Assembly (NCBI RefSeq): GCF_017352215.1
Contig: NZ_CP071444.1
Coordinates: 372,001-436,000, forward strand
From: Alkalibacter rhizosphaerae
Lineage (GTDB): Bacteria; Bacillota; Clostridia; Eubacteriales; Alkalibacteraceae
Length of the DNA: 64,000 bases
Direction of reading: 5' to 3'
The notes under the pieces were generated by a model that saw only the letters and a list, made by a program, of their open reading frames with translations, made no database searches and was not told the origin of the DNA. The position numbers were made by a program, and so were the translations under genes. Every line of letters starts with the position of its first letter. Position 1 is the stretch's first letter. Positions 1 through 64,000 of the stretch are shown here, piece after piece.

Positions 1-236
1 ATTACGTCTACAATATTTGTGATCACGAAGAAGCATACAGGGAAGTTGGCTCCCAGGCCATTTCCTATACCACCGGCGTTCCCGCAATGATCGGAGCCAT
101 GCTCATGCTCCAGGGGACCTGGAAAAAGCCCGGCGTGTACAACGTGGAAGAATTCGATCCGGATCCGTTCATGGATGCTCTCAATAAACACGGTTTGCCC
201 TGGCACGAATCTTTCGAACCCACCTTGCTGGATTAG
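1..236 (+). CDS. carboxynorspermidine synthase (saccharopine dehydrogenase family), C-terminal end
   Basis: Open reading frame entering from the left edge (first full codon at base 3) and ending in TAG at 234-236, giving the last 77 residues. The tail contains a YTTGVPAMIGA stretch and ends near GLPWHESFEPTLLD, as in the saccharopine dehydrogenase-like enzymes that condense aspartate semialdehyde with a diamine. It lies 9 nt upstream of a clear carboxynorspermidine decarboxylase gene, and the two genes form the alternative (nor)spermidine pathway in many bacteria. The specific role rests mainly on that neighbour. The N-terminal NAD(P)-binding part lies outside the window. Confidence 0.75.
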   Translation, partial: YVYNICDHEEAYREVGSQAISYTTGVPAMIGAMLMLQGTWKKPGVYNVEEFDPDPFMDALNKHGLPWHESFEPTLLD

Positions 237-245
237 GAGGACTTT

Positions 246-1385
246 ATGACTATCGACTTTCAAAAAGTACCTACTCCCTGCTATGTGGTGGATGAAGAGC
301 TCATCAAACGAAATTTGGAGATCTTAAGGTCGGTCCAGGACCGGACCGGCTGCAGCATTTTGTTGGCCTTGAAAGGCTTTTCCATGCATGCCTTGTTTCC
401 CTTGATCGGCGAATATCTAAAAGGCATCACCTCCAGTTCCCTTTTCGAAGCCAGGCTTGGTTTTGAAAAAATGGGAAAAGAAGTCCACGCCTATGCACCG
501 GCATTTGTGGAAGAAGACTTTGACGAACTGCTGGGATATGTGGACCACCTGGTTTTCAATTCCTTTGCCCAATGGACCAAATACAAGGAAAAAGTGAATT
601 CCCTGACGGACAAGAAAGTGGAATGTGGCATTCGCGTCAATCCCCAATATTCGGAAATCGCCACACCCATCTACAATCCCTGCTACATCAATTCCAGACT
701 GGGCGTCACCCTGGAAAACTTTCGGGAAGACCTGCTGGACGGATTGGACGGACTGCATTTTCATACTTTGTGCGAACAAAATTCCGACACTTTGGAGAGG
801 ACCATTCAAGTTGTGGACGAAAAATTCGGTCCTTATCTGAAAAACATGAAATGGCTCAACTTCGGGGGCGGACACCACATCACCCGGGATGATTACGACG
901 TGGAAGCCTTGGTGCGCTCCATCGAGTTCATGCGGGACAAGTACGACCTGCAGATCTACCTGGAACCGGGAGAGGCCATTGCCCTGAACACCGGTTATCT
1001 GGTTGGATCCGTTTTGGACATTGTGGAAAACGGCATGGAGATCGCCATCATGGACACCAGTGCCGCCTGCCACATGCCCGACGTGCTGGAAATGCCCTAT
1101 CGACCCAACATCATCGGCAGCGGACAGCCGGGAGAATATGCCTACACCTACCGCCTTGGCGGCAACACCTGCCTGGCCGGCGACATCATCGGGGACTATT
1201 CTTTCAAGGAACCGCTGAAGCCTGGGGACAAGTTGGTTTTTTGCGACATGGCCCACTACACCATGGTAAAAAACAACATGTTCAACGGCGTCAACCTTCC
1301 TTCCATTGCCCTTCACAGCAAAGAGCGGGGACTGGAGATCCTGAGGACTTTCGGGTTTGAAGATTACGCCGGCAGATTATCTTAA
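246..1385 (+). CDS. nspC: carboxynorspermidine decarboxylase NspC
   Basis: A 379-residue PLP-dependent decarboxylase of the alanine racemase-fold group IV family. It would decarboxylate carboxy(nor)spermidine to (nor)spermidine in the cytoplasm. Visible landmarks are VPTPCYVVDE at the start, the PLP-lysine region LALKGFS (about residues 40-46), the glycine-rich phosphate-binding LNFGGGHH (about 205-212), the LEPGEA motif (about 240-245) and a C-terminal FCDMAHYTMVKNNMFNG segment typical of NspC. The ATG follows an AGGAGG site at 236-241. It is transcribed with the upstream dehydrogenase and ends at a hairpin terminator, so this looks like a two-gene polyamine operon. Confidence 0.93.
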   Translation: MTIDFQKVPTPCYVVDEELIKRNLEILRSVQDRTGCSILLALKGFSMHALFPLIGEYLKGITSSSLFEARLGFEKMGKEVHAYAPAFVEEDFDELLGYVDHLVFNSFAQWTKYKEKVNSLTDKKVECGIRVNPQYSEIATPIYNPCYINSRLGVTLENFREDLLDGLDGLHFHTLCEQNSDTLERTIQVVDEKFGPYLKNMKWLNFGGGHHITRDDYDVEALVRSIEFMRDKYDLQIYLEPGEAIALNTGYLVGSVLDIVENGMEIAIMDTSAACHMPDVLEMPYRPNIIGSGQPGEYAYTYRLGGNTCLAGDIIGDYSFKEPLKPGDKLVFCDMAHYTMVKNNMFNGVNLPSIALHSKERGLEILRTFGFEDYAGRLS

Positions 1386-1393
1386 AATCAAAG

Positions 1394-1419
1394 GGAGCAG
1401 CAAGTGCTGCTCCTCTTTT
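1394..1419 (+). terminator. rho-independent terminator after nspC
   Basis: An 8-bp GC-rich stem (GGAGCAGC / GCTGCTCC) with an AAGT loop, followed by TCTTTT. It lies between the nspC stop and the trmB ribosome binding site. Confidence 0.8.
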
Positions 1420-1438
1420 AAGTAAGGAGAAAAAATGT

Positions 1439-2086
1439 ATGCGCTTACGAAAAAAACCATGGGCGGAACCGGAAATGCGCCAGGATCCAAAAGTCCTCTT
1501 TGAACCGGTGGAAAAAAGGGGACACTGGCAAGCAGAATTTGGCAACGACCGTCCCATCCATCTGGAACTGGGCTGCGGCAAGGGACAATTCATTATCGAA
1601 ATGGCCAAACAATATCCGGACATCAACTTCATCGCATTGGATTATCAACATGAAGTTCTGGTGTATTTATTGCGGGACGCCAATGAGGCCGGACTGAAAA
1701 ACATCCGCATCCTTCCTTCCATGGCAGACTTGCTTCTAGAATACTTTGATGCCAATGAGATCGAAAAAATATACATCCAGTTTTGCAACCCCTGGCCAAA
1801 AGTCCGACACCAAAAGAGACGGCTGACCCATCCACGCTTCCTTAAGATCTACGACGGGTTTTTACAAGAGGGAGGGTCGATCCACTTCAAAACGGACCAT
1901 GCCGACTTGTTTGACGACAGTCTGGATTATTTCGACCAAAGTGGTTTTGATGCTTTAAAGATCAGTCGAGACCTCCATCATGATGACCTACCCCCTATGC
2001 CAAAGACCGAATACGAAACCAAGTTCACGGCCATGGGCATGCCCATCCACTTCGGCCTGTTTCAAAAACAAAGGATCGATCCTTAG
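1439..2086 (+). CDS. trmB: tRNA (guanine-N7-)-methyltransferase TrmB
   Basis: A 215-residue SAM-dependent methyltransferase that would make m7G46 in tRNA. The SAM-binding [11 protein letters not shown] motif is near residue 40, the [10 protein letters not shown] strand near 60, and the family-specific [15 protein letters not shown] segment near 120. An ATG at 1435 sits in another frame. The ATG at 1439 is preceded by AAGGAG at 1424-1429 with 9-nt spacing and gives the family-like start MRLRKKPW. The last codons lie inside a terminator hairpin shared with the convergent gene, and the two genes overlap by 4 bp. Confidence 0.93.
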
Positions 2087-2096
2087 GATCGATCCT
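2072..2096. terminator. bidirectional terminator inside both convergent 3' ends
   Basis: An 11-bp stem (AGGATCGATCC / GGATCGATCCT) with a 3-nt TTA loop that holds parts of both stop codons. A T-rich tail follows on the + strand (CTTCTTTTTTT), and the − strand runs into TTGTTTTTG. Each arm contains the palindrome GGATCGATCC. Confidence 0.8.
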
Positions 2097-2868
2097 CTTC
2101 TTTTTTTGGAAACCATGGAAAAAACTTATTGGTAACTTTGGCATATTCCCGGAAATCTTCCCTTTTCATGTACTTTTTCTCCAGCAAGGGTACGCCCGAC
2201 ACAAACATCAGCAAATATGAAATGGTTGCAGGTCCGATGATCCCTAGGAGGCCAAACAAATCACCCAGCGTGACGAGAAAGATCCCCCACCACATGGTGG
2301 CTTCTCCAAAATAATTCGGATGGCGGGTGTATTTCCATAGGCCATACCGCATGAGCTTACCCTTGTTCTCCGGTTTCTTGAGAAACTGTCGAAGCTGGTA
2401 GTCACCCACCGCTTCGAAGAAAAATCCAACCAACCATATGGCCAGTCCAATGAGGCCAATCCAACCGAAACCTCCAGGATCCCGGGCTTGGACGAGGATC
2501 ACCGGAAAGCTGACGATATAAAGAAAACCTGCCTGGGCCAGGAACACGTTGGCATAGGCCTTTAAATAGTAGTGGTCGGTCCCCCATTTTTCCCGCATGG
2601 CCACATAGCGGAAATCTTCCGGTTTGCCCCAATTTCGGATCCCGATATAAAGAAACAAACGCAGCCCCCAAGCGGTGACCAGGACCGTTGCCACAATGGA
2701 ACGAAGGTCGAAAGTTGCGGTCCTGAACAACAGATAATTTGCCAGGACCACGAAACCCAGTCCCCAGGTAATGTCCACAATAGAGTTGTTTTTCTTCCAT
2801 TGTGCGATAAAAAATACGATGGTAAAGTAGATCCAGACCACCAATGCACTTTCCAAATAAATATTCAT
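2083..2868 (-). CDS. DUF1295 / steroid 5-alpha-reductase-like integral membrane protein
   Basis: A 261-residue protein with about six hydrophobic segments. Its C-terminal half carries the signature [10 protein letters not shown] (about residues 190-200), shared by DUF1295 proteins, steroid reductases and isoprenylcysteine methyltransferases, where this region binds a nucleotide cofactor. The substrate cannot be read from sequence. Its start overlaps the stop of the DAK2-DegV gene by 4 nt (ATGA arrangement), so the two are probably translationally coupled. Because the partner is a lipid-handling family, a role in lipid or isoprenoid modification is a reasonable but unproven inference. Confidence 0.8.
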
Positions 2869-4664
2869 GCGGTTTTCCCCTTCTCATCCGACATGACAGC
2901 CACTGCAGCACAACCAATCCCGGCACTCATGGCAACGATGGGAGAGATGCTCATGATGTATTCCGGTTCCTTGCCCAGGATACCTTTAAAAATCTCGTGA
3001 TATTCCTGTGCCCTTTTTTCAGATCCGGCATGCACGATGGCATACCGCAAATTCCCATATTCCTCTTCCATGGCTTTGATCCGATTCTTGATTTTGGCCG
3101 TGTTCCCCTTGATGCTGAAAGCTTTGTCCAAAATGGTGCCCATTCCGTTTTCATCCAGAGAGATGACCGGTTTCAAATTCATCAATTTACCAAGAACTCC
3201 AGTCACCTTGTTGACCCTGCCGGATCGAACCATGTACTTCAAGGTATTGACGCTGACCAGGATCTTTGTCTTTGGTATTTTTTCTTCCAGCAAAGACACC
3301 ACTTCTTCATGGGTTTTTCCCTCATGGATCCATTCCGCTGCCTTCATGACCAATAATCCCTGTGCGCCGGAATTTTGTTTGGAATCCACAACAGTGATCT
3401 TCTTGCCTTGCTGTCTTAGTTTCTCAGCCGCGTTTGCAATGGTTTGATAGGTACCGCTCAGTGCCTTGGCCACGGTCACTACGATGATGGAATCATAATG
3501 GGACATGATGCTGGAGAGGATCCCTTCCACTACCTTGGCGTTGGGCTGGGCAGAGGTAGGATACGTCTCCACTTCATCCATCAATTTATAAAAACTTTCA
3601 CTGGTGATGGTCACCTTGTCCAAATAGGCCGTATCGTCCATCATCAAATTCAGGGGGATCATGTGGATCTGGTAATGATCCATCCACTCTTTGGGCAGAT
3701 CCGCAATGGAATCGGTGACCAGGGCGATGGGGTATTTTCGATTGTAGATCGCATCGTATTGGCTCTTCATGTCGTCCACCTTTTGTTGGAGGATCCGGCC
3801 GTGACTTCGCAATTTCATGAAAACCTCATCCGGATGGTTGGTGTGGACATGTATGCGAGCCTTTCTGCTGTTCCCGGCTACGATCAGAGAATCTCCGATG
3901 CCTGCAAGATCCTCTTTCAACCGGTCCAGATCCAGACCATCTTTTGCGATCAGACCTTCCGTACAATATCGCTGGTCAAAGTGATCGTGGACGTGTTCCG
4001 GATGCTCGCCGAAATCGATGATCTCGTCTTGGCGCTTCAGTTTTTCCATTTCCCCGGTTTTTAAGAATTGTGCAAATCCTTCCACAAAATGAACGAATCC
4101 TTTGGCCCCGGAATCTACAACAGAAGCGTCTTTCAGCACCTTCAACTTTTCCGTGGTCTGGCGCAAGGATTCCATGGCGGTCTCCAGGGAATGGGACAAC
4201 AATTCATAAAAGTCACCGGCTTGTTCCCACTTGCTGTGGACAGCTTCCGCCCAGTCCTTGATGACGGTGATCATGGTTCCTTCCACAGGGTTGGATATGG
4301 CGCTGTATGCATGAGGCACCGCATTTTTAACGGATTCGGCAAAAGAGCGAATGGAAATGACGTCTTCATCTGCCAAACTGTCCGAGATCCCGTTGATGTA
4401 TTGTGCAAATATGATACCCGAATTGCCTCTGGCTCCCGTTAATGCCGCATCGGCAATGGACTGAAATGTTCGATAGGCATTGGCATCCACTTTTGCCTCT
4501 TCGATGATGGTCTCCATGGTGCTGGCCAGGTTGTTCCCCGTATCTCCATCGGGTACGGGAAATACATTGATGTCGTTGAGCACTTTCTTTTGGGCAATGA
4601 CCTGATTGGCTCCGGAAACGAAAGAATAGTAGATGTTTTCTCCTGTCAATTGGGTAAATTTCAT
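2865..4664 (-). CDS. DAK2 (FakA-like) - DegV (FakB-like) fusion protein
   Basis: A 599-residue protein joining two halves of the fatty acid kinase system. Residues 1-200 form a DhaL/DAK2 ATP-binding domain with the metal/phosphate loop VPDGDTGNN and LTGARGNSG. About 200-310 resembles the FakA middle region, with [13 protein letters not shown]. About 312-595 is a DegV domain, with [10 protein letters not shown], the SAQPN segment and ALSGTYQ typical of fatty-acid-binding FakB. In the usual system a separate FakA phosphorylates fatty acid bound to FakB; here both are on one chain. The ATG at 4664 has AGGAGG 9 nt upstream. Next to a membrane reductase-like gene this suggests fatty-acid salvage or lipid handling, by inference. 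Confidence 0.87.
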
Positions 4665-4677
4665 AAGTTTCTTCCTC

Positions 4678-5082
4678 CTACTGGCTTAGAAATGTATGGA
4701 CCACAAAAAATGCAATGCCGGAAGTAAGTGCTCCGAGAGTCGTTCCCCAAATCAGGTCTACGACGGTAATAAACAAGGGCCAATCCCTTACCGTGGCGAG
4801 ATTGGTCAAATCATAGGTTGCATAGGTAATGAAGCCAAACAGGGCCCCCACCAGGATGGCGTAGGAGAAGCTCCCCTTTTCCAGTGCAGGATGTATCACG
4901 AAAAAAACCATTCCTGCCACGAAAATCAAATAAAAAATAATGGCTGCGGCCCAATTTACCGGATTCCGCATCAAATAACCCAGGTATTTCTGATACAAGT
5001 TTTTTGCGATCACGCCCAGCCACACCAGGTCAATGGCAAAAAAGACCACAACAGAAACCAGATAGATCTTGACGATTTGCAT
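4678..5082 (-). CDS. DUF2177 family small membrane protein
   Basis: A 134-residue protein with four predicted transmembrane helices (roughly residues 5-26, 43-64, 73-95 and 105-130). The motif IDLVWLG in the first helix and FGFITYATYDLTNLAT near residue 80 are characteristic of DUF2177. Function is unknown. The ATG is preceded by AAGAGGTGAG. It ends 13 nt before the DAK2-DegV start in the same direction, so the three genes probably form one leftward operon. Confidence 0.82.
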   Translation of the reverse strand: MQIVKIYLVSVVVFFAIDLVWLGVIAKNLYQKYLGYLMRNPVNWAAAIIFYLIFVAGMVFFVIHPALEKGSFSYAILVGALFGFITYATYDLTNLATVRDWPLFITVVDLIWGTTLGALTSGIAFFVVHTFLSQ

Positions 5083-5178
5083 AACTCACCTCTTTCGCAT
5101 TATTATAATTTTATTACCCTTATTTTCTGTTTTATATCCATAAATTACAAGTTAAATCGTACAAAACCGAAATAAGGA

Positions 5179-5205
5179 TTGAACTTTTTAGCCATTTTAT
5201 ATAAT
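5179..5205 (+). promoter_or_regulatory. candidate promoter for the DAHP synthase operon
   Basis: TTGAAC at 5179-5184 with overlapping -10 candidates TATAAT (5200-5205, spacing 15) or TAATAT (5202-5207, spacing 17). No T-box or leader-peptide attenuator is apparent in the short leader before the AAAGGAG site at 5234-5240. Confidence 0.45.
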
Positions 5206-5246
5206 ATGGTTACAATATTCTTTTATTCCAGGGAAAGGAGCACATT

Positions 5247-6275
5247 ATGAACATGAAACTGTTGCAGCGGCTTCCCTCCAAAGAGGAGATCCGCGAACTC
5301 TTGCCAGTCTCTGCTAAGGCACAACAAGCCCGAAATCAAAAGATCATGGAGATCAAAAACATTTTCGAAGGCAAAGATCCTCGGTTCCTGCTGATCATCG
5401 GACCCTGTTCTGCCGATCAGGAGGACTCCGTCATTGAATACATTTCCAGATTGGCCAACATACAAGATGCCGTGAAAGATCAGCTTTTGCTGGTGCCCAG
5501 GATCTACACCAACAAGCCCAGAACGACAGGGGGTGGGTACAAAGGCATGTTGCACCAGCCGGATCCAAACAAGGCACCTGATATGTCCGAAGGTATCAAA
5601 GCCATGCGCAAGCTTCATATTCGCTCTCTAGAGTCTTTTCACATGCCCGCTGCGGATGAGATGCTTTATCCGGACAACTACTCTTATTTGGACGATATAC
5701 TGGGCTACATCGCCATTGGTGCCCGCTCTGTAGAAAACCAGCAGCACCGATTGACTTCCAGCGGAGTGGATATTCCGGTTGGCATGAAAAACCCCACAGG
5801 GGGGGATCTCTCCATCATGCTCAATGCCATCAATGCCGCCCAACAAGGTCATCGCTTCATTTATCGAGGGTACGATGTGGAATCCACCGGTAATCCCTTC
5901 ACCCACGCCATATTGCGGGGAGCGGTGGATCTATATGGGAAAAACATCCCCAACTACCACTACGAAGATCTTAAATTCTTTTGTGAATTGTACGAAAATA
6001 CTGCCTTTGCCAACAAGGCAATCATCGTCGACACCAACCATGCCAATTCCATGAAGCGATACCAGGAACAACCCCGGATCGCAAAGGAGATCCTGTGGAG
6101 CCGCAGATACGATCCCACCATTAAAAATATGGTGAAAGGCCTGATGATCGAAAGCTATCTGGAAGAAGGATGCCAACCGGTGACCGATACGGTATACGGA
6201 AAATCGATCACGGATCCCTGCCTTGGCTGGAGCGATACGGAAAAGCTGATCTACGATATCGCAGACAACGTATGA
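5247..6275 (+). CDS. aroF: 3-deoxy-7-phosphoheptulonate (DAHP) synthase, type I
   Basis: A 342-residue enzyme of the AroF/G/H class, which condenses phosphoenolpyruvate and erythrose 4-phosphate at the entry to the shikimate pathway. Landmarks are LLIIGPCSADQ near residue 50, LVPRIYTNKPRTT near 85 (PEP-binding Arg/Lys region), PVGMKNPTGG near 178 and the metal-binding VDTNHANS near 258. The N-terminal extension common to feedback-regulated forms is present. The ATG has AAAGGAG 6 nt upstream. Its stop overlaps the photolyase start (ATGA), so an aromatic biosynthesis gene and a DNA repair gene are cotranscribed. Confidence 0.93.
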   Translation: MNMKLLQRLPSKEEIRELLPVSAKAQQARNQKIMEIKNIFEGKDPRFLLIIGPCSADQEDSVIEYISRLANIQDAVKDQLLLVPRIYTNKPRTTGGGYKGMLHQPDPNKAPDMSEGIKAMRKLHIRSLESFHMPAADEMLYPDNYSYLDDILGYIAIGARSVENQQHRLTSSGVDIPVGMKNPTGGDLSIMLNAINAAQQGHRFIYRGYDVESTGNPFTHAILRGAVDLYGKNIPNYHYEDLKFFCELYENTAFANKAIIVDTNHANSMKRYQEQPRIAKEILWSRRYDPTIKNMVKGLMIESYLEEGCQPVTDTVYGKSITDPCLGWSDTEKLIYDIADNV

Positions 6276-7573
6276 TCTCCATCGGCAAGAGAGGGCGACC
6301 GCTGAATCGGAAATCCATATCCGACGGAACCAATGTGGTCTACTGGATGAGCCGGGACCAACGGGCGGAAGACAATTGGGCCCTCTTATACGCACAGGAA
6401 GAAGCAGTAAAACGGGGAAAAACACTCAGCGTCCTGTTTGTTTTAGTTGAGAATTATCCATCGGCCCAGACCGCTCATTGGGATTATTTGAAATCTGGCT
6501 TGAAGCGTTGCCAAAAGGTACTCCATGACCACAACATCCCTTTTCATCTGTTGATCGGCGATCCGGTGGATCTGGTGCCCCGTTACGTAGCTCAGACAAA
6601 TTCCTGCCTTTTGGTCAGCGACTTTTCTCCGCTGCACACCAGCGTTAAGTGGAAAAAGGACATGGAAGACGATCTGGGGATCCTTCACATGGAAGTGGAT
6701 GCCCGTAATATCGTCCCCTGTTTCGTCGCATCCGGCAAAAAAGAATATGGAGCTTATACCATCCGTCCAAAGATCCATGGTCTTCTGGAATCGTATTTAA
6801 GCGATTTTCCGGCCCTGCTTCGTCAACATTCAAAAATCTCCACTTTAAAAAATCTTCCCGAAGCAAGCGGCACGCTGGAAGGACACACGGAAGGGGTCCA
6901 TCCAAAACGATCCCTGAAGCGTTTTCTTGATGGAGGCCTGGAACGTTATCATTTGCGAAACGATCCCAATGCAGAAGCAACCACTCGACTATCCGCTCCA
7001 CTTCATTTCGGCCATATCAGCAGCCAGCGGATCGCACTGGAGGTGATGCGGACCCACAAGCCGGACCATGGCTTCCTGGAAGAATTGATCATACGACGGG
7101 AACTGGCGGACAACTTCTGCTTCTATGAACCAAACTACACCAAAACTTCCGCCTTTCCTCCCTGGGCCTTGGAAACCCTCGAAAAACACGAAAAAGACAT
7201 GCGGGACTATCTCTATAAACCCTGGGATCTGGAAAAAGCAAGGACCCACGACCCCCTCTGGAATGCAGCGCAAAACCAAATGGTCCATACTGGCTACATG
7301 CATGGATACATGCGCATGTACTGGGCCAAAAAGATCCTGGAATGGACACCCAATGCGCAAAGCGCCATGGATATTGCCATCGACTTGAACGATCGATACA
7401 GCCTGGATGGACGAGATCCCAACGGGTATGCCGGGATTGCCTGGTCCATGGGCGGCGTCCACGACCGGGCATGGAAAGAGCGACCCGTCTTTGGTAAGAT
7501 CCGCTACATGAATTACAATGGGTGCAAAAGAAAGTTTGACGTAAATGTCTATATAGAAAACAACACATTTTAA
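6272..7573 (+). CDS. phr: class II CPD photolyase (deoxyribodipyrimidine photo-lyase)
   Basis: A 433-residue FAD photoenzyme that splits cyclobutane pyrimidine dimers using blue light. The N-terminal alpha/beta domain begins VVYWMSRDQRAEDNWAL. The FAD-binding helical domain has the class II signatures MHGYMRMYWAKK, DLNDRYSLDGRDPNGYAG, HDRAWKERPVFGKIRYM and NYNGCKRKFD. I chose the ATG at 6272, which overlaps the aroF stop, because a frame upstream of it lies wholly inside aroF. The gene converges on a heliorhodopsin gene with only a shared terminator between them, pairing two light-dependent proteins. Confidence 0.93.
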   Translation: MISIGKRGRPLNRKSISDGTNVVYWMSRDQRAEDNWALLYAQEEAVKRGKTLSVLFVLVENYPSAQTAHWDYLKSGLKRCQKVLHDHNIPFHLLIGDPVDLVPRYVAQTNSCLLVSDFSPLHTSVKWKKDMEDDLGILHMEVDARNIVPCFVASGKKEYGAYTIRPKIHGLLESYLSDFPALLRQHSKISTLKNLPEASGTLEGHTEGVHPKRSLKRFLDGGLERYHLRNDPNAEATTRLSAPLHFGHISSQRIALEVMRTHKPDHGFLEELIIRRELADNFCFYEPNYTKTSAFPPWALETLEKHEKDMRDYLYKPWDLEKARTHDPLWNAAQNQMVHTGYMHGYMRMYWAKKILEWTPNAQSAMDIAIDLNDRYSLDGRDPNGYAGIAWSMGGVHDRAWKERPVFGKIRYMNYNGCKRKFDVNVYIENNTF

Positions 7574-7577
7574 AAAT

Positions 7578-7604
7578 ACAGCCGGACGATTTTGGTCCGG
7601 CTGT
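7578..7604. terminator. bidirectional terminator between photolyase and heliorhodopsin
   Basis: A 10-bp GC-rich stem (ACAGCCGGAC / GTCCGGCTGT) with a 7-nt loop. It is followed by GTTTGTCTT on the + strand and by ATTTTTAAAA on the − strand, so it can end both genes. Confidence 0.85.
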
Positions 7605-7611
7605 GTTTGTC

Positions 7612-8391
7612 TTATGGTTGCATGGCACCAAACAATACCAACCAGGCTAATATGGACTTGGCCACCAGACTCAAAATAATGTAGATCCGTTCACCATACA
7701 AGTAATCTTTCCATTTGCCAACTCCTTTATATTGCAGGATCATGTTGACGGGGAAAGTATTGAATGCTACAAAATAAGTACCTACGATGGCCCAGACAAA
7801 CCATGGCACCATGTCGAAATTCCCCGTTCCGAACATGTACAGCAAGATGGCGATCCAAGGTGCGATGCCCGCAATGGAACCCCAGATAAAAGGGCCCCAG
7901 TTGACGGATCTCTTTTTCTCTCCGGCGTTGAGTAGTTCCATATCCAGACCAAAGAAATTCATTGCTGCATTGACAACGAAGATCAAGATCAAGGAGGCGA
8001 TGTCGTAGATCCCGAACAAGGTGGCGATCAAGACGATCATCACCGAGGAACTAAGCGCATATTCAAACCATCGAAATTTGTTGACGCCTTGCTTCAATCC
8101 TGCAAAATACTTTTTGCTGTTCAGGGCGATCAAGGCATGGGCAATGGCGGAAATGAGTAAAAACGATGCCACCATGTATCCGAAAGGCAGTTCGAACAAT
8201 TCTTTGACTGCCGGTTCCAGGGATCTGGTAGTGGTGTTGAAGCGCAGATAATACTGCACGATCATCGGTTTGAATTCCCCAATTTGCTGAATGACCGATG
8301 ACGCCAAAAATATCATGATGATGCCTTGTACGAAATGAAACCCTCCCATAATGATGTTGAATCGTCTAAGCTTTTCCAATTTCTTTTCCAC
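7612..8391 (-). CDS. heliorhodopsin
   Basis: A 259-residue seven-helix membrane protein (helices roughly at 12-33, 68-91, 106-124, 126-148, 164-187, 194-214 and 232-255). The seventh helix carries YGERIYIILSLVAKSILAW, placing the retinal Schiff-base lysine at K245. The third helix has RWFEYALSSS with the expected counterion glutamate at E110. Histidines at 19 and 85 match the pair conserved in heliorhodopsins. Start is GTG at 8391 with AAGGAGG 8 nt upstream. Heliorhodopsins are retinal photoreceptors with inverted topology and slow photocycles, and are not ion pumps in the studied cases. No retinal-synthesis gene is in the window. Confidence 0.93.
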   Translation of the reverse strand: MEKKLEKLRRFNIIMGGFHFVQGIIMIFLASSVIQQIGEFKPMIVQYYLRFNTTTRSLEPAVKELFELPFGYMVASFLLISAIAHALIALNSKKYFAGLKQGVNKFRWFEYALSSSVMIVLIATLFGIYDIASLILIFVVNAAMNFFGLDMELLNAGEKKRSVNWGPFIWGSIAGIAPWIAILLYMFGTGNFDMVPWFVWAIVGTYFVAFNTFPVNMILQYKGVGKWKDYLYGERIYIILSLVAKSILAWLVLFGAMQP

Positions 8392-8447
8392 GAATGATGC
8401 CTCCTTTTTCTTTTGTGTCGCCGAAGCAGCACAATAATAATTATAAA

Positions 8448-8456
8448 ATTATACCA
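8448..8456 (-). promoter_or_regulatory. candidate extended -10 promoter for heliorhodopsin
   Basis: On the − strand TGGTATAAT (TATAAT with the TGn extension) lies about 57 nt before the GTG start. No convincing -35 is present, as expected for extended -10 promoters. Confidence 0.5.
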
Positions 8457-8537
8457 CTTCTAATTGTTACCGCTTTTTTTAATTCTTAAACGAAGATTTC
8501 ATAAACTTGCAATATATTTTTCCGGATTTTTGCTTAC

Positions 8538-8573
8538 AAAAAACCCCGAAGGCCAACTGGCTTTCGGGGTTTG
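8538..8573 (-). terminator. terminator after hndC
   Basis: On the − strand an AACCCCGAA...TTCGGGGTT stem with an inner CCA/TGG pairing is followed by a T run (TTTTTTGT). It closes the hndABC operon, so no further gene is cotranscribed downstream. Confidence 0.88.
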
Positions 8574-8591
8574 CATTTTACAACAACCTTC

Positions 8592-10382
8592 TTATTTTTT
8601 GATGATCGCATCGAACTTGCATGCGTCGTAGCAAGCTCCACAACGAATACATGCGTTTTGGTCGATAAAATGAACTTCTTTTGGCTTTCCGGATATGCAG
8701 CTGACCGGACAAACCCTTGCACAGGCTGTACAGCCGACGCATTTATCAGGCACGATCTCATAAGAGAGCAGGGATTGGCAGACGCCCGCCGGACATCTCT
8801 TTTCCTTCACATGGGCCTCGTACTCGTCTCGGAAATACTTCAACGTGGACAAAACCGGGTTGGGTGCTGTCTGTCCCAATCCGCACAAGGATGTGTCTTT
8901 AATGGTGGTTCCCAACTCTTCCAACAAGTCCAGATCTTCCATGGTCCCCCTGCCTTCTGTGATCTTTGTCAAGATCTCCAAAAGACGTCTGTTTCCAACA
9001 CGACAAGGAGTACATTTCCCGCAAGATTCTTCCACGGTGAATTCCAGATAGAATTTGGCGATATTGACCATGCAGTCGTCTTCGTCCAATACGATCATGC
9101 CGCCGGATCCCATCATGGAACCGATTTGTATCAGCGAATCGTAATCAATGGGCGTATCAAGGAATTGAGCACTGATGCAGCCTCCGGAAGGTCCACCGGT
9201 TTGTACCGCCTTGTATTCCTTGCCGTTTTTGATCCCGCCGCCGATCTCATAGATGATCTCCCGCAAGGTGATCCCCATGGGAACTTCCACCAACCCGACA
9301 TTATTGATTTTTCCAGCCAAGGCGAATACCTTGGTACCGGAAGATTTTTCTGTTCCGATTTTTTTGAACCAGTCTCCACCACGATTGATGATGACGGGAA
9401 TATTGGCCAGGGTCTCTACATTGTTGACAATAGTCGGTTTCCCCCATACACCGCTTTCCGCCGGAAAAGGCGGCTTGGTGGTAGGCTCCCCTCTCTTGCC
9501 TTCTATAGAACGGATCAGCGCCGTTTCTTCTCCACATACAAATGCTCCGGCTCCCAGTTTCAACTCGATGTCAAAATCGAATCCGCTGCCGAAAATATTC
9601 TCTCCCAGCATTCCCATCTCTTTTGCTTGATCGATGGCAATCCGGAGACGTTCGATCGCCAAAGGATACTCTGCTCGAATATAAATATAACCGATTCTTG
9701 CACCGATGGCATATCCTGCAATGGCCATGGCTTCCAATACGGAGTGGGGATCCCCCTCCAAAATGGAACGGTCCATAAACGCACCTGGATCTCCTTCATC
9801 AGCGTTGCAGACGACGTATTTGATATCCGCATCGTATTTTGTTGCAAAATCCCATTTTAAGCCCGTCGGGAATCCACCGCCTCCTCGACCTCGGAGACCG
9901 GAAATTTTTACTTCGTTGATAACTTCTTCCGGTTTCATTTTGCTTAAAACGGTACCCAATGCCAAGTATCCATCGTTGGCAAAATACTCGTTGATGTCTT
10001 CCGGGTCGATGAATCCGCAATTTCGCAAAGCAACACGAAGTTGTTTTTTATAAAAAGGCATATCATGGTGTACTGCCATTTTTTCTTGCAAAGTGGGTTC
10101 CACGTAGAGCAAGCGCTCCACCCGTCGTCCTTTGATCAAGTGCTCCTGCACGATTTCTTTTGCGTCGTCCGGTGTCACTTCTACATAAAAAACGTTATCC
10201 GGGTATACTTTGACGATGGGTCCCTTCTCGCAAAAACCGAAACATCCGGTCACCAGGGCTTGAACTTCCGCCTCCAACCCATTATCCTTTATTTCTTCTT
10301 TTAATTTTTCCAGCAAGACGTCGCTGTCGGATGCGTGGCATCCGGTACCACCACATACCAACAAATGCATTTTATAACTCAT
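8592..10382 (-). CDS. hndC: NuoF-like NADH-binding subunit HndC (hydrogenase/bifurcating type)
   Basis: A 596-residue flavo-iron-sulfur protein. Residues 1-90 form a thioredoxin-like [2Fe-2S] domain with Cys at 10, 15, 47 and 51. The 51-kDa/NuoF core follows, with the NADH/FMN loop GLRGRGGGGFPTG and the VVCNADEGDPG segment. A [4Fe-4S] site shows ESCGKCTPC plus a later SLCGLG cysteine. The last 60 residues hold two ferredoxin-type clusters (CVGCTACARVCP and CIRCGACYDAC). This domain order is that of HndC/HydB of NAD(P)-linked and electron-bifurcating [FeFe] hydrogenases. It is third in the hndA-hndB-hndC operon, and the usual catalytic gene is absent downstream. Confidence 0.92.
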   Translation of the reverse strand: MSYKMHLLVCGGTGCHASDSDVLLEKLKEEIKDNGLEAEVQALVTGCFGFCEKGPIVKVYPDNVFYVEVTPDDAKEIVQEHLIKGRRVERLLYVEPTLQEKMAVHHDMPFYKKQLRVALRNCGFIDPEDINEYFANDGYLALGTVLSKMKPEEVINEVKISGLRGRGGGGFPTGLKWDFATKYDADIKYVVCNADEGDPGAFMDRSILEGDPHSVLEAMAIAGYAIGARIGYIYIRAEYPLAIERLRIAIDQAKEMGMLGENIFGSGFDFDIELKLGAGAFVCGEETALIRSIEGKRGEPTTKPPFPAESGVWGKPTIVNNVETLANIPVIINRGGDWFKKIGTEKSSGTKVFALAGKINNVGLVEVPMGITLREIIYEIGGGIKNGKEYKAVQTGGPSGGCISAQFLDTPIDYDSLIQIGSMMGSGGMIVLDEDDCMVNIAKFYLEFTVEESCGKCTPCRVGNRRLLEILTKITEGRGTMEDLDLLEELGTTIKDTSLCGLGQTAPNPVLSTLKYFRDEYEAHVKEKRCPAGVCQSLLSYEIVPDKCVGCTACARVCPVSCISGKPKEVHFIDQNACIRCGACYDACKFDAIIKK

Positions 10383-10394
10383 GAAGTAATCCCC

Positions 10395-10793
10395 CTATTC
10401 TTTGGCCGTATTGAATGATTTGTTCATTATTGCGTTTTCCAGTAAAACTCCCTGCTTGATGTGCTTTTGAACGATCTCTTTTCCTCTTGCTTCGTCCACC
10501 ATGCTGTACACGACGGAAGGCTTGTCTGGGAACAATACTTCAACGATAGGTTCTTCTTCACAAAAACCCATGCAGCCGGTCTGCGTAACGCTTACATTGG
10601 TGATGTTTTCCTTTTCCAATTCCTCCAAGATGGCGCTCATGGTTTCCCGTGCTCCGGAAGCAATACCACAGGTAGCCATTCCAACTCGAATCACTACCCG
10701 ATCTTCATCCTCTGAAGTGGATCGCAAGTTGAAAGTTTTTTCTGCCTGTTCTCTTATTTTCATTAATTCATCCAATGATTTTATTTTGCTCAT
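10395..10793 (-). CDS. hndB: HndB-like thioredoxin-fold [2Fe-2S] protein
   Basis: A 132-residue protein with an N-terminal helical part and a thioredoxin-like ferredoxin domain. Cysteines lie in ATCGIASGA and in TQTGCMGFCEEEP, the pattern of the HndB/NuoE-type [2Fe-2S] fold. In NADP-reducing hydrogenases this small subunit passes electrons between HndA and HndC. Spacing to both neighbours is about 11-12 nt, supporting one operon. Confidence 0.88.
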   Translation of the reverse strand: MSKIKSLDELMKIREQAEKTFNLRSTSEDEDRVVIRVGMATCGIASGARETMSAILEELEKENITNVSVTQTGCMGFCEEEPIVEVLFPDKPSVVYSMVDEARGKEIVQKHIKQGVLLENAIMNKSFNTAKE

Positions 10794-10804
10794 GCTCTGA
10801 CCTC

Positions 10805-11284
10805 CTACTCGTTATAATTGGCAAGGATCTTTTTGACATCCTTGGGCTGGATCTTGCCATATACTTTTCCATTGACCATTACTACAGGAGCCAAGCCGCA
10901 AGCCCCGACACACCGCAGTCCATCCAGTGAAAACATGCCGTCTTCCGATGTTTCACCCACGTGAATGCCCAATTTCTTTTCCAGTTCGGTGACGATCTTA
11001 TCTGCGCCACGAACAAAACAAGCCGTACCAAGACATACGTTGATGGCATATTTTCCTTTTGGCGTTTGGGTAAAATAGGAATAAAATGTGACGACGCCAT
11101 AAACATCTGTAGCAGACACGCCCAGCTTTTCTGCGATGAATTCCTGCACTTCTCTTGGTAGATAACCGCATATTTCCTGTGCTTTGTGCAAAGAGGCAAT
11201 GACTGCATCCTTTTTATTGGGGATGGCATCGATAAATTGTTCCAGTTCGTCGTACATCTCTTTGCTGATTAGGTTGTTTTCCAT
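10805..11284 (-). CDS. hndA: NuoE-like [2Fe-2S] subunit HndA
   Basis: A 159-residue 24-kDa/NuoE family protein. An N-terminal helical bundle precedes a thioredoxin-like domain with cysteines in NVCLGTACFVRG and LRCVGACGLAPVV, the four ligands of a [2Fe-2S] cluster. DVYGVVTFYSYF is the usual family segment. As first gene of the operon it would be the diaphorase small subunit. The start has AAGGAGG upstream. Confidence 0.92.
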   Translation of the reverse strand: MENNLISKEMYDELEQFIDAIPNKKDAVIASLHKAQEICGYLPREVQEFIAEKLGVSATDVYGVVTFYSYFTQTPKGKYAINVCLGTACFVRGADKIVTELEKKLGIHVGETSEDGMFSLDGLRCVGACGLAPVVMVNGKVYGKIQPKDVKKILANYNE

Positions 11285-11413
11285 ACAAATCCTCCTTATA
11301 GTGAATGATCATTATGAGTGGTATGATTCCATAGTGCCTGTCTTCTTTTGCTTTCCACCAACCATGCAACCGTATACAAACGTGAAAAAACAAGGCCAAC
11401 AGCCACACCTATC

Positions 11414-11442
11414 ATTATACCTTGCAAATACTTTTTTTGAAA
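11414..11442 (-). promoter_or_regulatory. possible promoter for hndABC
   Basis: On the − strand TATAAT (complement of 11414-11419) is preceded by a weak -35 TTTCAA (11437-11442) at 17 bp. It implies an untranslated leader of about 120 nt with no recognised RNA motif. Confidence 0.35.
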
Positions 11443-11541
11443 CCGTTATCTAAATAATAACGATCCCTGCAATTCCACAACATCTGCATTTAATTTTACA
11501 ACAGCTCATCTGCAAGTGCAAGTATTTTACCCCAGCCAACG

Positions 11542-11550
11542 TGTTATAAT
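11542..11550 (+). promoter_or_regulatory. extended -10 promoter for the thioredoxin-like gene
   Basis: TGTTATAAT, a consensus -10 with TGn extension, lies 21 nt before the ATG at 11572; GAGGTGA is the ribosome binding site. The rest of the 287-nt interval up to hndA holds no other feature that I can see. Confidence 0.5.
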
Positions 11551-11571
11551 GGTAAAGTGAGGTGATATGAT

Positions 11572-11925
11572 ATGTTGTCATTAAAAGATTGGAGCTCCAT
11601 CGACTTCCAATTGAATAAAAATCGATCTGTTGTCCTGTCCCTGTCTTCCAACGGATGCAACGTGTGTGTGGCTGTCAACGCAAAATTGCTGGAAGTGGAA
11701 AAAAGCTATCCGGATGCGACGTTCATCACTGCGAAACTGGACGACGTTCCTGAACTTTCCGGTCGATTCATCGTATTTACCGTTCCCACGATCCTCATCT
11801 TTCAGGCTGGTAAGGAGTATCACCGGGAATCCCGGTTTATTGATTTTGTCCGCCTTGAAAAATATTTGAAGGAATCCTTTCAAGAAAAAAGACCTTACGA
11901 TGAAGGTCTTTTTGATAAACTCTAA
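11572..11925 (+). CDS. thioredoxin-fold protein with CNVC active site
   Basis: A 117-residue protein with one thioredoxin domain. The redox motif is C29-N-V-C32 after SLSSNG, and the cis-proline loop reads FTVPTILIF. The CNVC pair and the lack of the WCGPC sequence set it apart from housekeeping thioredoxin, so it is better called a thioredoxin-like reductase of unknown partner. Its last codons ([12 protein letters not shown]) lie inside a hairpin that serves as the terminator for mscL, and the two genes overlap tail to tail by 4 bp. Confidence 0.85.
11886..11913. terminator. terminator hairpin within the thioredoxin-like gene, downstream of mscL
   Basis: An 11-bp stem (AAAAAGACCTT / AAGGTCTTTTT) with a 6-nt loop, followed on the − strand by a T-rich tail. 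It ends mscL transcription while lying in the coding sequence of the opposing gene. Confidence 0.75.
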
Positions 11926-12356
11926 TTCAGCTGGGATGTACAGTGGGGACAACGAGTGGCATCCAGGTGAACTTCCCCAAAACAGAAGGGACACTGCTTC
12001 GTCGTTACCGGAGCAGGCGCTTCCTCTTTTTTTCGCATGCTGTTCATTTTTTTCACAACCAGGAAAATCGAAAAAGCTATAACGATAAAATCGATGATAT
12101 TGTTGATGAACAGACCGTAATTCAATGTCAAAGCTCCAGCCGCCTGGGCATCTGCCAATGTGACGTAGGATCCATCCCCCAATACAGCAAACAGATTGGT
12201 GAAATCCATCTTGCCGATCAACAAACCGATCAAGGGCATGATGATGTCGTTGACTAAGGAAGAAATAATTTTGCCGAACGCTCCACCTATAATGATTCCA
12301 ACTGCCAGATCCATCATGTTTCCTTTTAGTGCAAACTCCTTGAATTCTTTGATCAT
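11922..12356 (-). CDS. mscL: large-conductance mechanosensitive channel MscL with C-terminal zinc ribbon
   Basis: A 144-residue channel that opens under membrane tension to protect against osmotic downshock. The N-terminal [26 protein letters not shown] is the conserved first transmembrane helix, and a second helix runs about 82-102. The usual C-terminal helix is followed by a CPFC (122-125) and CPHC (136-139) pair, a compact zinc ribbon not found in E. coli MscL. The start is preceded by AGGAGGT. Confidence 0.93.
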
Positions 12357-12416
12357 GTCAATACCTCCTGCAAATTAATGACCTCAAATTGATTATATCC
12401 ATATTCAGACAAACAA

Positions 12417-12456
12417 AACAGCAACAGGAATCGACTCGTCATTCCTTATTGCTGTT
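12417..12456 (-). terminator. terminator after dnaJ
   Basis: On the − strand a long stem AACAGCAAT(A)AGGAAT / ATTCCTGTTGCTGTT with a 9-nt loop and one bulge, followed by TTGTTTG. It ends the heat-shock operon 4 nt after the dnaJ stop. Confidence 0.85.
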
Positions 12457-12460
12457 TCTT

Positions 12461-13615
12461 TTACTGAAAATAAGACTTCACCCTGTTCCAGAAGCTTTTT
12501 CCCTGTTCGTGGATCTCGTGGGTTCCCGATGTCTCTGCAAATTTTCGCAGCAGTTCCTTTTGATCTTCGTTCAACTTTCTCGGAACTTCCACTTTGATCT
12601 TCACATACTGGTCTCCCCTGCCGTAGCCCATTGGGTTTGCGATTCCCCTGCCTTTTAAGCGGAATGTCTGATGAGACTGGGTCCCTTCCGGTATGGTAAA
12701 TTTGATTTGTCCCACCTTTTTTTTGTTTTCATCCAAAGACGGGATGTTGATCTCGTCTCCCAAGGATGCTTGAACAAAAGTGATGGGGATCTCGCAATAA
12801 ACATCGTTTCCTTCTCGCTGAAAAAATTCATGGGTTTGGATCGAGAAATATACGTAAACATCCCCGGTAGGACCACCAAGAACTCCCGGTTGTCCCTCTC
12901 CCCGCAAAGGTAGAACAGAGTCGCTGTCCACACCGGCCGGTATATTGATATTGATCTTTCGTTCCCGGCGCACTGTCCCCTTGCCGCCGCAAGTTTCACA
13001 GGGTTTTTCAATGGTTTTACCTTCTCCGTGGCAAACGTCACAGGTTTTCACGGTTTGCATCACGCCAAAAGGAGTCCGTTGATTGACTCGAACTTGACCG
13101 CTGCCTCCGCAATTGGTACAGGTTTTTACATCTGCCTCGGAAGCGGCTCCCAATCCGTCACAGGTGTCGCAAGTTTCGTCCCTTTTGATTTTGATTTCCT
13201 TTTCCGTTCCAAAAACGGCTTCTTCAAATGTCAAATCTACCTGAACGCGGATGTCCGCACCCTTTTGCGGCCGCCGAGCTCTGGAACCCCCACCGAATCC
13301 GCCGCCGAACATGTCGAAAATATCACCAAAAATATCTTCGAATCCGCCGCCACCACCGAATCCGCCGCCGAATCCACCAGCGCCATTGGCACCCATTCCT
13401 GCATGTCCGAATTGATCGTATTGGGTGCGTTTATTTTTGTCGCTCAATACTTCGTAAGCTTCGTTGACTTCTTTAAAGTTTTCTTCCGCTTCTTTGTCAT
13501 CCGGATTGCGGTCCGGGTGATATTTCATGGCAAGCTTTCGATATGCCTTTTTAATTTCTTCTTCAGAAGCACCTTTCCCCAATCCAAGCACTTCATAGTA
13601 ATCTCTTTTGCTCAT
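12461..13615 (-). CDS. dnaJ: chaperone protein DnaJ
   Basis: A 384-residue type I Hsp40. The J domain (residues 3-67) has the HPD motif in YHPDRNP. A Gly/Phe-rich linker runs about 75-115. Four CxxCxGxG zinc repeats follow ([32 protein letters not shown]), then the client-binding C-terminal domains. It delivers unfolded proteins to DnaK and stimulates its ATPase. Last gene of hrcA-grpE-dnaK-dnaJ. Confidence 0.97.
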
Positions 13616-13657
13616 ACATTCTCTCCTAGCAATCTATTTAAAGGCTCATGATATCAC

Positions 13658-13694
13658 AAACCAGCAACCTCTGCAAATCAGTGGTTGCTGGTTT
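13658..13694 (-). terminator. dnaK-dnaJ intergenic hairpin (partial terminator or processing site)
   Basis: A perfect 12-bp stem (AAACCAGCAACC / GGTTGCTGGTTT) with a 13-nt loop. The − strand tail (GTGATATC) is not T-rich, so it is more likely an attenuator or mRNA processing/stability element than a full terminator. Confidence 0.6.
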
Positions 13695-13701
13695 GAAAAG
13701 T

Positions 13702-15552
<1,851 letters not shown>

Positions 15553-15557
15553 CTAAT

Positions 15558-16133
15558 TTAATCCTTATTGATTTTTTTACAAATCTTGACCATTGCCGGT
15601 CGTATCACTTTTTCCTTGAATTTATATCCCTTTTGAAAGACGTCTATGATCTCGTCGTCTTCGTGATCATCTGAATCCTCTACTGTCACACCATGATGCA
15701 GGTTTGGATCAAAAGATTCCCCATTGCAAAGGATCTCTGTCAGTCCTTCCTTCTCTAAAACATCCAGTAGCTGTTTTAATACCATACGAACTCCATTGGC
15801 GTATTCGTCCTTGACATGGCTGTCGTCCAAAGCCTGGATCGCACGTTCCAGATTATCCAATACCGGCAACATTTTCAAAGAAAAATCTTCCAGAGCATAT
15901 TTGAAAATATCCTCTTTCTCCTTCGTTGTCCGTTTCTTATAATTGTCAAAATCGGCCTGCATGCGGATCAACCGGTTCATCAATTCCTGATATTCTTTGG
16001 AACTTTCCTCTTCCGGCATCTTCTCCTCGCTGGGAGTGTTTTCCTGAATCGGCTCTTCCGTCAAATTTTCTTTTGTCTCCATGTTTTCGTCTTTCTTTTT
16101 CTTACTCAATCTCATCACCCTTTGCTTGGACAT
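15558..16133 (-). CDS. grpE: nucleotide exchange factor GrpE
   Basis: A 191-residue GrpE: an acidic, disordered N-terminus, a long coiled-coil helix around 50-90 (RMQADFDNYKKRTTKE) and the C-terminal beta domain, ending near VIRPAMVKICKKI. It exchanges ADP on DnaK. The start is uncertain. The longest frame overlaps the end of hrcA by 32 nt, alternative ATGs lie at 16115 and 16082, and none has a well-spaced ribosome site, so coupling to hrcA translation is likely. Confidence 0.92.
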   Translation of the reverse strand: MSKQRVMRLSKKKKDENMETKENLTEEPIQENTPSEEKMPEEESSKEYQELMNRLIRMQADFDNYKKRTTKEKEDIFKYALEDFSLKMLPVLDNLERAIQALDDSHVKDEYANGVRMVLKQLLDVLEKEGLTEILCNGESFDPNLHHGVTVEDSDDHEDDEIIDVFQKGYKFKEKVIRPAMVKICKKINKD

Positions 16134-17163
16134 TTTCGCTGCTGCTTAGCTGCTTGTTCAATTCTTCACTCAGAAAACTCATTACGGATACCACATGATC
16201 ATAATTCATTCGTACCGGTCCGATCACACCGATGCTTCCGATGCTTTCTCCGTTGATCCGGTAGGTTGCAGTGATCAGACTGCAATCTTTGAACGCTTGG
16301 ACATAGTTTTCTGTTCCAATGATAATGTTCAACCCGCTTCCGCTGGTCTGTTTCAATATTTCCGCCACCCGCTTTTTCTCTTCGATGACATCCAGAAATT
16401 CTTTGGCCTTTCCAATGTCATTGAATTCCGGGTAGTTCAAAATATTTGTGACGCCATTGGAATAAATCAGATTGTCGTTGCGGTTGATCATCACTTCTTT
16501 AAAAATCGGCACGATCTCCTGCAACAGTTCGTTCTCTTCCAAAGTCAAGTCGTTGATCTTTCTGGTCAGCCCTTCTCCAATATTTCGCAGGGAAGTTCCT
16601 TTGACCACATGGTTCAGGATGTTGTTCAATTTTACCAATTCCCCATCCTGGACTGGTCTGCTCATTCTCAGCTCATAGTTGTTGATGATGTTTTCCTTTG
16701 TAACGACCACCATCAAGACCCGTTCATCCTCGATGGGGATCAGCTGTACATGCTTGCAGTCCAACGTATCCATTTGGGGTAGAGAGACCATGGATGTATA
16801 GCTGGTCAACTGGGCGATGACTTGCGCGGTGTGCTTGATTGCCTTGTCGATCTCTTCCACGTATTGATGGTAGCTGTCCCGAATTTCCTTTTGCAGATCG
16901 GCTTTCAGATGTCCTACATTCATCAATTCATCCACATACAGCCGATAGGCTTTTTGAGACGGCACCCTTCCCGCAGAAGTATGGGGTTGGATCAAAAAAC
17001 CCATTTCTTCCAGATCCGACATTTCATTTCGAATAGTGGCCGCACTTATTCCAAGATCATATTTTTTGGCAATGGTTCTAGAACCGATCGGTTCCGCCGT
17101 TTCTATATAATCTCGAATGATGGAATATAAAATTTTCATTTTTCTTTCCAGTTTATCGCTCAT
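16102..17163 (-). CDS. hrcA: heat-inducible transcription repressor HrcA
   Basis: A 353-residue HrcA with an N-terminal winged helix (about 1-75, including ISAATIRNEMSDLE) and GAF-like plus dimerisation regions behind it. HrcA binds CIRCE elements and needs GroEL to stay active, releasing the operon after heat shock. A perfect CIRCE lies 16 nt upstream of its own ATG, so it is autoregulated. The start has GGAGAGGG upstream. Confidence 0.96.
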   Translation of the reverse strand: MSDKLERKMKILYSIIRDYIETAEPIGSRTIAKKYDLGISAATIRNEMSDLEEMGFLIQPHTSAGRVPSQKAYRLYVDELMNVGHLKADLQKEIRDSYHQYVEEIDKAIKHTAQVIAQLTSYTSMVSLPQMDTLDCKHVQLIPIEDERVLMVVVTKENIINNYELRMSRPVQDGELVKLNNILNHVVKGTSLRNIGEGLTRKINDLTLEENELLQEIVPIFKEVMINRNDNLIYSNGVTNILNYPEFNDIGKAKEFLDVIEEKKRVAEILKQTSGSGLNIIIGTENYVQAFKDCSLITATYRINGESIGSIGVIGPVRMNYDHVVSVMSFLSEELNKQLSSSENVQAKGDEIE

Positions 17164-17179
17164 TGTACCCTCTCCATTG

Positions 17180-17206
17180 TTAGCACTCTTCCTAATTGAG
17201 TGCTAA
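17180..17206 (-). promoter_or_regulatory. CIRCE operator
   Basis: Perfect inverted repeat TTAGCACTC-N9-GAGTGCTAA, the binding site of HrcA, located between the promoter and the hrcA start. Confidence 0.97.
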
Positions 17207-17215
17207 TCTATTAAT

Positions 17216-17244
17216 AAAATACCATCAAAAAAGACTTTTGTCAA
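17216..17244 (-). promoter_or_regulatory. heat-shock operon promoter
   Basis: On the − strand a consensus TTGACA (complement of 17239-17244) and a TATTTT -10 (complement of 17216-17221) with 17-bp spacing. This is a vegetative sigma-A promoter immediately upstream of CIRCE. Confidence 0.8.
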
Positions 17245-17265
17245 TAGGTATCCCACACCTCGCTT

Positions 17266-18393
17266 TCAATCCAGCAAAAATGCGCGAAACACCTTATTGG
17301 CAAAAGTCAAACCCGTTTTCGTCAATCGAATGCCGATTTCATCCACTTCCAACAGACCCTGGTTCCTGAGCGTCTCAATGACCGGACCATAATCTTCTTC
17401 CAGTGTTATATGGAATCTCCCAACATATTCCCTCCGGGAGACTCCTTTCATCACTCGCAGTCCCAGAAACATCCATTCTTCTTTCCATGCCTTTTCATCC
17501 AGGATCACCACTTCTTCCGGAATCAAAGGCACTCCTTCCAAATATCGGCTCATCTTCCTGGTGTTCCTGTAGCGCGTCCCATCCATGAAGGAAGAAGCAC
17601 CCAATCCCAATCCCAGATAATCGCCCATGCTCCAATAGATATTGTTGTGTCTGGACTGGTGGTGCGGCAGGGAAAAATTGCTGATCTCATAATGGTCGTA
17701 ACCGATGCGGTCCATTTCTTCCAAGAGCCATTCGTGCATTTCCCGCTCCAAATCGTCCCTTAATTCCACCTGACCGGATTCCACCATTTCATGCAAGGGC
17801 GTATCTTCCTCTACCGTCAATCCATAGCAGGACAAATGTTCCGGTTTCCAGGCCATGACTTTCTGGAATCCCTTTTGAAAACTCTCCAGGCTCTGCCCCG
17901 GCAGACCCGTCATCAGATCCACGCTGATGTTGTCGCAGCCCATTCTTCGCATCTGATCCATGGTTGATTCGAAATCAGCAAACGTGTGGATCCTTCCAAT
18001 GGCTTTCAGTTCCGCATCGATGGCAGACTGCAACCCCAGACTAAAGCGGTTCACCCCCGCCTCCAGGTACCCTTCGATCTTTCGTTTTGTAAGGGTGCCC
18101 GGATTTGCTTCCAATGTGATCTCTTCCGTACCGTCCCAAGATCCGAAGGAACGGAGGGATCCTAAAATGCTTTTGATCGCATCCCCCGAAAGCAAGGAGG
18201 GAGTGCCACCTCCAAAATAAACAGTATGGATCTTTCTGCCTGCAACATCCTGTTTTTTTTCTTCGATCTCCATCCGCAAACGATCCACATAAGAAGGGAT
18301 GTCTCCCCTTTGGTTATCAAAGGACAGGAAATCGCAATAGAGACATTTTTGCACGCAAAATGGAACATGAATATAGATGCTTACTTTTTTCAT
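17266..18393 (-). CDS. hemW: HemW-like radical SAM protein
   Basis: A 375-residue radical SAM enzyme with IHVPFCVQKCLYCDF near the N-terminus (CxxxCxxC, 4Fe-4S binding) and YFGGGTPSLL further on. It belongs to the HemN/HemW group. The short N-terminus is that of HemW, a proposed heme chaperone, rather than true coproporphyrinogen dehydrogenase HemN. It starts 7 nt after the lepA stop, a gene order common in Firmicutes. Confidence 0.9.
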   Translation of the reverse strand: MKKVSIYIHVPFCVQKCLYCDFLSFDNQRGDIPSYVDRLRMEIEEKKQDVAGRKIHTVYFGGGTPSLLSGDAIKSILGSLRSFGSWDGTEEITLEANPGTLTKRKIEGYLEAGVNRFSLGLQSAIDAELKAIGRIHTFADFESTMDQMRRMGCDNISVDLMTGLPGQSLESFQKGFQKVMAWKPEHLSCYGLTVEEDTPLHEMVESGQVELRDDLEREMHEWLLEEMDRIGYDHYEISNFSLPHHQSRHNNIYWSMGDYLGLGLGASSFMDGTRYRNTRKMSRYLEGVPLIPEEVVILDEKAWKEEWMFLGLRVMKGVSRREYVGRFHITLEEDYGPVIETLRNQGLLEVDEIGIRLTKTGLTFANKVFRAFLLD

Positions 18394-18400
18394 GGCATTC

Positions 18401-20209
18401 TCAAGAGTCCAGTTTCAAAACGGACATGAAGGCTTCTTGAGGAATTTCCACATTCCCCACCTGGCGCATTCGTTTTTTCCCTTCCTTCTGCTTCTCCAGA
18501 AGTTTTCGCTTTCGGGAGATGTCTCCACCATAGCATTTGGCCAGTACGTCCTTTCGCATGGCTCGAATGGTTTCCCTGGCAATGATTTTCCCGCCGATGG
18601 CTGCTTGGATGGGAATTTCGAACATTTGCCGCGGTATGGCTTCCTTCAATTTTTCACAAATCATTCGACCCCGAGAATAGGCTTTACTGTTGTGGACGAT
18701 AAAAGAAAGTGCATCCACCACGTCTCCGTTTAACAAAATATCCAGTTTCACCAAATCGCTTCGACGATACTCCTTCATCTCATAATCAAAAGAGGCATAT
18801 CCCTTGGTCCTGGATTTGAGGGCGTCAAAAAAATCGTAAATGATCTCGTTCAAAGGCAGGTCGTATTCCAATACCACCCTGGTTTCTTCCATATAACTCA
18901 TGGTTTTATACTCTCCACGACGTTCCTGACACAGGTCCATGATGGCCCCTACATACTGAGACGGCACCATGATGGAAGCTTCTACGATGGGTTCTTCCAT
19001 ATAATCGATCTCTACAGCTGGTGGCAGGTTGGTGGGATTGTCCACCCACATCAGTTCCCCATTGTTCTTTTTGATCTTGTAAATAACGCTTGGTGCTGTG
19101 GTCACCAGGTCGATGTTGTATTCTCTCTCCAATCTCTCCTGGATGATCTCCATGTGCAGCAATCCCAAAAATCCACATCGAAAACCAAATCCCAGGGCAA
19201 CGGATGTATCCGGCTCGAACATCAAGGATGCATCGTTGAGCTGCAGCTTTTCCAGTGCTTCCTTCAGGTCTTCGTATTTGGCTCCGTCTGCAGGATAGAT
19301 GCCGCTGTAGACCATGGGTGTTACTTTTTTATAACCCGGCAAGGCTTCCGATGCCGGGTCGGCAGCATCTGTAATGGTGTCCCCTACCCGGGAATCCTTC
19401 ACATTTTTTATGCTGGCGGTAACATAGCCTACATCTCCGCTGACCAACTCGTCCACCGGCAGCAGAGTTTTGACGAATACCCCGACTTCATCCACTTCAA
19501 ATACTTTTCTGGTGTTCATCATTTTGATCCGCATTCCTTTTTTGATTTTTCCTTCCTTTACTCGGATGGAGGCAATAACTCCCCGATAAGAATCGTAGTA
19601 GGAATCAAAAATCAAGGCTCTCAAGGGTTTGTCATCCTTGTTTTCCGGCGGGGGGACCCGATCCACGATGGCCTTTAGGACATCTTCGATATTGATGCCT
19701 TCCTTGGCGGAAATCAACGGTGCATCATGAGCTTCGATGCCGATCACGTCTTCGATCTCATGCTTGACCATTTCCGGGTCCGCTCCCGGTAAATCGATTT
19801 TATTGATGACCGGGATGATCTCCAAATTGTTTTCCAAGGCCAAATAGACATTGGCCATGGTTTGTGCTTCGATCCCCTGGACAGCGTCAACAACAAGTAT
19901 GGCGCCTTCGCAGGCGGCCAGACTCCTGGAGACTTCATAGGTAAAGTCCACATGGCCCGGTGTGTCGATCAAATTCAAATAATATTCATTGCCGAGTTCA
20001 TCCTGGTAAACCAAGCGGATGGCCTGCAACTTGATGGTGATGCCTCGTTCCTTTTCCAGATCCATATTGTCCAACACCTGGTTGGACATTTCACGATCGG
20101 TGAGCAAGCCGGTCTTTTGGATCAAACGATCCGCCAAGGTGGACTTACCGTGATCTATATGTGCAATGATCGAAAAATTCCTGGTTTTGTCTTGTTTTGT
20201 TTGGGTCAT
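18401..20209 (-). CDS. lepA: elongation factor 4 (LepA)
   Basis: A 602-residue translational GTPase with G1 AHIDHGKS, G3 DTPGHVDF and G4 NKIDLPGA, then domains II, III and V and the LepA-specific C-terminal domain ending after FMSVLKLDS. It acts on ribosomes, influencing back-translocation or subunit biogenesis. The start has GGAGG 7 nt upstream. Confidence 0.97.
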
Positions 20210-20243
20210 TCCAATTCCTCCAAATTTAAACTCTAATCACTAC

Positions 20244-20272
20244 ATTATATCAAAAGGACCACCAGGGAACAA
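20244..20272 (-). promoter_or_regulatory. candidate lepA-hemW promoter
   Basis: On the − strand TGATATAAT (extended -10) with a partial -35 TTGTTC at 17 bp, about 35 nt before the lepA start. Confidence 0.5.
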
Positions 20273-20277
20273 ACATA

Positions 20278-21189
20278 TTATTTTTCTTGTTGCTGCACCA
20301 TATATACTGCAGCTGCAATGGAATGGAGCTTGGTTTCAAAACGATCCGATCGGGATGTAAGAACGATGGGTACTTTTGCCCCCAATACGACGGCTGCCGT
20401 CTTGGATGGTGCCAAATATACCAATGCTTTGAACAAGATGTTCCCCGCTTCCACGCTGGGCATGAGGAGTATATCACTCCTGCCTGCAAAGGGATCCCTT
20501 ATCCCTTTGATCTTTGCAGAACGCTCCGACAGGGCGTTGTCCAAAGCAAAAGGTCCACTCACATTGCATCCCTTGATGACTCCCTCTTTTGCCAGATCCA
20601 CCAGTTTTATTGCATCCAGGGTGGCCGGCATCTTCTCATTTACTTTTTCAACAGCACAAATCACGCCAACATTGGGTTTGTCGTACCCGAGACTTTGGAC
20701 AAAATCCACGGCATTTTCAAGGATTTGACGCTTTTGATCCAAGTCTGGTGCTATGACTACGCCACCATCGGTGATAAAAAGCAATCGGTCAACACCTTCT
20801 GTCTCCACCATGGCCATGTGGCTCAATATCTTTTCCTGCCGTTGGCCGTATTCTCTATTTAAAACGCCCCGCAAAACATCTGCAGTGCCCACCTTTCCCT
20901 TCATTAAGATATTGGCCTTACCGTCCCGAACCTGTTCCATGGCCAAGGCCACGGATTCCACTGGGTCTTCTCCATGAATGACGGTAAATCGATTTGAACG
21001 GATCCCCTGTTTTTTCATCAGATCGGCGATCTTGGTCCGATCTCCTACCACGGTCGCTTGGATCCATCCCCGATTCATTGCTTCATCCAAAGCCATCAAC
21101 AAGTCTTCCTCTTCACCGGCAGCTGCGACCAGGGCAATGGGAGTATCCCCTCCAATGGCCTCAAACAGGTCTTTCATATTTTTGATCAT
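20278..21189 (-). CDS. ptb: phosphate butyryl/acetyltransferase family protein (Ptb-like)
   Basis: A 303-residue protein of the PTA/PTB family, which swaps CoA for phosphate on acyl-CoA. Typical stretches are ILMKGKVGTADVLRG, LFITDGGVVIAPDL, GPFALDNALS and AGNILFKALVYL. Length matches Ptb rather than the longer Pta. I start at the ATG at 21189, which has GGAGG 7 nt upstream, instead of an ATG seven codons earlier that has the SD inside its frame. No butyrate or acetate kinase gene lies beside it, so its acyl substrate is unassigned. Confidence 0.85.
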   Translation of the reverse strand: MIKNMKDLFEAIGGDTPIALVAAAGEEEDLLMALDEAMNRGWIQATVVGDRTKIADLMKKQGIRSNRFTVIHGEDPVESVALAMEQVRDGKANILMKGKVGTADVLRGVLNREYGQRQEKILSHMAMVETEGVDRLLFITDGGVVIAPDLDQKRQILENAVDFVQSLGYDKPNVGVICAVEKVNEKMPATLDAIKLVDLAKEGVIKGCNVSGPFALDNALSERSAKIKGIRDPFAGRSDILLMPSVEAGNILFKALVYLAPSKTAAVVLGAKVPIVLTSRSDRFETKLHSIAAAVYMVQQQEK

Positions 21190-21337
21190 TTCAACGCCTC
21201 CATTTTTCAATATCCCTTTCTTTAATACCCAAAATCTTATGAATTATACGAAACATGAGATTCATTTCGATTTTACTTGAAATAATCTCTCATTAAGTAT
21301 AAACTTAATAGGTTATATAAATAGAGAGGAATGAACA

Positions 21338-23152
21338 ATGAGTACAACAAATAGAATTATAAATATTGCCGTCATCGCCCACGTTGATGCTGGGAAGTCC
21401 ACACTAGTGGATGCTTTCTTATCCCAAAGCGGAGTTTTTCGCGATAATGAGACCGTTGTGGATTGTGTTATGGATTCCAACGATTTGGAGCGGGAACGTG
21501 GCATCACCATCTACTCCAAAAACTGTTCCGTCATGTACAATGACATCAAGATCAATATCGTAGACACTCCGGGCCATGCCGATTTTTCATCGGAAGTGGA
21601 ACGGATCATCAAGACTGTGGATACAGTGATCCTTTTGGTGGATTCATCGGAAGGACCCATGCCCCAAACACGATTTGTCTTGAATAAAGCACTGGAAATT
21701 GGATTGAAGCCAATTTTGCTCATCAACAAGATCGACAAAAAAGATCAGCGAGCCGAAGAAGTAGTAGACATGGTCTTTGATTTGTTCCTGGAATTGGGAG
21801 CCAACGATGAACAATTGGATTTCCCCATACTCTATGGCATCGCAAAAGAAGGGATCGTCCTCAAGGAAATGGACGACGAACCCAATGGCATCGCGCCTCT
21901 TTTCGAAACCATTTTGTCCCATGCCAAGCCATACCCCAACCTGAACGATGAACCTTTGCAGCTGCAGATCTCATCATTGGCTTACGACGATTATCTCGGA
22001 CGACTGGGGATCGGCCGCATCTACAAAGGCACCTTGACCGAAGGACAAACCGTAGAGATCTACAAACAAGACGAAACGACAGTTCGGGGCAAAGTTTCCG
22101 GGATCTTCGCTTATGCCGGATTAAAGAGATTGCAGGTAGCCCAGGCTTACAGTGGCGACATCGTCGTGATCAGCGGGATCCCACACATTTCCATCGGCGA
22201 GACCGTTGGTGAACCGGATAAAATGGATGCCCTGCCATTGATCCACATTGAAGAACCAACCTTGTCCATGAACTTTCTGGTCAATACCTCGCCTTTGGCG
22301 GGTACGGAAGGAAAATACGTCACTTCCAGACATTTGAAAGCACGTTTGGAACGGGAGTTGGAAGTCAATGTAGGCTTGAAGGTGGAACCCCTCGACCAAA
22401 CCGACGGATTTAAAGTCTCCGGCCGTGGAGAACTGCATCTGTCCATCCTTATTGAAAACATGCGCCGAGAAGGCTACGAGCTTGGCGTTTCCAAACCGGA
22501 AGTCATCATGCACCGGGAAGGGAATACCATTGTAGAGCCTATTGAAAAAGTTTTGGTCAGCGTTCCCCAGGAATACTCCGGTGCCGTCATTTCGAAGTTG
22601 AATATCCGAAAGGGCGTCATGGAATCCATGCATTCGGAGGGTGATTACGTTTCTATGGAATACCTGGTACCAACCAGAGGCTTGCTTGGTTACTCCACCG
22701 ATTTTATCAACGACACTCGCGGTGAAGGAACCATGGTTCGCCGTTTTGACCGGTTTGAAGCCCACAAGGGAGAGATTCCCCAACGAACAAACGGTGTTTT
22801 GATCAGCCAGGTGTCCGGTGAATCCATGGGATATGCTTTAATGAACCTCAGCGAACGGGCCCAGTTTTTCATCGACCCGGGTACTTCCGTTTATGAAGGA
22901 ATGATCGTAGGCTTGAATTCGCGAGGCGACGACATGACCGTCAATCCCTGCAAAAACAAGAAGATGACCAACGTACGGGCCAGCGGATCCGATGATGCCA
23001 TCAAGCTGTCTCCCCCCTTGCACCTGACTTTGGAAGATTCTTTGGAATTCATCAATGATGATGAATTGGTGGAGATCACACCAAAATCCATCCGCCTGCG
23101 TAAAAAATTCTTGAAAGAATTGGATCGCAAGCGCAGCGGAAAAGTTTCTTAA
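21338..23152 (+). CDS. typA: ribosome-associated GTPase TypA/BipA
   Basis: A 604-residue translational GTPase with AHVDAGKST (G1), [14 protein letters not shown] (G3) and NKIDKKDQ (G4), followed by EF-G-like domains and the BipA-specific C-terminal domain containing [11 protein letters not shown]. It is implicated in 50S assembly under stress. The start is preceded by AGAGAGGA. A 7-bp inverted repeat (ATTAAGT / ACTTAAT at 21292-21309) lies in the AT-rich leader. Confidence 0.96.
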
Positions 23153-23180
23153 AAATAACAAAACTGCAAACTATAACATG

Positions 23181-23210
23181 AAAGGCCTTGGGTTTAAACC
23201 CAAGGCCTTT
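23181..23210 (+). terminator. terminator after typA
   Basis: A perfect 30-bp palindrome with arms AAAGGCCTTGGGTTT, followed on the + strand by TGTTTTGG. The convergent gene's stop is 15 nt further on. The − strand tail is not T-rich. Confidence 0.85.
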
Positions 23211-23224
23211 TGTTTTGGAGAGGA

Positions 23225-24769
23225 TCAATCTTCCTCTTGTCTGTAATTGTAGTCTCTCTTGTTGAAGAAGTTCAACCAAGAGGATGTTTTGTAAAGATCC
23301 CAGTTGACCGGCGGAATGTAGCGCAGTTTCATGGAGTATTCTTTATCTTTTGCTTTATACTGCTCGTACATTTCTACGTAGATGCATCGCTGCTTGCCAG
23401 GGTATACTTCACACCAGCCATCTCGGCTTCCACCACAAGCACCATTTCTTTGATTTTTGGGGCACTTGGACATGGGGCATTGGTAACCCAATTCATGCAT
23501 GACGCAATCGCCGCAGAAACGGCATTCGTTCATAAACGTTTTTGAATAATACTCAAACCATGTAAATGGCTTGTTGAGGATCCCTTTATCGATCTTCTTT
23601 GCAAAATAGCTGACAATGGGATAGAAAATGGCATGCTCGCTAAAGAACAGGCTGTGAAAACTTCCGAAGAACCAAGTTTTCAAGTTTGCTTTCTTGTGTC
23701 CTGTTTTGGATCGGTCCACCAAAACTTCCTTGTTCAGGCCGGTTGCTTCGTCTTTTTCATAGAGGTAGAATCCGTTGTCCATGGGATAATCGAATTCCTT
23801 GACAAGTTCTTGCCACTGTGGAACCAATTCTTCTCCCTTTTCCAACAAGAAACACAAGTCTTCATAAGACATTCCGTGTCCTGCTATGGTCACCCCGTCG
23901 TAACCCATACCCTTCAAGATGGCATAAAGTTTCGCGGATCGAACCAGTTGCTGATGGTGATTGTCTTCGATTTTTTCTTTTTCTTCCACCAATTCCTGCA
24001 GCATTTTATCGGTTACCACACAACCGGGAATCATGTTTTTGTTCATCATTTTTGCAACTGGTACGGATAGAACAAAGATGTTTCCGATCAATGGTACATC
24101 AATGCCGTTGGTATTTGTGTATTGTCTTAATTCGTGATATTTTCTAGCATCCCAACCCAACTGGGTAATGAAGTATTCTGCACCGGCATCATACTTCTGA
24201 TGCATTTTATAATACTGGGCCATCAGTTCCGGTTCTTGTGATTTAAACGGAGAAACGACAGCACCTATAAAGAAATCGGTTTTGTTCAAGAAAGTGGATT
24301 TTTTTCTGCCTTTGATTTCAAAGCCTTCGTTCATTTTCTTGATCATTTTAATTGCATGGATCGCATCATAGTCGAAGACCGGTTTGGGTCTTCCACCAAA
24401 ACCTTCCGTCGTATAGTCACCTGTCATAACCAACAGGTTTTTCAGACCAACTCTGTTCATGGCATGAAGTTGACTTTCGATTTCGTTTCGGTTTTTGTCC
24501 TTGCACGTAAAGTGGTAGAGCGTCTCTCCACCGGTTTCCTGCAATATTTCTTGGGCCAATGGATACGGCATGATGGCAGGTTTACCGCTGGGATTGTCCG
24601 TGATGGTAAACGCATTGACTCTGGGATCGGCAGCAGCTTGCTTTGCAGCATCTATGGCTTTGTCCTGTTGCTTCTCCGTAGATCCTCTTCCAGGAACGAT
24701 TTCCCAGGTTACGGAAAAATGCGTTTTGCTCGTGACCGCTTCTTTGTAGCTCATTTTGTTGGTGGTCAT
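23225..24769 (-). CDS. metF: methylenetetrahydrofolate reductase with fused C-terminal cysteine-rich (MetV-like) domain
   Basis: A 514-residue protein. Residues 10-310 are the MTHFR TIM barrel, with ITDNPSGKP, LLVMTGDY and YFITQLGWDA. The rest is an MTHFR_C-type domain with a dense cysteine cluster (CRFCGDCVMHELGYQCPMSKCP, shown here as CRFCGDC then CPMSKCP, then CGGS and a C before YVEMYEQY), a likely Fe-S or Zn site. In acetogens MetF and the Cys-rich MetV are separate subunits; here they are one chain. It would form methyl-THF for methionine or the methyl branch of one-carbon metabolism. Start has AAGGAGG upstream. Confidence 0.87.
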   Translation of the reverse strand: MTTNKMSYKEAVTSKTHFSVTWEIVPGRGSTEKQQDKAIDAAKQAAADPRVNAFTITDNPSGKPAIMPYPLAQEILQETGGETLYHFTCKDKNRNEIESQLHAMNRVGLKNLLVMTGDYTTEGFGGRPKPVFDYDAIHAIKMIKKMNEGFEIKGRKKSTFLNKTDFFIGAVVSPFKSQEPELMAQYYKMHQKYDAGAEYFITQLGWDARKYHELRQYTNTNGIDVPLIGNIFVLSVPVAKMMNKNMIPGCVVTDKMLQELVEEKEKIEDNHHQQLVRSAKLYAILKGMGYDGVTIAGHGMSYEDLCFLLEKGEELVPQWQELVKEFDYPMDNGFYLYEKDEATGLNKEVLVDRSKTGHKKANLKTWFFGSFHSLFFSEHAIFYPIVSYFAKKIDKGILNKPFTWFEYYSKTFMNECRFCGDCVMHELGYQCPMSKCPKNQRNGACGGSRDGWCEVYPGKQRCIYVEMYEQYKAKDKEYSMKLRYIPPVNWDLYKTSSWLNFFNKRDYNYRQEED

Positions 24770-24857
24770 GATATTCCTCCTTAAAATTTCTCTTTCATAC
24801 GTTGCTTCACTACATGTATATACAAGAGATCAATAAATTCCTTCATTAATATATCAT

Positions 24858-24888
24858 ACCTATGTATAGGTTTTCAATGGTTGACAGA
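24858..24888 (-). promoter_or_regulatory. possible MTHFR promoter with imperfect palindrome
   Basis: On the − strand a TTGAAA -35 is followed by TATATT at about 18 bp. The spacer carries ACCTA-N4-TAGGT (24858-24871), which may be an operator. On the + strand, TTGACA at 24881 and TATAAT at 24907 are 20 bp apart, so the promoter for the rightward gene is less clear. Confidence 0.35.
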
Positions 24889-25001
24889 AAAATAACTTTA
24901 ATTTTTTATAATGAATTTTTTGTCTTTATTTATCCATGGTTGAATCGGCCCAAAGTAGGGTAAACATTTATATGAACAATAATCCTAAGGAGGTTTCCAA
25001 A

Positions 25002-26150
25002 ATGAACCTACTGACGAGAAACGAACTGGAAACATTAACGAATATGGCACATCCCAATTCTGTGAGCATCTACTTTCCCATGGGGAAAAACTACACGGAT
25101 GACAAGAGCAAACTGGTTTTCAAAAATCTGATCAAATCGGCGGAAAAAGACTTGACCGACCATGGCGTTCAAAACAAAGAAGTGGACCGCTTGCTGCAAC
25201 CGGCCTTTCAACTCTTGGAGACGCCGGATTTTTGGACGGATCCGTCTGTGTCTGCCGCCATATTTTTACATGATGGCAAAGCCAGAATCAACAACCTGCC
25301 TTTCCCTGTGGACGAGATCCATTACGTGGGGCCCAATTTTTATTTGCTGCCCTTGTTTGAACTCTTTGCATTGGAAAACAAGTTTCACATCTTGAGCATG
25401 AGCCAAAACAGCATCAAACTGTTCCATTGTGATTTTTTGAACTGGGAAGAGATCCCTTTAGGAGACATTCCAACCAGTTTGGATGAGGCCTTACAATACG
25501 ACGATATCGAAAACGAACGACAAACCTCCAGTCGCAGCCATGGCAGTGCCGGTGACAGCACCTCCGGTGTCTACCGAGGCCAAGGCGATGGCCGGGATGA
25601 CCACAAAACCAACCTTTGGCGTTTTCTGGAAATGATCGACAACCAACTCCATCTGTATATCAAGGGAAGGGGAACACCCATTATCCTTGCTGGCGTCGAT
25701 TATTTCACTGCCATGTTTCAACGGGTCAACTCCCGTTATAAAGTATTGGAAACAGAGATCAACGGCAACATGGACAATGCTACTCCTGCGGAGCTGCACC
25801 AAAAAGCGCTCCCCATCGCCAGTCAGTATTACCAACGGCAGGTGGAGCGGGATCTGTATCGCTATCACAACATGCTCTCAACAGATAAAACATCGACTAC
25901 CATTGAGGAGATCGCATCTGCCGCTGTAAAGGGCAAGGTCCATATGTTGTTTGCGACAAAGCAAGTGTATATTCCAGGCATTTACAATCCGGAACTGGAT
26001 ACGGCATTTCTAAAAGACGGCAATCCCGATTCAGAAGACTTGATCAATTTTGCCATGGTAAACACCTTCAAAACAGGAGGTAAGATCCACGTCTTATCCA
26101 ACGAACAGCTGCCGGAAACCACCGGATGCGCAGCCTTGTTCCGATATTGA
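25002..26150 (+). CDS. bacterial archaeo-eukaryotic release factor-like (baeRF family) protein
   Basis: A 382-residue cytoplasmic protein resembling the baeRF families (eRF1-like domains in bacteria). The order is an N-terminal SVSIYFPMGK region, a LPLFELFALENKFHILSMSQN strand pair, a glycine-rich loop around residues 180-205 containing RGQGDG, then PIILAGVDYFTAMF and a C-terminal domain ending TGCAALFRY. These proteins are proposed to rescue or sense ribosomes, but function is unproven. I chose the ATG at 25002 because AAGGAGG lies 8 nt upstream; an earlier in-frame ATG has no such site. It appears monocistronic. Confidence 0.75.
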   Translation: MNLLTRNELETLTNMAHPNSVSIYFPMGKNYTDDKSKLVFKNLIKSAEKDLTDHGVQNKEVDRLLQPAFQLLETPDFWTDPSVSAAIFLHDGKARINNLPFPVDEIHYVGPNFYLLPLFELFALENKFHILSMSQNSIKLFHCDFLNWEEIPLGDIPTSLDEALQYDDIENERQTSSRSHGSAGDSTSGVYRGQGDGRDDHKTNLWRFLEMIDNQLHLYIKGRGTPIILAGVDYFTAMFQRVNSRYKVLETEINGNMDNATPAELHQKALPIASQYYQRQVERDLYRYHNMLSTDKTSTTIEEIASAAVKGKVHMLFATKQVYIPGIYNPELDTAFLKDGNPDSEDLINFAMVNTFKTGGKIHVLSNEQLPETTGCAALFRY

Positions 26151-26168
26151 TTTACCTGTAACAAAAAC

Positions 26169-26198
26169 AAGGAGAGCCTTCAAAGAGGTTCTCCTTTT
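26169..26198 (+). terminator. terminator after the baeRF gene
   Basis: A stem of AAGGAGA and CCT pairing with AGG and TCTCCTT, with one mismatch region, followed by TTCTTGG; 18 nt after the stop codon. Confidence 0.7.
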
Positions 26199-26203
26199 CT
26201 TGG

Positions 26204-26620
26204 TTATGCCTTGATGTTTTTGACGAAGAAATCGCTTTCCCGTTGGGCACTCTCCGGTGAGTCGGAAGCATGAACGATATTTTCGTCTTTTGTCAGTGCA
26301 AATCTTCCCCGAATGGAACCATTGTCTGCTTCCATGGGATCCGTTGCTCCTGTCAACTTTCTAAATCCTTTGATGGCATTTTCACCTTCTACCACCATGA
26401 CGACCACAGGTCCCCTTTTCATGTAAGAGGCCAACGATGGAAAAAATGGTTTGTCTTTATGCTCTGCATAGTGATATTCCAGATCTTCATCCGTCAAGTT
26501 TTTGATTGCCATATAGGTGATCTTGAAGGTTTTCTTTTCGATCATGGAAATGATCTCTCCCACGATTCCTCGTTCCATTGCGTCTGGTTTAAGAATTACC
26601 AATGTTTTTTCTACTGCCAT
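26204..26620 (-). CDS. ndk: nucleoside diphosphate kinase
   Basis: A 138-residue NDK that transfers phosphate between nucleoside triphosphates and diphosphates through a phosphohistidine. TLVILKPDAMERG starts the fold, GATDPMEADNGSIRGRF is the nucleotide-binding stretch, and NIVHASDSPESA contains the active-site histidine. AAGGAG precedes the ATG. It lies 11 nt downstream of the pyrophosphatase gene, making a small nucleotide/phosphate operon. Confidence 0.97.
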   Translation of the reverse strand: MAVEKTLVILKPDAMERGIVGEIISMIEKKTFKITYMAIKNLTDEDLEYHYAEHKDKPFFPSLASYMKRGPVVVMVVEGENAIKGFRKLTGATDPMEADNGSIRGRFALTKDENIVHASDSPESAQRESDFFVKNIKA

Positions 26621-26631
26621 TTCTACACTCC

Positions 26632-28254
26632 TTATTTGTTTAAATATTTTTTTATTCCTTCATGGATCGTTGGGACGATCTGCTTTTTCCTGGAGACCCA
26701 ACCTTCCATAAACATGCCTTGGGACATTTTTTGTCCAAAAACACCGTCCACAAGCTTGCCTTCATTGTAAAAAATATAAGAACCCTGCTTGAGGATATCT
26801 GTTATTATACACAAGGTTAGGCTTTGGTGTCTACTTTCATTTACATTATCGATATAAGTTAAAAATTCATCAATGCTCTTTTGGATGGAATCCATGTCCA
26901 GGGTGAACACTTGGGAGATCCCCACCTTCCATCCTTCCAAAAGAAATTCCTTGTAATCGGCAAAAAATATTTCCTCCACCGACTTGTTGGATAGATCGGT
27001 TCCTTTTTTGAACATTTCCATGGCAAATTTGTCAATGTCCATCATGACCAGCAGATGAAGTGCCTCCAGCGCTTCTATATCTTGTTCCGTTGTCGTGGGG
27101 GACTTTAAAAACAAAGTGTCCGAAATGATCCCCGCCAGCATCAAGCCGGCTATGGAGGGTTTTGGTTCCATCCCTGCTTCCTTGTACATGTAGTATAAAA
27201 TGGTATTGGTGGATCCTACCGGCATGTTGCGAAAAACGATGGGCAAACTGGTGGATATATCCCCGATGCGATGATGATCGATCACTTCAAGGATCTCCGC
27301 TTCTTCGATGCCTTCCGCGCTCTGGCTGTATTCGTTGTGATCCACCAGGATCACTCTTTTGCGTTGGGGACTGATGACATGACTGCGACCGATGATCCCC
27401 AAATATTCTCCATTCCGATTCAACAAGGGAAACTTCGAATGATCGGTTTCTTTCATGATTTCCCTGCAATCCGTCAAATAATCGTCTTCTCCAAAGAAGA
27501 GCAGATTGTCCCGAACAATGATGTTTTCAACATAATTGGTCAAAAAAACCATCTTTGTCGCTTCGTAGGTGTCAAGGTCCGTTGCAATGACGTTGATGCC
27601 GCTATCTTCTGCCGCTTCCAGAAAAGCGGGATCCGGGTGCTTCCCTCCGGTAAGAATGACCAACTGCACCTTTTGCTCAATGGCGTGTTTATATATATCC
27701 AAACGATCTCCAACGATGACGATGGAATCCTTTTGGAACAGATCCATTTCCTCAATAGTATCCATATGGAAAGAAACAACCAAAACCTCGCCGTCCACCG
27801 TGGCAGCAGCCTTGCTTAGCAGCACACCTTCCATGTTTTTCAATACGTTGTCCACACTGGTTTTCAAGAACCGTTGGTTCTTTTGGATCAAGCTCATGGC
27901 GATGTCTTTCATGGTGACGATTCCCAGCAGTTGACATTTATCATCGGTGATGGGCAGCGTTCTTAATTTTCCCTCACCCATGTATACGTAGGCATCGTAA
28001 ATGGAGTTGGTGCGTTTAAGAGCCTGGGGACGATCATAATTCAAATCTTTCATTTGGATCTTTACGTTCTCCAACAACTGAGGTATGGAAACGCCAAAAA
28101 AATCCAATACGTATTTTGCTTCTGCTGAGATTTCGTCCAGAATCGCCGCTTTTGCAGGAAACCCCTGCCTTGTCTTCAAATCCGCCATGGCAATGGCGGA
28201 AGTTACAGTATCCGTATCCGGATTGCGATGTCCAAACACCAATAAATCGTTCAT
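26632..28254 (-). CDS. ppaC: CBS-domain manganese-dependent inorganic pyrophosphatase
   Basis: A 540-residue family II pyrophosphatase. The DHH catalytic motifs are GHRNPDTDT at the start, VDHNEYSQS and VIDHHRIGD. Between them (about residues 60-300) lie two CBS repeats flanking a DRTGG domain, as in the AMP- and diadenosine-polyphosphate-regulated clostridial enzyme. The ATG at 28254 has GGGGAGG 7 nt upstream; a longer frame reading another 17 codons lacks a site. It hydrolyses PPi and is likely to be allosterically tuned by adenine nucleotides. Confidence 0.92.
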   Translation of the reverse strand: MNDLLVFGHRNPDTDTVTSAIAMADLKTRQGFPAKAAILDEISAEAKYVLDFFGVSIPQLLENVKIQMKDLNYDRPQALKRTNSIYDAYVYMGEGKLRTLPITDDKCQLLGIVTMKDIAMSLIQKNQRFLKTSVDNVLKNMEGVLLSKAAATVDGEVLVVSFHMDTIEEMDLFQKDSIVIVGDRLDIYKHAIEQKVQLVILTGGKHPDPAFLEAAEDSGINVIATDLDTYEATKMVFLTNYVENIIVRDNLLFFGEDDYLTDCREIMKETDHSKFPLLNRNGEYLGIIGRSHVISPQRKRVILVDHNEYSQSAEGIEEAEILEVIDHHRIGDISTSLPIVFRNMPVGSTNTILYYMYKEAGMEPKPSIAGLMLAGIISDTLFLKSPTTTEQDIEALEALHLLVMMDIDKFAMEMFKKGTDLSNKSVEEIFFADYKEFLLEGWKVGISQVFTLDMDSIQKSIDEFLTYIDNVNESRHQSLTLCIITDILKQGSYIFYNEGKLVDGVFGQKMSQGMFMEGWVSRKKQIVPTIHEGIKKYLNK

Positions 28255-28276
28255 GGTTATCCTCCCCGTTTTCATG

Positions 28277-28996
28277 TCAATCCAGCCAAAACAGCAAATG
28301 GCCATTGTTTTTCAACCACTTTTTTGACTCCCCATAGTCGGGATGATGATGATCAAGCAAATTCCAAAACTCTTTGGAATGGTTCTTGTGTACCATATGG
28401 CAAAGCTCATGGACCACGACGGAATCCAACACTTCTGGTGGAGCCAACGCCAATCTCCAGTTAAACAACAATCTGTCATCATGGGTACAGCTTCCCCATC
28501 GTTTTTTCTGCTCTTTGGCCTTTACCATCTTGGGTGAACCGGCAATTTTGGGAGCATGGGCTTGTACTCTTTCTTCCAACAATTGCTGGGCTTCCACTTT
28601 AAACCAGGCAACGATCGCTGCTCGCTCTTCATCCCTTGTGGTATCGATTCCTTTCCACAAAAAAAATGCTCCACCGGTAAAATCCACTTTTGGTTTTCTA
28701 TGGGGACCGGTCTCCCTTTGGATCGGATACCAACGTCCCCTGTAAAGCAGCTGATCATTCCGTTGCTCAGAAAGGGACGAAAATGCTGCTTCCTGCAACT
28801 TCATGCGTTGGATATGGGACAATATCCATTTTTTCTTTTTTTCCAATAAAGTTTCCAGCTGTTTTTGTGTCCACCCCATGGGTGTGATCGCCTGCAAACC
28901 CTTCCTTGGATCGATCCGCAGCTCTGCCGTTTTGCGCCGTCGACAGATCCAGTCATAAACGATGGCCTCTCCGCATTTTGTTGTATACACCTTCAT
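28277..28996 (-). CDS. YgjP/DUF45 family metallopeptidase-like protein
   Basis: A 239-residue protein with the zincin motif HELCHMVHKNHSKEFW (HExxH plus downstream His) near residue 195 and LFNWRLALAPPEVLDSVVVHE before it, the hallmarks of the YgjP/DUF45, SprT-like group. Family members are predicted metal-dependent hydrolases of unknown substrate. I start at the ATG at 28996 (GGGAGA upstream). The frame stays open further upstream only because it runs through the RNase P RNA gene on the other strand. Confidence 0.85.
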   Translation of the reverse strand: MKVYTTKCGEAIVYDWICRRRKTAELRIDPRKGLQAITPMGWTQKQLETLLEKKKKWILSHIQRMKLQEAAFSSLSEQRNDQLLYRGRWYPIQRETGPHRKPKVDFTGGAFFLWKGIDTTRDEERAAIVAWFKVEAQQLLEERVQAHAPKIAGSPKMVKAKEQKKRWGSCTHDDRLLFNWRLALAPPEVLDSVVVHELCHMVHKNHSKEFWNLLDHHHPDYGESKKWLKNNGHLLFWLD

Positions 28997-29009
28997 TTTT
29001 TCTCCCGCC

Positions 29010-29038
29010 TTGTAGACAATGTCTTTGTATGGTAAAAT
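29010..29038 (+). promoter_or_regulatory. rnpB promoter
   Basis: TTGTAG at 29010-29015 and TAAAAT at 29033-29038 with 17-bp spacing. The predicted start, 6 nt downstream, coincides with the first base of the P1 helix of RNase P RNA. Confidence 0.75.
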
Positions 29039-29043
29039 GAATT

Positions 29044-29404
29044 GTTGGTGGCGTGCAAGCCAGATGATCGCGTGAACGATCCCGCAAGGGTGTTCATGAG
29101 GAAAGTCCGAGCTCCACAGGGCAGGGTGCCGGGTAACCCCCGGTGGAGGCAACTCCAAGGAAAGTGCAACAGAAAGGAAACCGCCTTGCGATGCAAGGTA
29201 AGGGTGAAAGGGTGAGGTAAGAGCTCACCGGCGGCCAGGTAACTGTCCGGCTATGTAAACCCCACCTGGTGCAAGACCAAGTTAGGACGCGAAGCAGTAG
29301 CCCGCTGTGTCCAATGGTAGGTCGCTTGAGCTTTTCGGTAACGGAAAGCCTAGATAGATGATCATCTAATACAGAACTCGGCTTATAGGCTTGGACGCTC
29401 CAAC
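29044..29404 (+). ncRNA. rnpB: RNase P RNA, type A
   Basis: The conserved core GAGGAAAGTCCGAGCTCCAC is at about 29098, followed by AGGGCAGGGTGCC and GGTAAGGGTGAAAGGGTGAGG; the 3' region holds ACAGAACTCGGCTTAT. The termini pair as helix P1: GTTGG and GCGTGCAAGCC at the 5' end with GGCTTGGACGC and CCAAC at the 3' end. The layout and length (about 360 nt) fit the ancestral A type rather than the Bacillus B type. It processes tRNA 5' ends. Confidence 0.96.
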
Positions 29405-29417
29405 TATTTATTGCAAA

Positions 29418-30065
29418 TCACTGCATTCCTTCTAAAGGTTCTTCCTTTGTCAAACGTTGCAATTCCTTAATCAAATTTTTGGTGATTTTTGCTGTCAAAC
29501 CCCAAATGATCCGCTCTTCATATTCATAAAAATATACCGGATAACTCAACCTGCGATTTCTATAGATTTCGTGGTTTTTTATTTTTTCCACAGGAAACGT
29601 TTCGTCCATCCCACCTTGATAAAACATCTTGTACACTTTTGGCGGAGTTTCCACAAAAAAATCCAAAGGTACGGTAAAGATTTGTTCCACCTCATCCCGA
29701 TTCAGTGTCAACGATGCATTTTCATAATCGTCTATGGTTCCGACAAAAGGAAAAATCATGTGGTTGATGGAATTTAGCTGGGAGTCCAGCTCACCAAAAA
29801 CCGTCAGGTTCTGTTCAGAAACTCCCAATTCTTCGGACGTCTCCCTTATGGCCGCCTCGAGAAACGTTTCTCCCTTTTCTACCTTACCACCAGGAAAAGA
29901 CACCTCTCCGGGTTGGTGGCGCAACGTATCTGCCCGCACCTGAAACAACACATGGAGGGTATCCTTTACTTTAACAATGGGTACAAATACGGAAAAGAAT
30001 TTTTCAACATCAGAGACGGTTTGGGTCTTTTTTCGAAAATGGGATTCAATGTCCTTCAGATTCAT
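29418..30065 (-). CDS. Nudix hydrolase, CoA pyrophosphatase-like
   Basis: A 215-residue Nudix protein. The Nudix box follows VSFPGGKVEKGE, with the RETSEELG core, near residues 60-85. The upstream phrase LRHQPGEVSFPGG resembles the NudL/Pcd1 CoA-diphosphatase group, which cleaves CoA to 3',5'-ADP and phosphopantetheine. The C-terminus includes IIWGLTAKITKNL, also typical of that group. It is the last gene of the trmK-nif3-zinc ribbon cluster and ends just past the 3' end of convergent rnpB. Confidence 0.85.
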   Translation of the reverse strand: MNLKDIESHFRKKTQTVSDVEKFFSVFVPIVKVKDTLHVLFQVRADTLRHQPGEVSFPGGKVEKGETFLEAAIRETSEELGVSEQNLTVFGELDSQLNSINHMIFPFVGTIDDYENASLTLNRDEVEQIFTVPLDFFVETPPKVYKMFYQGGMDETFPVEKIKNHEIYRNRRLSYPVYFYEYEERIIWGLTAKITKNLIKELQRLTKEEPLEGMQ

Positions 30066-30080
30066 GGCAACACCTCAAAA

Positions 30081-30812
30081 TCATTCCGATTCATTTTCTC
30101 CGGGTATGTAGATGATCCTTCCGCAATTTTCACATACGATGGCTTCACTGACGACAACTTTGCTAATATCCTGACCCATGATCATGGAAACCTGCATATT
30201 GCAGCCTTTGCATATCCCGTTATGAGCTTGTACGATCACCGGCATTCGCTTGTTTGCGCGTTTTTCATACTCTTCCAGGGACTCCTTGTCGATGGATTTT
30301 TTCAGTTTTTCCGTCTTCTTCGTCAATTCAGACATGGAATCCTTGGTTTGACGCTTCAGTTTTTCCAACTTTTTCTTTTGTTGAGAAACGCCTTTTTTCA
30401 TTTCTTCCGCTTTATCCCCAAGTCGTTTCAGATTCACTTGATCGATCTTCTGTTGGTGCAGATAGTGGTGGATCCTTTTTTCTACTTCTTCTTTCTTGGC
30501 CATCAATCCTGCGATGTCATCTTGCAAAACCGTCAATGTCTTGGTCTTTTTGACAGCACCTTCGTACAGGTAGGACTCTCCTTCCTGTATTTGCTTCTTG
30601 ATCCTCTCAAGCGCTTCCTGCAACTCCGAAATTTGAGTGCTTGTTCGCTTGTACTCGTCTGCGATCTGCTTCATCGATTCGGCGATCCTTTTGTACTCAG
30701 AAATATCATGGTGCAATTTATCTGTTTCCCGATATAAACCAGCATCCTCTTCCATTTCTTTCTTTTCCATTTCCAAAGCCTGCAGCGCCCACAACTTGTC
30801 GATATCTTTCAT
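30081..30812 (-). CDS. coiled-coil protein with C4 zinc ribbon
   Basis: A 243-residue protein: a long antiparallel coiled coil (about 1-185) rich in Lys/Glu, then a zinc ribbon with CKGC (near 203) and CENC (near 228). This layout matches the CT398/HP0958-like family, whose member in Helicobacter influences sigma-54 and flagella; function in Clostridia is unknown. It sits next to nif3 and trmK in many Firmicutes, which supports it as a conserved housekeeping gene. Confidence 0.83.
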   Translation of the reverse strand: MKDIDKLWALQALEMEKKEMEEDAGLYRETDKLHHDISEYKRIAESMKQIADEYKRTSTQISELQEALERIKKQIQEGESYLYEGAVKKTKTLTVLQDDIAGLMAKKEEVEKRIHHYLHQQKIDQVNLKRLGDKAEEMKKGVSQQKKKLEKLKRQTKDSMSELTKKTEKLKKSIDKESLEEYEKRANKRMPVIVQAHNGICKGCNMQVSMIMGQDISKVVVSEAIVCENCGRIIYIPGENESE

Positions 30813-30853
30813 TGCTTCATCACCTTTCCACGACGGCTATCCCGTCATACAAC

Positions 30854-31963
30854 CTAATACCATTCAAAAAAATCATTTTCATTTTCGGCGACGAATAATT
30901 CCACCTCATCATTGAAAAGCCCTTCTTCGATCCAGGCCATCAACAACCCTTTTGTAAAAATTTCGGAAGCATGATGCCCCACATCCAGCACGATCAACTC
31001 TTCTTCGAAGGCCTTTTGGCCGTCATGGTATTTCAAATCGCTGGTAATGTAAAGGTCTGCACCAAGATCGTTTGCATCTTTCATCAAATCTCCACCAGAA
31101 CCGGAACATATGGCTATGCGCTGGACCCGGTCTTTTCCTCTTCCGGCATGTCGGACCCGTTTCAAGCCAAAGAATTCTTTCACACGATCAAGAAATCCTT
31201 CCAACGTTTGTGATGTTTCCAAATCACCCACCACACCCAATCCATACCGGTCCTGCTTGTTCTGCAACAAGAAAAGATCATAAGCCGGCTCTTCGTATGG
31301 GTGGCTCTCTAAAAGAGCTTTTTCCACATTCTCCGCCGCCTGATAGGGTACCAGCACTTCTAACCTGGTTTCATCCACCATCTCCAATACATCTTGGGTT
31401 CCAATAAAGGGACTGGCACTTCCAATGGGCTTGAACTGCCCAACTCCTTCTTGACGAAAAGCACACGCTTCATAGAGACCGAGCTTTCCGGCACCTGCTT
31501 CAAAAAGGGCAGTCAAGACCTCTTCCGTGTAGTCTTCCGGCACAAATACCACCAACTTGTAATAGTTTTCCGCCGCCGATGCCCTTAGGGGCATGCAATT
31601 GGACAAGCCCAATTTTTCCGCCAAAAATCCGTTGATCCCCATGGGATACATGTCCACATTCGTATGTGCACTGATGACGGAGATGCCATTGGCGATCAGA
31701 TCTTTGAGCAGCTTTCCGGTGTATCTGTCCCATCGTATATTCTTTATAGGAGAGAACAAAACGGGATGATGGCTAACGATCAGATCCGCCTTCTTTTTCA
31801 CCGCTTCTTCCACCGTCTGCTGGGTCACATCCAATGCAAACAGGACCCGCTCCACTTTTTGGTTTGGATCTCCGATCAACAAACCCACATTGTCCCATTC
31901 CTCCGCCCTGTAGAATGGCGCTTTTCGATCAATTATTCGTAAAATATCTTCGCAAGTGGTCAC
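30854..31963 (-). CDS. Nif3-like dinuclear metal protein (YqfO type)
   Basis: A 369-residue NIF3 family protein. Metal ligands are in IVSHHPVLF near residue 63, SAHTNVDMYP near 103 and VLDVGHHASE near 330. The central insertion (about 130-235) is the PII-like domain found in YqfO and Bacteroides/Firmicute forms. Exact function is unsettled. Translation begins at GTG (31963), with GAGGAGGTG upstream, inside the end of trmK (35-nt overlap). Confidence 0.9.
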   Translation of the reverse strand: MTTCEDILRIIDRKAPFYRAEEWDNVGLLIGDPNQKVERVLFALDVTQQTVEEAVKKKADLIVSHHPVLFSPIKNIRWDRYTGKLLKDLIANGISVISAHTNVDMYPMGINGFLAEKLGLSNCMPLRASAAENYYKLVVFVPEDYTEEVLTALFEAGAGKLGLYEACAFRQEGVGQFKPIGSASPFIGTQDVLEMVDETRLEVLVPYQAAENVEKALLESHPYEEPAYDLFLLQNKQDRYGLGVVGDLETSQTLEGFLDRVKEFFGLKRVRHAGRGKDRVQRIAICSGSGGDLMKDANDLGADLYITSDLKYHDGQKAFEEELIVLDVGHHASEIFTKGLLMAWIEEGLFNDEVELFVAENENDFFEWY

Positions 31964-32660
31964 GTCGCTTCACCTCCTCTAAAGCCGTCAACATGCTTTT
32001 TGCTTCTTCCCATCGCATCTTTGCTTCCATGGTATTCTTTTTTTCGCACTGGTGAAGAATGGTGTTCCATTTGTCTTCTTCCTTTTTCAACAAGGCCGGC
32101 AGCAGGGGATGACCCTTTTCCAAAATTCGTTTGCCAAGACGCAACTCTTCATTGGACCATTTTTCCAGTTTCTGATCCTTTCCATGGGTGACCAGCAAAA
32201 TTTGATACAAACGATGCTTTTCTTTTGCCAGGTCTTCATCCACTATGACAAAACCTTTTTCCAAAAGATACCTTCTCAAATCATGCTGCCCGGTCATGGG
32301 TTGCAAAATCATGGAATCCACACGCTGAAAAAAAGGCAAGTCATTTTCAATGATCTCTGCAATCAGCCCGCCACCCATTCCGGCGATGACGACCTGGTCG
32401 ATGGCATGATCCTTCAACCGATCTGCTCCATGAGAGAGGGCCAAGCCGATGCGATGGACCAGCCCTTGCTGGCGGACTTGCTCCCTGGCACTGTTTAGAG
32501 GACCCTGGTTTACATCCGACGCATATACATAGGGGCTGATGTTGTTTTTGATCAAATAAACAGCCAAATATCCATGATCTGTACCGATATCTGCGACGAC
32601 GGATCCCGGTTTTACATAGTTTGCAACCTGCTGCAAACGATCGGTCAATTTCATATCCAT
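31929..32660 (-). CDS. trmK: tRNA (adenine22-N1)-methyltransferase TrmK
   Basis: A 243-residue class I SAM methyltransferase with the SAM loop VVADIGTDHGYLAVYL near residue 25, an YASDVNQGPLNSA strand, and VVIAGMGGGLI near 90. A C-terminal coiled coil is present. TrmK makes m1A22 in tRNA in Gram-positives. The gene lies directly after tRNA-Asn and rpoD. Confidence 0.93.
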   Translation of the reverse strand: MDMKLTDRLQQVANYVKPGSVVADIGTDHGYLAVYLIKNNISPYVYASDVNQGPLNSAREQVRQQGLVHRIGLALSHGADRLKDHAIDQVVIAGMGGGLIAEIIENDLPFFQRVDSMILQPMTGQHDLRRYLLEKGFVIVDEDLAKEKHRLYQILLVTHGKDQKLEKWSNEELRLGKRILEKGHPLLPALLKKEEDKWNTILHQCEKKNTMEAKMRWEEAKSMLTALEEVKRRDHLRRYFTNN

Positions 32661-32686
32661 TCTCCTTACTTATCTATTATATCACA

Positions 32687-32718
32687 TAAAAAAAGAAGAA
32701 GCCTATCCCCGCTTCTTC
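32687..32718 (-). terminator. terminator after tRNA-Asn
   Basis: On the − strand GAAGAAGC / GCTTCTTC with an 8-nt loop, followed by eight T. It lies between the tRNA and trmK, so trmK probably needs read-through or its own promoter. Confidence 0.8.
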
Positions 32719-32735
32719 CAATTTGAACATAAAAA

Positions 32736-32810
32736 TGGCTCCCCAGGCTGGATTCGAACCAGCAGCCTACCGGTTAACAGCCGGTTGCTCCACCGTTGAG
32801 CTACTGAGGA
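32736..32810 (-). tRNA. tRNA-Asn (GTT)
   Basis: A 75-nt cloverleaf with encoded CCA. The acceptor stem TCCTCAG pairs with CTGGGGA (one G-U). The anticodon arm ACCGGCTGTTAACCGGT gives anticodon GTT, and the T loop is TTCGAAT. Confidence 0.96.
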
Positions 32811-32831
32811 ACAATAGAACCACAATTATTA

Positions 32832-32859
32832 ATTATAATGATTTTCTATGGATTGTCAA
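32832..32859 (-). promoter_or_regulatory. tRNA-Asn promoter
   Basis: On the − strand TTGACA (complement of 32854-32859) and TATAAT (complement of 32832-32837) with 16-bp spacing, directly after the rpoD terminator. Confidence 0.8.
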
Positions 32860-32860
32860 T

Positions 32861-32889
32861 ACAAAAACCCGTGCGACAATGCGCACGGG
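32861..32889 (-). terminator. terminator after rpoD
   Basis: On the − strand CCCGTGCG / CGCACGGG with a 6-nt loop, followed by TTTTTGT, 7 nt after the rpoD stop. Confidence 0.85.
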
Positions 32890-32896
32890 GTGTTTT

Positions 32897-33979
32897 TTAA
32901 TCCAAATAATCCTTTAATTTTTTACTTCTGCTGGGATGCCGCAATTTTCGAAGAGCTTTTGCTTCGATTTGACGGATCCGTTCTCTGGTGACGTTGAATT
33001 CCTTGCCTACCTCTTCCAGGGTCCTGGCTCTTCCATCATCCAGTCCGAAACGGAGGCGAAGTACCTTTTCTTCCCGTTCCGTCAAGGTACACAGCACTTC
33101 CATCAATTGCTCCTTCAATAACGCATAAGAAGCCGCTTCTGCTGGAGCAGGTGCATCGTCGTCAGGAATAAAGTCTCCCAAATGACTGTCCTCTTCTTCT
33201 CCGATAGGCGTTTCGAGAGAGACTGGATCTTGTGCGATCTTTAGGATCTCACGAACTTTTTCCTCCGAAAAACCCATTTCCGCACCGATCTCTGCCGGAG
33301 ACGGTTCTCTTCCCAACTCTTGAAGCAATTGTCTGGAAACTCGGATCAGCTTGTTGATGGTTTCCACCATGTGTACAGGGATCCGAATGGTACGAGCCTG
33401 ATCGGCAATAGCTCTGGTGATGGCTTGTCGGATCCACCAAGTTGCATAGGTACTGAATTTATATCCCTTGCTGTAATCAAATTTTTCCACTGCCTTGATC
33501 AATCCAAGATTGCCTTCCTGGATCAGGTCAAGAAAAGACATTCCTCTTCCTACATATCGTTTTGCGATACTGACGACCAAACGCAGGTTGGCTTCCGCCA
33601 GTTTCTGCTTCGCCAGATCGTCTCCATTTTCCATTCGCTTTGCAAGTTCGACTTCTTCGTCGCCAGTTAGCAATGCAACTTTTCCAATTTCTTTTAAATA
33701 CATTCGCACCGGATCGTTGATACTGACTCCATCGGGAATGCTGGTGTCCACTTCTTCTTTTACCAATTTTTCCACTTCTTCGTCATCGTCATCACTGCTC
33801 ATGTCATTGGAGAAAATCTCAATGCCATCCGATTCCAACAAAGAATAAATATCCTCGATTTGATCGGGCAGCAGATCAATTTCAGAAAGAGAGCTTTCAA
33901 TTTCTTCACCGGTCAACGTACCGTTTTTCTTGCCTTTTACTCGCAGTTCATTCACCTTAACATTGTCTCTGATATCCAT
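32897..33979 (-). CDS. rpoD: RNA polymerase primary sigma factor RpoD/SigA
   Basis: A 360-residue primary sigma factor. Region 1.1 is short, region 1.2 has [11 protein letters not shown], and region 2 has [32 protein letters not shown] (the -10-recognising stretch, abridged here as [14 protein letters not shown]). Region 4 has [19 protein letters not shown] and ends [15 protein letters not shown]. It directs the vegetative promoters seen across this window. Its ATG shares one base with the dnaG stop (TAATG), so the two are coupled. Confidence 0.97.
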
Positions 33980-35763
33980 TAAAAATTCTCCCTTCCCATG
34001 CTTTGCATCTGTTCCAGCTCTTTTTTCTTTTCCACCAATTCACAATAGAGCCGGTTGAATTCTTCTTCGTTCAAATTGAAATCCCCCATTTTTTTTTGCA
34101 AATATGCAATGCTGCGTTTGATATACATCATTTCCATGGCTTTCATGCAATCCATCAACAACTCATCAGTGGACTCCTCCACATCCATGATCATTCTGGA
34201 AAGTGCCTTTCGATGAGACTCTTCCTCTAAATTTCCGATGTAAGCGGAAGGATTTGCAGACTGTCCTGATTTTAGTTGGTGATAGGCATGAACCACTGCA
34301 TCGCGGTATAATCCCTTTTGAAAATGTTCCGGTTGCAATTTGGAGGCAATTTTTCTTGCCGTATCCTTATCGGTAAACAACCAGCCGATCAACATCTCCT
34401 GAGCTTCTCTTTTGATGCTGCGTCGAACCGATGAATTTTCACGGGAACTTGTTTTTTCCAAGGCAATTGCCTTTGGATCGTCATTTTTGATTTCCTTGAA
34501 AATTACGCCAGGTTCGATCTGCATCCTCGATGCAAATCGTTGGATCTGCATTTCCTGCTCAATGGGATTCTTGATTTCTTTCAATATTTTTGTCGCTTCC
34601 GTCACAAATTGGATTTTTTCATCGTTGCGACGCAAGTCGACTGTTTCTTCCAAAAGTCCAATCCGAAAATCAACGGTGGACAAGGCATTGTTGGCCAATT
34701 CCTGAAATGCTTCTTTTCCTTCTTGACGAACAAAGTCGTCCGGATCCATGTTGTTTTTCAGTTTCATTACTTTGACACGGAGTCCCAATCCTTCCAAAAC
34801 CTGAATGCCACGAACCGTCGCCCGAATACCTGCCCCGTCTCCATCATAACAAAGCACTACTTCCTCCACGTAGCGTTTCATCAAACGCCCCTGGCCTTCT
34901 GTCAAAGCCGTCCCTAGGGAAGCCACGACATTTCTTATTCCGCTCTGGAATAAACTGATAACGTCCATGTATCCTTCTACTGCGATCAATCGCCCGTTTT
35001 CCAGGTTGGTTTTTGCGAGGTTCAAGCCGTAAAGCTGGGTCCCCTTGTGAAAGATCATGGTCTCCGACGAATTCAAATACTTTGGCAGCTTGTCGCTTTT
35101 GCCCATGAGGCGACCGCCAAAACCGGTCACATTTTTGGCAACGGAAACGATGGGAAACATGATCCGGTCCCTGAAACGATCGTGGTATCCCTTGCCGTTT
35201 CGATCGGGCAAAACCAGTCCGGAATCTGCCAGATCTTCGTTTTTATACCCCTTGCTCTTCAAATAGTCGTAAAGTCCGGTGTATTCAGATCCTGCATAAC
35301 CAATGGCAAACTGTCGTGCCGTATCATCATCGATCCCTCTGCTGCGAAGATACTCGTTGGATCTGTCATGAGCACAACGTTTTTTATAAAAAAAGCGAGC
35401 CGCATCCTTGTGCATACGATACAGCGCATCTCTTTTTTTGCTTTCCTGGTCATTGAATCCTTCCGAATCCGGCAATGTGATGTTTGCACGATCCGCCAGA
35501 TATTTGACGCTCTCCACAAAACTAAGATTTTCGATGTTTCGAACGAAAGTGATCATATCCCCTCCAGCACCACAACCAAAGCAATGGTAGAGCTGCTTTT
35601 CTGCAGATACACTGAAAGAAGGGGTTTTTTCATTGTGGAACGGGCATCTGCCCATATAATGATTCCCACTCTTTTTCAGGGGTACATACTGGGATACGAC
35701 ATCAATAATGTCGTTGTTGTCCAACACCTGTTGTATTTGATCTTCTGTATAGCCTTTTGACAT
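33979..35763 (-). CDS. dnaG: DNA primase DnaG
   Basis: A 594-residue primase. The N-terminal zinc finger ([11 protein letters not shown]...[11 protein letters not shown]) covers residues 40-66. The Toprim core includes [15 protein letters not shown] and [10 protein letters not shown], and the C-terminal part binds DnaB helicase. It makes RNA primers for replication. First gene of the dnaG-rpoD pair of the classic macromolecular synthesis operon. Confidence 0.97.
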
Positions 35764-35807
35764 GGCCTCACCTTATAAACATCTTTATATTCCTACGCTG
35801 CACACTC

Positions 35808-36812
35808 TTAATATACCCGCCAGGGGTTTGGTATAAACAAACGTCCAAACAGGTTCATGGCATACCGATCTGTCATTCCTGCAATGAAATCGATCACCGA
35901 TCGTTCCGTATTTCGTTCCAGGTAGATGGGATGATCCGCTTCATGGGGAATCTTCTCCGGTTGCTCCATATAATACTCAAACAAAGACCGGAGAATAAAC
36001 TCGGTCTTTTTTTCTTCCTTTTTCGCAGCAGGACCAAGATAAACCGTTTCGAACATAAAATTTCTCAACTGATTCATGGCCTCCCAATGGTCCGGACTCA
36101 TGACAACAGCATTTCCTTCCTTACTGTTTTCAATGATATTGTGGATCATGCCGTTGATTCTCATTCGCTTGCTTGTTCCCAACACATTAACATATTGGAG
36201 GGGCAAATCCGATTCTTTCAATATGCCAGCCCTTTGGGCATCCTCAATGTCGTGATTGATGTACGCGATACGATCAGAAAAATGGACCACTTGTCCTTCC
36301 AATGTTTCCGCACTATTTTCACCTGAATGATTCAGTATACCATCTCGTACTTCCCATGTCAAATTCAATCCCACGCCATCTTCTAAAAAATCCACAACTC
36401 GCAGACTTTGTTCCCGATGCTTGAAAGAAAAGGAACATGCTTCATCCAACACTTTTTCGCCGGCATGTCCAAATGGAGTATGACCCAAATCGTGTCCCAA
36501 TGCTATTGCTTCCGTCAAATCTTCATTTAGCCGCAATGCTCTGGCTATGGTCCTGGCTATTTGGGCCACTTCCAATGTGTGGGTCAACCTCGTTCGGTAA
36601 TGGTCCCCCTCCGGTGAAATAAACACTTGGGTCTTATGTTTCAATCGACGGAATGCCTTTGAATGAAGGATCCGATCCCGATCCCTTTGATAATCTGTAC
36701 GAACATCACAAGGTGTTTCCTTTTTCCTTCTCCCTTTGGAATCGACGCTTTTTGCAGCCGTCGGGGAGAGGATCTGCAATTCCAACTGTTCCCATTGTTC
36801 ACGAAGATTCAT
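35808..36812 (-). CDS. dgt: dGTP triphosphohydrolase-like HD protein
   Basis: A 334-residue HD-domain protein with RLTHTLEVAQIA and the HD metal site GHDLGHTPFGHAGE (about residues 95-110). NHSGENSAETLEGQVV and ISYINHDI-like segments complete the catalytic pocket. Family members hydrolyse dNTPs to nucleosides and triphosphate. I prefer the ATG at 36812; a TTG seven codons earlier is possible, but its own frame contains the AGGAAGG site. It lies upstream of dnaG in many Clostridia. Confidence 0.92.
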   Translation of the reverse strand: MNLREQWEQLELQILSPTAAKSVDSKGRRKKETPCDVRTDYQRDRDRILHSKAFRRLKHKTQVFISPEGDHYRTRLTHTLEVAQIARTIARALRLNEDLTEAIALGHDLGHTPFGHAGEKVLDEACSFSFKHREQSLRVVDFLEDGVGLNLTWEVRDGILNHSGENSAETLEGQVVHFSDRIAYINHDIEDAQRAGILKESDLPLQYVNVLGTSKRMRINGMIHNIIENSKEGNAVVMSPDHWEAMNQLRNFMFETVYLGPAAKKEEKKTEFILRSLFEYYMEQPEKIPHEADHPIYLERNTERSVIDFIAGMTDRYAMNLFGRLFIPNPWRVY

Positions 36813-36866
36813 GATCCCGACTTCCTTCCTCAAAAAGAATCCCTCTTCAATCTACTTCACTGTTCT

Positions 36867-37541
36867 TCAGATTTCTATTTTTTTGCGTTTGAATTCTCGA
36901 ATCTGGCGATTATAATTGGTTTTCGTATTTTTTGTTGAAGTGGTCCTCTTCAAAAAACGTGTAAAGTCTCCATAGAAAAACAAAAAGAAATTCGCCAACG
37001 CTACAATGGCCGCCACTCTTTGAGACATGGTACCTGTCACTATGGTATACGCAAAGAAAAACCAATTCAAATATGCAAGGTACTTCATTTTCACCGGTAT
37101 GATCAAGAACAGCAGTACCTGAAAATTGGGAAACAAATGAGCGAAGGCCAAAAACAACGACAAATTCAAGTACATGGGTGTTCCAATGGATCCAGTCAGC
37201 AAAGATGCTACTACTGTGGCCAAAGCACCTATGAAATAATACAAATTAAACTTTGGCGTGCCCCATTGTTGTTCCAGTGTTCCACCGATCATATAGTAGA
37301 AGTATAATGCAAAGATGATCCAAATAATGGAGTTGGAGGGCGGGATGAAAATAAAGGTAATGATCCGCCATATTTCTCCCTGCATGATCAATGCCGGCGA
37401 AAAATACAGTCGACTTAAAAAGTCTCCTCCAAAGAACATGCTTAGTACAAACACCAGACCCGTCAACATGACGATGTAATACATTAAGTTATGAATCGCA
37501 AACTTTGCGATTTTTCTTTCCAATTTATTCAACCAATTCAA
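36867..37541 (-). CDS. rhomboid-like membrane protein lacking the GxSG site
   Basis: A protein of about 224 residues with six hydrophobic segments and a basic C-terminal tail. The layout and IIWIIFALYFYYMIGGTLEQQWG, with GALATVVASLL later, are rhomboid-like (the WR/GxxxE-type loop gives RLYFSPALIMQGEIWRIITF). The serine protease motif GxSG is not visible; the equivalent helix reads TPMYLNLSLFLAFA. It is better viewed as a pseudoprotease or derlin-like member. Start is probably TTG at 37541 (GAGGTG 5 nt upstream); an upstream TTG at 37559 is also open. Confidence 0.72.
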   Translation of the reverse strand: MNWLNKLERKIAKFAIHNLMYYIVMLTGLVFVLSMFFGGDFLSRLYFSPALIMQGEIWRIITFIFIPPSNSIIWIIFALYFYYMIGGTLEQQWGTPKFNLYYFIGALATVVASLLTGSIGTPMYLNLSLFLAFAHLFPNFQVLLFLIIPVKMKYLAYLNWFFFAYTIVTGTMSQRVAAIVALANFFLFFYGDFTRFLKRTTSTKNTKTNYNRQIREFKRKKIEI

Positions 37542-37590
37542 AAGAACACCTCGTTTCAATCTTTAAACTACTCGCTCTGCAAATTTTTTT

Positions 37591-38775
37591 TTACTCTTTC
37601 GGATCCGAAAGCATCTTATCATCCGAAAACGCCGCTTTTCGCACTGCCTCACTGACAGCCTCCACCACTTTTTTATTAAAAACATTGGGTATGATGTAAT
37701 CGGACCGTAGTTCGGAAGAAGGTATAACATCCGCCAAAGCTTCAGCCGCTGCCAACTTCATCCCCATATGGATGGTGGAAGCGCGCGCTTCCAAAGCTCC
37801 CTTGAACAATCCCGGGAAAACCAGCACATTATTGATTTGATTATCAAAATCAGACCTGCCGGTGCCTACGATAAACGCCCCCGCCAAATAAGCATCTTCC
37901 GGCATGATCTCGGGAACGGGATTGGCCATGGCAAAAATAATGGGATCCATGTTCATGGTCTCCACCATTTCTTTGGATAAAACATTGGCTGCAGATACGC
38001 CTATGAAAACATCTGCTCCAATCAATCCGTCTTTCAGTTTTCCACTTTCCCCTGTTTGATTGGACCATGTCAATGCATCCCTTTTGTATCGATCCAAATC
38101 CGTTCGTTGTGGACCTATGATCCCCTTGCTGTCGCAAAGAACTATTTGTGCAAATCCGTATGCCTTTAACAGCTTCCCAATAGCCATTCCTGCAGAACCT
38201 GCACCATTGATCACTACTTTTGCCGTTTCTTTTTTCTTTCCGGAAACGCGAAATGCGTTGATCAAGGCCGCCAAGGTCACTATGGCAGTACCATGCTGGT
38301 CGTCGTGGAACACGGGAATATCCAGTTGTTCTACAAGCCGCTCCTCTATTTCAAAACATCGGGGCGCGGATATGTCTTCCAAGTTGATCCCGCCAAACCC
38401 AGGAGATATGTTCAATATCGTTTCAATGATTTTGTCCGTATCCTGGGTATTCAAACAGATGGGTATGGCATCGATCCCAGCAAACTCCTTGAATAAAATA
38501 CACTTTCCTTCCATAACGGGAAGTCCAGCTTCCGGTCCTATGTTTCCCAATCCAAGCACCGCCGATCCATCTGTCACCACAGCTACCAGATTCCCTTTTC
38601 CAGTGTAGTCGTAGACTCTTTCCTTGTCTGCTGCAATTTCCTTGCAAGGAGCCGCTACACCAGGTGTATATGCCAGGGAAAGATCTTCCTGGTTCTTCAA
38701 TTCTATTTTACTGCAAATTTCAAATTTTCCTTTTTTCTCTTTATGCATTTCCAACGACTTATTGTACACTTCCAT
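37591..38775 (-). CDS. malic enzyme (NAD-type malate dehydrogenase, decarboxylating)
   Basis: A 394-residue short-form malic enzyme. DLSLAYTPGVAAPC near residue 30 and the catalytic FHDDQHGTAIV near 155 bind malate and metal. VVINGAGSAGMAIGKLL near 190 is the nucleotide-binding fold. FAMANPVPEI is near 290. It converts malate to pyruvate and CO2 with NAD(P) reduction. Apparently monocistronic; the neighbour upstream is a small cysteine-rich gene. Confidence 0.95.
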   Translation of the reverse strand: MEVYNKSLEMHKEKKGKFEICSKIELKNQEDLSLAYTPGVAAPCKEIAADKERVYDYTGKGNLVAVVTDGSAVLGLGNIGPEAGLPVMEGKCILFKEFAGIDAIPICLNTQDTDKIIETILNISPGFGGINLEDISAPRCFEIEERLVEQLDIPVFHDDQHGTAIVTLAALINAFRVSGKKKETAKVVINGAGSAGMAIGKLLKAYGFAQIVLCDSKGIIGPQRTDLDRYKRDALTWSNQTGESGKLKDGLIGADVFIGVSAANVLSKEMVETMNMDPIIFAMANPVPEIMPEDAYLAGAFIVGTGRSDFDNQINNVLVFPGLFKGALEARASTIHMGMKLAAAEALADVIPSSELRSDYIIPNVFNKKVVEAVSEAVRKAAFSDDKMLSDPKE

Positions 38776-38793
38776 TTATACACGCTCCATCAG

Positions 38794-39054
38794 TTATGGT
38801 TTTTTTATCATTTCCACCACAAGATCCACTTTTTCCAAAATCAGATCATAATTTCCCTTGATGTGGGGGATGTTGCAATGGGAACAGTTTTTGATCCCTT
38901 TATCTGTATACACAAAGTTGCCTCCGCAGGCATCACCTAAAGCATACAGCGGACAATAGCAAAACAGGCAATTAAATTCCTGTCCGGGTTCCAATTTATG
39001 ACATGGATAGTATTCGCATTTGTTGTTTTGAAAGAACTTGAAGTTTTCGCTCAT
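38794..39054 (-). CDS. cysteine-rich small domain protein
   Basis: An 86-residue protein with nine cysteines, including CEYYPCH, NCLFCYCPLYALGDACGG and CSHCNIPH. This is the cysteine-rich small domain family (often near cobalamin or radical SAM genes), probably binding a metal. No cobalamin genes lie here. The ribosome site GGAGGCA precedes the ATG. Confidence 0.8.
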   Translation of the reverse strand: MSENFKFFQNNKCEYYPCHKLEPGQEFNCLFCYCPLYALGDACGGNFVYTDKGIKNCSHCNIPHIKGNYDLILEKVDLVVEMIKKP

Positions 39055-39123
39055 TTTATCTGCCTCCTACCGTACTTATCATTATCAATGATTGAAAAGA
39101 TTCCGTCAATACCTTACGACTCG

Positions 39124-39159
39124 AAAAAGAAATCAGCCATTGAGACTTCAATGACTGAT
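39124..39159 (-). terminator. terminator after the M23 peptidase gene
   Basis: On the − strand ATCAGTCATTGA / TCAATGGCTGAT with a 4-nt loop and one mismatch, followed by TTCTTTTTC. Confidence 0.8.
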
Positions 39160-39169
39160 CGTTGTTTTA

Positions 39170-40642
39170 TTATGGAGACACCCGTCCTCCGACCCGAAGA
39201 TAGGAGAAATATCTGGTGATGACTTGACGAGCTCCGTAGCGACGGATCTCAAAATGGAGGTGAGAACCGGAAGAATTTCCCGTACTTCCCATGCCCGCGA
39301 TTCGCTGTCCGGCTGTTACGTTTTGTCCAACACTGACGTTCATGGAACTAAGATGACCATACAGTGTGGAATAACCATTGCCATGATCGATGATGATGGC
39401 ATAACCGTAACCGGAATACCAGGAGGCTCTGGTCACTCGACCGGAATCGGATGCGTAAATACTGGTGCCGACGCTGTTGGCGATATCTACGGCTCTACTG
39501 CCTGCATGAGAACCCGCTTTGTTGATGGCGGTCACCCTGCCGGATGTAGGCATGCGGAATCGTCCAGTTCCTTGTGCCGGCGGAAGGGGTTTCGTTCCTC
39601 TTGCTACCACCCGGTTTACAGAATCTTTTATTTTTTCTTCATTAGTGATCTCTTTTGCAACTTGGACGCCATTTCGATAGGTGACCAATGCAGTGATCTC
39701 TTTGACGCCGTTAACACCGGGACTGACTTCTTCCGATTTACCTACATAAATGGATGCATCCGTTTGGTACGTGGTTTCAAATGGGATCTTTTCGCTATAT
39801 ACCATTTCTTTGACAACTTCCACGTCCAGATATGGTTTAACTTCCGTCAGCTTCAAAACGTCTCCCGGTCGCAGGCTTGTGATGTCCTTATCGCTGTTTG
39901 CCGCTACCAGTTCGTTGACATTGATTCCCCTGTTTACTGCAATATCCCAGGAAGTATCGCCTGGCTTTACTTCGTATTCAATTATTTCGTCGGTTCCCTG
40001 CATGATATACTTCACAGCATCTTCCTTGGTGCGAAGATTCACATATGGGACAACACGTTGTACGATCTCATAATCTTGAGCGATGATCGGTTCAGATACG
40101 ATCACTTCATTTTCTCCCAGTTGGGCGTAAGAGGCGATGACAGAATCCAAAACCTCTTCAGCTTCTTCATAAGATTTCAACGCTGCCACTTCTTCTTCTT
40201 CTATGACGATGACCGCTCCCTCCACCGTCATGGTCAAGTTTGTTTTCTCAATGGCGGTCGCCGATGCATCCGGTGATTCCAGCAGTCGATCTTTGCTGAC
40301 AATGGCTCTTTCAAAGCGAACGTCGCTTGGAAGGATGATGTTTGCATCGTATTGTTCGCTAAGATTGTTTCGAACCAGATCCAAACCTGCCATGAAGTCA
40401 CCCGTTTGGCGAACCATTCCGATTTCTTCTCCGTTAAAGAACACCCGATAACCCTGCACTGATTTGTAGACTCCCGCTGAAGCGGAAAAAACAGTCAATA
40501 CCGCAACTCCTACTGCTACTTTCTTCAATGATATGCTATTATTCATCAATAGATCAGATGCTTTGGTTTTTATGGATAAGACGGCATCTTTTCCTGCATT
40601 TTTAATTTTTTCAACGAACCCATGGTTTTGGTTTTTTTCCAA
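39170..40642 (-). CDS. M23 peptidoglycan endopeptidase with LysM and G5 domains
   Basis: A 490-residue cell-wall protein. A single N-terminal membrane anchor lies at about 40-58. An extracellular region of unknown fold reaches 210. A LysM repeat (222-266, YEVKPGDTSWDIA) and a G5 domain (about 273-350) follow, then an M23/LytM metallopeptidase (362-468). The zinc site residues are H379, D386, H461 and H463. It should cut stem-peptide cross-links during wall growth. Start is TTG at 40642 with GGAGGTG upstream. A WalR-type box lies 44 nt upstream. Confidence 0.92.
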   Translation of the reverse strand: MEKNQNHGFVEKIKNAGKDAVLSIKTKASDLLMNNSISLKKVAVGVAVLTVFSASAGVYKSVQGYRVFFNGEEIGMVRQTGDFMAGLDLVRNNLSEQYDANIILPSDVRFERAIVSKDRLLESPDASATAIEKTNLTMTVEGAVIVIEEEEVAALKSYEEAEEVLDSVIASYAQLGENEVIVSEPIIAQDYEIVQRVVPYVNLRTKEDAVKYIMQGTDEIIEYEVKPGDTSWDIAVNRGINVNELVAANSDKDITSLRPGDVLKLTEVKPYLDVEVVKEMVYSEKIPFETTYQTDASIYVGKSEEVSPGVNGVKEITALVTYRNGVQVAKEITNEEKIKDSVNRVVARGTKPLPPAQGTGRFRMPTSGRVTAINKAGSHAGSRAVDIANSVGTSIYASDSGRVTRASWYSGYGYAIIIDHGNGYSTLYGHLSSMNVSVGQNVTAGQRIAGMGSTGNSSGSHLHFEIRRYGARQVITRYFSYLRVGGRVSP

Positions 40643-40685
40643 AGGTACACCTCCAGGTAGATTTGTAACAAATCGATGAAATCTT

Positions 40686-40702
40686 GTTACAGTTTTGTTA
40701 CA
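40686..40702 (-). promoter_or_regulatory. WalR (YycF)-type binding site
   Basis: On the − strand TGTAAC-AAAAC-TGTAAC, an exact fit to the WalR consensus of two TGTWAH hexamers spaced by 5 nt. The downstream hexamer could overlap the -35 region of a promoter with TACAAA as -10 (activation). Alternatively a TGGTACACT extended -10 at 40709-40717 would put the box at the start site (repression). Confidence 0.75.
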
Positions 40703-40761
40703 TGCATTAGTGTACCATACCCTCTTCCAGAAAAAAAGGTTTTTTTTGATTTTTTTTACGA

Positions 40762-40826
40762 CTTTTGAAATCTTAAGTTTCGCTTAAGTTTCAAAAGAAA
40801 AAACCCCTTTTTAAAAGAAGGGGTTT
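40762..40826 (-). terminator. tandem hairpins after the permease gene
   Basis: Nearest the permease stop is AAACCCCTT / AAGGGGTTT (40801-40826) with a TTTCTTTT tail on the − strand, a plausible terminator. Just beyond it is a 15-bp stem CTTTTGAAA(T)CTTAAG / CTTAAGTTTCAAAAG (40762-40797) with a TTTCG loop but no T tail, of unknown role. Confidence 0.7.
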
Positions 40827-40838
40827 ACCATTTTTTCA

Positions 40839-42203
40839 TTACAGTAAAAACAGGCTGACAATAAACATGGCTATAAATCCGATGAAAACCGGAACAATGT
40901 TCCTCTTGGCCAAATCCAAAGGATTCACATTACAGATGGCTGCCACTGGGATGATGGCCCATGGAATGATGGTGCCTCCACCTACCCATATGGTGGTCAA
41001 CTGACCCATGGCCGTAAGAACTTCCTTATTGATATCAACAGCCAAAGAGAAGGTGTTGGCCAGGGATCCAACCAGGGGCAGACCGGAAAAACCAGATCCA
41101 TCCAATCCGGTTATGGCCCCTGTCACCATTTGGATCAACGCAACTGGGATCTTTGACAATGTGACGTTGTTTGCCAAGAACAAGCCAAAGTCCGACAACA
41201 GTCCTGTAGCATCTGGTCCCAAAATGGATTTTGCCATTCCTTCGCTTCCTAGGAAAAAGAACGCACCAATGACGATGACCGGCGCAAAGATCCGGATGCC
41301 AAAAACGAATCCTTCCTTGATGTAATCGGTTATTTTCTCCAGACAGTTGACGGGATTATGCTGCACAATAGCTACAAAGCACATGATCAGTACTGCAGTA
41401 CCACCGACAAGGGCGGTTGCATCCCCTCCGCGAAGCTGGTATTTGTACATGATGATGATGTTCAAAACAAAGGCCAGCGGCGTCATTACGGCAACCAGGT
41501 ATACGCCCCAGGTAGCTTTCTCTTTCTTTTCTGACAGATCTAAAGGTTGATCCAACACCGGCATGGTTTTGATTTCCTTTCGCATCATATAGTAACTCAC
41601 TGCCACAGTGACGATACTCATGACCAGCCACAAGGGCAGCAAGGATTTGCTCAGCATGAAGGTATCTTCGATTCCCGCAGCTTTTGCTGCAATCGCAGGA
41701 GCCCCCTGGATAAAAAAGTCGCTGGAAAGAGCTATGCCGTGTCCAAAGATGTTCATGGCAACTGCTGCCCAAATGGGTGGCAGCCCCGCCTTCAAGGCGG
41801 CAGGCAACATGATGGCCCCAACAAGTGCGACTGCCGGCGACGGCCAGATGAACCAGGAAAAAAACAACATGACAAAACCCAGACCAAAATATGCGATGGT
41901 TGGATTTCTCATGATTTTTTTGATGGGCATGATCATCAATTCATCGGCTCCGATGTCTCGAAGGGCACTGGACATGGCAATGACCAGGGAGATGACTAAA
42001 ATAATGCCCCAAAATTCCATTCCTGCTGCGATCAACGCATTAAAAATAACCTGGATCGCTGTGACCACGCTTCCGGAGTACATCCACCCTACTATGAAAA
42101 TCCCGAAAATGCAGGGTAGCAAGGTATCTTTTCGAAACCCCATGGTAATGATCACGACGACGACCAATGCTATATAGACCCAATGCAACGCTGTTAATTC
42201 CAT
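40839..42203 (-). CDS. ion-transporter-superfamily permease under lysine riboswitch control
   Basis: A 454-residue integral membrane protein with about 11-12 hydrophobic segments and re-entrant-like stretches (WPSPAVALVGAIMLPAALKAG and TGLDGSGFSGLPLVG). This resembles transporters of the ion-transporter (IT) superfamily, such as GntP, DcuC or NhaC relatives, but I cannot name the family. It lies 21 nt after the FAD oxidoreductase, with which it shares a promoter and lysine riboswitch. Transporters controlled by this riboswitch usually import lysine, so lysine or a related diamine is the first substrate to test. Confidence 0.75.
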   Translation of the reverse strand: MELTALHWVYIALVVVVIITMGFRKDTLLPCIFGIFIVGWMYSGSVVTAIQVIFNALIAAGMEFWGIILVISLVIAMSSALRDIGADELMIMPIKKIMRNPTIAYFGLGFVMLFFSWFIWPSPAVALVGAIMLPAALKAGLPPIWAAVAMNIFGHGIALSSDFFIQGAPAIAAKAAGIEDTFMLSKSLLPLWLVMSIVTVAVSYYMMRKEIKTMPVLDQPLDLSEKKEKATWGVYLVAVMTPLAFVLNIIIMYKYQLRGGDATALVGGTAVLIMCFVAIVQHNPVNCLEKITDYIKEGFVFGIRIFAPVIVIGAFFFLGSEGMAKSILGPDATGLLSDFGLFLANNVTLSKIPVALIQMVTGAITGLDGSGFSGLPLVGSLANTFSLAVDINKEVLTAMGQLTTIWVGGGTIIPWAIIPVAAICNVNPLDLAKRNIVPVFIGFIAMFIVSLFLL

Positions 42204-42224
42204 GGTGTTTATCCCCTCTTCCTT

Positions 42225-43511
42225 TTATATGTGCAAGTCTTTGGAAAATACTTCTGTCAAACCGGTTGTTTCGACTCGTGCAGTGATGACGTTCACATCC
42301 GTCGTGTATAAGCCCTTTTCTTTCATTCGGTCAAAATACACAGAACCGGAAAAGGTATATTTTTTTCCAATACCTTCTATAGTATGGACCATTTCTCCTA
42401 CATGGTGAATGGCATCACCAATAGCGAGACTCTCCGGTATTCCCAACAATTCCATTCCCAATGCCTGTCGGACACTGTTGTGTCCTGCCAGCATTCCGGT
42501 CACCATGGCCTCCGTGTGACCTACCAGGGGTCCAGCCTTTTCTCCTCCACAAAACAAGTTTTCCAGACCTACGACCTGCAGTGCATCTGTACGAGGTGCC
42601 ATGTTGAAATAGCGCATGGAATTTCCCTTGCCTCCTGAATATGGATCTTCATAACGGGCATTCTCGCATCCCGGGATCTTCCTCAAAGTTTCCAGCTTGT
42701 AAAACGGTGTCATCAATTTTGCATGTCCTGTGTCCAATAGCACCAGGTTTTCTTTGAACGCATCCAATGCATATTGCTGGCATGCCTTCTGGTCCAGGTG
42801 ATCTTCCGTCAGTTCCACGGGAACAGGAACTACTGCTACTCCCGTTTCATTCAACAGATCTTGAATTTCTCGAGACAAGGATTCTTTGTATAATTTACAG
42901 GAACCACTCATTGCTCCCATAGATCCATCCTTCTTCTGTCCGGTCATTTCCTCGATTCCTGCCAACCCCGCCAAGGAAATTCGCCCTCCATAACTTGGGC
43001 AACGTAGAATGCACATGGCACACCCATTGCCATATTTATTGCAGTTGTTCATGGGACCCGCTGTTCCAGTGGCATCCACAAAAACATCTCCGGCGAATAC
43101 CCTACCTCGATCATCTTGCACTTCCATGATTCGATTCCCTGTCTTTGTGATCTTGTTTACTCGGGATTCGAATACCAGTTCAACACCCATGTCCCGCAAC
43201 AGATCCGTTACGGCCACCGGCGTAGTGGCGATATCATAAAGACTGGCATGATCATGCCCTGGAAATGAAATCTTTTTGTGTCTTGCATTGGAATCACATA
43301 GGCTAAAAAGCTTACCACCGCCCATTGCCATCATTTCTTCTGTTGCTGTGAATCGGCCATTGTTGCGCATGATCCCGCCAACCAATCCAGTGCCCAGCAG
43401 CATATCCGTACGCTCCAACAACGTTACCTTTGCTCCTGCTTGGATGGCGCCGACTGCTGCAGAGCAACCAGCCCAACCGCCTCCAACTACGACTACATGC
43501 TTTTGATCCAT
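42225..43511 (-). CDS. FAD-dependent oxidoreductase under lysine riboswitch control
   Basis: A 428-residue flavoprotein. The N-terminal VVVVGGGWAGCSAAVGA is the dinucleotide-binding fold. VFVDATGTAGPMNN is the second FAD contact, and LFCGGEKAGPLVGHTEAMVTG the C-terminal one. A cysteine-bearing segment NKYGNGCAMCILRCP near residue 170 recalls the GidA/TrmFO group. The substrate is unknown. It is the first gene after the lysine riboswitch, with AGGAGG upstream of its ATG, and is cotranscribed with the permease. An amine or amino acid oxidase/reductase role linked to lysine is inferred from regulation only. Confidence 0.82.
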   Translation of the reverse strand: MDQKHVVVVGGGWAGCSAAVGAIQAGAKVTLLERTDMLLGTGLVGGIMRNNGRFTATEEMMAMGGGKLFSLCDSNARHKKISFPGHDHASLYDIATTPVAVTDLLRDMGVELVFESRVNKITKTGNRIMEVQDDRGRVFAGDVFVDATGTAGPMNNCNKYGNGCAMCILRCPSYGGRISLAGLAGIEEMTGQKKDGSMGAMSGSCKLYKESLSREIQDLLNETGVAVVPVPVELTEDHLDQKACQQYALDAFKENLVLLDTGHAKLMTPFYKLETLRKIPGCENARYEDPYSGGKGNSMRYFNMAPRTDALQVVGLENLFCGGEKAGPLVGHTEAMVTGMLAGHNSVRQALGMELLGIPESLAIGDAIHHVGEMVHTIEGIGKKYTFSGSVYFDRMKEKGLYTTDVNVITARVETTGLTEVFSKDLHI

Positions 43512-43538
43512 CTGATCCTCCTATTTTTTGCCGATTGT

Positions 43539-43750
43539 AAAAAAAAGCAATTGGTTTCGCACCAATTGCTTGTAAACACCAAACAAGATAGCACTTCACC
43601 TGATCCGGTGACAATTGCATAGCTCTTAACCCTGCAACCAGATGGAAACGTTGGAGCCGTTTCCTCTTCGGTGCCCTCCCCTTTTGTCTTTCTTCGCAGA
43701 TTTCTCCAAATCTCCAAAAGACTACTCATGTCAAGCACGCCTCTATCGAT
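43539..43750 (-). promoter_or_regulatory. lysine riboswitch (L box) with terminator
   Basis: On the − strand the aptamer starts GATAGAGGCGTGC, then ATGAGTAG, AAAGGGGAGGGCACCGAAG, ATTGTCACCGG and closes with GTGCTATC, whose CTATC pairs with GATAG as P1. These are the conserved blocks of lysine riboswitches in the same order. A terminator follows: AAGCAATTGGT / ACCAATTGCTT with eight T. Lysine binding should favour termination, shutting off the FAD oxidoreductase and permease. This accounts for most of the 338-nt gap upstream of the FAD gene. A perfect palindrome TTATGATATCATAA (43772-43785) lies just upstream. Confidence 0.93.
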
Positions 43751-43787
43751 ATTTTTTTAAATATAATGTCATTATGATATCATAAAC

Positions 43788-43824
43788 GCAAAAAAGAAGT
43801 CAAATATATTCATTTGACTTCTTT
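43788..43824 (-). terminator. terminator after the small membrane protein gene
   Basis: On the − strand AAAGAAGTCAAAT / ATTTGACTTCTTT with a 6-nt loop, followed by TTTTGCG. It separates the gene upstream from the riboswitch transcript. Confidence 0.75.
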
Positions 43825-43849
43825 GCTTATTCTTTCTATTAATTAATTT

Positions 43850-44317
43850 TCATATTAGACTGTTTAGTTTGTTTATTGTTTCATTGGTAAGCTCCGGTAC
43901 ATGCAAGGTTAGAACTTTCAGTTTTTGAGATGCATTTTTATATCCGATCACCACATAATGGACCTTGTCCTTCCACATTTTCGCAAGGAATCGTTTGACC
44001 AAGGACTTGCTGTCAATGGGCCCGTTTTGCATATCCACTGTGACCCGAACGATGTTTCTTAAAGGAATGTGGTATTGGGTTGCTTCACTGCACAACAACA
44101 ATCCATCCGGCTCCACATAAAACTCCAATTCTTCCTGAATTCGTATGCCATGATGCATATAAACCACGATGGGTTCATCATTGGATAACAGTTTTTCTCC
44201 GCTTTGCAATGCTGTTTCCTTCTGCGAAAAAAAACGTTCAGACATAACCGATTCTCTCCCCCATTGGATCAGAAAGATCAAACCGACTCCAGCAATAAAA
44301 AGAAACAGGTATATCAT
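43850..44317 (-). CDS. hypothetical single-pass membrane protein
   Basis: A 155-residue protein that I do not recognise. One transmembrane helix at residues 2-20 (YLFLFIAGVGLIFLIQW) is followed by a soluble domain with alternating strands (EEPIVVYMHHG-like region, YHIPLRNIVRVTVDM, VHYVVIGYKN, LKVLTLHVPEL), suggestive of a pleckstrin-homology-like beta fold. I start at the ATG at 44317, which has AAGGAG upstream, rather than one seven codons earlier. An extended -10 (TGGTATAAT, complement of 44361-44369) precedes it. Confidence 0.7.
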   Translation of the reverse strand: MIYLFLFIAGVGLIFLIQWGRESVMSERFFSQKETALQSGEKLLSNDEPIVVYMHHGIRIQEELEFYVEPDGLLLCSEATQYHIPLRNIVRVTVDMQNGPIDSKSLVKRFLAKMWKDKVHYVVIGYKNASQKLKVLTLHVPELTNETINKLNSLI

Positions 44318-44422
44318 TGTTCTTTCACTCCTTTTCATGAAGAAACAACTTTATACCTGTATTATACCAAACTTTTAGTACTTAAATTGTTAATTGTTAA
44401 ACATTTTTTCATGTATACTGTA

Positions 44423-44749
44423 TTATCGTTTCAACTGTCCGACGTAATATCCGGTTCCTCCGGCGACATTGGTGACGTCGTAACCCATGTCGCTCAACAT
44501 GGCGCAGGCTCTGCTGCTTCGGCCACCGGACTGGCAAATGATCTTGTAGTTCTTGTCTTTTTGCAAATACGCTTCCGGATTGCTCAAAAGCAACTGCATG
44601 GGAACATTCTTTGCTCCAGGAACGTGTCCTCGCAGGTACTCTCCCGGTTCTCTGATATCGATCAAATCTTTATTATGTGTTCCAGCCAAGTCATTGACAT
44701 TGATTACCTTGTAGTTTTGGTTGTTTTTTAGGAAAGCAAACATATTCAT
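44423..44749 (-). CDS. single-domain rhodanese (sulfurtransferase)
   Basis: A 108-residue rhodanese with DLIDIREPGEYLRGHVPGA and the active-site loop CQSGGRS, catalytic C72. It would move sulfane sulfur between thiols or from polysulfide. It follows an ArsR-type regulator whose likely operator overlaps its promoter, so expression probably responds to reactive sulfur. Confidence 0.92.
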   Translation of the reverse strand: MNMFAFLKNNQNYKVINVNDLAGTHNKDLIDIREPGEYLRGHVPGAKNVPMQLLLSNPEAYLQKDKNYKIICQSGGRSSRACAMLSDMGYDVTNVAGGTGYYVGQLKR

Positions 44750-44761
44750 CCTCTTTTCTTG

Positions 44762-44812
44762 TATTAGTTATTTCTTAATTACTAATATACTAAAGAGTTT
44801 AATCTTTGTCAA
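44762..44812 (-). promoter_or_regulatory. rhodanese promoter with overlapping inverted-repeat operator
   Basis: On the − strand TTGACA (complement of 44807-44812) and TATATT (complement of 44784-44789) with 17-bp spacing. An inverted repeat TATTAGT-N12-ACTAATA (44762-44787) overlaps the -10, a good position for repression by the adjacent ArsR protein. Confidence 0.75.
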
Positions 44813-44842
44813 TCCTATTTTGAAATAATTTTTCCTTTTTTC

Positions 44843-45160
44843 TTATTTTTTTTCGAAATTGCAGTAATTGTTTTTCAGTACACTGATCACTTTCTCGATT
44901 CGGCTGTCATAGATCTCATAGGTTACTGACAATCCCTGTTTTTCCGACTTCAAAATTTTGTGTGCTTTTAAAATCGACAAATGCTGGGAGAGGGCTGACT
45001 GGGTCATGTGTTCAAATCGTTCATGAAGCTGACTGACGGTCATTGCTTCCTGGATCAGATAACAAACGATCATCAATCGGTTCTCGTTGGCCAGCACTTT
45101 CAACAAATGGGCAACTTCCTTCATTTCAATTTGCGTATCAAACATTTGGTTGTTTTCCAT
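44843..45160 (-). CDS. ArsR-family repressor of BigR/SqrR type
   Basis: A 105-residue winged-helix protein with LANENRLMIVCYL, the recognition helix MTQSALSQHLSILKAHKI and a C-terminal dimer helix ending NNYCNFEKK. Cysteines C33 and C100 sit where BigR/SqrR persulfide sensors carry their two redox cysteines (spacing 67, versus 66 in those proteins), and the typical ArsR metal-site cysteines are absent. Placement between cysE and a rhodanese fits sensing of sulfide or persulfide. The start has GAGGG 7 nt upstream and lies 13 nt after the cysE stop. Confidence 0.87.
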   Translation of the reverse strand: MENNQMFDTQIEMKEVAHLLKVLANENRLMIVCYLIQEAMTVSQLHERFEHMTQSALSQHLSILKAHKILKSEKQGLSVTYEIYDSRIEKVISVLKNNYCNFEKK

Positions 45161-45173
45161 GAGTGACCCTCTT

Positions 45174-46108
45174 TCATTCCTCTTTATCTTTTTTCTGACC
45201 TTTGAACACCAGTTCCGGGATCTTGATGCTCACTTTTGTTCCCGGCTCCACGGATTTCGTTATAAAAGCGTTGCTGCCTATAACTGAACCCTTTCCTATG
45301 ATGGTCTCTCCTCCCAAGATGGAAGAGCCGGAATATACGGTCACATTGTCTTCAATGGTAGGATGTCTTCTGACCCCCGCAAACTTTGTCCCCCTCTAGT
45401 AGATAATGCACCCAGGGTGACACCTTGGTATATTTTCACATTTTCTCCAATCACCGTAGTTTCCCCGATGACCACGCCGGTTCCATGATCGATAAAGAAA
45501 TATTTTCCGATCTTTGCACCAGGATGGATGTCTATTCCAGTGATGCTGTGTGCATATTCGCTTAAAATCCTGGGAATAAGAGGCACTTCCATCAAGTATA
45601 GTTCGTGGGCAATACGATGAACGCTGATGGCCAGGATTCCAGGATATGAAAAAATGATTTCGTCCTTGCCTGTAGCCGCTGGATCTCCTAGAAACGCCGC
45701 TTCCACATCGGCTGCCATGTAGGATCGGATCATTGGCAAGCGTTCCAGCAACTGATAGCTCATTTCTGATGCTGCCTGCTGGATATCCACACTTTTGCAG
45801 ATATTTTCACTATTTCCTTGTGCGTGGGCCTGAAGGCTTAGTGCCAAAATGATTTGTTCTGTTAAAATTTCATGGACATTGACCATGATCTGCCCCACAT
45901 GATACTCTAATATTTCATCCCTGCATGCATGTCGATTGTAATATCCGGGAAAAATCAACTGCCTCAGTTGATGAGAAACTTCAATGATCATGTCTCGGTC
46001 AGGCAATGGACACTCTTCATGAGGGAGAATAAACGATTCTCTTGCATAACTGTTGATGGTTTCATCCACCAGCCCTCGAACTCTGGCTTTATCCAATTTT
46101 AATGGCAT
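45174..46108 (-). pseudogene. cysE: serine O-acetyltransferase with a one-base frameshift
   Basis: A long-form serine acetyltransferase (about 311 residues if intact). The first frame codes the N-terminal helical domain and most of the left-handed beta helix (DIHPGAKIGKYFFIDHGTGVV, GETTVIGENVKIYQGVTLGAL), reading to STRGGQSLRG. At a run of five G (complement of 45374-45378) one base is missing relative to the expected VRRHPTIEDN. The remaining 60-odd residues, up to GQKKDKEE and TGA at 45174, lie in another frame. It may be a real lesion, a phase-variable run or an assembly error. It makes O-acetylserine for cysteine synthesis and leads the cysE-arsR-rhodanese cluster. Confidence 0.85.
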
Positions 46109-46153
46109 GTTTCATCCTTCTTTCTATTTCATTCATTCACAACTATGTTTACT

Positions 46154-46182
46154 ATTCTATAGTTTCTCATAGGATTCGTCAA
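46154..46182 (-). promoter_or_regulatory. cysE promoter
   Basis: On the − strand TTGACG (complement of 46177-46182) and TAGAAT (complement of 46154-46159) with 17-bp spacing, about 45 nt before the cysE start. On the other strand TGATATAAT (46205-46213) is a likely extended -10 for the rightward selU gene. Confidence 0.6.
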
Positions 46183-46247
46183 TAAACCGCAACATGGCAA
46201 AATGTGATATAATACGGATATATTTTGTTAGAAGAGGAAGGTATTAA

Positions 46248-47363
46248 ATGAACAACACGACCAACGATTACCTGTCCATTGTACTGAAACAACGCCCTAT
46301 GATCGATTTGAGGGCACCCATAGAATTTGCAAAAGGCAGTTTCCCCAACACTGTAAACATTCCTCTGATGAGCGATGAAGAACGACATCAGGTCGGAACC
46401 ACCTATAAAAAAGAGGGACACGACGCTGCAGTTATTTTAGGCCATGAATTGGTTTCCGGAAAAATAAAGGAAGAAAGGATCGAAAAATGGGTGGATTTTA
46501 TACAAGCCCATCCTCATGCCCTATTGTTTTGTTATCGAGGAGGCATGCGGTCTCAAATAACCCAACAATGGATCCGGGATGCTGCCAACTTGGACGTACC
46601 CCGACTGGAAGGCGGCTACAAAGCACTTCGCCAATATTTGATCCATTCCATGGAACCGAAAAACCTCCAATTCGATCCTCTTATTCTCACTGGAAATACC
46701 GGATCCGGAAAAACCGTTCTTTTGCAGGAAGTGGAAAATGCCATTGACCTGGAAGGACTGGCCAACCACCACGGTTCTTCTTTTGGTGGAAATGCCACCG
46801 ATCAACCCACCCAGATCACCTTTGAAAATCGATTGGCATACATGCTGCTGCAACGACAAAATCAAGGCTATTCCCACCTTCTCTTTGAAGATGAAAGCCG
46901 CAACATCGGACGCAGCTATTTGCCAAAAGATTTATATGAATACATCAAAGCCGGTAAATACGTCCTGGTGGAAGTAGATTTGGAGACGCGGATCCAAAAT
47001 ATCCATCAAGACTATGTCTTTGCGCTCCAAGATCAATACCAGGCATTATCCGGAAAAGACGGCGGACTTCTACAATGGAAAAACATCATGGAATCCAACA
47101 TCAACCGGATACAAAAACGGCTGGGTGCGGAATTTCATCAGCAGATTTTGTCGTCTTTTCTGGAGGGATACCACCGTCAAATAACGGACAACGACTTTTC
47201 ATACCATAAATATTGGATCCAATTGCTTCTGGAAAAATACTACGATCCCATGTACGAGTACCAAATCCAAAAGAAATGGGACAAGATCGTCTTTAAAGGT
47301 TCTTACGAAGAAGTATTGTCTTTTTTAAAGAAAAAAACAACGGAAAAAAATGACCGGGCATAG
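46248..47363 (+). CDS. selU: tRNA 2-selenouridine synthase (MnmH/SelU)
   Basis: A 371-residue protein with an N-terminal rhodanese domain (MIDLRAPIEFAKG; catalytic C95 in FCYRGGMRS) and a C-terminal P-loop domain (GNTGSGKT, 149-156), followed by FEDESRNIG. It geranylates and then selenates the 2-thiouridine at the tRNA wobble position using selenophosphate, so the organism should also have SelD. The ATG has AGAGGAAGG upstream. Its stop codon lies within a terminator hairpin shared with the opposing usp gene. Confidence 0.93.
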   Translation: MNNTTNDYLSIVLKQRPMIDLRAPIEFAKGSFPNTVNIPLMSDEERHQVGTTYKKEGHDAAVILGHELVSGKIKEERIEKWVDFIQAHPHALLFCYRGGMRSQITQQWIRDAANLDVPRLEGGYKALRQYLIHSMEPKNLQFDPLILTGNTGSGKTVLLQEVENAIDLEGLANHHGSSFGGNATDQPTQITFENRLAYMLLQRQNQGYSHLLFEDESRNIGRSYLPKDLYEYIKAGKYVLVEVDLETRIQNIHQDYVFALQDQYQALSGKDGGLLQWKNIMESNINRIQKRLGAEFHQQILSSFLEGYHRQITDNDFSYHKYWIQLLLEKYYDPMYEYQIQKKWDKIVFKGSYEEVLSFLKKKTTEKNDRA

Positions 47364-47377
47364 CAGCTCGGTCATTT
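47348..47377. terminator. terminator overlapping the selU stop codon
   Basis: AAATGACCG / CGGTCATTT stem whose loop holds the selU TAG. The − strand has a run of seven T after it, so it primarily ends the usp gene; the + strand tail is weaker. Confidence 0.75.
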
Positions 47378-47390
47378 CATTTACCTTTTT

Positions 47391-47840
47391 TTACTTTACG
47401 ACCAACACGGCCCGATCCACATGGTGAAGCACTTTATTGGTAACACTTCCCAATAAGAAGCTTTGCAATCCACCGTTTACACCCAAGGAACCCATGATGA
47501 CAAGATCGATGTCGGGATCCTCTTCGATGAACTTAATGATGCGATTCCCCGGCTCACCATCTAATTCGAAAGTTTCAACATCTCCAGGTATATCTTCAAA
47601 TACTTGGGCAGCATCATCCAAAATTCGTTGTGCGTTTTTACTGGCCGTTTCTGCCAATTGATCGATGGTGGCACCCATGTCAATAACATTTCCCGGTTCA
47701 TATGGATACAATGGGAATCGAATGTCTTTCACGTTGATCAGAACGATATCACTTTCAAAGGCCAAGGCTATTTCTTTTGCTTTCTCCAAGGCTCTCATCG
47801 AATACTCTGATCCGTCTACAGGTATCAGTACTCTTTTCAT
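47391..47840 (-). CDS. universal stress protein (UspA family)
   Basis: A 149-residue single-domain Usp with VLIPVDGSEYSMRALEKA at the start, the VIMGSLGVNGGLQSFLLGSVT segment and LHHVDRAVLVVK at the end. The G2xG9xG(S/T) pattern predicts ATP binding. The role is general stress survival; the specific signal is unknown. Monocistronic by position. Confidence 0.93.
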   Translation of the reverse strand: MKRVLIPVDGSEYSMRALEKAKEIALAFESDIVLINVKDIRFPLYPYEPGNVIDMGATIDQLAETASKNAQRILDDAAQVFEDIPGDVETFELDGEPGNRIIKFIEEDPDIDLVIMGSLGVNGGLQSFLLGSVTNKVLHHVDRAVLVVK

Positions 47841-47918
47841 CTACATCACGCCTTCCTTGTTTGTTTCTCCTAGAGATTATTACCCCTGTTTACTAAAAGA
47901 AAAACAAGAAAAATGGAT

Positions 47919-48224
47919 TTATTTGGATGGAATCATCAATTTTTGGCTTGGATAAATATATCCGTCGTCATCAATGTTATTTTGCATGGAAATAATGTGG
48001 ACCATTTCCCGCACGTCCTTGCCGTCTGGATTGTGAGCACCGGCGATGGACCACAACGTGTCTCCAGTCTTTACCGTGTATGTAACATATGTGGCCGGTT
48101 CTTCTTTCTGCATGAAGCCGGATGCGCTGTATGTCAAAAACCACAGCAGCAAGAATGCAACCAAAATTGCGCTGATGAATCTTTTTTGATTTAAAATGAC
48201 AATTCTTTTCCCCATGATCGTCAT
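47919..48224 (-). CDS. yneA: YneA-like SOS cell division inhibitor with LysM domain
   Basis: A 101-residue protein: cytoplasmic start, one transmembrane helix (about 18-36) and an extracellular LysM domain (about 49-98, [14 protein letters not shown]). It matches Bacillus YneA in size, layout and position beside lexA. YneA delays septation during DNA damage. The ATG at 48224 has GGAGGTG 6 nt upstream. It is driven by a consensus promoter (TTGACA at complement 48280-48285, TATATT at complement 48257-48262) with LexA boxes in and below it. Confidence 0.85.
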
Positions 48225-48236
48225 GGCAAACACCTC

Positions 48237-48307
48237 CGAACGTTTGTTCTAATTACAATATAACAGAACGAACGTTCGGTGTCAACGTTTTTTCGAACAT
48301 CTGTTTG
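48237..48307. promoter_or_regulatory. divergent yneA-lexA control region with three LexA boxes
   Basis: Three sites fit CGAAC-N4-GTTCG-type LexA boxes: CGAACGTTTGTTCT (48237-48250), AGAACGAACGTTCG (48265-48278) and CGAACATCTGTTTG (48294-48307). The middle site is inside the spacer of the yneA promoter, the first lies downstream of its -10, and the third overlaps the lexA -35. Confidence 0.87.
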
Positions 48308-48333
48308 CTTTGTTTCGATTTTTATTGTATAAT
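48305..48333 (+). promoter_or_regulatory. lexA promoter
   Basis: TTGCTT at 48305-48310 and TATAAT at 48328-48333 with 17-bp spacing; the -35 overlaps a LexA box, consistent with autorepression. Confidence 0.8.
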
Positions 48334-48361
48334 AAGTTCGAATCGAAAGGTAGGCGATCTC

Positions 48362-48985
48362 ATGGAAAAAGAACTGAGTAAAAAACAACAAGATATCCTT
48401 GAATTCATCATCAAAGAGGTACAAAAAAAAGGATATCCGCCATCCGTTCGGGAAATTTGTCAGGCTGTATCCTTAAAAAGTACATCTACGGTCCACGGGC
48501 ATTTGGAAAAGCTGGAAAATAAGGGCTTCATTCGAAGAGATCCCACACTTCCCAGAGCCATTGAAATACTTGCCAGGAACGACAGCCCCATGGCACCGAT
48601 CCACAAAGAGATGGTCAATGTTCCCGTAGTAGGCCGTGTCACGGCCGGACAACCCATCCTCGCAGTGGAAAACATCGAAGACAGCTTTCCCCTGCCAATG
48701 GATTTTATCGGCAAAAACGAATCGTTCATCCTCTGCATCCGGGGTGACAGCATGATCGATGCCGGGATCCTGGACGGCGATTACGTGATCGTAGAGAAGC
48801 GTAACACTGCACTAAACGGTGATATCGTTGTCGCATTGATCGATGAGGAAGAAGCCACGGTAAAACGTTTCTACAAAGAAAAGGGACATATACGCCTCCA
48901 ACCGGAGAATTCCGCCATGGAGCCCATTATCGTCTCCGATGCCCGGATCTTGGGTAAAGTTACCGGCGTCCTTAGAAAATTATAG
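48362..48985 (+). CDS. lexA: LexA repressor
   Basis: A 207-residue LexA. The N-terminal winged helix starts [12 protein letters not shown] and includes [22 protein letters not shown]. The Ala-Gly cleavage site is in RVTAGQP, the catalytic Ser in RGDSMIDAG and the catalytic Lys in EATVKRF. RecA-stimulated self-cleavage would induce the SOS genes. The ATG at 48362 matches the family start; a longer frame begins upstream of the promoter -10 and is not used. Confidence 0.97.
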
Positions 48986-48990
48986 TACCA

Positions 48991-50286
48991 TCATGTAGGC
49001 ATCCGAAGGATGCCTTTTTCTTTGAACAATTGCAGCACACTGTAGATGCCAAACTTTCCATGTTCATGGGTCAACCCACCCTGCAGGTATCCAATAAATG
49101 GTTCCCTCATGGGGGCATCTGCGCTCAATTCGATGGAAGACCCTTGAACAAAAGCACCTGCCGCCATTATGACTTTTTCATGATAACCTGGCATTTCCCA
49201 TGGCTGGGGAACAACATAGGAATCTACGGGTGCCGCCCCTTGAATGGCTTGACAAAATAGCTCCACTTTCTCTGGAGTGCCAAATCGAATGGCTTGAATG
49301 ATGTCACTGCGAGAATCATCGTGTTTCGGACATACATCATAGCCCAACTCGGAAAATACTTTTGCCGCCAATATGGCGGTCTTGAGGGCTTGAGAAACAA
49401 CTGTTGGCGCAAGGAAGAGACCTTGCAGATATATTCGGTTGATGCCCATGGTCGCTCCCGTCTCCCGTGCGATCCCTGGTGCGGCAAGGCGGCATGCCGC
49501 CAAGTACACCAAATCCGCTCGACCGGCCACATAGCCACCCATGGGTGCGATGCCGCCACCCGGATTTTTGATCAGGGAACCCGCCATCAGATCCGCTCCC
49601 ACTTCCGTGGGTTCTTTTCTCTCGATAAACTCTCCATAACAGTTGTCTACCATGATCACCACATTAGGGTCTTTATCTTTGATGGCTCCTATGACACTTT
49701 CCAACTCCGTAATGGTGACTGCTTTTCTCCAACCATACCCTGTGGATCGTTGCAGATAGACCATTTTTGTTTTTTCATCCATGGCTTCCAGGACTTTATC
49801 CACTTGGATGCCGTCCCCTTCCAAATCGATTTGCTCGTATTCGACACCAAATTCTCGAAGAGTACCACCTTCCACGGATTCGTTTTTGTTCATGCCAATA
49901 AAAGTGGCTACCGTATCGTAAGGTGAACCGGTGATTGCCAGCAGTTTGTCTCCAGGACGCAATACGCCATATAGACAAAGTGCGATGGCATGGGTGCCGG
50001 AAATGATTTGAGGACGGACCAGAGCATCCTCTGCTCCCATGATGTCTGCAAAAATCCTTTCCAGAATATCTCTGCCTTCATCATTGTATCCATAACCAGT
50101 GGAAACGGCAAAATGTCGGTCGCTCAAGCGGTTCTTTCTCATGGCGTCGATGACTTTGAATTGATTGTATGACGTAGTATCCTTGATTTCTTCCCACAAC
50201 CGCTCTAAAGCCTTCTCCGCCTTGCTGCAAAAGGTCACGATCTCCTCATCGATGCCAAAGCGCTTCATATCCAGTTCTTTTATCAT
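48991..50286 (-). CDS. methionine gamma-lyase family PLP protein (aluminium resistance type)
   Basis: A 431-residue fold-type I PLP enzyme. TGYGYNDEGRD, ISGTHAIALCLYGVLRPGD, VMVDNCYGEF and the PLP lysine in AGSLIKNPGGGIAPMGGY are typical of the YnbB family, often named aluminium resistance protein. A methionine gamma-lyase-like cleavage of sulfur amino acids is predicted, but substrate is not established. Its last codons contain the lexA terminator. The start is 10 nt downstream of the miaA stop. Confidence 0.88.
   Translation of the reverse strand: MIKELDMKRFGIDEEIVTFCSKAEKALERLWEEIKDTTSYNQFKVIDAMRKNRLSDRHFAVSTGYGYNDEGRDILERIFADIMGAEDALVRPQIISGTHAIALCLYGVLRPGDKLLAITGSPYDTVATFIGMNKNESVEGGTLREFGVEYEQIDLEGDGIQVDKVLEAMDEKTKMVYLQRSTGYGWRKAVTITELESVIGAIKDKDPNVVIMVDNCYGEFIERKEPTEVGADLMAGSLIKNPGGGIAPMGGYVAGRADLVYLAACRLAAPGIARETGATMGINRIYLQGLFLAPTVVSQALKTAILAAKVFSELGYDVCPKHDDSRSDIIQAIRFGTPEKVELFCQAIQGAAPVDSYVVPQPWEMPGYHEKVIMAAGAFVQGSSIELSADAPMREPFIGYLQGGLTHEHGKFGIYSVLQLFKEKGILRMPT
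48997..49019 (+). terminator. lexA terminator inside the convergent gene
   Basis: AGGCATCC / GGATGCCT stem with a GAA loop and a T run. The arm GGATGCCT codes the C-terminal residues of the opposing gene on the − strand. Confidence 0.85.
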
Positions 50287-50296
50287 AATCGTTGTC

Positions 50297-51232
50297 TCAA
50301 TCCTTTTTATTCATGTATTCCACGATCTGCACCATGGCTTCTTCCGGATCCACCAATGCATCCATGTCGATCCAATGGATCTCTTCCAGACGGCGAAACC
50401 AGGTCCATTGCCTTTTGGCGTATCTTCTAGTGTCTCTTTTTAACAGATACAATGCTTCGTCCCATGTCGATTCTCCGTCCAAATATGCCAAAATTTCTTT
50501 ATAGCCAAGCCCCTGCATGCTCTGCCAGTTTCTGTCGGCACCCATCTCCACCAATTGCCGAACTTCCTGCAGCAATCCTTGTTGGATCATGATGTCGATA
50601 CGTTCTTCGATGCGCCGGTACAGACGATCTCGACCCATGGTCAATCCAACCAGGGTATGGTCGAATGGAATGGGAAGATCCGTCGACTGGGCATCGGACA
50701 GGCTTTTTTTCTTTCCCGTTTCCAGAAACACTTCCAACGCCCGGATCACCCGTTTAATATTATTGGGATGGATCTTCTCCGCCGATTCCGGATCTACTTT
50801 ACTAAGCTCTTCGTACAAGCGGTCCCGCCCCTTCTCTTCATAAAAGGTTTGGATCTCTTTTCGTACAGTTTCGGAAGGGGGTGTATTGGAAAAAGACCAA
50901 CCCCGAATCAAGGAATTGACATACAGTCCGGTTCCTCCAACTACTATGGGCAACTTTCCTCTACTGGCAATATCGTCGATGGCCTCTACCGCCAATCGAC
51001 GATATTGGGCTACGGTAAAAGATTCCCAGGGTTCCACCACATCCATCAAGTGATGCACAATGCCTTGCCGCTCTTCCATGGACGGCTTTGCTGTTCCAAT
51101 ATCCATATGCCGGTATATCTGCATGGAATCTGCGGAGACGATCTCTCCGTTTCGTTGTTTCGCCAATTCTACGGACAATCCGGTTTTACCGGAAGCCGTG
51201 GGACCAACGATGATCAGTATGGGTGATTTCAC
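50297..51232 (-). CDS. miaA: tRNA dimethylallyltransferase MiaA
   Basis: A 311-residue enzyme with the P-loop GPTASGKTGLS, SADSMQIYRHMDIGTAKP, and a C-terminal RDTRRYAKRQWTWFR that binds the tRNA anticodon loop. It adds a dimethylallyl group to A37, which MiaB (encoded upstream in the same operon) then methylthiolates. Confidence 0.97.
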   Translation of the reverse strand: MKSPILIIVGPTASGKTGLSVELAKQRNGEIVSADSMQIYRHMDIGTAKPSMEERQGIVHHLMDVVEPWESFTVAQYRRLAVEAIDDIASRGKLPIVVGGTGLYVNSLIRGWSFSNTPPSETVRKEIQTFYEEKGRDRLYEELSKVDPESAEKIHPNNIKRVIRALEVFLETGKKKSLSDAQSTDLPIPFDHTLVGLTMGRDRLYRRIEERIDIMIQQGLLQEVRQLVEMGADRNWQSMQGLGYKEILAYLDGESTWDEALYLLKRDTRRYAKRQWTWFRRLEEIHWIDMDALVDPEEAMVQIVEYMNKKD

Positions 51233-51243
51233 TTTTTTCCCCC

Positions 51244-53013
51244 TTATGTTACTCTCTTGAACAGTTTTTCCACTCCATATTTGTCCATGGTGACAACAAT
51301 GGGTCTACCATGGGGGCAAGTGAAGGGAATATCACAAGAGAGCAATTGTTCCAGCATGATGTCTATTTCGTTTTTCGACAGCTTTTGGTTGGCTTTCACC
51401 GCTTTCTTGCAAGCCGCCAATATGATCCGTTCCTGCAGGGTCCCGTTTTCCAGCATTTCTTCTTCCAGAATCTTCAAGAGCAGATCGGCAGAGGCCGGTT
51501 CTCCCAGCAATACGGGAACACCTCGAAGGGCGATCTGATTGTCTCCGAAGGAGGTGAACTCGAAACCCAGCGAAGCAAAGATATCTTGATTCTCCATCAA
51601 CAAGACAAACCGATCCGGCGGAAGATCATAGCGCACCGGCATAATGGTCTGTGCATCCACATTCTTATCCCTTTGAGCCCTGGTCATTTTCTCATACAGG
51701 ATCCGTTCATGAGCTGCATGTTGATCGATCAAGATCAGGGTAGATGCGTCTTTTTCCAACATGACATAGGTGGAGAACAGCTGGCCTAAGAATTTTCCAT
51801 CCTTTAACAGAAGTGCCAATCGATTTTCCGTTTCTCCCTTTTGCTTTTCGCCTGCTTCTTCCACTACTATTTTCACCGTTTCATATGCCCTGTCCGGTTC
51901 GTAGGACGCAACGGGATGAGTATCCGATATGAAACGAAAGGTTTCGACCTGGTCGGATCTCTTTGGATCTTCCCGCAGTTCAAAGGGTGCCGCTTCTTTT
52001 GGTTTCATTCCTTCTACTTTTTTTGCGTCAAGATTACTTCTCAAGATCTGTCGGATCCCGTCTTTCAATAGGAGAAGAAACAGGCTTTCGTTATGGACTT
52101 GCACTTTGGTCTTGGCCGGATGGATGTTGACGTCCAGCATATGACTGGGCAAGTGGATGTTCAGTACAAAAACAGGATGCTGATTGATCATCAACATGCT
52201 GCCATAAGCGTCTTCTATGGCCTTGTTGAACCGGGTTTCGCTGATGTACCGATTATTGATGAATATAAATTGGTGATCCCGATTTCGCTTGGTTTCATAG
52301 GGACTTCCCAAATACCCATTCAACTGCAATGGTTCATTCTCATAGGTGGCTTCCATCCATCTCCCCACTTGCTGATTGCCGAAAACACTTTGAAGGACAA
52401 GCAAAAGGTCTCCTCTTCCCGGTGTCTTCATATAGGATGACCCGTCTAAAAACAAACCAAAAGAGATCTCTGGGTGGGACATGGACAATACTTGAACCAT
52501 TCGGATGATTTTTCTGTTTTCATCGTTGCTCTTTTTCAAATGTTTCAATCTTGCGGGTGTATTGTAAAAAAGATCTTCCACCAATATGGATGTCCCCCGT
52601 GCCCAGGCTATGGCTTCCTTTTCCTGATGATTCCCGCGATGAGAGTACATGGTCCCCAAACCGTCCTTTCTGGATGACGTTTTGACACGGACACGGGATA
52701 CGGCTGCGATGCTGGCCAGGGCCTCCCCTCGAAAGCCCAAAGTTTCAAGTTGATCCAAATCTTCCATGGTTTGGATCTTGCTGGTTCCATGACGCGCAAA
52801 AGCCAACTCCACATCTTCAAAATCAATGCCCAGTCCATTGTCGGTCACTTCGATTTTTGATTTTCCTCCATCTTCGATGTTGATCGTTATGGCAGTCGCT
52901 TTGGCGTCGATGGCATTTTCCACCAATTCTTTCACTACGGCAGATGGATCGACGACGACTTCTCCTGCAGCAATTTTTGCTGCCGTTTGTTCATCCAACA
53001 ACTGTATTCTCAT
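51244..53013 (-). CDS. mutL: DNA mismatch repair protein MutL
   Basis: A 589-residue GHKL ATPase. The N-terminal part has ELVENAIDAKA, DNGLGI and RGEALASI. The C-terminal part carries the endonuclease motif DQHAAHERILYE, plus ACKKAVKANQ and FTCPHGRP, so this is the nicking type found in organisms without MutH. It overlaps mutS by 4 nt. Confidence 0.97.
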   Translation of the reverse strand: MRIQLLDEQTAAKIAAGEVVVDPSAVVKELVENAIDAKATAITINIEDGGKSKIEVTDNGLGIDFEDVELAFARHGTSKIQTMEDLDQLETLGFRGEALASIAAVSRVRVKTSSRKDGLGTMYSHRGNHQEKEAIAWARGTSILVEDLFYNTPARLKHLKKSNDENRKIIRMVQVLSMSHPEISFGLFLDGSSYMKTPGRGDLLLVLQSVFGNQQVGRWMEATYENEPLQLNGYLGSPYETKRNRDHQFIFINNRYISETRFNKAIEDAYGSMLMINQHPVFVLNIHLPSHMLDVNIHPAKTKVQVHNESLFLLLLKDGIRQILRSNLDAKKVEGMKPKEAAPFELREDPKRSDQVETFRFISDTHPVASYEPDRAYETVKIVVEEAGEKQKGETENRLALLLKDGKFLGQLFSTYVMLEKDASTLILIDQHAAHERILYEKMTRAQRDKNVDAQTIMPVRYDLPPDRFVLLMENQDIFASLGFEFTSFGDNQIALRGVPVLLGEPASADLLLKILEEEMLENGTLQERIILAACKKAVKANQKLSKNEIDIMLEQLLSCDIPFTCPHGRPIVVTMDKYGVEKLFKRVT

Positions 53014-55628
53014 TCTTTGACCTCTGTGACTCTTTTTTTCAACGCATACAGATAGTTCATGGATTCCATGGGCGTCATTTCATCCAATGGAAGCTGGTCC
53101 AGTTCTTCAATGATCTGTTTGTCTTTATAATTGAAGAGATTGACCCGATCCTCCACAATGGGGAGGGTTTGTGCCAGGGACTTGCTTTTTTTTACTTTAT
53201 CTTCCTTCTGTTCCAGGACCACCAGCAATTCATTGGCCCTTCGGATCACCGGTTCCGGCAATCCAGCCAGTTTTGCCACTTCGATGCCATAGCTTTTATC
53301 GGCACTTCCCGACACGATTTTACGCAAAAACAGTACCCCGGTTTCACGCTCCTGTACTTTTATGCAGTAATTTCGCACCCCTTCCTTGACCTCTTCCATT
53401 TCGGTCAATTCATGGTAATGGGTGGCAAAAAATGTTTTGCATCCCACGTGGTCCACCAGGTGTTCCACCACAGCCCAAGCGATGCTCAAACCGTCGAATG
53501 TGCTGGTTCCCCTACCCACCTCATCCAAAATGACCAGACTGTCTTTTGTGGCATTTTGCAGGATGTTGGAGACTTCACTCATCTCCACCATGAAAGTACT
53601 GTGTCCGGAAGCCAAATCATCAGATGCTCCTACTCGGGTGAAAATTCGATCCACCACTCCGATTTTTGCCTGAGCTGCCGGAACAAAACACCCGGTTTGG
53701 GCCATAAGGACGATCAGTGCGATTTGGCGTATATACGTCGATTTGCCGGCCATGTTGGGTCCTGTGATGATAATCATTCGGTTGTCCTTCGTATCCACTT
53801 CTACGGAGTTGGGAACGAAAGCGTTATTTTCCAACATGGATTCCACTACAGGGTGGCGGCCTTCCACAATGAGGATCTCTTTGCTTTCATCCACTTTTGG
53901 GCGAATATAATTGTTTTCAAAGGAAACTTGCGCCAGTGCGTATAAGACGTCCACCTGACTGATGATTTCCGCCGTCGTCTTGATCCGATCCAAACTTTTC
54001 AATATTTCACTGCGGATTTCCTGAAAAAGGATGTATTCCAATTCTTCAAGTTTCTGATCTGCTTCCAAGATACTGTTTTCCAGTTCCTTCAATTCCGGCG
54101 TAAAGTAGCGTTCGCTGTTGGCCAGGGTCTGTTTCCGAATATAATCCGGTGGAACGGAAGACAAGTTGCTGTTGGTCACTTCGATGTAATATCCAAAAAC
54201 CTTGTTGTATTTTATTTTCAGGGAGCGGATCCCGCTTTTCTCCCTTTCCCGCTGCTCCATTTTTAACAGCAGATTCTTGCTGTCGGTGGTGATCTCCCGA
54301 TAATGATCCACTTCCTCATGATATCCATCCCGGATCATGTTGCCTTCTTTTACGGACAAAGGCGGATCGGGATCAATGGAGCGCTCCAACAACTCGCCAA
54401 TATCTCCCAAATCGTCTAAAGAGCGTATCATTTCTTCCCAAAGTGGAGCATTCAATGCTAGCATCACTTCTTTTATGGGAGGGATCTGATAAATGGAATC
54501 TTTCAATGCCAGTAGATCTTTTGCATTGCAGGTCCCCATGGACATTTTCCCCACCAACCGCTTCAGATCATAGATCTGCTCCAGCCGGTTTTTCAATGTA
54601 TCCCGTTGCATCGGCTGGTCAAAGAGGATCTCCACCGCCTCCAACCGCAGATTGATTTTTTTCGCATCCGTAAGGGGTTCATCCAACCACTGCTTCAATT
54701 TTCTGGAACCCATGGATGTCCTGGTTTTATCCAACAATCCCAACAGACTGCCCTTTTTCTCCCCTCCGCGAATGGTTTTCGTCAACTCCAGATTGGAACG
54801 GGTGGCATGATCCAAGGCCATGAACTGTCCCACGTCGTAATAGTGGAGGGCATTGACATGCTGCATCACCTGCATTTGGGTTTCTTCAATGTATGCAAGG
54901 AGCGCACCGGCTGCTTTCATTGCCAGTTCTCTATTTTCCAATCCCAAACTATGGACGGAATATACGGACATGGCTTGGGCGATCCGGTTTTTCGATCGCT
55001 CCAGTTCAAAGTATCGGTTCGGCAATACGTTGATATACCCGTTGCTGGTTCTGCTCAAAGCATCGTTGATTCCTTTATCTTTATAAACCACCGTGTTCAT
55101 CAACAATTCCGACGGGTTGATTTTTGCGATCTCGTCCAACAGTAATCCTTTGTTTTCATAAATGGAAAACTGGGTCACATAAAATTCTCCGGTGGACAGG
55201 TCCACGTAGGCTATACCTGTTTCCAAAACATTTCCGCAAATGCTCATCAGATAATTGTTGCTATGCTCTTTTAAATATTTCCCTTCCGTCATAGTACCGG
55301 GAGACAAAACCCGGACGATATCCCGTTTGACGATCCCTTTTGCTTCCTTGGGATCTTCTACTTGTTCACAAATGGCGACCTTGTACCCTTTTTCGATCAG
55401 TTTTGCAATATAACTTTCCGCTGCATGATAAGGAACACCGCACATGGGTGCTTTTTCATCCAATCCGCATTCCCGACCCGTCAATGTGATGTCCAGTTCT
55501 CTCGAGGCGGTTATGGCATCATCAAAAAACATCTCATAGAAATCGCCCAAGCGAAAAAACAAGATGGCATCTTTGACTTTTTCATGTACTTCCAGATACT
55601 GACGCATCATGGGAGTCAACTGTTCCAT
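53010..55628 (-). CDS. mutS: DNA mismatch repair protein MutS
   Basis: An 872-residue MutS1 with the mismatch-reading GDFYEMFFDDA (Phe-x-Glu) near residue 30, the Walker A GPNMAGKSTYIRQ near 615, Walker B VILDEVGRGTSTFDG, and the ATHYHEL motif. It recognises mispairs and recruits MutL. Confidence 0.97.
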   Translation of the reverse strand: MEQLTPMMRQYLEVHEKVKDAILFFRLGDFYEMFFDDAITASRELDITLTGRECGLDEKAPMCGVPYHAAESYIAKLIEKGYKVAICEQVEDPKEAKGIVKRDIVRVLSPGTMTEGKYLKEHSNNYLMSICGNVLETGIAYVDLSTGEFYVTQFSIYENKGLLLDEIAKINPSELLMNTVVYKDKGINDALSRTSNGYINVLPNRYFELERSKNRIAQAMSVYSVHSLGLENRELAMKAAGALLAYIEETQMQVMQHVNALHYYDVGQFMALDHATRSNLELTKTIRGGEKKGSLLGLLDKTRTSMGSRKLKQWLDEPLTDAKKINLRLEAVEILFDQPMQRDTLKNRLEQIYDLKRLVGKMSMGTCNAKDLLALKDSIYQIPPIKEVMLALNAPLWEEMIRSLDDLGDIGELLERSIDPDPPLSVKEGNMIRDGYHEEVDHYREITTDSKNLLLKMEQREREKSGIRSLKIKYNKVFGYYIEVTNSNLSSVPPDYIRKQTLANSERYFTPELKELENSILEADQKLEELEYILFQEIRSEILKSLDRIKTTAEIISQVDVLYALAQVSFENNYIRPKVDESKEILIVEGRHPVVESMLENNAFVPNSVEVDTKDNRMIIITGPNMAGKSTYIRQIALIVLMAQTGCFVPAAQAKIGVVDRIFTRVGASDDLASGHSTFMVEMSEVSNILQNATKDSLVILDEVGRGTSTFDGLSIAWAVVEHLVDHVGCKTFFATHYHELTEMEEVKEGVRNYCIKVQERETGVLFLRKIVSGSADKSYGIEVAKLAGLPEPVIRRANELLVVLEQKEDKVKKSKSLAQTLPIVEDRVNLFNYKDKQIIEELDQLPLDEMTPMESMNYLYALKKRVTEVKE

Positions 55629-55639
55629 GTTTTCACCCT

Positions 55640-56956
55640 TTACTCGATGATCGTTCCGTCCAGACTAAACGTCTTGGCATCGGTGATCTTTACTTTTACG
55701 ATTTGGCCTACCATGCTTTCATCTCCGGGGAAATTCACCAGCTTTGCTGTTTCTGTTCTCCCGGATACACGGTCCGGATTGTTTTTGCTCAACCCTTCCA
55801 CCAATACTTCCACTATTTTTCCCAAATACTTTTCATTTTGCGCCCGGCTGATTTCGTGGTGCACCTCCAGCAACCGGTCCATTCGTTGATGCTTGATATC
55901 ATCAGGAACCTGGTCTTCCCGCTGGCTGGCCGGAGTGAGTTCCCGGGTGGAATACAGAAACGTGAAGGCCAGGTCGAAGGAACAAAGACGCATCAGATCC
56001 AGCGTCTCTTCAAAATCATCTTCCGTCTCACCGGGAAACCCGATGATGATATCGGTAGTTATGGCGACTTCCGGTACTTCTTTCCTGATTTTTTCAACCA
56101 GTTGCAAATATTGTTCCTTGGTGTACTTTCGGTTCATTTCCCGGAGCACTTTACTGCTTCCCGACTGCACGGGCAAATGCACATGGTTGCAAACTTTCTT
56201 TTCTTCCGCAATGACGCGGATCAAATCATCGGACAGATCTTTGGGATGGGATGTCATAAAACGGATCCTCTCCAATCCCTCCACGTTGGCCAATCGGGTC
56301 AATAGCTCGGAAAATGTCGCAGGTTCCTCCAGGGAATCTCCATAGGAATTGACATTTTGTCCAAGAAGGGTCACTTCCTTGCAGCCATTGGCTGCAAGAG
56401 CTTCCACTTCCAGTATGATGCTTTCCATCTTTCTGCTTCTCTCTCTCCCTCTGGTATAAGGAACGATGCAATAGCTGCAGAAATTGTTGCAGCCGTGCAT
56501 GATGGATACATACGCTTTGAAGGGATAACGGTGATCGACCGGAAGGTTTTCCACGATGTCCGCACCATCCTTCCAAACGTCTACGATCATTTCCTCTTTC
56601 TCGAGATGTTGATCCAGCAGTTGTGGAAACTCATGGATGTTATGGGTCCCAAAAATGATGTCTACGTGGCGATGTCTGCTTTTGACCTCCATGATCACGG
56701 ATTCCTGCTGCATCATGCATCCACAAACGCATAAAACCATCTTCGGATTTGTTTCCTTCAGCCTTTTGAAATAGCCCAAATGTCCAAAAAATTTGTCGTT
56801 TGCATTTTCCCGCACACTGCATGTATTCAAAATGACGAGATCTGCTTCTTTTTCATCCACTACCGGCAAGTGACCCAGATTTTTCAACATCCCGGAAATT
56901 TTTTCCGAGTCATTTTCGTTCATCTGGCAACCATATGTTGTTATCTTGAATTTCAT
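55640..56956 (-). CDS. miaB: tRNA-2-methylthio-N6-dimethylallyladenosine synthase MiaB
   Basis: A 438-residue radical SAM methylthiotransferase. The N-terminal UPF0004 domain has YGCQMNENDSE and CVCGCMMQQ. The radical SAM core has MHGCNNFCSYCIVPYTRGRE, and a C-terminal TRAM domain binds tRNA. Start at 56956 has AGAGGTG 8 nt upstream; a longer frame of 22 codons lacks a site. First gene of miaB-mutS-mutL-miaA. Confidence 0.96.
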   Translation of the reverse strand: MKFKITTYGCQMNENDSEKISGMLKNLGHLPVVDEKEADLVILNTCSVRENANDKFFGHLGYFKRLKETNPKMVLCVCGCMMQQESVIMEVKSRHRHVDIIFGTHNIHEFPQLLDQHLEKEEMIVDVWKDGADIVENLPVDHRYPFKAYVSIMHGCNNFCSYCIVPYTRGRERSRKMESIILEVEALAANGCKEVTLLGQNVNSYGDSLEEPATFSELLTRLANVEGLERIRFMTSHPKDLSDDLIRVIAEEKKVCNHVHLPVQSGSSKVLREMNRKYTKEQYLQLVEKIRKEVPEVAITTDIIIGFPGETEDDFEETLDLMRLCSFDLAFTFLYSTRELTPASQREDQVPDDIKHQRMDRLLEVHHEISRAQNEKYLGKIVEVLVEGLSKNNPDRVSGRTETAKLVNFPGDESMVGQIVKVKITDAKTFSLDGTIIE

Positions 56957-57025
56957 TATATCTTCACCTCTTGTTATTCGTTCACAAAGAGATATTATAT
57001 CATATTCCCTTGCCGATCCCACATC

Positions 57026-58606
57026 TTACTTTGGAACCAAGGATTTTTTCATTGCGGCGATATGTTCCTTCACCGATGCAAGATCCACATCTTGCTTGCT
57101 TTCCAGCAGATCCATGACCTCGATCAGATCCTTGATGGCATCTTCCACGCTGTCGTCCTGGATCTCCGGAACCAGATCTTCCTCGTGGATCACACCATTG
57201 CTTTCCAACAATTCAATAGTGTCTCCCATGGCTGGCACCAACACATCGATACGAAACCGATTGGACAAAACCCCTTGCAGATGATAGATGGAATCTTCTT
57301 CTCCATGGACCAATACGATTTTTCTGGGGATCTCTTTGTTTCCTTCGATCCAGGATACAATGTCATCCATGTCCCCATGGGACGAAAATCCTTCCACCGA
57401 ATATATGCCGCTCTTTACGGCTATTTCTTCGCCAAATACCCGCACCTTTTCATTCCCGCTTTTGATGCGATGGCCCAAGGTTCCAGGAGCTTGATATCCC
57501 ACGAATACGACGGAGGATTCTTTTCTCCACAAATTGTGTTTTAAATGATGCTTGATCCTTCCTGCTTCACACATGCCGCTGGCGGAAATAATGATCTTGC
57601 TCTTCTGATCTTCATTGATGGCCTTGGATTCATCGCTGGTCAATGTAAAATGAAGATTTTCAAAGAGCAAGGGATCGTCTCCTTTAGCGATTTTTGAGGT
57701 TGCTTCCTTGTCAAAGAGTTTGCAGTTTCTGCGAAAGATCTCGGTGGCTTTTATCGCAAGAGGACTGTCCACATATACAGGGATGTTTTCGAATTCGCCA
57801 AGGAGTCCGTTTTCCTTGTATTCATTGATATCGTATAGCACTTCCTGGGTCCGGCCTACGGCAAATGACGGAATGACCACATTTCCACCCATACGGGCGG
57901 ATCTCTTGATGATCTCCAACAAGTCGACGCCATTGTCTTTTTTCTCTCCATGGGTTCGATTCCCGTAGGTGGATTCCACCACCAGATAGTCCACTCGTTC
58001 CAAAACTGCGGGATCTTTCAGGATCGGCATGTTGTTGGATCCCAAATCCCCGGTAAACAAGTATACATTCCATTTCTCTTCTTCCAAAACAGAAATTTCG
58101 ACGAAAGCAGAACCAAGCATGTGCCCTGAATTGATGAGACGAACTTTCAACCCTTCGTCGATGACCACCGTTTCTCCATAGTTTACTCCTTCAAAGTTCT
58201 TTAACGCTTGGAGGGCATCCTGGACCGTATACATGGGCTCGATCTCCTCCAGGCCTTTACGTACCCGTTTTTTATTTTTCCATTCCGCTTCCATTTCCTG
58301 AATGAAGCCACTGTCTTCCAGCATGATTCCGCATAATTCCTCGGTGGCGGTATTGGTGTATATCTTCCCCTTGAATCCCTCTTTTACCAGCTTGGGGATC
58401 CGGCCCGAGTGATCGATGTGGGCATGGGTCAATAGCATAAAATCCAAATCTTGGGGATTGAACGGAAATGGTTGATAGTTCAATTCGTCCAGCTGCTTGC
58501 CTCCTTGAAACATGCCGCAATCCACCAAAAATCGTTTCTTTTCGGTTTCACATAGAAAACAAGAACCTGTTACCATTTGTGCCGCTCCGTAAAATGAGAT
58601 TTTCAT
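57026..58606 (-). CDS. beta-CASP metallo-beta-lactamase fold RNA hydrolase
   Basis: A 526-residue protein with the MBL motif LLTHAHIDHSGRIP, LINSGHMLGSAF, FTGDLGSNN, and a beta-CASP insert containing VIPSFAVGRTQEVLYDI and SASGMCEAGRIKHHL. It closes with VEGFSSHGDMDD and VHGEEDS. This is the CPSF73/Ysh1-like bacterial family, predicted Zn-dependent RNA nucleases. An extra C-terminal acidic helical tail of about 50 residues follows. It lies divergently from the tRNA cluster. Confidence 0.9.
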   Translation of the reverse strand: MKISFYGAAQMVTGSCFLCETEKKRFLVDCGMFQGGKQLDELNYQPFPFNPQDLDFMLLTHAHIDHSGRIPKLVKEGFKGKIYTNTATEELCGIMLEDSGFIQEMEAEWKNKKRVRKGLEEIEPMYTVQDALQALKNFEGVNYGETVVIDEGLKVRLINSGHMLGSAFVEISVLEEEKWNVYLFTGDLGSNNMPILKDPAVLERVDYLVVESTYGNRTHGEKKDNGVDLLEIIKRSARMGGNVVIPSFAVGRTQEVLYDINEYKENGLLGEFENIPVYVDSPLAIKATEIFRRNCKLFDKEATSKIAKGDDPLLFENLHFTLTSDESKAINEDQKSKIIISASGMCEAGRIKHHLKHNLWRKESSVVFVGYQAPGTLGHRIKSGNEKVRVFGEEIAVKSGIYSVEGFSSHGDMDDIVSWIEGNKEIPRKIVLVHGEEDSIYHLQGVLSNRFRIDVLVPAMGDTIELLESNGVIHEEDLVPEIQDDSVEDAIKDLIEVMDLLESKQDVDLASVKEHIAAMKKSLVPK

Positions 58607-58634
58607 GAATACACTCCCTTTTTTGTTTTATTGA

Positions 58635-58663
58635 TTGACAAGGTCTTTCAGATGTTGTATATT
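58635..58663 (+). promoter_or_regulatory. promoter of the tRNA cluster
   Basis: TTGACA at 58635-58640 and TATATT at 58658-58663 with 17-bp spacing, about 18 nt before tRNA-Pro. Confidence 0.82.
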
Positions 58664-58680
58664 ATTATTTGTCACTATTG

Positions 58681-58757
58681 CGAGGTGTAGCGCAGTTTGG
58701 TAGCGCACATGGTTTGGGACCATGGGGCCGGGGGTTCAAATCCCTCCACCTCGACCA
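58681..58757 (+). tRNA. tRNA-Pro (TGG)
   Basis: A 77-nt cloverleaf with encoded CCA; acceptor CGAGGTG / CACCTCG, anticodon loop TTTGGGA with anticodon TGG, and T loop TTCAAAT. Confidence 0.96.
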
Positions 58758-58785
58758 TTTTTTTATAGCTTCCATCAACACATGG

Positions 58786-58862
58786 GGGCCTTTAGCTCAG
58801 TTGGTTAGAGCAACCGGCTCATAACCGGTAGGTCCTGGGTTCGAGTCCCTGAAGGCCCACCA
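58786..58862 (+). tRNA. tRNA-Met (CAT), elongator-like
   Basis: A 77-nt cloverleaf with encoded CCA; acceptor GGGCCTT / AAGGCCC, anticodon loop CTCATAA. The paired first acceptor base argues against initiator tRNA. An Ile2 tRNA with modified CAT cannot be excluded. Confidence 0.9.
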
Positions 58863-58882
58863 TTTATTTTTTTTCATTACAA

Positions 58883-58958
<76 letters not shown>

Positions 58959-58990
58959 CTTTCAACAATTCAATGCAAAACCGTCAAATG

Positions 58991-59016
58991 AAAGAACCTA
59001 AAATGGTTCTTTTTTT
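58991..59016 (+). terminator. terminator of the tRNA cluster
   Basis: AAAGAACC / GGTTCTTT with a 6-nt loop and a long T run. Confidence 0.85.
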
Positions 59017-59051
59017 GTGGTTGGACTGCTATTTGGATGAAAAAAATATAA

Positions 59052-59082
59052 AAAGAAGGTGGTTGCAGGCAACCACCTTTTT
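59052..59082 (-). terminator. terminator after the ispH-S1 gene
   Basis: On the − strand AAGGTGGTTGC / GCAACCACCTT with a 2-nt loop, followed by CTTTTTAT, just after the stop codon. Confidence 0.85.
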
Positions 59083-59084
59083 AA

Positions 59085-61100
59085 TTACTCTTGATCGAAG
59101 AGGTCTCCGAACAGCTCGCCTATGGTATTTTCTGCCTTGTCTTCATAAACCGTTTCGTTGGCTTCCACTTCTTTTACCGGTTCCTGAAGCATGGACTTCA
59201 AGCTCAAGGAAATCTTTCGCTTTTCATCGTCGATACCAATGATCTTAACAGTGATCTGATCACCTGGCTTGAGCACGCTTTCCACTTTATCCACTTTTTC
59301 ATGAGCCAGTTCGGAAATGTGGATCAGCCCCTCCACTTCATCGATAATTCTTGCAAAAGCTCCGAATGGTGCGATTCGAGTAATGGTAACATCCACTTCC
59401 ATTCCGGTTTTGTAATTCTTTGCAAACTCGATCCAGGGTTCATCCGTCAAATCTTTGATGCTCATTTTGATTTTGTATTCTTCCTTGTTGATCTCTGTAA
59501 TGACGGCGGTGATCTCATCGCCTAATTTATAAAGATCGGAAGGATGATTGATCCTCTTCCAGGAAAGGTCGGATACGTGAATAAAACCATCAATGGGTCC
59601 GATTTTCACGAAAATTCCGAAGTTGGTGATGGATTTGATGGGTCCGGTCAATTGTTGGCCCACTTCCACCGATTGAATGAAAGATTCCTTTTGTTCGGCT
59701 TCCATTGCTTTCTTTTCCTTGAATTCTCTCTCCAGAACGATCCGCTGGGAGAATATGATGCGATTTTTTCTTTTGTCGAATTCGATGATCTCTCCTCGAA
59801 CATTTTTGCCAACCAAAGAATCCAGATCCTTGATGTATCGCATGTGATACTGAGAAGCCGGCATAAATGCCTGACCCAGTCCCAAATCGACGATCAATCC
59901 GCCTTTGACGGACTTGATTACGACACCTTCCAGAATTTGTTTTTCTTCAAAAGCAACATACAATTCTTCTGCAGCTTTCTTTTGCGCCATCTTCCGCTTC
60001 GAAACGACGACATTTCCATTTCCGTCGTTCAGATTGACGACCATGACTTCGATCTCATCTCCGATGGATACTTCTTTGGAAAGATCTTCTACATCTTCAC
60101 CAAATTCATCCCTTGTCAGCAGCGCGTCCGATTTATAATTAATGTTCAGGTACACTTCATCTCTGCTTGCTGATAAAACAGTACCTGCCACTACGCTTCC
60201 TCTGCCTAGTTTTCGGAAACTTTCCTCGTAGGACGCTTCCATTTCTGAATCTTTTAACATTTCTTCAAACGATTTCGTCATCTTATTGATAACCTCCTTA
60301 ATAATCCAATGGGGTGTTGATGCTCCTGCTGTGATTCCAATGATGTCGCATGTTTTTATATCATTCAAGTCCAATTCGGCTGCCGTTTCAATATGCAGGG
60401 TTTTCTTGCAATGAGCCCTGCTGATCTCCGCCAGCTTTACCGTGTTGGAACTGTGAAGTCCTCCAATGACGACCATGCAATCGGCCTTTGCCGCCAAAGC
60501 AGCCGTTTCTTCCTGCCTGGTCTTGGTTGCATTGCATATGGTGTTTAAAATCACCGCCTCCGGGTAGATCCGGAGTATTTCCTGGCTGATTTCGTGAAAA
60601 ACACCTAAATTCATGGTAGTTTGTGCTACAACGCATATTTTATCATATTTTGCCGTTCTTGGCACACTATTTTTATTCCCGAGTATAATTCCCTCGTAAT
60701 TGCACCATCCGTTGATGCCGATGACTTCGGGATGGTCCGCATCGCCGATGATAAATATTTGATATCCTTTTTTGTGGTATTCGTTCACTCTTTTATGGAT
60801 TTTTTTTACGTAAGGACAAGTGGCGTCGATCAGCCGGTTCCCGCCATCCTTGATGGCAGACATGATGTCTTCTCCTACACCATGGGACCGGACCGCAATG
60901 ATCCCGTTTTTGATCCCCTCTACATCGCTGATGATATGGGCTCCTCTCCGGTCCAGCTCATCGGTGACCTGTCGGTTGTGTATGAGAGGCCCCAGCGTAT
61001 AGATGGCTTCTTCGTTTTTCAACAGGGCTTCTTCCACCATTTCTACTGCCTGATTGACGCCGAAGCAGTAACCGGCGCTTTTTGCCAATATTATTTCCAT
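59085..61100 (-). CDS. ispH: IspH - ribosomal protein S1 fusion
   Basis: A 671-residue protein. Residues 1-280 are 4-hydroxy-3-methylbut-2-enyl diphosphate reductase, the last step of the MEP isoprenoid pathway. The three 4Fe-4S cysteines are in GYCFGVNQ, DATCPYV and NTICNATKTRQ. From about 295 on there are four S1 RNA-binding domains, with motifs such as GGLIVDLGLGQAFMPASQ, FGIFVKIGPIDGFIHVSDL and FGAFARIIDEVEGLIHISE. This fusion is known in several Clostridia; why the two are joined is unclear. It ends in an acidic tail. Confidence 0.95.
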   Translation of the reverse strand: MEIILAKSAGYCFGVNQAVEMVEEALLKNEEAIYTLGPLIHNRQVTDELDRRGAHIISDVEGIKNGIIAVRSHGVGEDIMSAIKDGGNRLIDATCPYVKKIHKRVNEYHKKGYQIFIIGDADHPEVIGINGWCNYEGIILGNKNSVPRTAKYDKICVVAQTTMNLGVFHEISQEILRIYPEAVILNTICNATKTRQEETAALAAKADCMVVIGGLHSSNTVKLAEISRAHCKKTLHIETAAELDLNDIKTCDIIGITAGASTPHWIIKEVINKMTKSFEEMLKDSEMEASYEESFRKLGRGSVVAGTVLSASRDEVYLNINYKSDALLTRDEFGEDVEDLSKEVSIGDEIEVMVVNLNDGNGNVVVSKRKMAQKKAAEELYVAFEEKQILEGVVIKSVKGGLIVDLGLGQAFMPASQYHMRYIKDLDSLVGKNVRGEIIEFDKRKNRIIFSQRIVLEREFKEKKAMEAEQKESFIQSVEVGQQLTGPIKSITNFGIFVKIGPIDGFIHVSDLSWKRINHPSDLYKLGDEITAVITEINKEEYKIKMSIKDLTDEPWIEFAKNYKTGMEVDVTITRIAPFGAFARIIDEVEGLIHISELAHEKVDKVESVLKPGDQITVKIIGIDDEKRKISLSLKSMLQEPVKEVEANETVYEDKAENTIGELFGDLFDQE

Positions 61101-61104
61101 GATC

Positions 61105-61701
61105 TCACCTTGTCGTTCCCAATTCTTTAATTTCCTTCATCAGCTTCAACCCAATATCTTCCAAAGTCTCCCGGTCATTTTTCTTTCCGTAGTAGGGGCT
61201 CAAATCGATGGGTTTTCCGATCACGATTCGAATGGTACTTCGAAACTTGTAATTCCCCTCGATGGATACTGGCAGAATACCGCATTTCGATTTTATTGCC
61301 AGCACCACAAATCCTGCTTCCGGCGGCTTTTCCTCACCTTGTTTCACCCGGGTCCCCTCTGGGAAGATCCCCAGGATCCCGTTGTTTTTCAAGACCCGCA
61401 AAGCACTTTTTACGGCTGTCACATCTGCTTCTCCCCGGCGTACGGGAATGACGGTCAATTTTGTCAACAACCACTTCAACGCGGGATTGCGAAATAGCTC
61501 CTGTTTCCCCATGAAGCTGATGGTTTGAGCCGTCACTTTGCAGGCAATGACGATGGGATCGGCCCAGTGGATGTGATTTGGCGCCAGAATAACAGCCACC
61601 CCCTCCGGTACATTTTCCCTGCCGATGACTTCAAATCGATAGTAGATGTTCAGATAGATATTGGCTAAAAAGCGCACTGTCGAATAGAACATGTTCATCA
61701 T
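61105..61701 (-). CDS. plsC: 1-acyl-sn-glycerol-3-phosphate acyltransferase PlsC
   Basis: A 198-residue membrane-associated acyltransferase with the catalytic NHIHWADP (HX4D) near residue 38, FMGKQELFRNP, the substrate-binding GILGIFPEGTRVKQ and a proline-rich VSIEGNYKF stretch. It makes phosphatidic acid. It overlaps cmk by 4 nt and precedes ispH by 4 nt, so the three are coupled. Confidence 0.93.
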   Translation of the reverse strand: MMNMFYSTVRFLANIYLNIYYRFEVIGRENVPEGVAVILAPNHIHWADPIVIACKVTAQTISFMGKQELFRNPALKWLLTKLTVIPVRRGEADVTAVKSALRVLKNNGILGIFPEGTRVKQGEEKPPEAGFVVLAIKSKCGILPVSIEGNYKFRSTIRIVIGKPIDLSPYYGKKNDRETLEDIGLKLMKEIKELGTTR

Positions 61702-62339
61702 TCCTTTATCCTTTTTAAGATCATCGCCACAACCTCATCCACCCCCATATGGGACGTATCGATAACGATGGCATCATGTGCAATGGTCAGTGGCCCGACG
61801 AGCCTATTGCGATCCTCTGCGTCTCTGCGGCGGATGTCTTCCTTTATGTCTTCCAGGGATTGCCCGTCCTTGTTTTCCGGCTGTTCATCGTATCGACGGC
61901 GGGCGCGAATATCGATGGAGGCATCCAGGTAGAATTTATGATCCGCATCCGGCAATACGACGGAACCGATGTCTCTCCCATCCATGATCACATCATTTGT
62001 TCGGGATATCTCTCGTTGTTTTTCCACCATCCACTCCCTAAGCTCCGGGATCTTGGCTACTTTGGAAACAAGGCGATTCACCTGGGGCGTTCGGATCGCT
62101 TCCCCCACATTTTCACCCTGAACGCAGATTTGGTTGTTCATAAAGGATATTTCTGCTTTTTTGGCCGTCTCCAATACTTGAACGGGATCTTCCGGATCCT
62201 TGTCTCCTTTCAGGACCTGCAAGGCTACTGCCCGATACATGGCTCCCGTATCCAGATAATCGATCCCCAACGCTGCTGCCACCAATTTGGCAATGGTGCT
62301 TTTACCGGCACCCGCCGGTCCGTCTATGGCGATTTTCAT
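61698..62339 (-). CDS. cmk: cytidylate kinase
   Basis: A 213-residue CMP kinase with P-loop IDGPAGAGKSTIAKL, YLDTGAMYRAVAL, the CMP-contacting MDGRDIGSVVLPDA and RARRRYDEQ. It supplies CDP for DNA and phospholipid precursors. It lies 1 nt after the flavoprotein gene. Confidence 0.97.
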   Translation of the reverse strand: MKIAIDGPAGAGKSTIAKLVAAALGIDYLDTGAMYRAVALQVLKGDKDPEDPVQVLETAKKAEISFMNNQICVQGENVGEAIRTPQVNRLVSKVAKIPELREWMVEKQREISRTNDVIMDGRDIGSVVLPDADHKFYLDASIDIRARRRYDEQPENKDGQSLEDIKEDIRRRDAEDRNRLVGPLTIAHDAIVIDTSHMGVDEVVAMILKRIKE

Positions 62340-62340
62340 T

Positions 62341-63570
62341 TCATTTCTCCTGTGCTGTATTTATTCCGGCCAGATATCCGGTAGAAAACGCGATCTGCAG
62401 ATTGAATCCGCCGGTCAGTGCATCCACATCGATGAGTTCCCCGGCAAAATACAATCCTTTCACGATCTTCGACTCCATGGTGGACGGATCGATCTCTTTC
62501 GGGTCGACTCCCCCGGAAGTGATGATCCCCAGATTGATGTCTGCCTTTCCCTGGATGTTCACCGTAAACTTTTTAAGCAGTCCCACCAAAGCAAGTCGTT
62601 CTTCCCTGGAAATTTGATGGACCCGCTTTTCTCCATCGATCCCGCTTCGTTCAATGACGATGGGGATGAGTTTTTTAGGTAGCAGATCGGACAAGCTGTT
62701 TTTGAATTCCCGATTGCTGTTTTTTTCAAAATCCCGCTGGATCCGCTTGTCCAATTTCTCAGCATCAAGTGCCGGCTTGAAATCGATGGCGATCTCAGTC
62801 TTTTTATTGTCTTTCATCAGGCTGCTCAAGCTTAAGATGGCCGGACCGGATACGCCAAAATGGGTGAAGATCATTTCTCCAAATTCTTCCGCCCTTTTTT
62901 TGCCGTTTTCATAGAGGGTCACATTGACATTTTTCAGGGACAATCCTTGAAGTTCTTTTACAAAAGCATCCCCAGATGCCAGTGGGATCAGCGCTCCCGT
63001 CGCCTCACGGACCCCGTGCCCCAGTTCACGGGCGAAACGAAATCCATCCCCTGTAGAGCCGGTTTGACGATAGGTGACCCCTCCTGTTGCAAGAACGACT
63101 TTGTCTGCAGGAAGAAATGACCCGTCTTGCAGCTCCACACCTTTGATCTGCCCCTTGTCTGTCACGATTTTCGACACTTTTGCACCAAGAAGGATCTGGA
63201 CCTGATTTTTTCTTAAAAAATGTTCCATGGCTTTAATAATATCGCTGGAATGATCGCTTTGGGGAAAGACTCGGTTCCCCCGCTCGATTTTTTCCTTTAC
63301 CCCCAATTCATTAAAAAAACGAATGGTATCCATGTTGGTGAAACCATACAATGCGCTGTAAAGAAACCGCTTGTTGGTGACGATGTTGCTAAAAAAATCC
63401 TCGATCTCGCATGCATTGGTAAAATTGCAGCGACCTTTCCCTGTAATAAAAAGTTTCTTTCCCAATTTTTCGTTTTGTTCCACCAGGGTGACCCGGATTC
63501 CCTGACTTGCCGCTATTCCGGCACACATCATGCCGGCCGGTCCTCCCCCGACTACAATTACTTCACTCAT
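62341..63570 (-). CDS. HI0933/BaiN-family NAD(P)/FAD-dependent flavoprotein
   Basis: A 409-residue flavoprotein with VIVVGGGPAGMMCAGIAA at the start, LGKKLFITGKGRCNFTNA near residue 40, VVLATGGVTYRQTGSTGDG in the middle and FAGELIDVDALTGGFNLQIAFSTG (abridged FAGELIDVDALTGGFN) at the end. It is the conserved YhiN/HI0933 family, whose physiological substrate is generally unknown. ATG at 63570 has AAGGAG upstream; longer frames run into the upstream gene. The start overlaps the preceding gene's stop by 8 nt. Confidence 0.9.
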   Translation of the reverse strand: MSEVIVVGGGPAGMMCAGIAASQGIRVTLVEQNEKLGKKLFITGKGRCNFTNACEIEDFFSNIVTNKRFLYSALYGFTNMDTIRFFNELGVKEKIERGNRVFPQSDHSSDIIKAMEHFLRKNQVQILLGAKVSKIVTDKGQIKGVELQDGSFLPADKVVLATGGVTYRQTGSTGDGFRFARELGHGVREATGALIPLASGDAFVKELQGLSLKNVNVTLYENGKKRAEEFGEMIFTHFGVSGPAILSLSSLMKDNKKTEIAIDFKPALDAEKLDKRIQRDFEKNSNREFKNSLSDLLPKKLIPIVIERSGIDGEKRVHQISREERLALVGLLKKFTVNIQGKADINLGIITSGGVDPKEIDPSTMESKIVKGLYFAGELIDVDALTGGFNLQIAFSTGYLAGINTAQEK

Positions 63571-64000
63571 GAATTGCTCCTTCATCTTCTTCTTCTTGTT
63601 CGTTCCTGTCGTTTTGAAAAACCTCATGATCCGCCCAGACCTGTTCCAGTTCATCAAAGATCAAGCTCGTTTTCTTCCTGTTGCGATATCCGACGGATAT
63701 GATCAAACCATTGATCAGACCCATAGGCGCCGTGATGCTGTCTACAAAAGCCATAATATTACTTCGGGCGACCAAAACCAGATCGGCGGCTTGGCCCAAC
63801 GGAGACCTCTCATTGTCCGTAATTGCGATGATCTTCCCGCCTTTTTTCCGAACATAAGCAGCGATCTCTTTTGTTTTTGCAGAATACCTGGGAAAACTGA
63901 TCCCGATAAACACGTCTCCCGGCTCCACTTTTACCAACTTTTCATATACATCGCCCAGTCCATGGTCTAAAACGACTACATTGCCGGCGATCATGTCCAA
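63563..64000 (-). CDS. MurR/RpiR family regulator, C-terminal SIS domain (partial)
   Basis: The last 145 codons of a gene entering from the right edge. The SIS sugar-phosphate-binding domain is seen in PGDVFIGISFPRYSAKTKEIAAYV-type sequence (abridged FIGISFPRYSAKT), GGKIIAITDNERSPL and ADLVLVARSN, then an acidic tail. In this family an N-terminal helix-turn-helix precedes it; that part is outside the window, so a stand-alone SIS protein is not ruled out. Confidence 0.8.
   Translation of the reverse strand: MDMIAGNVVVLDHGLGDVYEKLVKVEPGDVFIGISFPRYSAKTKEIAAYVRKKGGKIIAITDNERSPLGQAADLVLVARSNIMAFVDSITAPMGLINGLIISVGYRNRKKTSLIFDELEQVWADHEVFQNDRNEQEEEDEGAIHE

Follow-up and report, generated by a model that had tools for sequence, protein, structure and literature searches.

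A predicted lysine riboswitch precedes a flavoprotein gene and a permease gene in Alkalibacter rhizosphaerae

Overview

A stretch of 64,000 nucleotides from the genome of Alkalibacter rhizosphaerae (contig NZ_CP071444.1; here called the window) carries a two-gene operon, encoding a flavoprotein and a permease, behind a leader which is a standard lysine riboswitch by its covariance score and for which lysine binding is predicted. The best present explanation of this arrangement, to which we give a little less than even credence, is that of a lysine-repressed operon that acquires lysine or a close relative of it. The idea of such a module is supported by the conservation of the riboswitch and its tie to the permease, and by the aminomutase-type gene context of a sister branch. 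The riboswitch names a likely metabolite class for two families without an assigned substrate, i.e., permeases of this type and the flavoproteins. The pair thereby offers a direct way to test the function of a permease that belongs to no Pfam family and of a flavoenzyme whose cysteine motif is unusual, and through it both families are tied to an uncharacterised aminomutase-type cluster.

The leader and the operon

All elements of the operon lie on the reverse strand, in the order aptamer, terminator, flavoprotein gene, permease gene and closing terminator. A cmscan search matched the leader to RF00168 at 43753-43581 with 100.6 bits (E 1.4e-25; gathering threshold 30), the match spanning the whole model (1-182). 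The preliminary description of this DNA had placed a lysine aptamer at 43587-43750 and proposed a scan with this very model; its interval falls within the match. The intrinsic terminator that it had also claimed for the leader is present at 43571-43545, where an 11-bp stem (-14.4 kcal/mol) is followed by a U run, forming the attenuator. Just 5' of the aptamer stands a promoter-like site at 43803-43774 (TTGACT-18-TATCAT with a TG ahead of the -10 element, 10 of 12 matches), which is weak evidence alone, such sites being equally common in shuffled sequence (five found, against a shuffle mean of 6.6). The flavoprotein gene (43511-42225) is preceded by the ribosome-binding site AGGAGG at 43522-43517 and is separated by 21 bases from the permease gene (42203-40839), and a second intrinsic terminator at 40826-40801 ends the operon.

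The flavoprotein

The first gene encodes a 428-residue FAD flavoprotein with a fold like that of MnmG/GidA. It matches the Pfam families GIDA (108.9 bits, gathering threshold 22.1) and FAD_oxidored, and its predicted model (pLDDT 83.1, pTM 0.88) aligns with GidA at Z 32.1 and an rmsd of 3.3 over 381 residues (VIA-align) and with TrmFO at Z 25.1 over 256 residues; family and fold thus agree with the label 'GidA-like' under which the protein had previously been described. Its assignment as MnmG or TrmFO itself was rejected, since TIGR00136 scored only 25.6 bits against a curated cut-off of 524.85 and TIGR00137 only 31.9 bits against one of 428.65. The true MnmG of this genome (G000 in our collection) is encoded separately, at C1:1385712-1387550, with 912 bits.

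A CX6CX2CX3C motif (C157, C164, C167 and C171; 43043-42999) contains four candidate [4Fe-4S] ligands, each of which, as well as C244, is kept in 62 of the 62 aligned flavoproteins of at least 400 residues, a count that retains three duplicate genomes. These four invariant cysteines suggest a [4Fe-4S] cluster, and the protein is likely to be an FAD/[4Fe-4S] enzyme. Residues 152-174 are modelled at pLDDT below 50 and the geometry of a cluster is unreadable in the model; owing to this low confidence around the cysteines, the cluster is one that we infer.

The permease

The second gene encodes a 454-residue permease, for which searches of Pfam (E 0.01) and NCBIfam (E 0.1) gave no match and the PDB contained no credible sequence relative; at the same Pfam and NCBIfam thresholds there was also no family match to the known lysine transporters LysP, LysW/NhaC, YvsH and LysXY. 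Its predicted model (pLDDT 81.9, pTM 0.79) aligns with NaS1 at Z 23.1 (rmsd 4.3, 412 residues aligned), with ArsB at Z 22.7 and with the TRAP M subunit at Z 20.2. At the level of its modelled fold, the permease is an IT-superfamily-like carrier. The earlier label 'ion-transporter-type' consequently holds for the fold, with Z values of up to 23.1 to carriers of this superfamily, but is not matched by any sequence family. All 64 aligned permeases, the three duplicate genomes again being retained, share residues W120, P121, D162 and P169, and D368 is kept in 59 of the 64. No residue at 75% in each group was found to distinguish permeases that adjoin the flavoprotein from those that do not.

Distribution and phylogeny

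The flavoprotein is present in 39 of 391 genomes of the class (E 1e-20), and, among 398 genomes sampled from the phylum, 42 encode a permease of this type (E 1e-100); the flavoprotein is widespread without the permease. The flavoprotein tree comprises 63 rows, i.e., the 67 members after removal of the duplicates L033, L034 and L181 and the fragment L045, the second flavoprotein of genome G391 being absent from it, and it resolves three main branches, A, K and E, with six rows outside. Branch A (14 rows, support 95/94) contains the gene of the window and all eight riboswitch-bearing genes. In its sister, branch K (17 rows, 96/89), 11 genes have a PLP enzyme, a B12 protein or KamB encoded nearby, and the majority of these 11 also adjoin the permease. 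In branch E (26 rows, 100/99), 23 of the 26 genes adjoin PRK05802 and none of the 26 adjoins the permease. PRK05802 was considered as a redox partner for branch A and rejected: it scored above the cut-off only in four of 14 tested genomes, each of which has a flavoprotein gene directly beside it, and was not found above the cut-off in the genome of the window.

The permease tree likewise comprises 63 rows, L033, L034, L181 and rows shorter than 400 residues being omitted with the exception of two pieces from G081 (L135); nine riboswitch rows in it represent eight genomes. Twenty-seven permeases that are not beside the flavoprotein form one clade (100/98). A second group of 34 rows, with weak support (81/47), unites the A-type and K-type permeases and also includes nine permeases not beside the flavoprotein; within this group, the rows of the A set (14, support 100/98) do not mix with those of the K set (17, support 92/96).

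The riboswitch across genomes

A lysine riboswitch precedes the flavoprotein gene in eight genomes of three families. The order is direct in G000, G090, G132, G081, G179, G391 and G392; in G140, which is assigned to the same genus as the genome of the window, riboswitch and flavoprotein gene stand at two contig ends on either side of an assembly gap, and each of these contigs presumably terminates in one end of a group II intron. Six of the 77 lysine riboswitches in the 39 flavoprotein-bearing genomes of the class are of this kind (G000, G090, G132, G081, G179 and G140), to which G391 and G392, members of one family in our sample, add two further cases. In G081 the flavoprotein gene runs off its contig, and the end of a different contig truncates a permease gene.

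Within branch A the riboswitch is found in eight of the nine members linked to the permease and in none of the five that are not (Fisher p 0.003, the genomes being related), a count in which the riboswitch link of G140 and the permease link of G081 are inferred across contig ends. Six of the 14 branch A members are thus without the riboswitch, and in the genome of the one exception among the linked members, G347, no lysine riboswitch was found. Riboswitch and permease also differ together in two comparisons of close relatives, i.e., that of G179 with G110 (98/93) and that of G391 and G392 with G319, the latter being less well supported (86/87). The five branch A members and the members of branch E that have neither the permease nor the riboswitch indicate that the chemistry of the flavoprotein need not concern lysine.

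No lysine riboswitch stands directly before the pair in any of 15 scanned stretches with branch K flavoprotein genes. The preliminary description had named consistent regulation of homologous pairs by unrelated signals as evidence against its proposal; on this point the outcome is mixed, since the riboswitch recurs in eight genomes and is absent directly before the branch K pairs, many of which nevertheless accompany a KamB-type gene. Around permeases that are not beside the flavoprotein, 35 stretches contained no lysine riboswitch and, at gathering thresholds, no T-box or other amino-acid leader before the permease.

The branch K cluster

In branch K, 11 of the 17 flavoprotein genes lie in clusters of RidA, DUF6917, PLP enzyme, B12 protein and KamB genes, the completeness of which varies; L185 was tallied without flavoprotein and PLP genes, perhaps only because a long antisense reading frame was picked there. 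KamB, present in ten of these clusters, exceeded the NCBIfam cut-off of 210 in five of the seven tested (L036, 231; L174, 254; L177, 255; L184, 250; L183, 229), the candidates in L182 (209) and L185 (191) falling below it. The frequent company of this KamB-type aminomutase reactivase again suggests diamino-acid chemistry. The B12 protein of the cluster, of about 600 residues with its B12 domain at the N-terminus, is closest to the beta subunit of lysine 5,6-aminomutase (profile E 3.4e-18), the similarity being confined to this N-terminal domain; beyond it, one member gave no PDB match at E 10 and profile searches gave none that was credible. A canonical lysine 5,6-aminomutase beta subunit is also encoded, outside the cluster, in three of six tested branch K genomes (G501, G502 and G506), so the substrate of the branch K cluster may be a different amino acid rather than lysine itself.

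In G564, G760 and G722 a lysine riboswitch does occur approximately 6.5 kb upstream of the cluster, before lysA, with the intervening genes and the cluster on one strand. A conserved lysA-scpAB-dacF neighbourhood may explain its position; neighbouring genes in the compared stretches are presumably those of ScpA, ScpB, YtfJ and DacF.

Lysine metabolism elsewhere in these genomes

Two lysine riboswitches were found in the 2.45-Mb genome of the window, the second of which heads an operon that we take to be asd-dapA-dapB-dapD/H-lysC, and lysA is located elsewhere (461 bits, cut-off 297.9). With this riboswitch-led dap operon and lysA in place, the proposal that the pair supplies a missing step of lysine biosynthesis was not supported, and the two genes seem instead to supplement a genome capable of making lysine. 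A further lysine riboswitch precedes lysine biosynthesis genes in all eight genomes in which one precedes the flavoprotein gene, and G391 has a third, before what is presumably an ABC transporter. A lysine 5,6-aminomutase was sought in the genome of the window and none exceeded the cut-off, only a B12-domain match being found; in none of six tested genomes of this family did the beta subunit score above the cut-off of 280 bits, the best match in G000 reaching 37 bits.

Direction of control

In the usual OFF layout, the antiterminator segment shares the P1 strand and the terminator arm is separate, while in a simple ON design the 5' arm of the terminator overlaps the 3' strand of P1. In all eight leaders the terminator 5' arm was found to lie apart from the P1 3' strand, with a gap of 14-146 nt, and in seven of the eight the segment of 7-10 nt that best matches this arm overlaps the 6-nt P1 strand by 1-4 nt; the leader of G179 has no contiguous antiterminator touching P1. 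In the window, the proposed antiterminator would pair TTGTTTG (43586-43580), which touches the P1 3' strand, with CAAGCAA (43572-43566), which overlaps the terminator 5' arm. Pairings as good arose in 6, 11, 22 and 48 of 2000 shuffles for G081, G132, G090 and G140, and in 137, 221, 364 and 1033 of 2000 for G392, the window, G391 and G179, respectively. On this geometry the leader is likely an OFF switch, the antiterminator of the window not being significant alone. The dap leader of the same genome is expected to be OFF and does not show this layout (1173 of 2000 shuffles as good); the geometry is therefore no sure guide and OFF control is unproved.

Proposed function

Under the explanation that we favour, scarcity of lysine would allow the segment just 3' of P1 to pair with the terminator 5' arm and the operon to be transcribed, while bound lysine would hold P1, let the terminator form and lower expression. 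The permease, as an IT-superfamily-like carrier, would import lysine or a lysine-like amino acid, on which the flavoprotein, with its FAD and probable [4Fe-4S] cluster, would carry out a redox step. This step would most likely take place at a carbon-nitrogen bond, as proposed from the company of the sister-branch flavoproteins, whose neighbours include an imine hydrolase of the RidA family and proteins of aminomutase type. In the genome of the window, where no lysine 5,6-aminomutase was found, the product would be expected to enter the lysine pool. As a hint drawn from gene context, both settings, i.e., the riboswitch and the aminomutase-type cluster, point to lysine-type chemistry. A wider proposal, which we regard as speculative and rather doubtful, is that an undescribed carrier family and a family of FAD/[4Fe-4S] flavoenzymes form one unit acting on lysine or on an oxidised, D- or N-modified lysine, serving lysine-repressed scavenging in some anaerobes and, in others, leading into a B12-dependent aminomutase pathway that has so far escaped recognition (RidA, DUF6917, PLP enzyme, KamB).

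Alternative explanations

The permease alone might be related to lysine, as a plain importer, with the flavoprotein an old neighbour of unrelated reaction that is carried along in the operon. In branch A the riboswitch indeed tracks the permease rather than the flavoprotein (8/9 against 0/5), and flavoproteins without the permease are common; however, two branches keep the two genes paired, one of them within a cluster of aminomutase type, and we consider this reading unlikely. It is less probable again that the leader is an ON switch and that the pair starts lysine breakdown: although kal and kce have been reported under such positive control by lysine riboswitches (PMC5584792) and the sister branch does belong to an aminomutase-type cluster, the terminator 5' arm fails to overlap the P1 3' strand in 8/8 leaders, and the six tested genomes of the window's family yielded no lysine 5,6-aminomutase beta subunit above 280 bits.

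Lysine could also be only a signal, the flavoprotein serving redox balance and the permease pH or sodium balance, a role that has been proposed for NhaC-type genes behind lysine riboswitches (PMC5584792, PMC11477304). The IT-superfamily-like fold of the permease would suit such a role, but the protein matches neither NhaC nor any other Pfam family and the sister pairs accompany amino-acid enzymes, which leaves this an improbable reading. Least probable of all, and in our view very much so, is the reading that the flavoprotein takes part in making lysine or diaminopimelate, for instance by standing in for one of the reductases. It shares its ligand control with the dap operon; against this, what we take to be asd, dapA, dapB, a dapD/H-like gene and lysC already stand in one operon with lysA elsewhere, and 6/14 branch A members are without the riboswitch.

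Comparison with known systems

A 2017 survey of 468 lysine riboswitches (PMC5584792) reports that, besides biosynthesis, these RNAs regulate LysP/GabP, LysW, YvsH, LysXY, oligoendopeptidase F, kal/kce and some unannotated 'hypothetical' genes. In the same survey, kal/kce is described as being under positive control in some Clostridia, Fusobacteria and Thermoanaerobacter, and a role in pH or sodium balance has been proposed for NhaC/LysW under lysine riboswitches (PMC5584792, PMC11477304). The words FAD, flavoprotein and oxidoreductase are absent from the main text of the survey, and neither this gene pair nor DUF6917 is named in the titles and abstract openings of the papers listed. The earlier claim that neither gene has an assigned role in lysine metabolism accordingly stands, as far as family searches and these titles and abstract openings extend.

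The flavoprotein has its FAD fold in common with the tRNA-modifying flavoproteins MnmG (GidA) and TrmFO but, unlike them, has the CX6CX2CX3C motif, and its 428 residues are alignable only up to approximately residue 460 of MnmG. The predicted fold of the permease resembles those of IT-superfamily carriers, i.e., DASS/INDY, NaS1, ArsB and the TRAP M subunit, at Z values of about 17-23 over 340-410 residues, although there is no sequence match to them in Pfam, NCBIfam or the PDB. The branch K pair is found, as in lysine 5,6-aminomutase (kam) clusters, with KamB and a beta-like B12 protein, which differs in its length of about 600 residues, in the N-terminal position of its B12 domain and in a remainder without a credible PDB match. 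A close parallel to the operon as a whole is provided by the riboswitch-led transporters lysP/gabP, lysW/NhaC, yvsH and lysX-lysY, where the same RNA class places a transporter in the lysine regulon beside the biosynthesis operon; the present operon differs from these in that its permease falls outside their families by search and in that a flavoprotein gene comes first.

RNA elements and a reading frame in the window and in other stretches

Immediately upstream of the lysine riboswitch lies a 162-aa ORF (window 43850-44338, (-)), which has no Pfam match and is followed by a terminator-like site (43824-43793). The window also carries a class A RNase P RNA at 29052-29401 (+), with a score of 304 bits. 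Elsewhere, an OLE RNA (L175:1878-2506, 527 bits) shares its stretch with a permease homologue.

In G140, which is assigned to the window's genus, the sequences at two contig ends (L133:1-334; L076, where contig C26 ends) resemble, by eye, the 5' and 3' ends of a group II intron, and an intron insertion apparently separates the riboswitch terminator from the flavoprotein gene.

Lysine riboswitches and the aminomutase-type cluster in other genomes

A tandem pair of lysine riboswitches, spaced by 92 bases, is present at G354:C18:527184-527585. Genome G391 has three lysine riboswitches, the third of which (in L213) lies upstream of what resembles an amino-acid ABC transporter. In L210, L211 and L212 (genomes G760, G722 and G564, respectively), a single strand holds a lysine riboswitch, the genes after it and, beyond them, the point at which the aminomutase-type cluster begins; the order following the riboswitch, with gene names assigned by eye, is lysA, scpA, scpB, ytfJ and dacF.

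The B12 protein of this cluster (~600 aa; L036:7537-9366, plus relatives) remains unmatched beyond its N-terminal B12 domain, which resembles lysine 5,6-aminomutase beta, and possibly represents a new aminomutase type.
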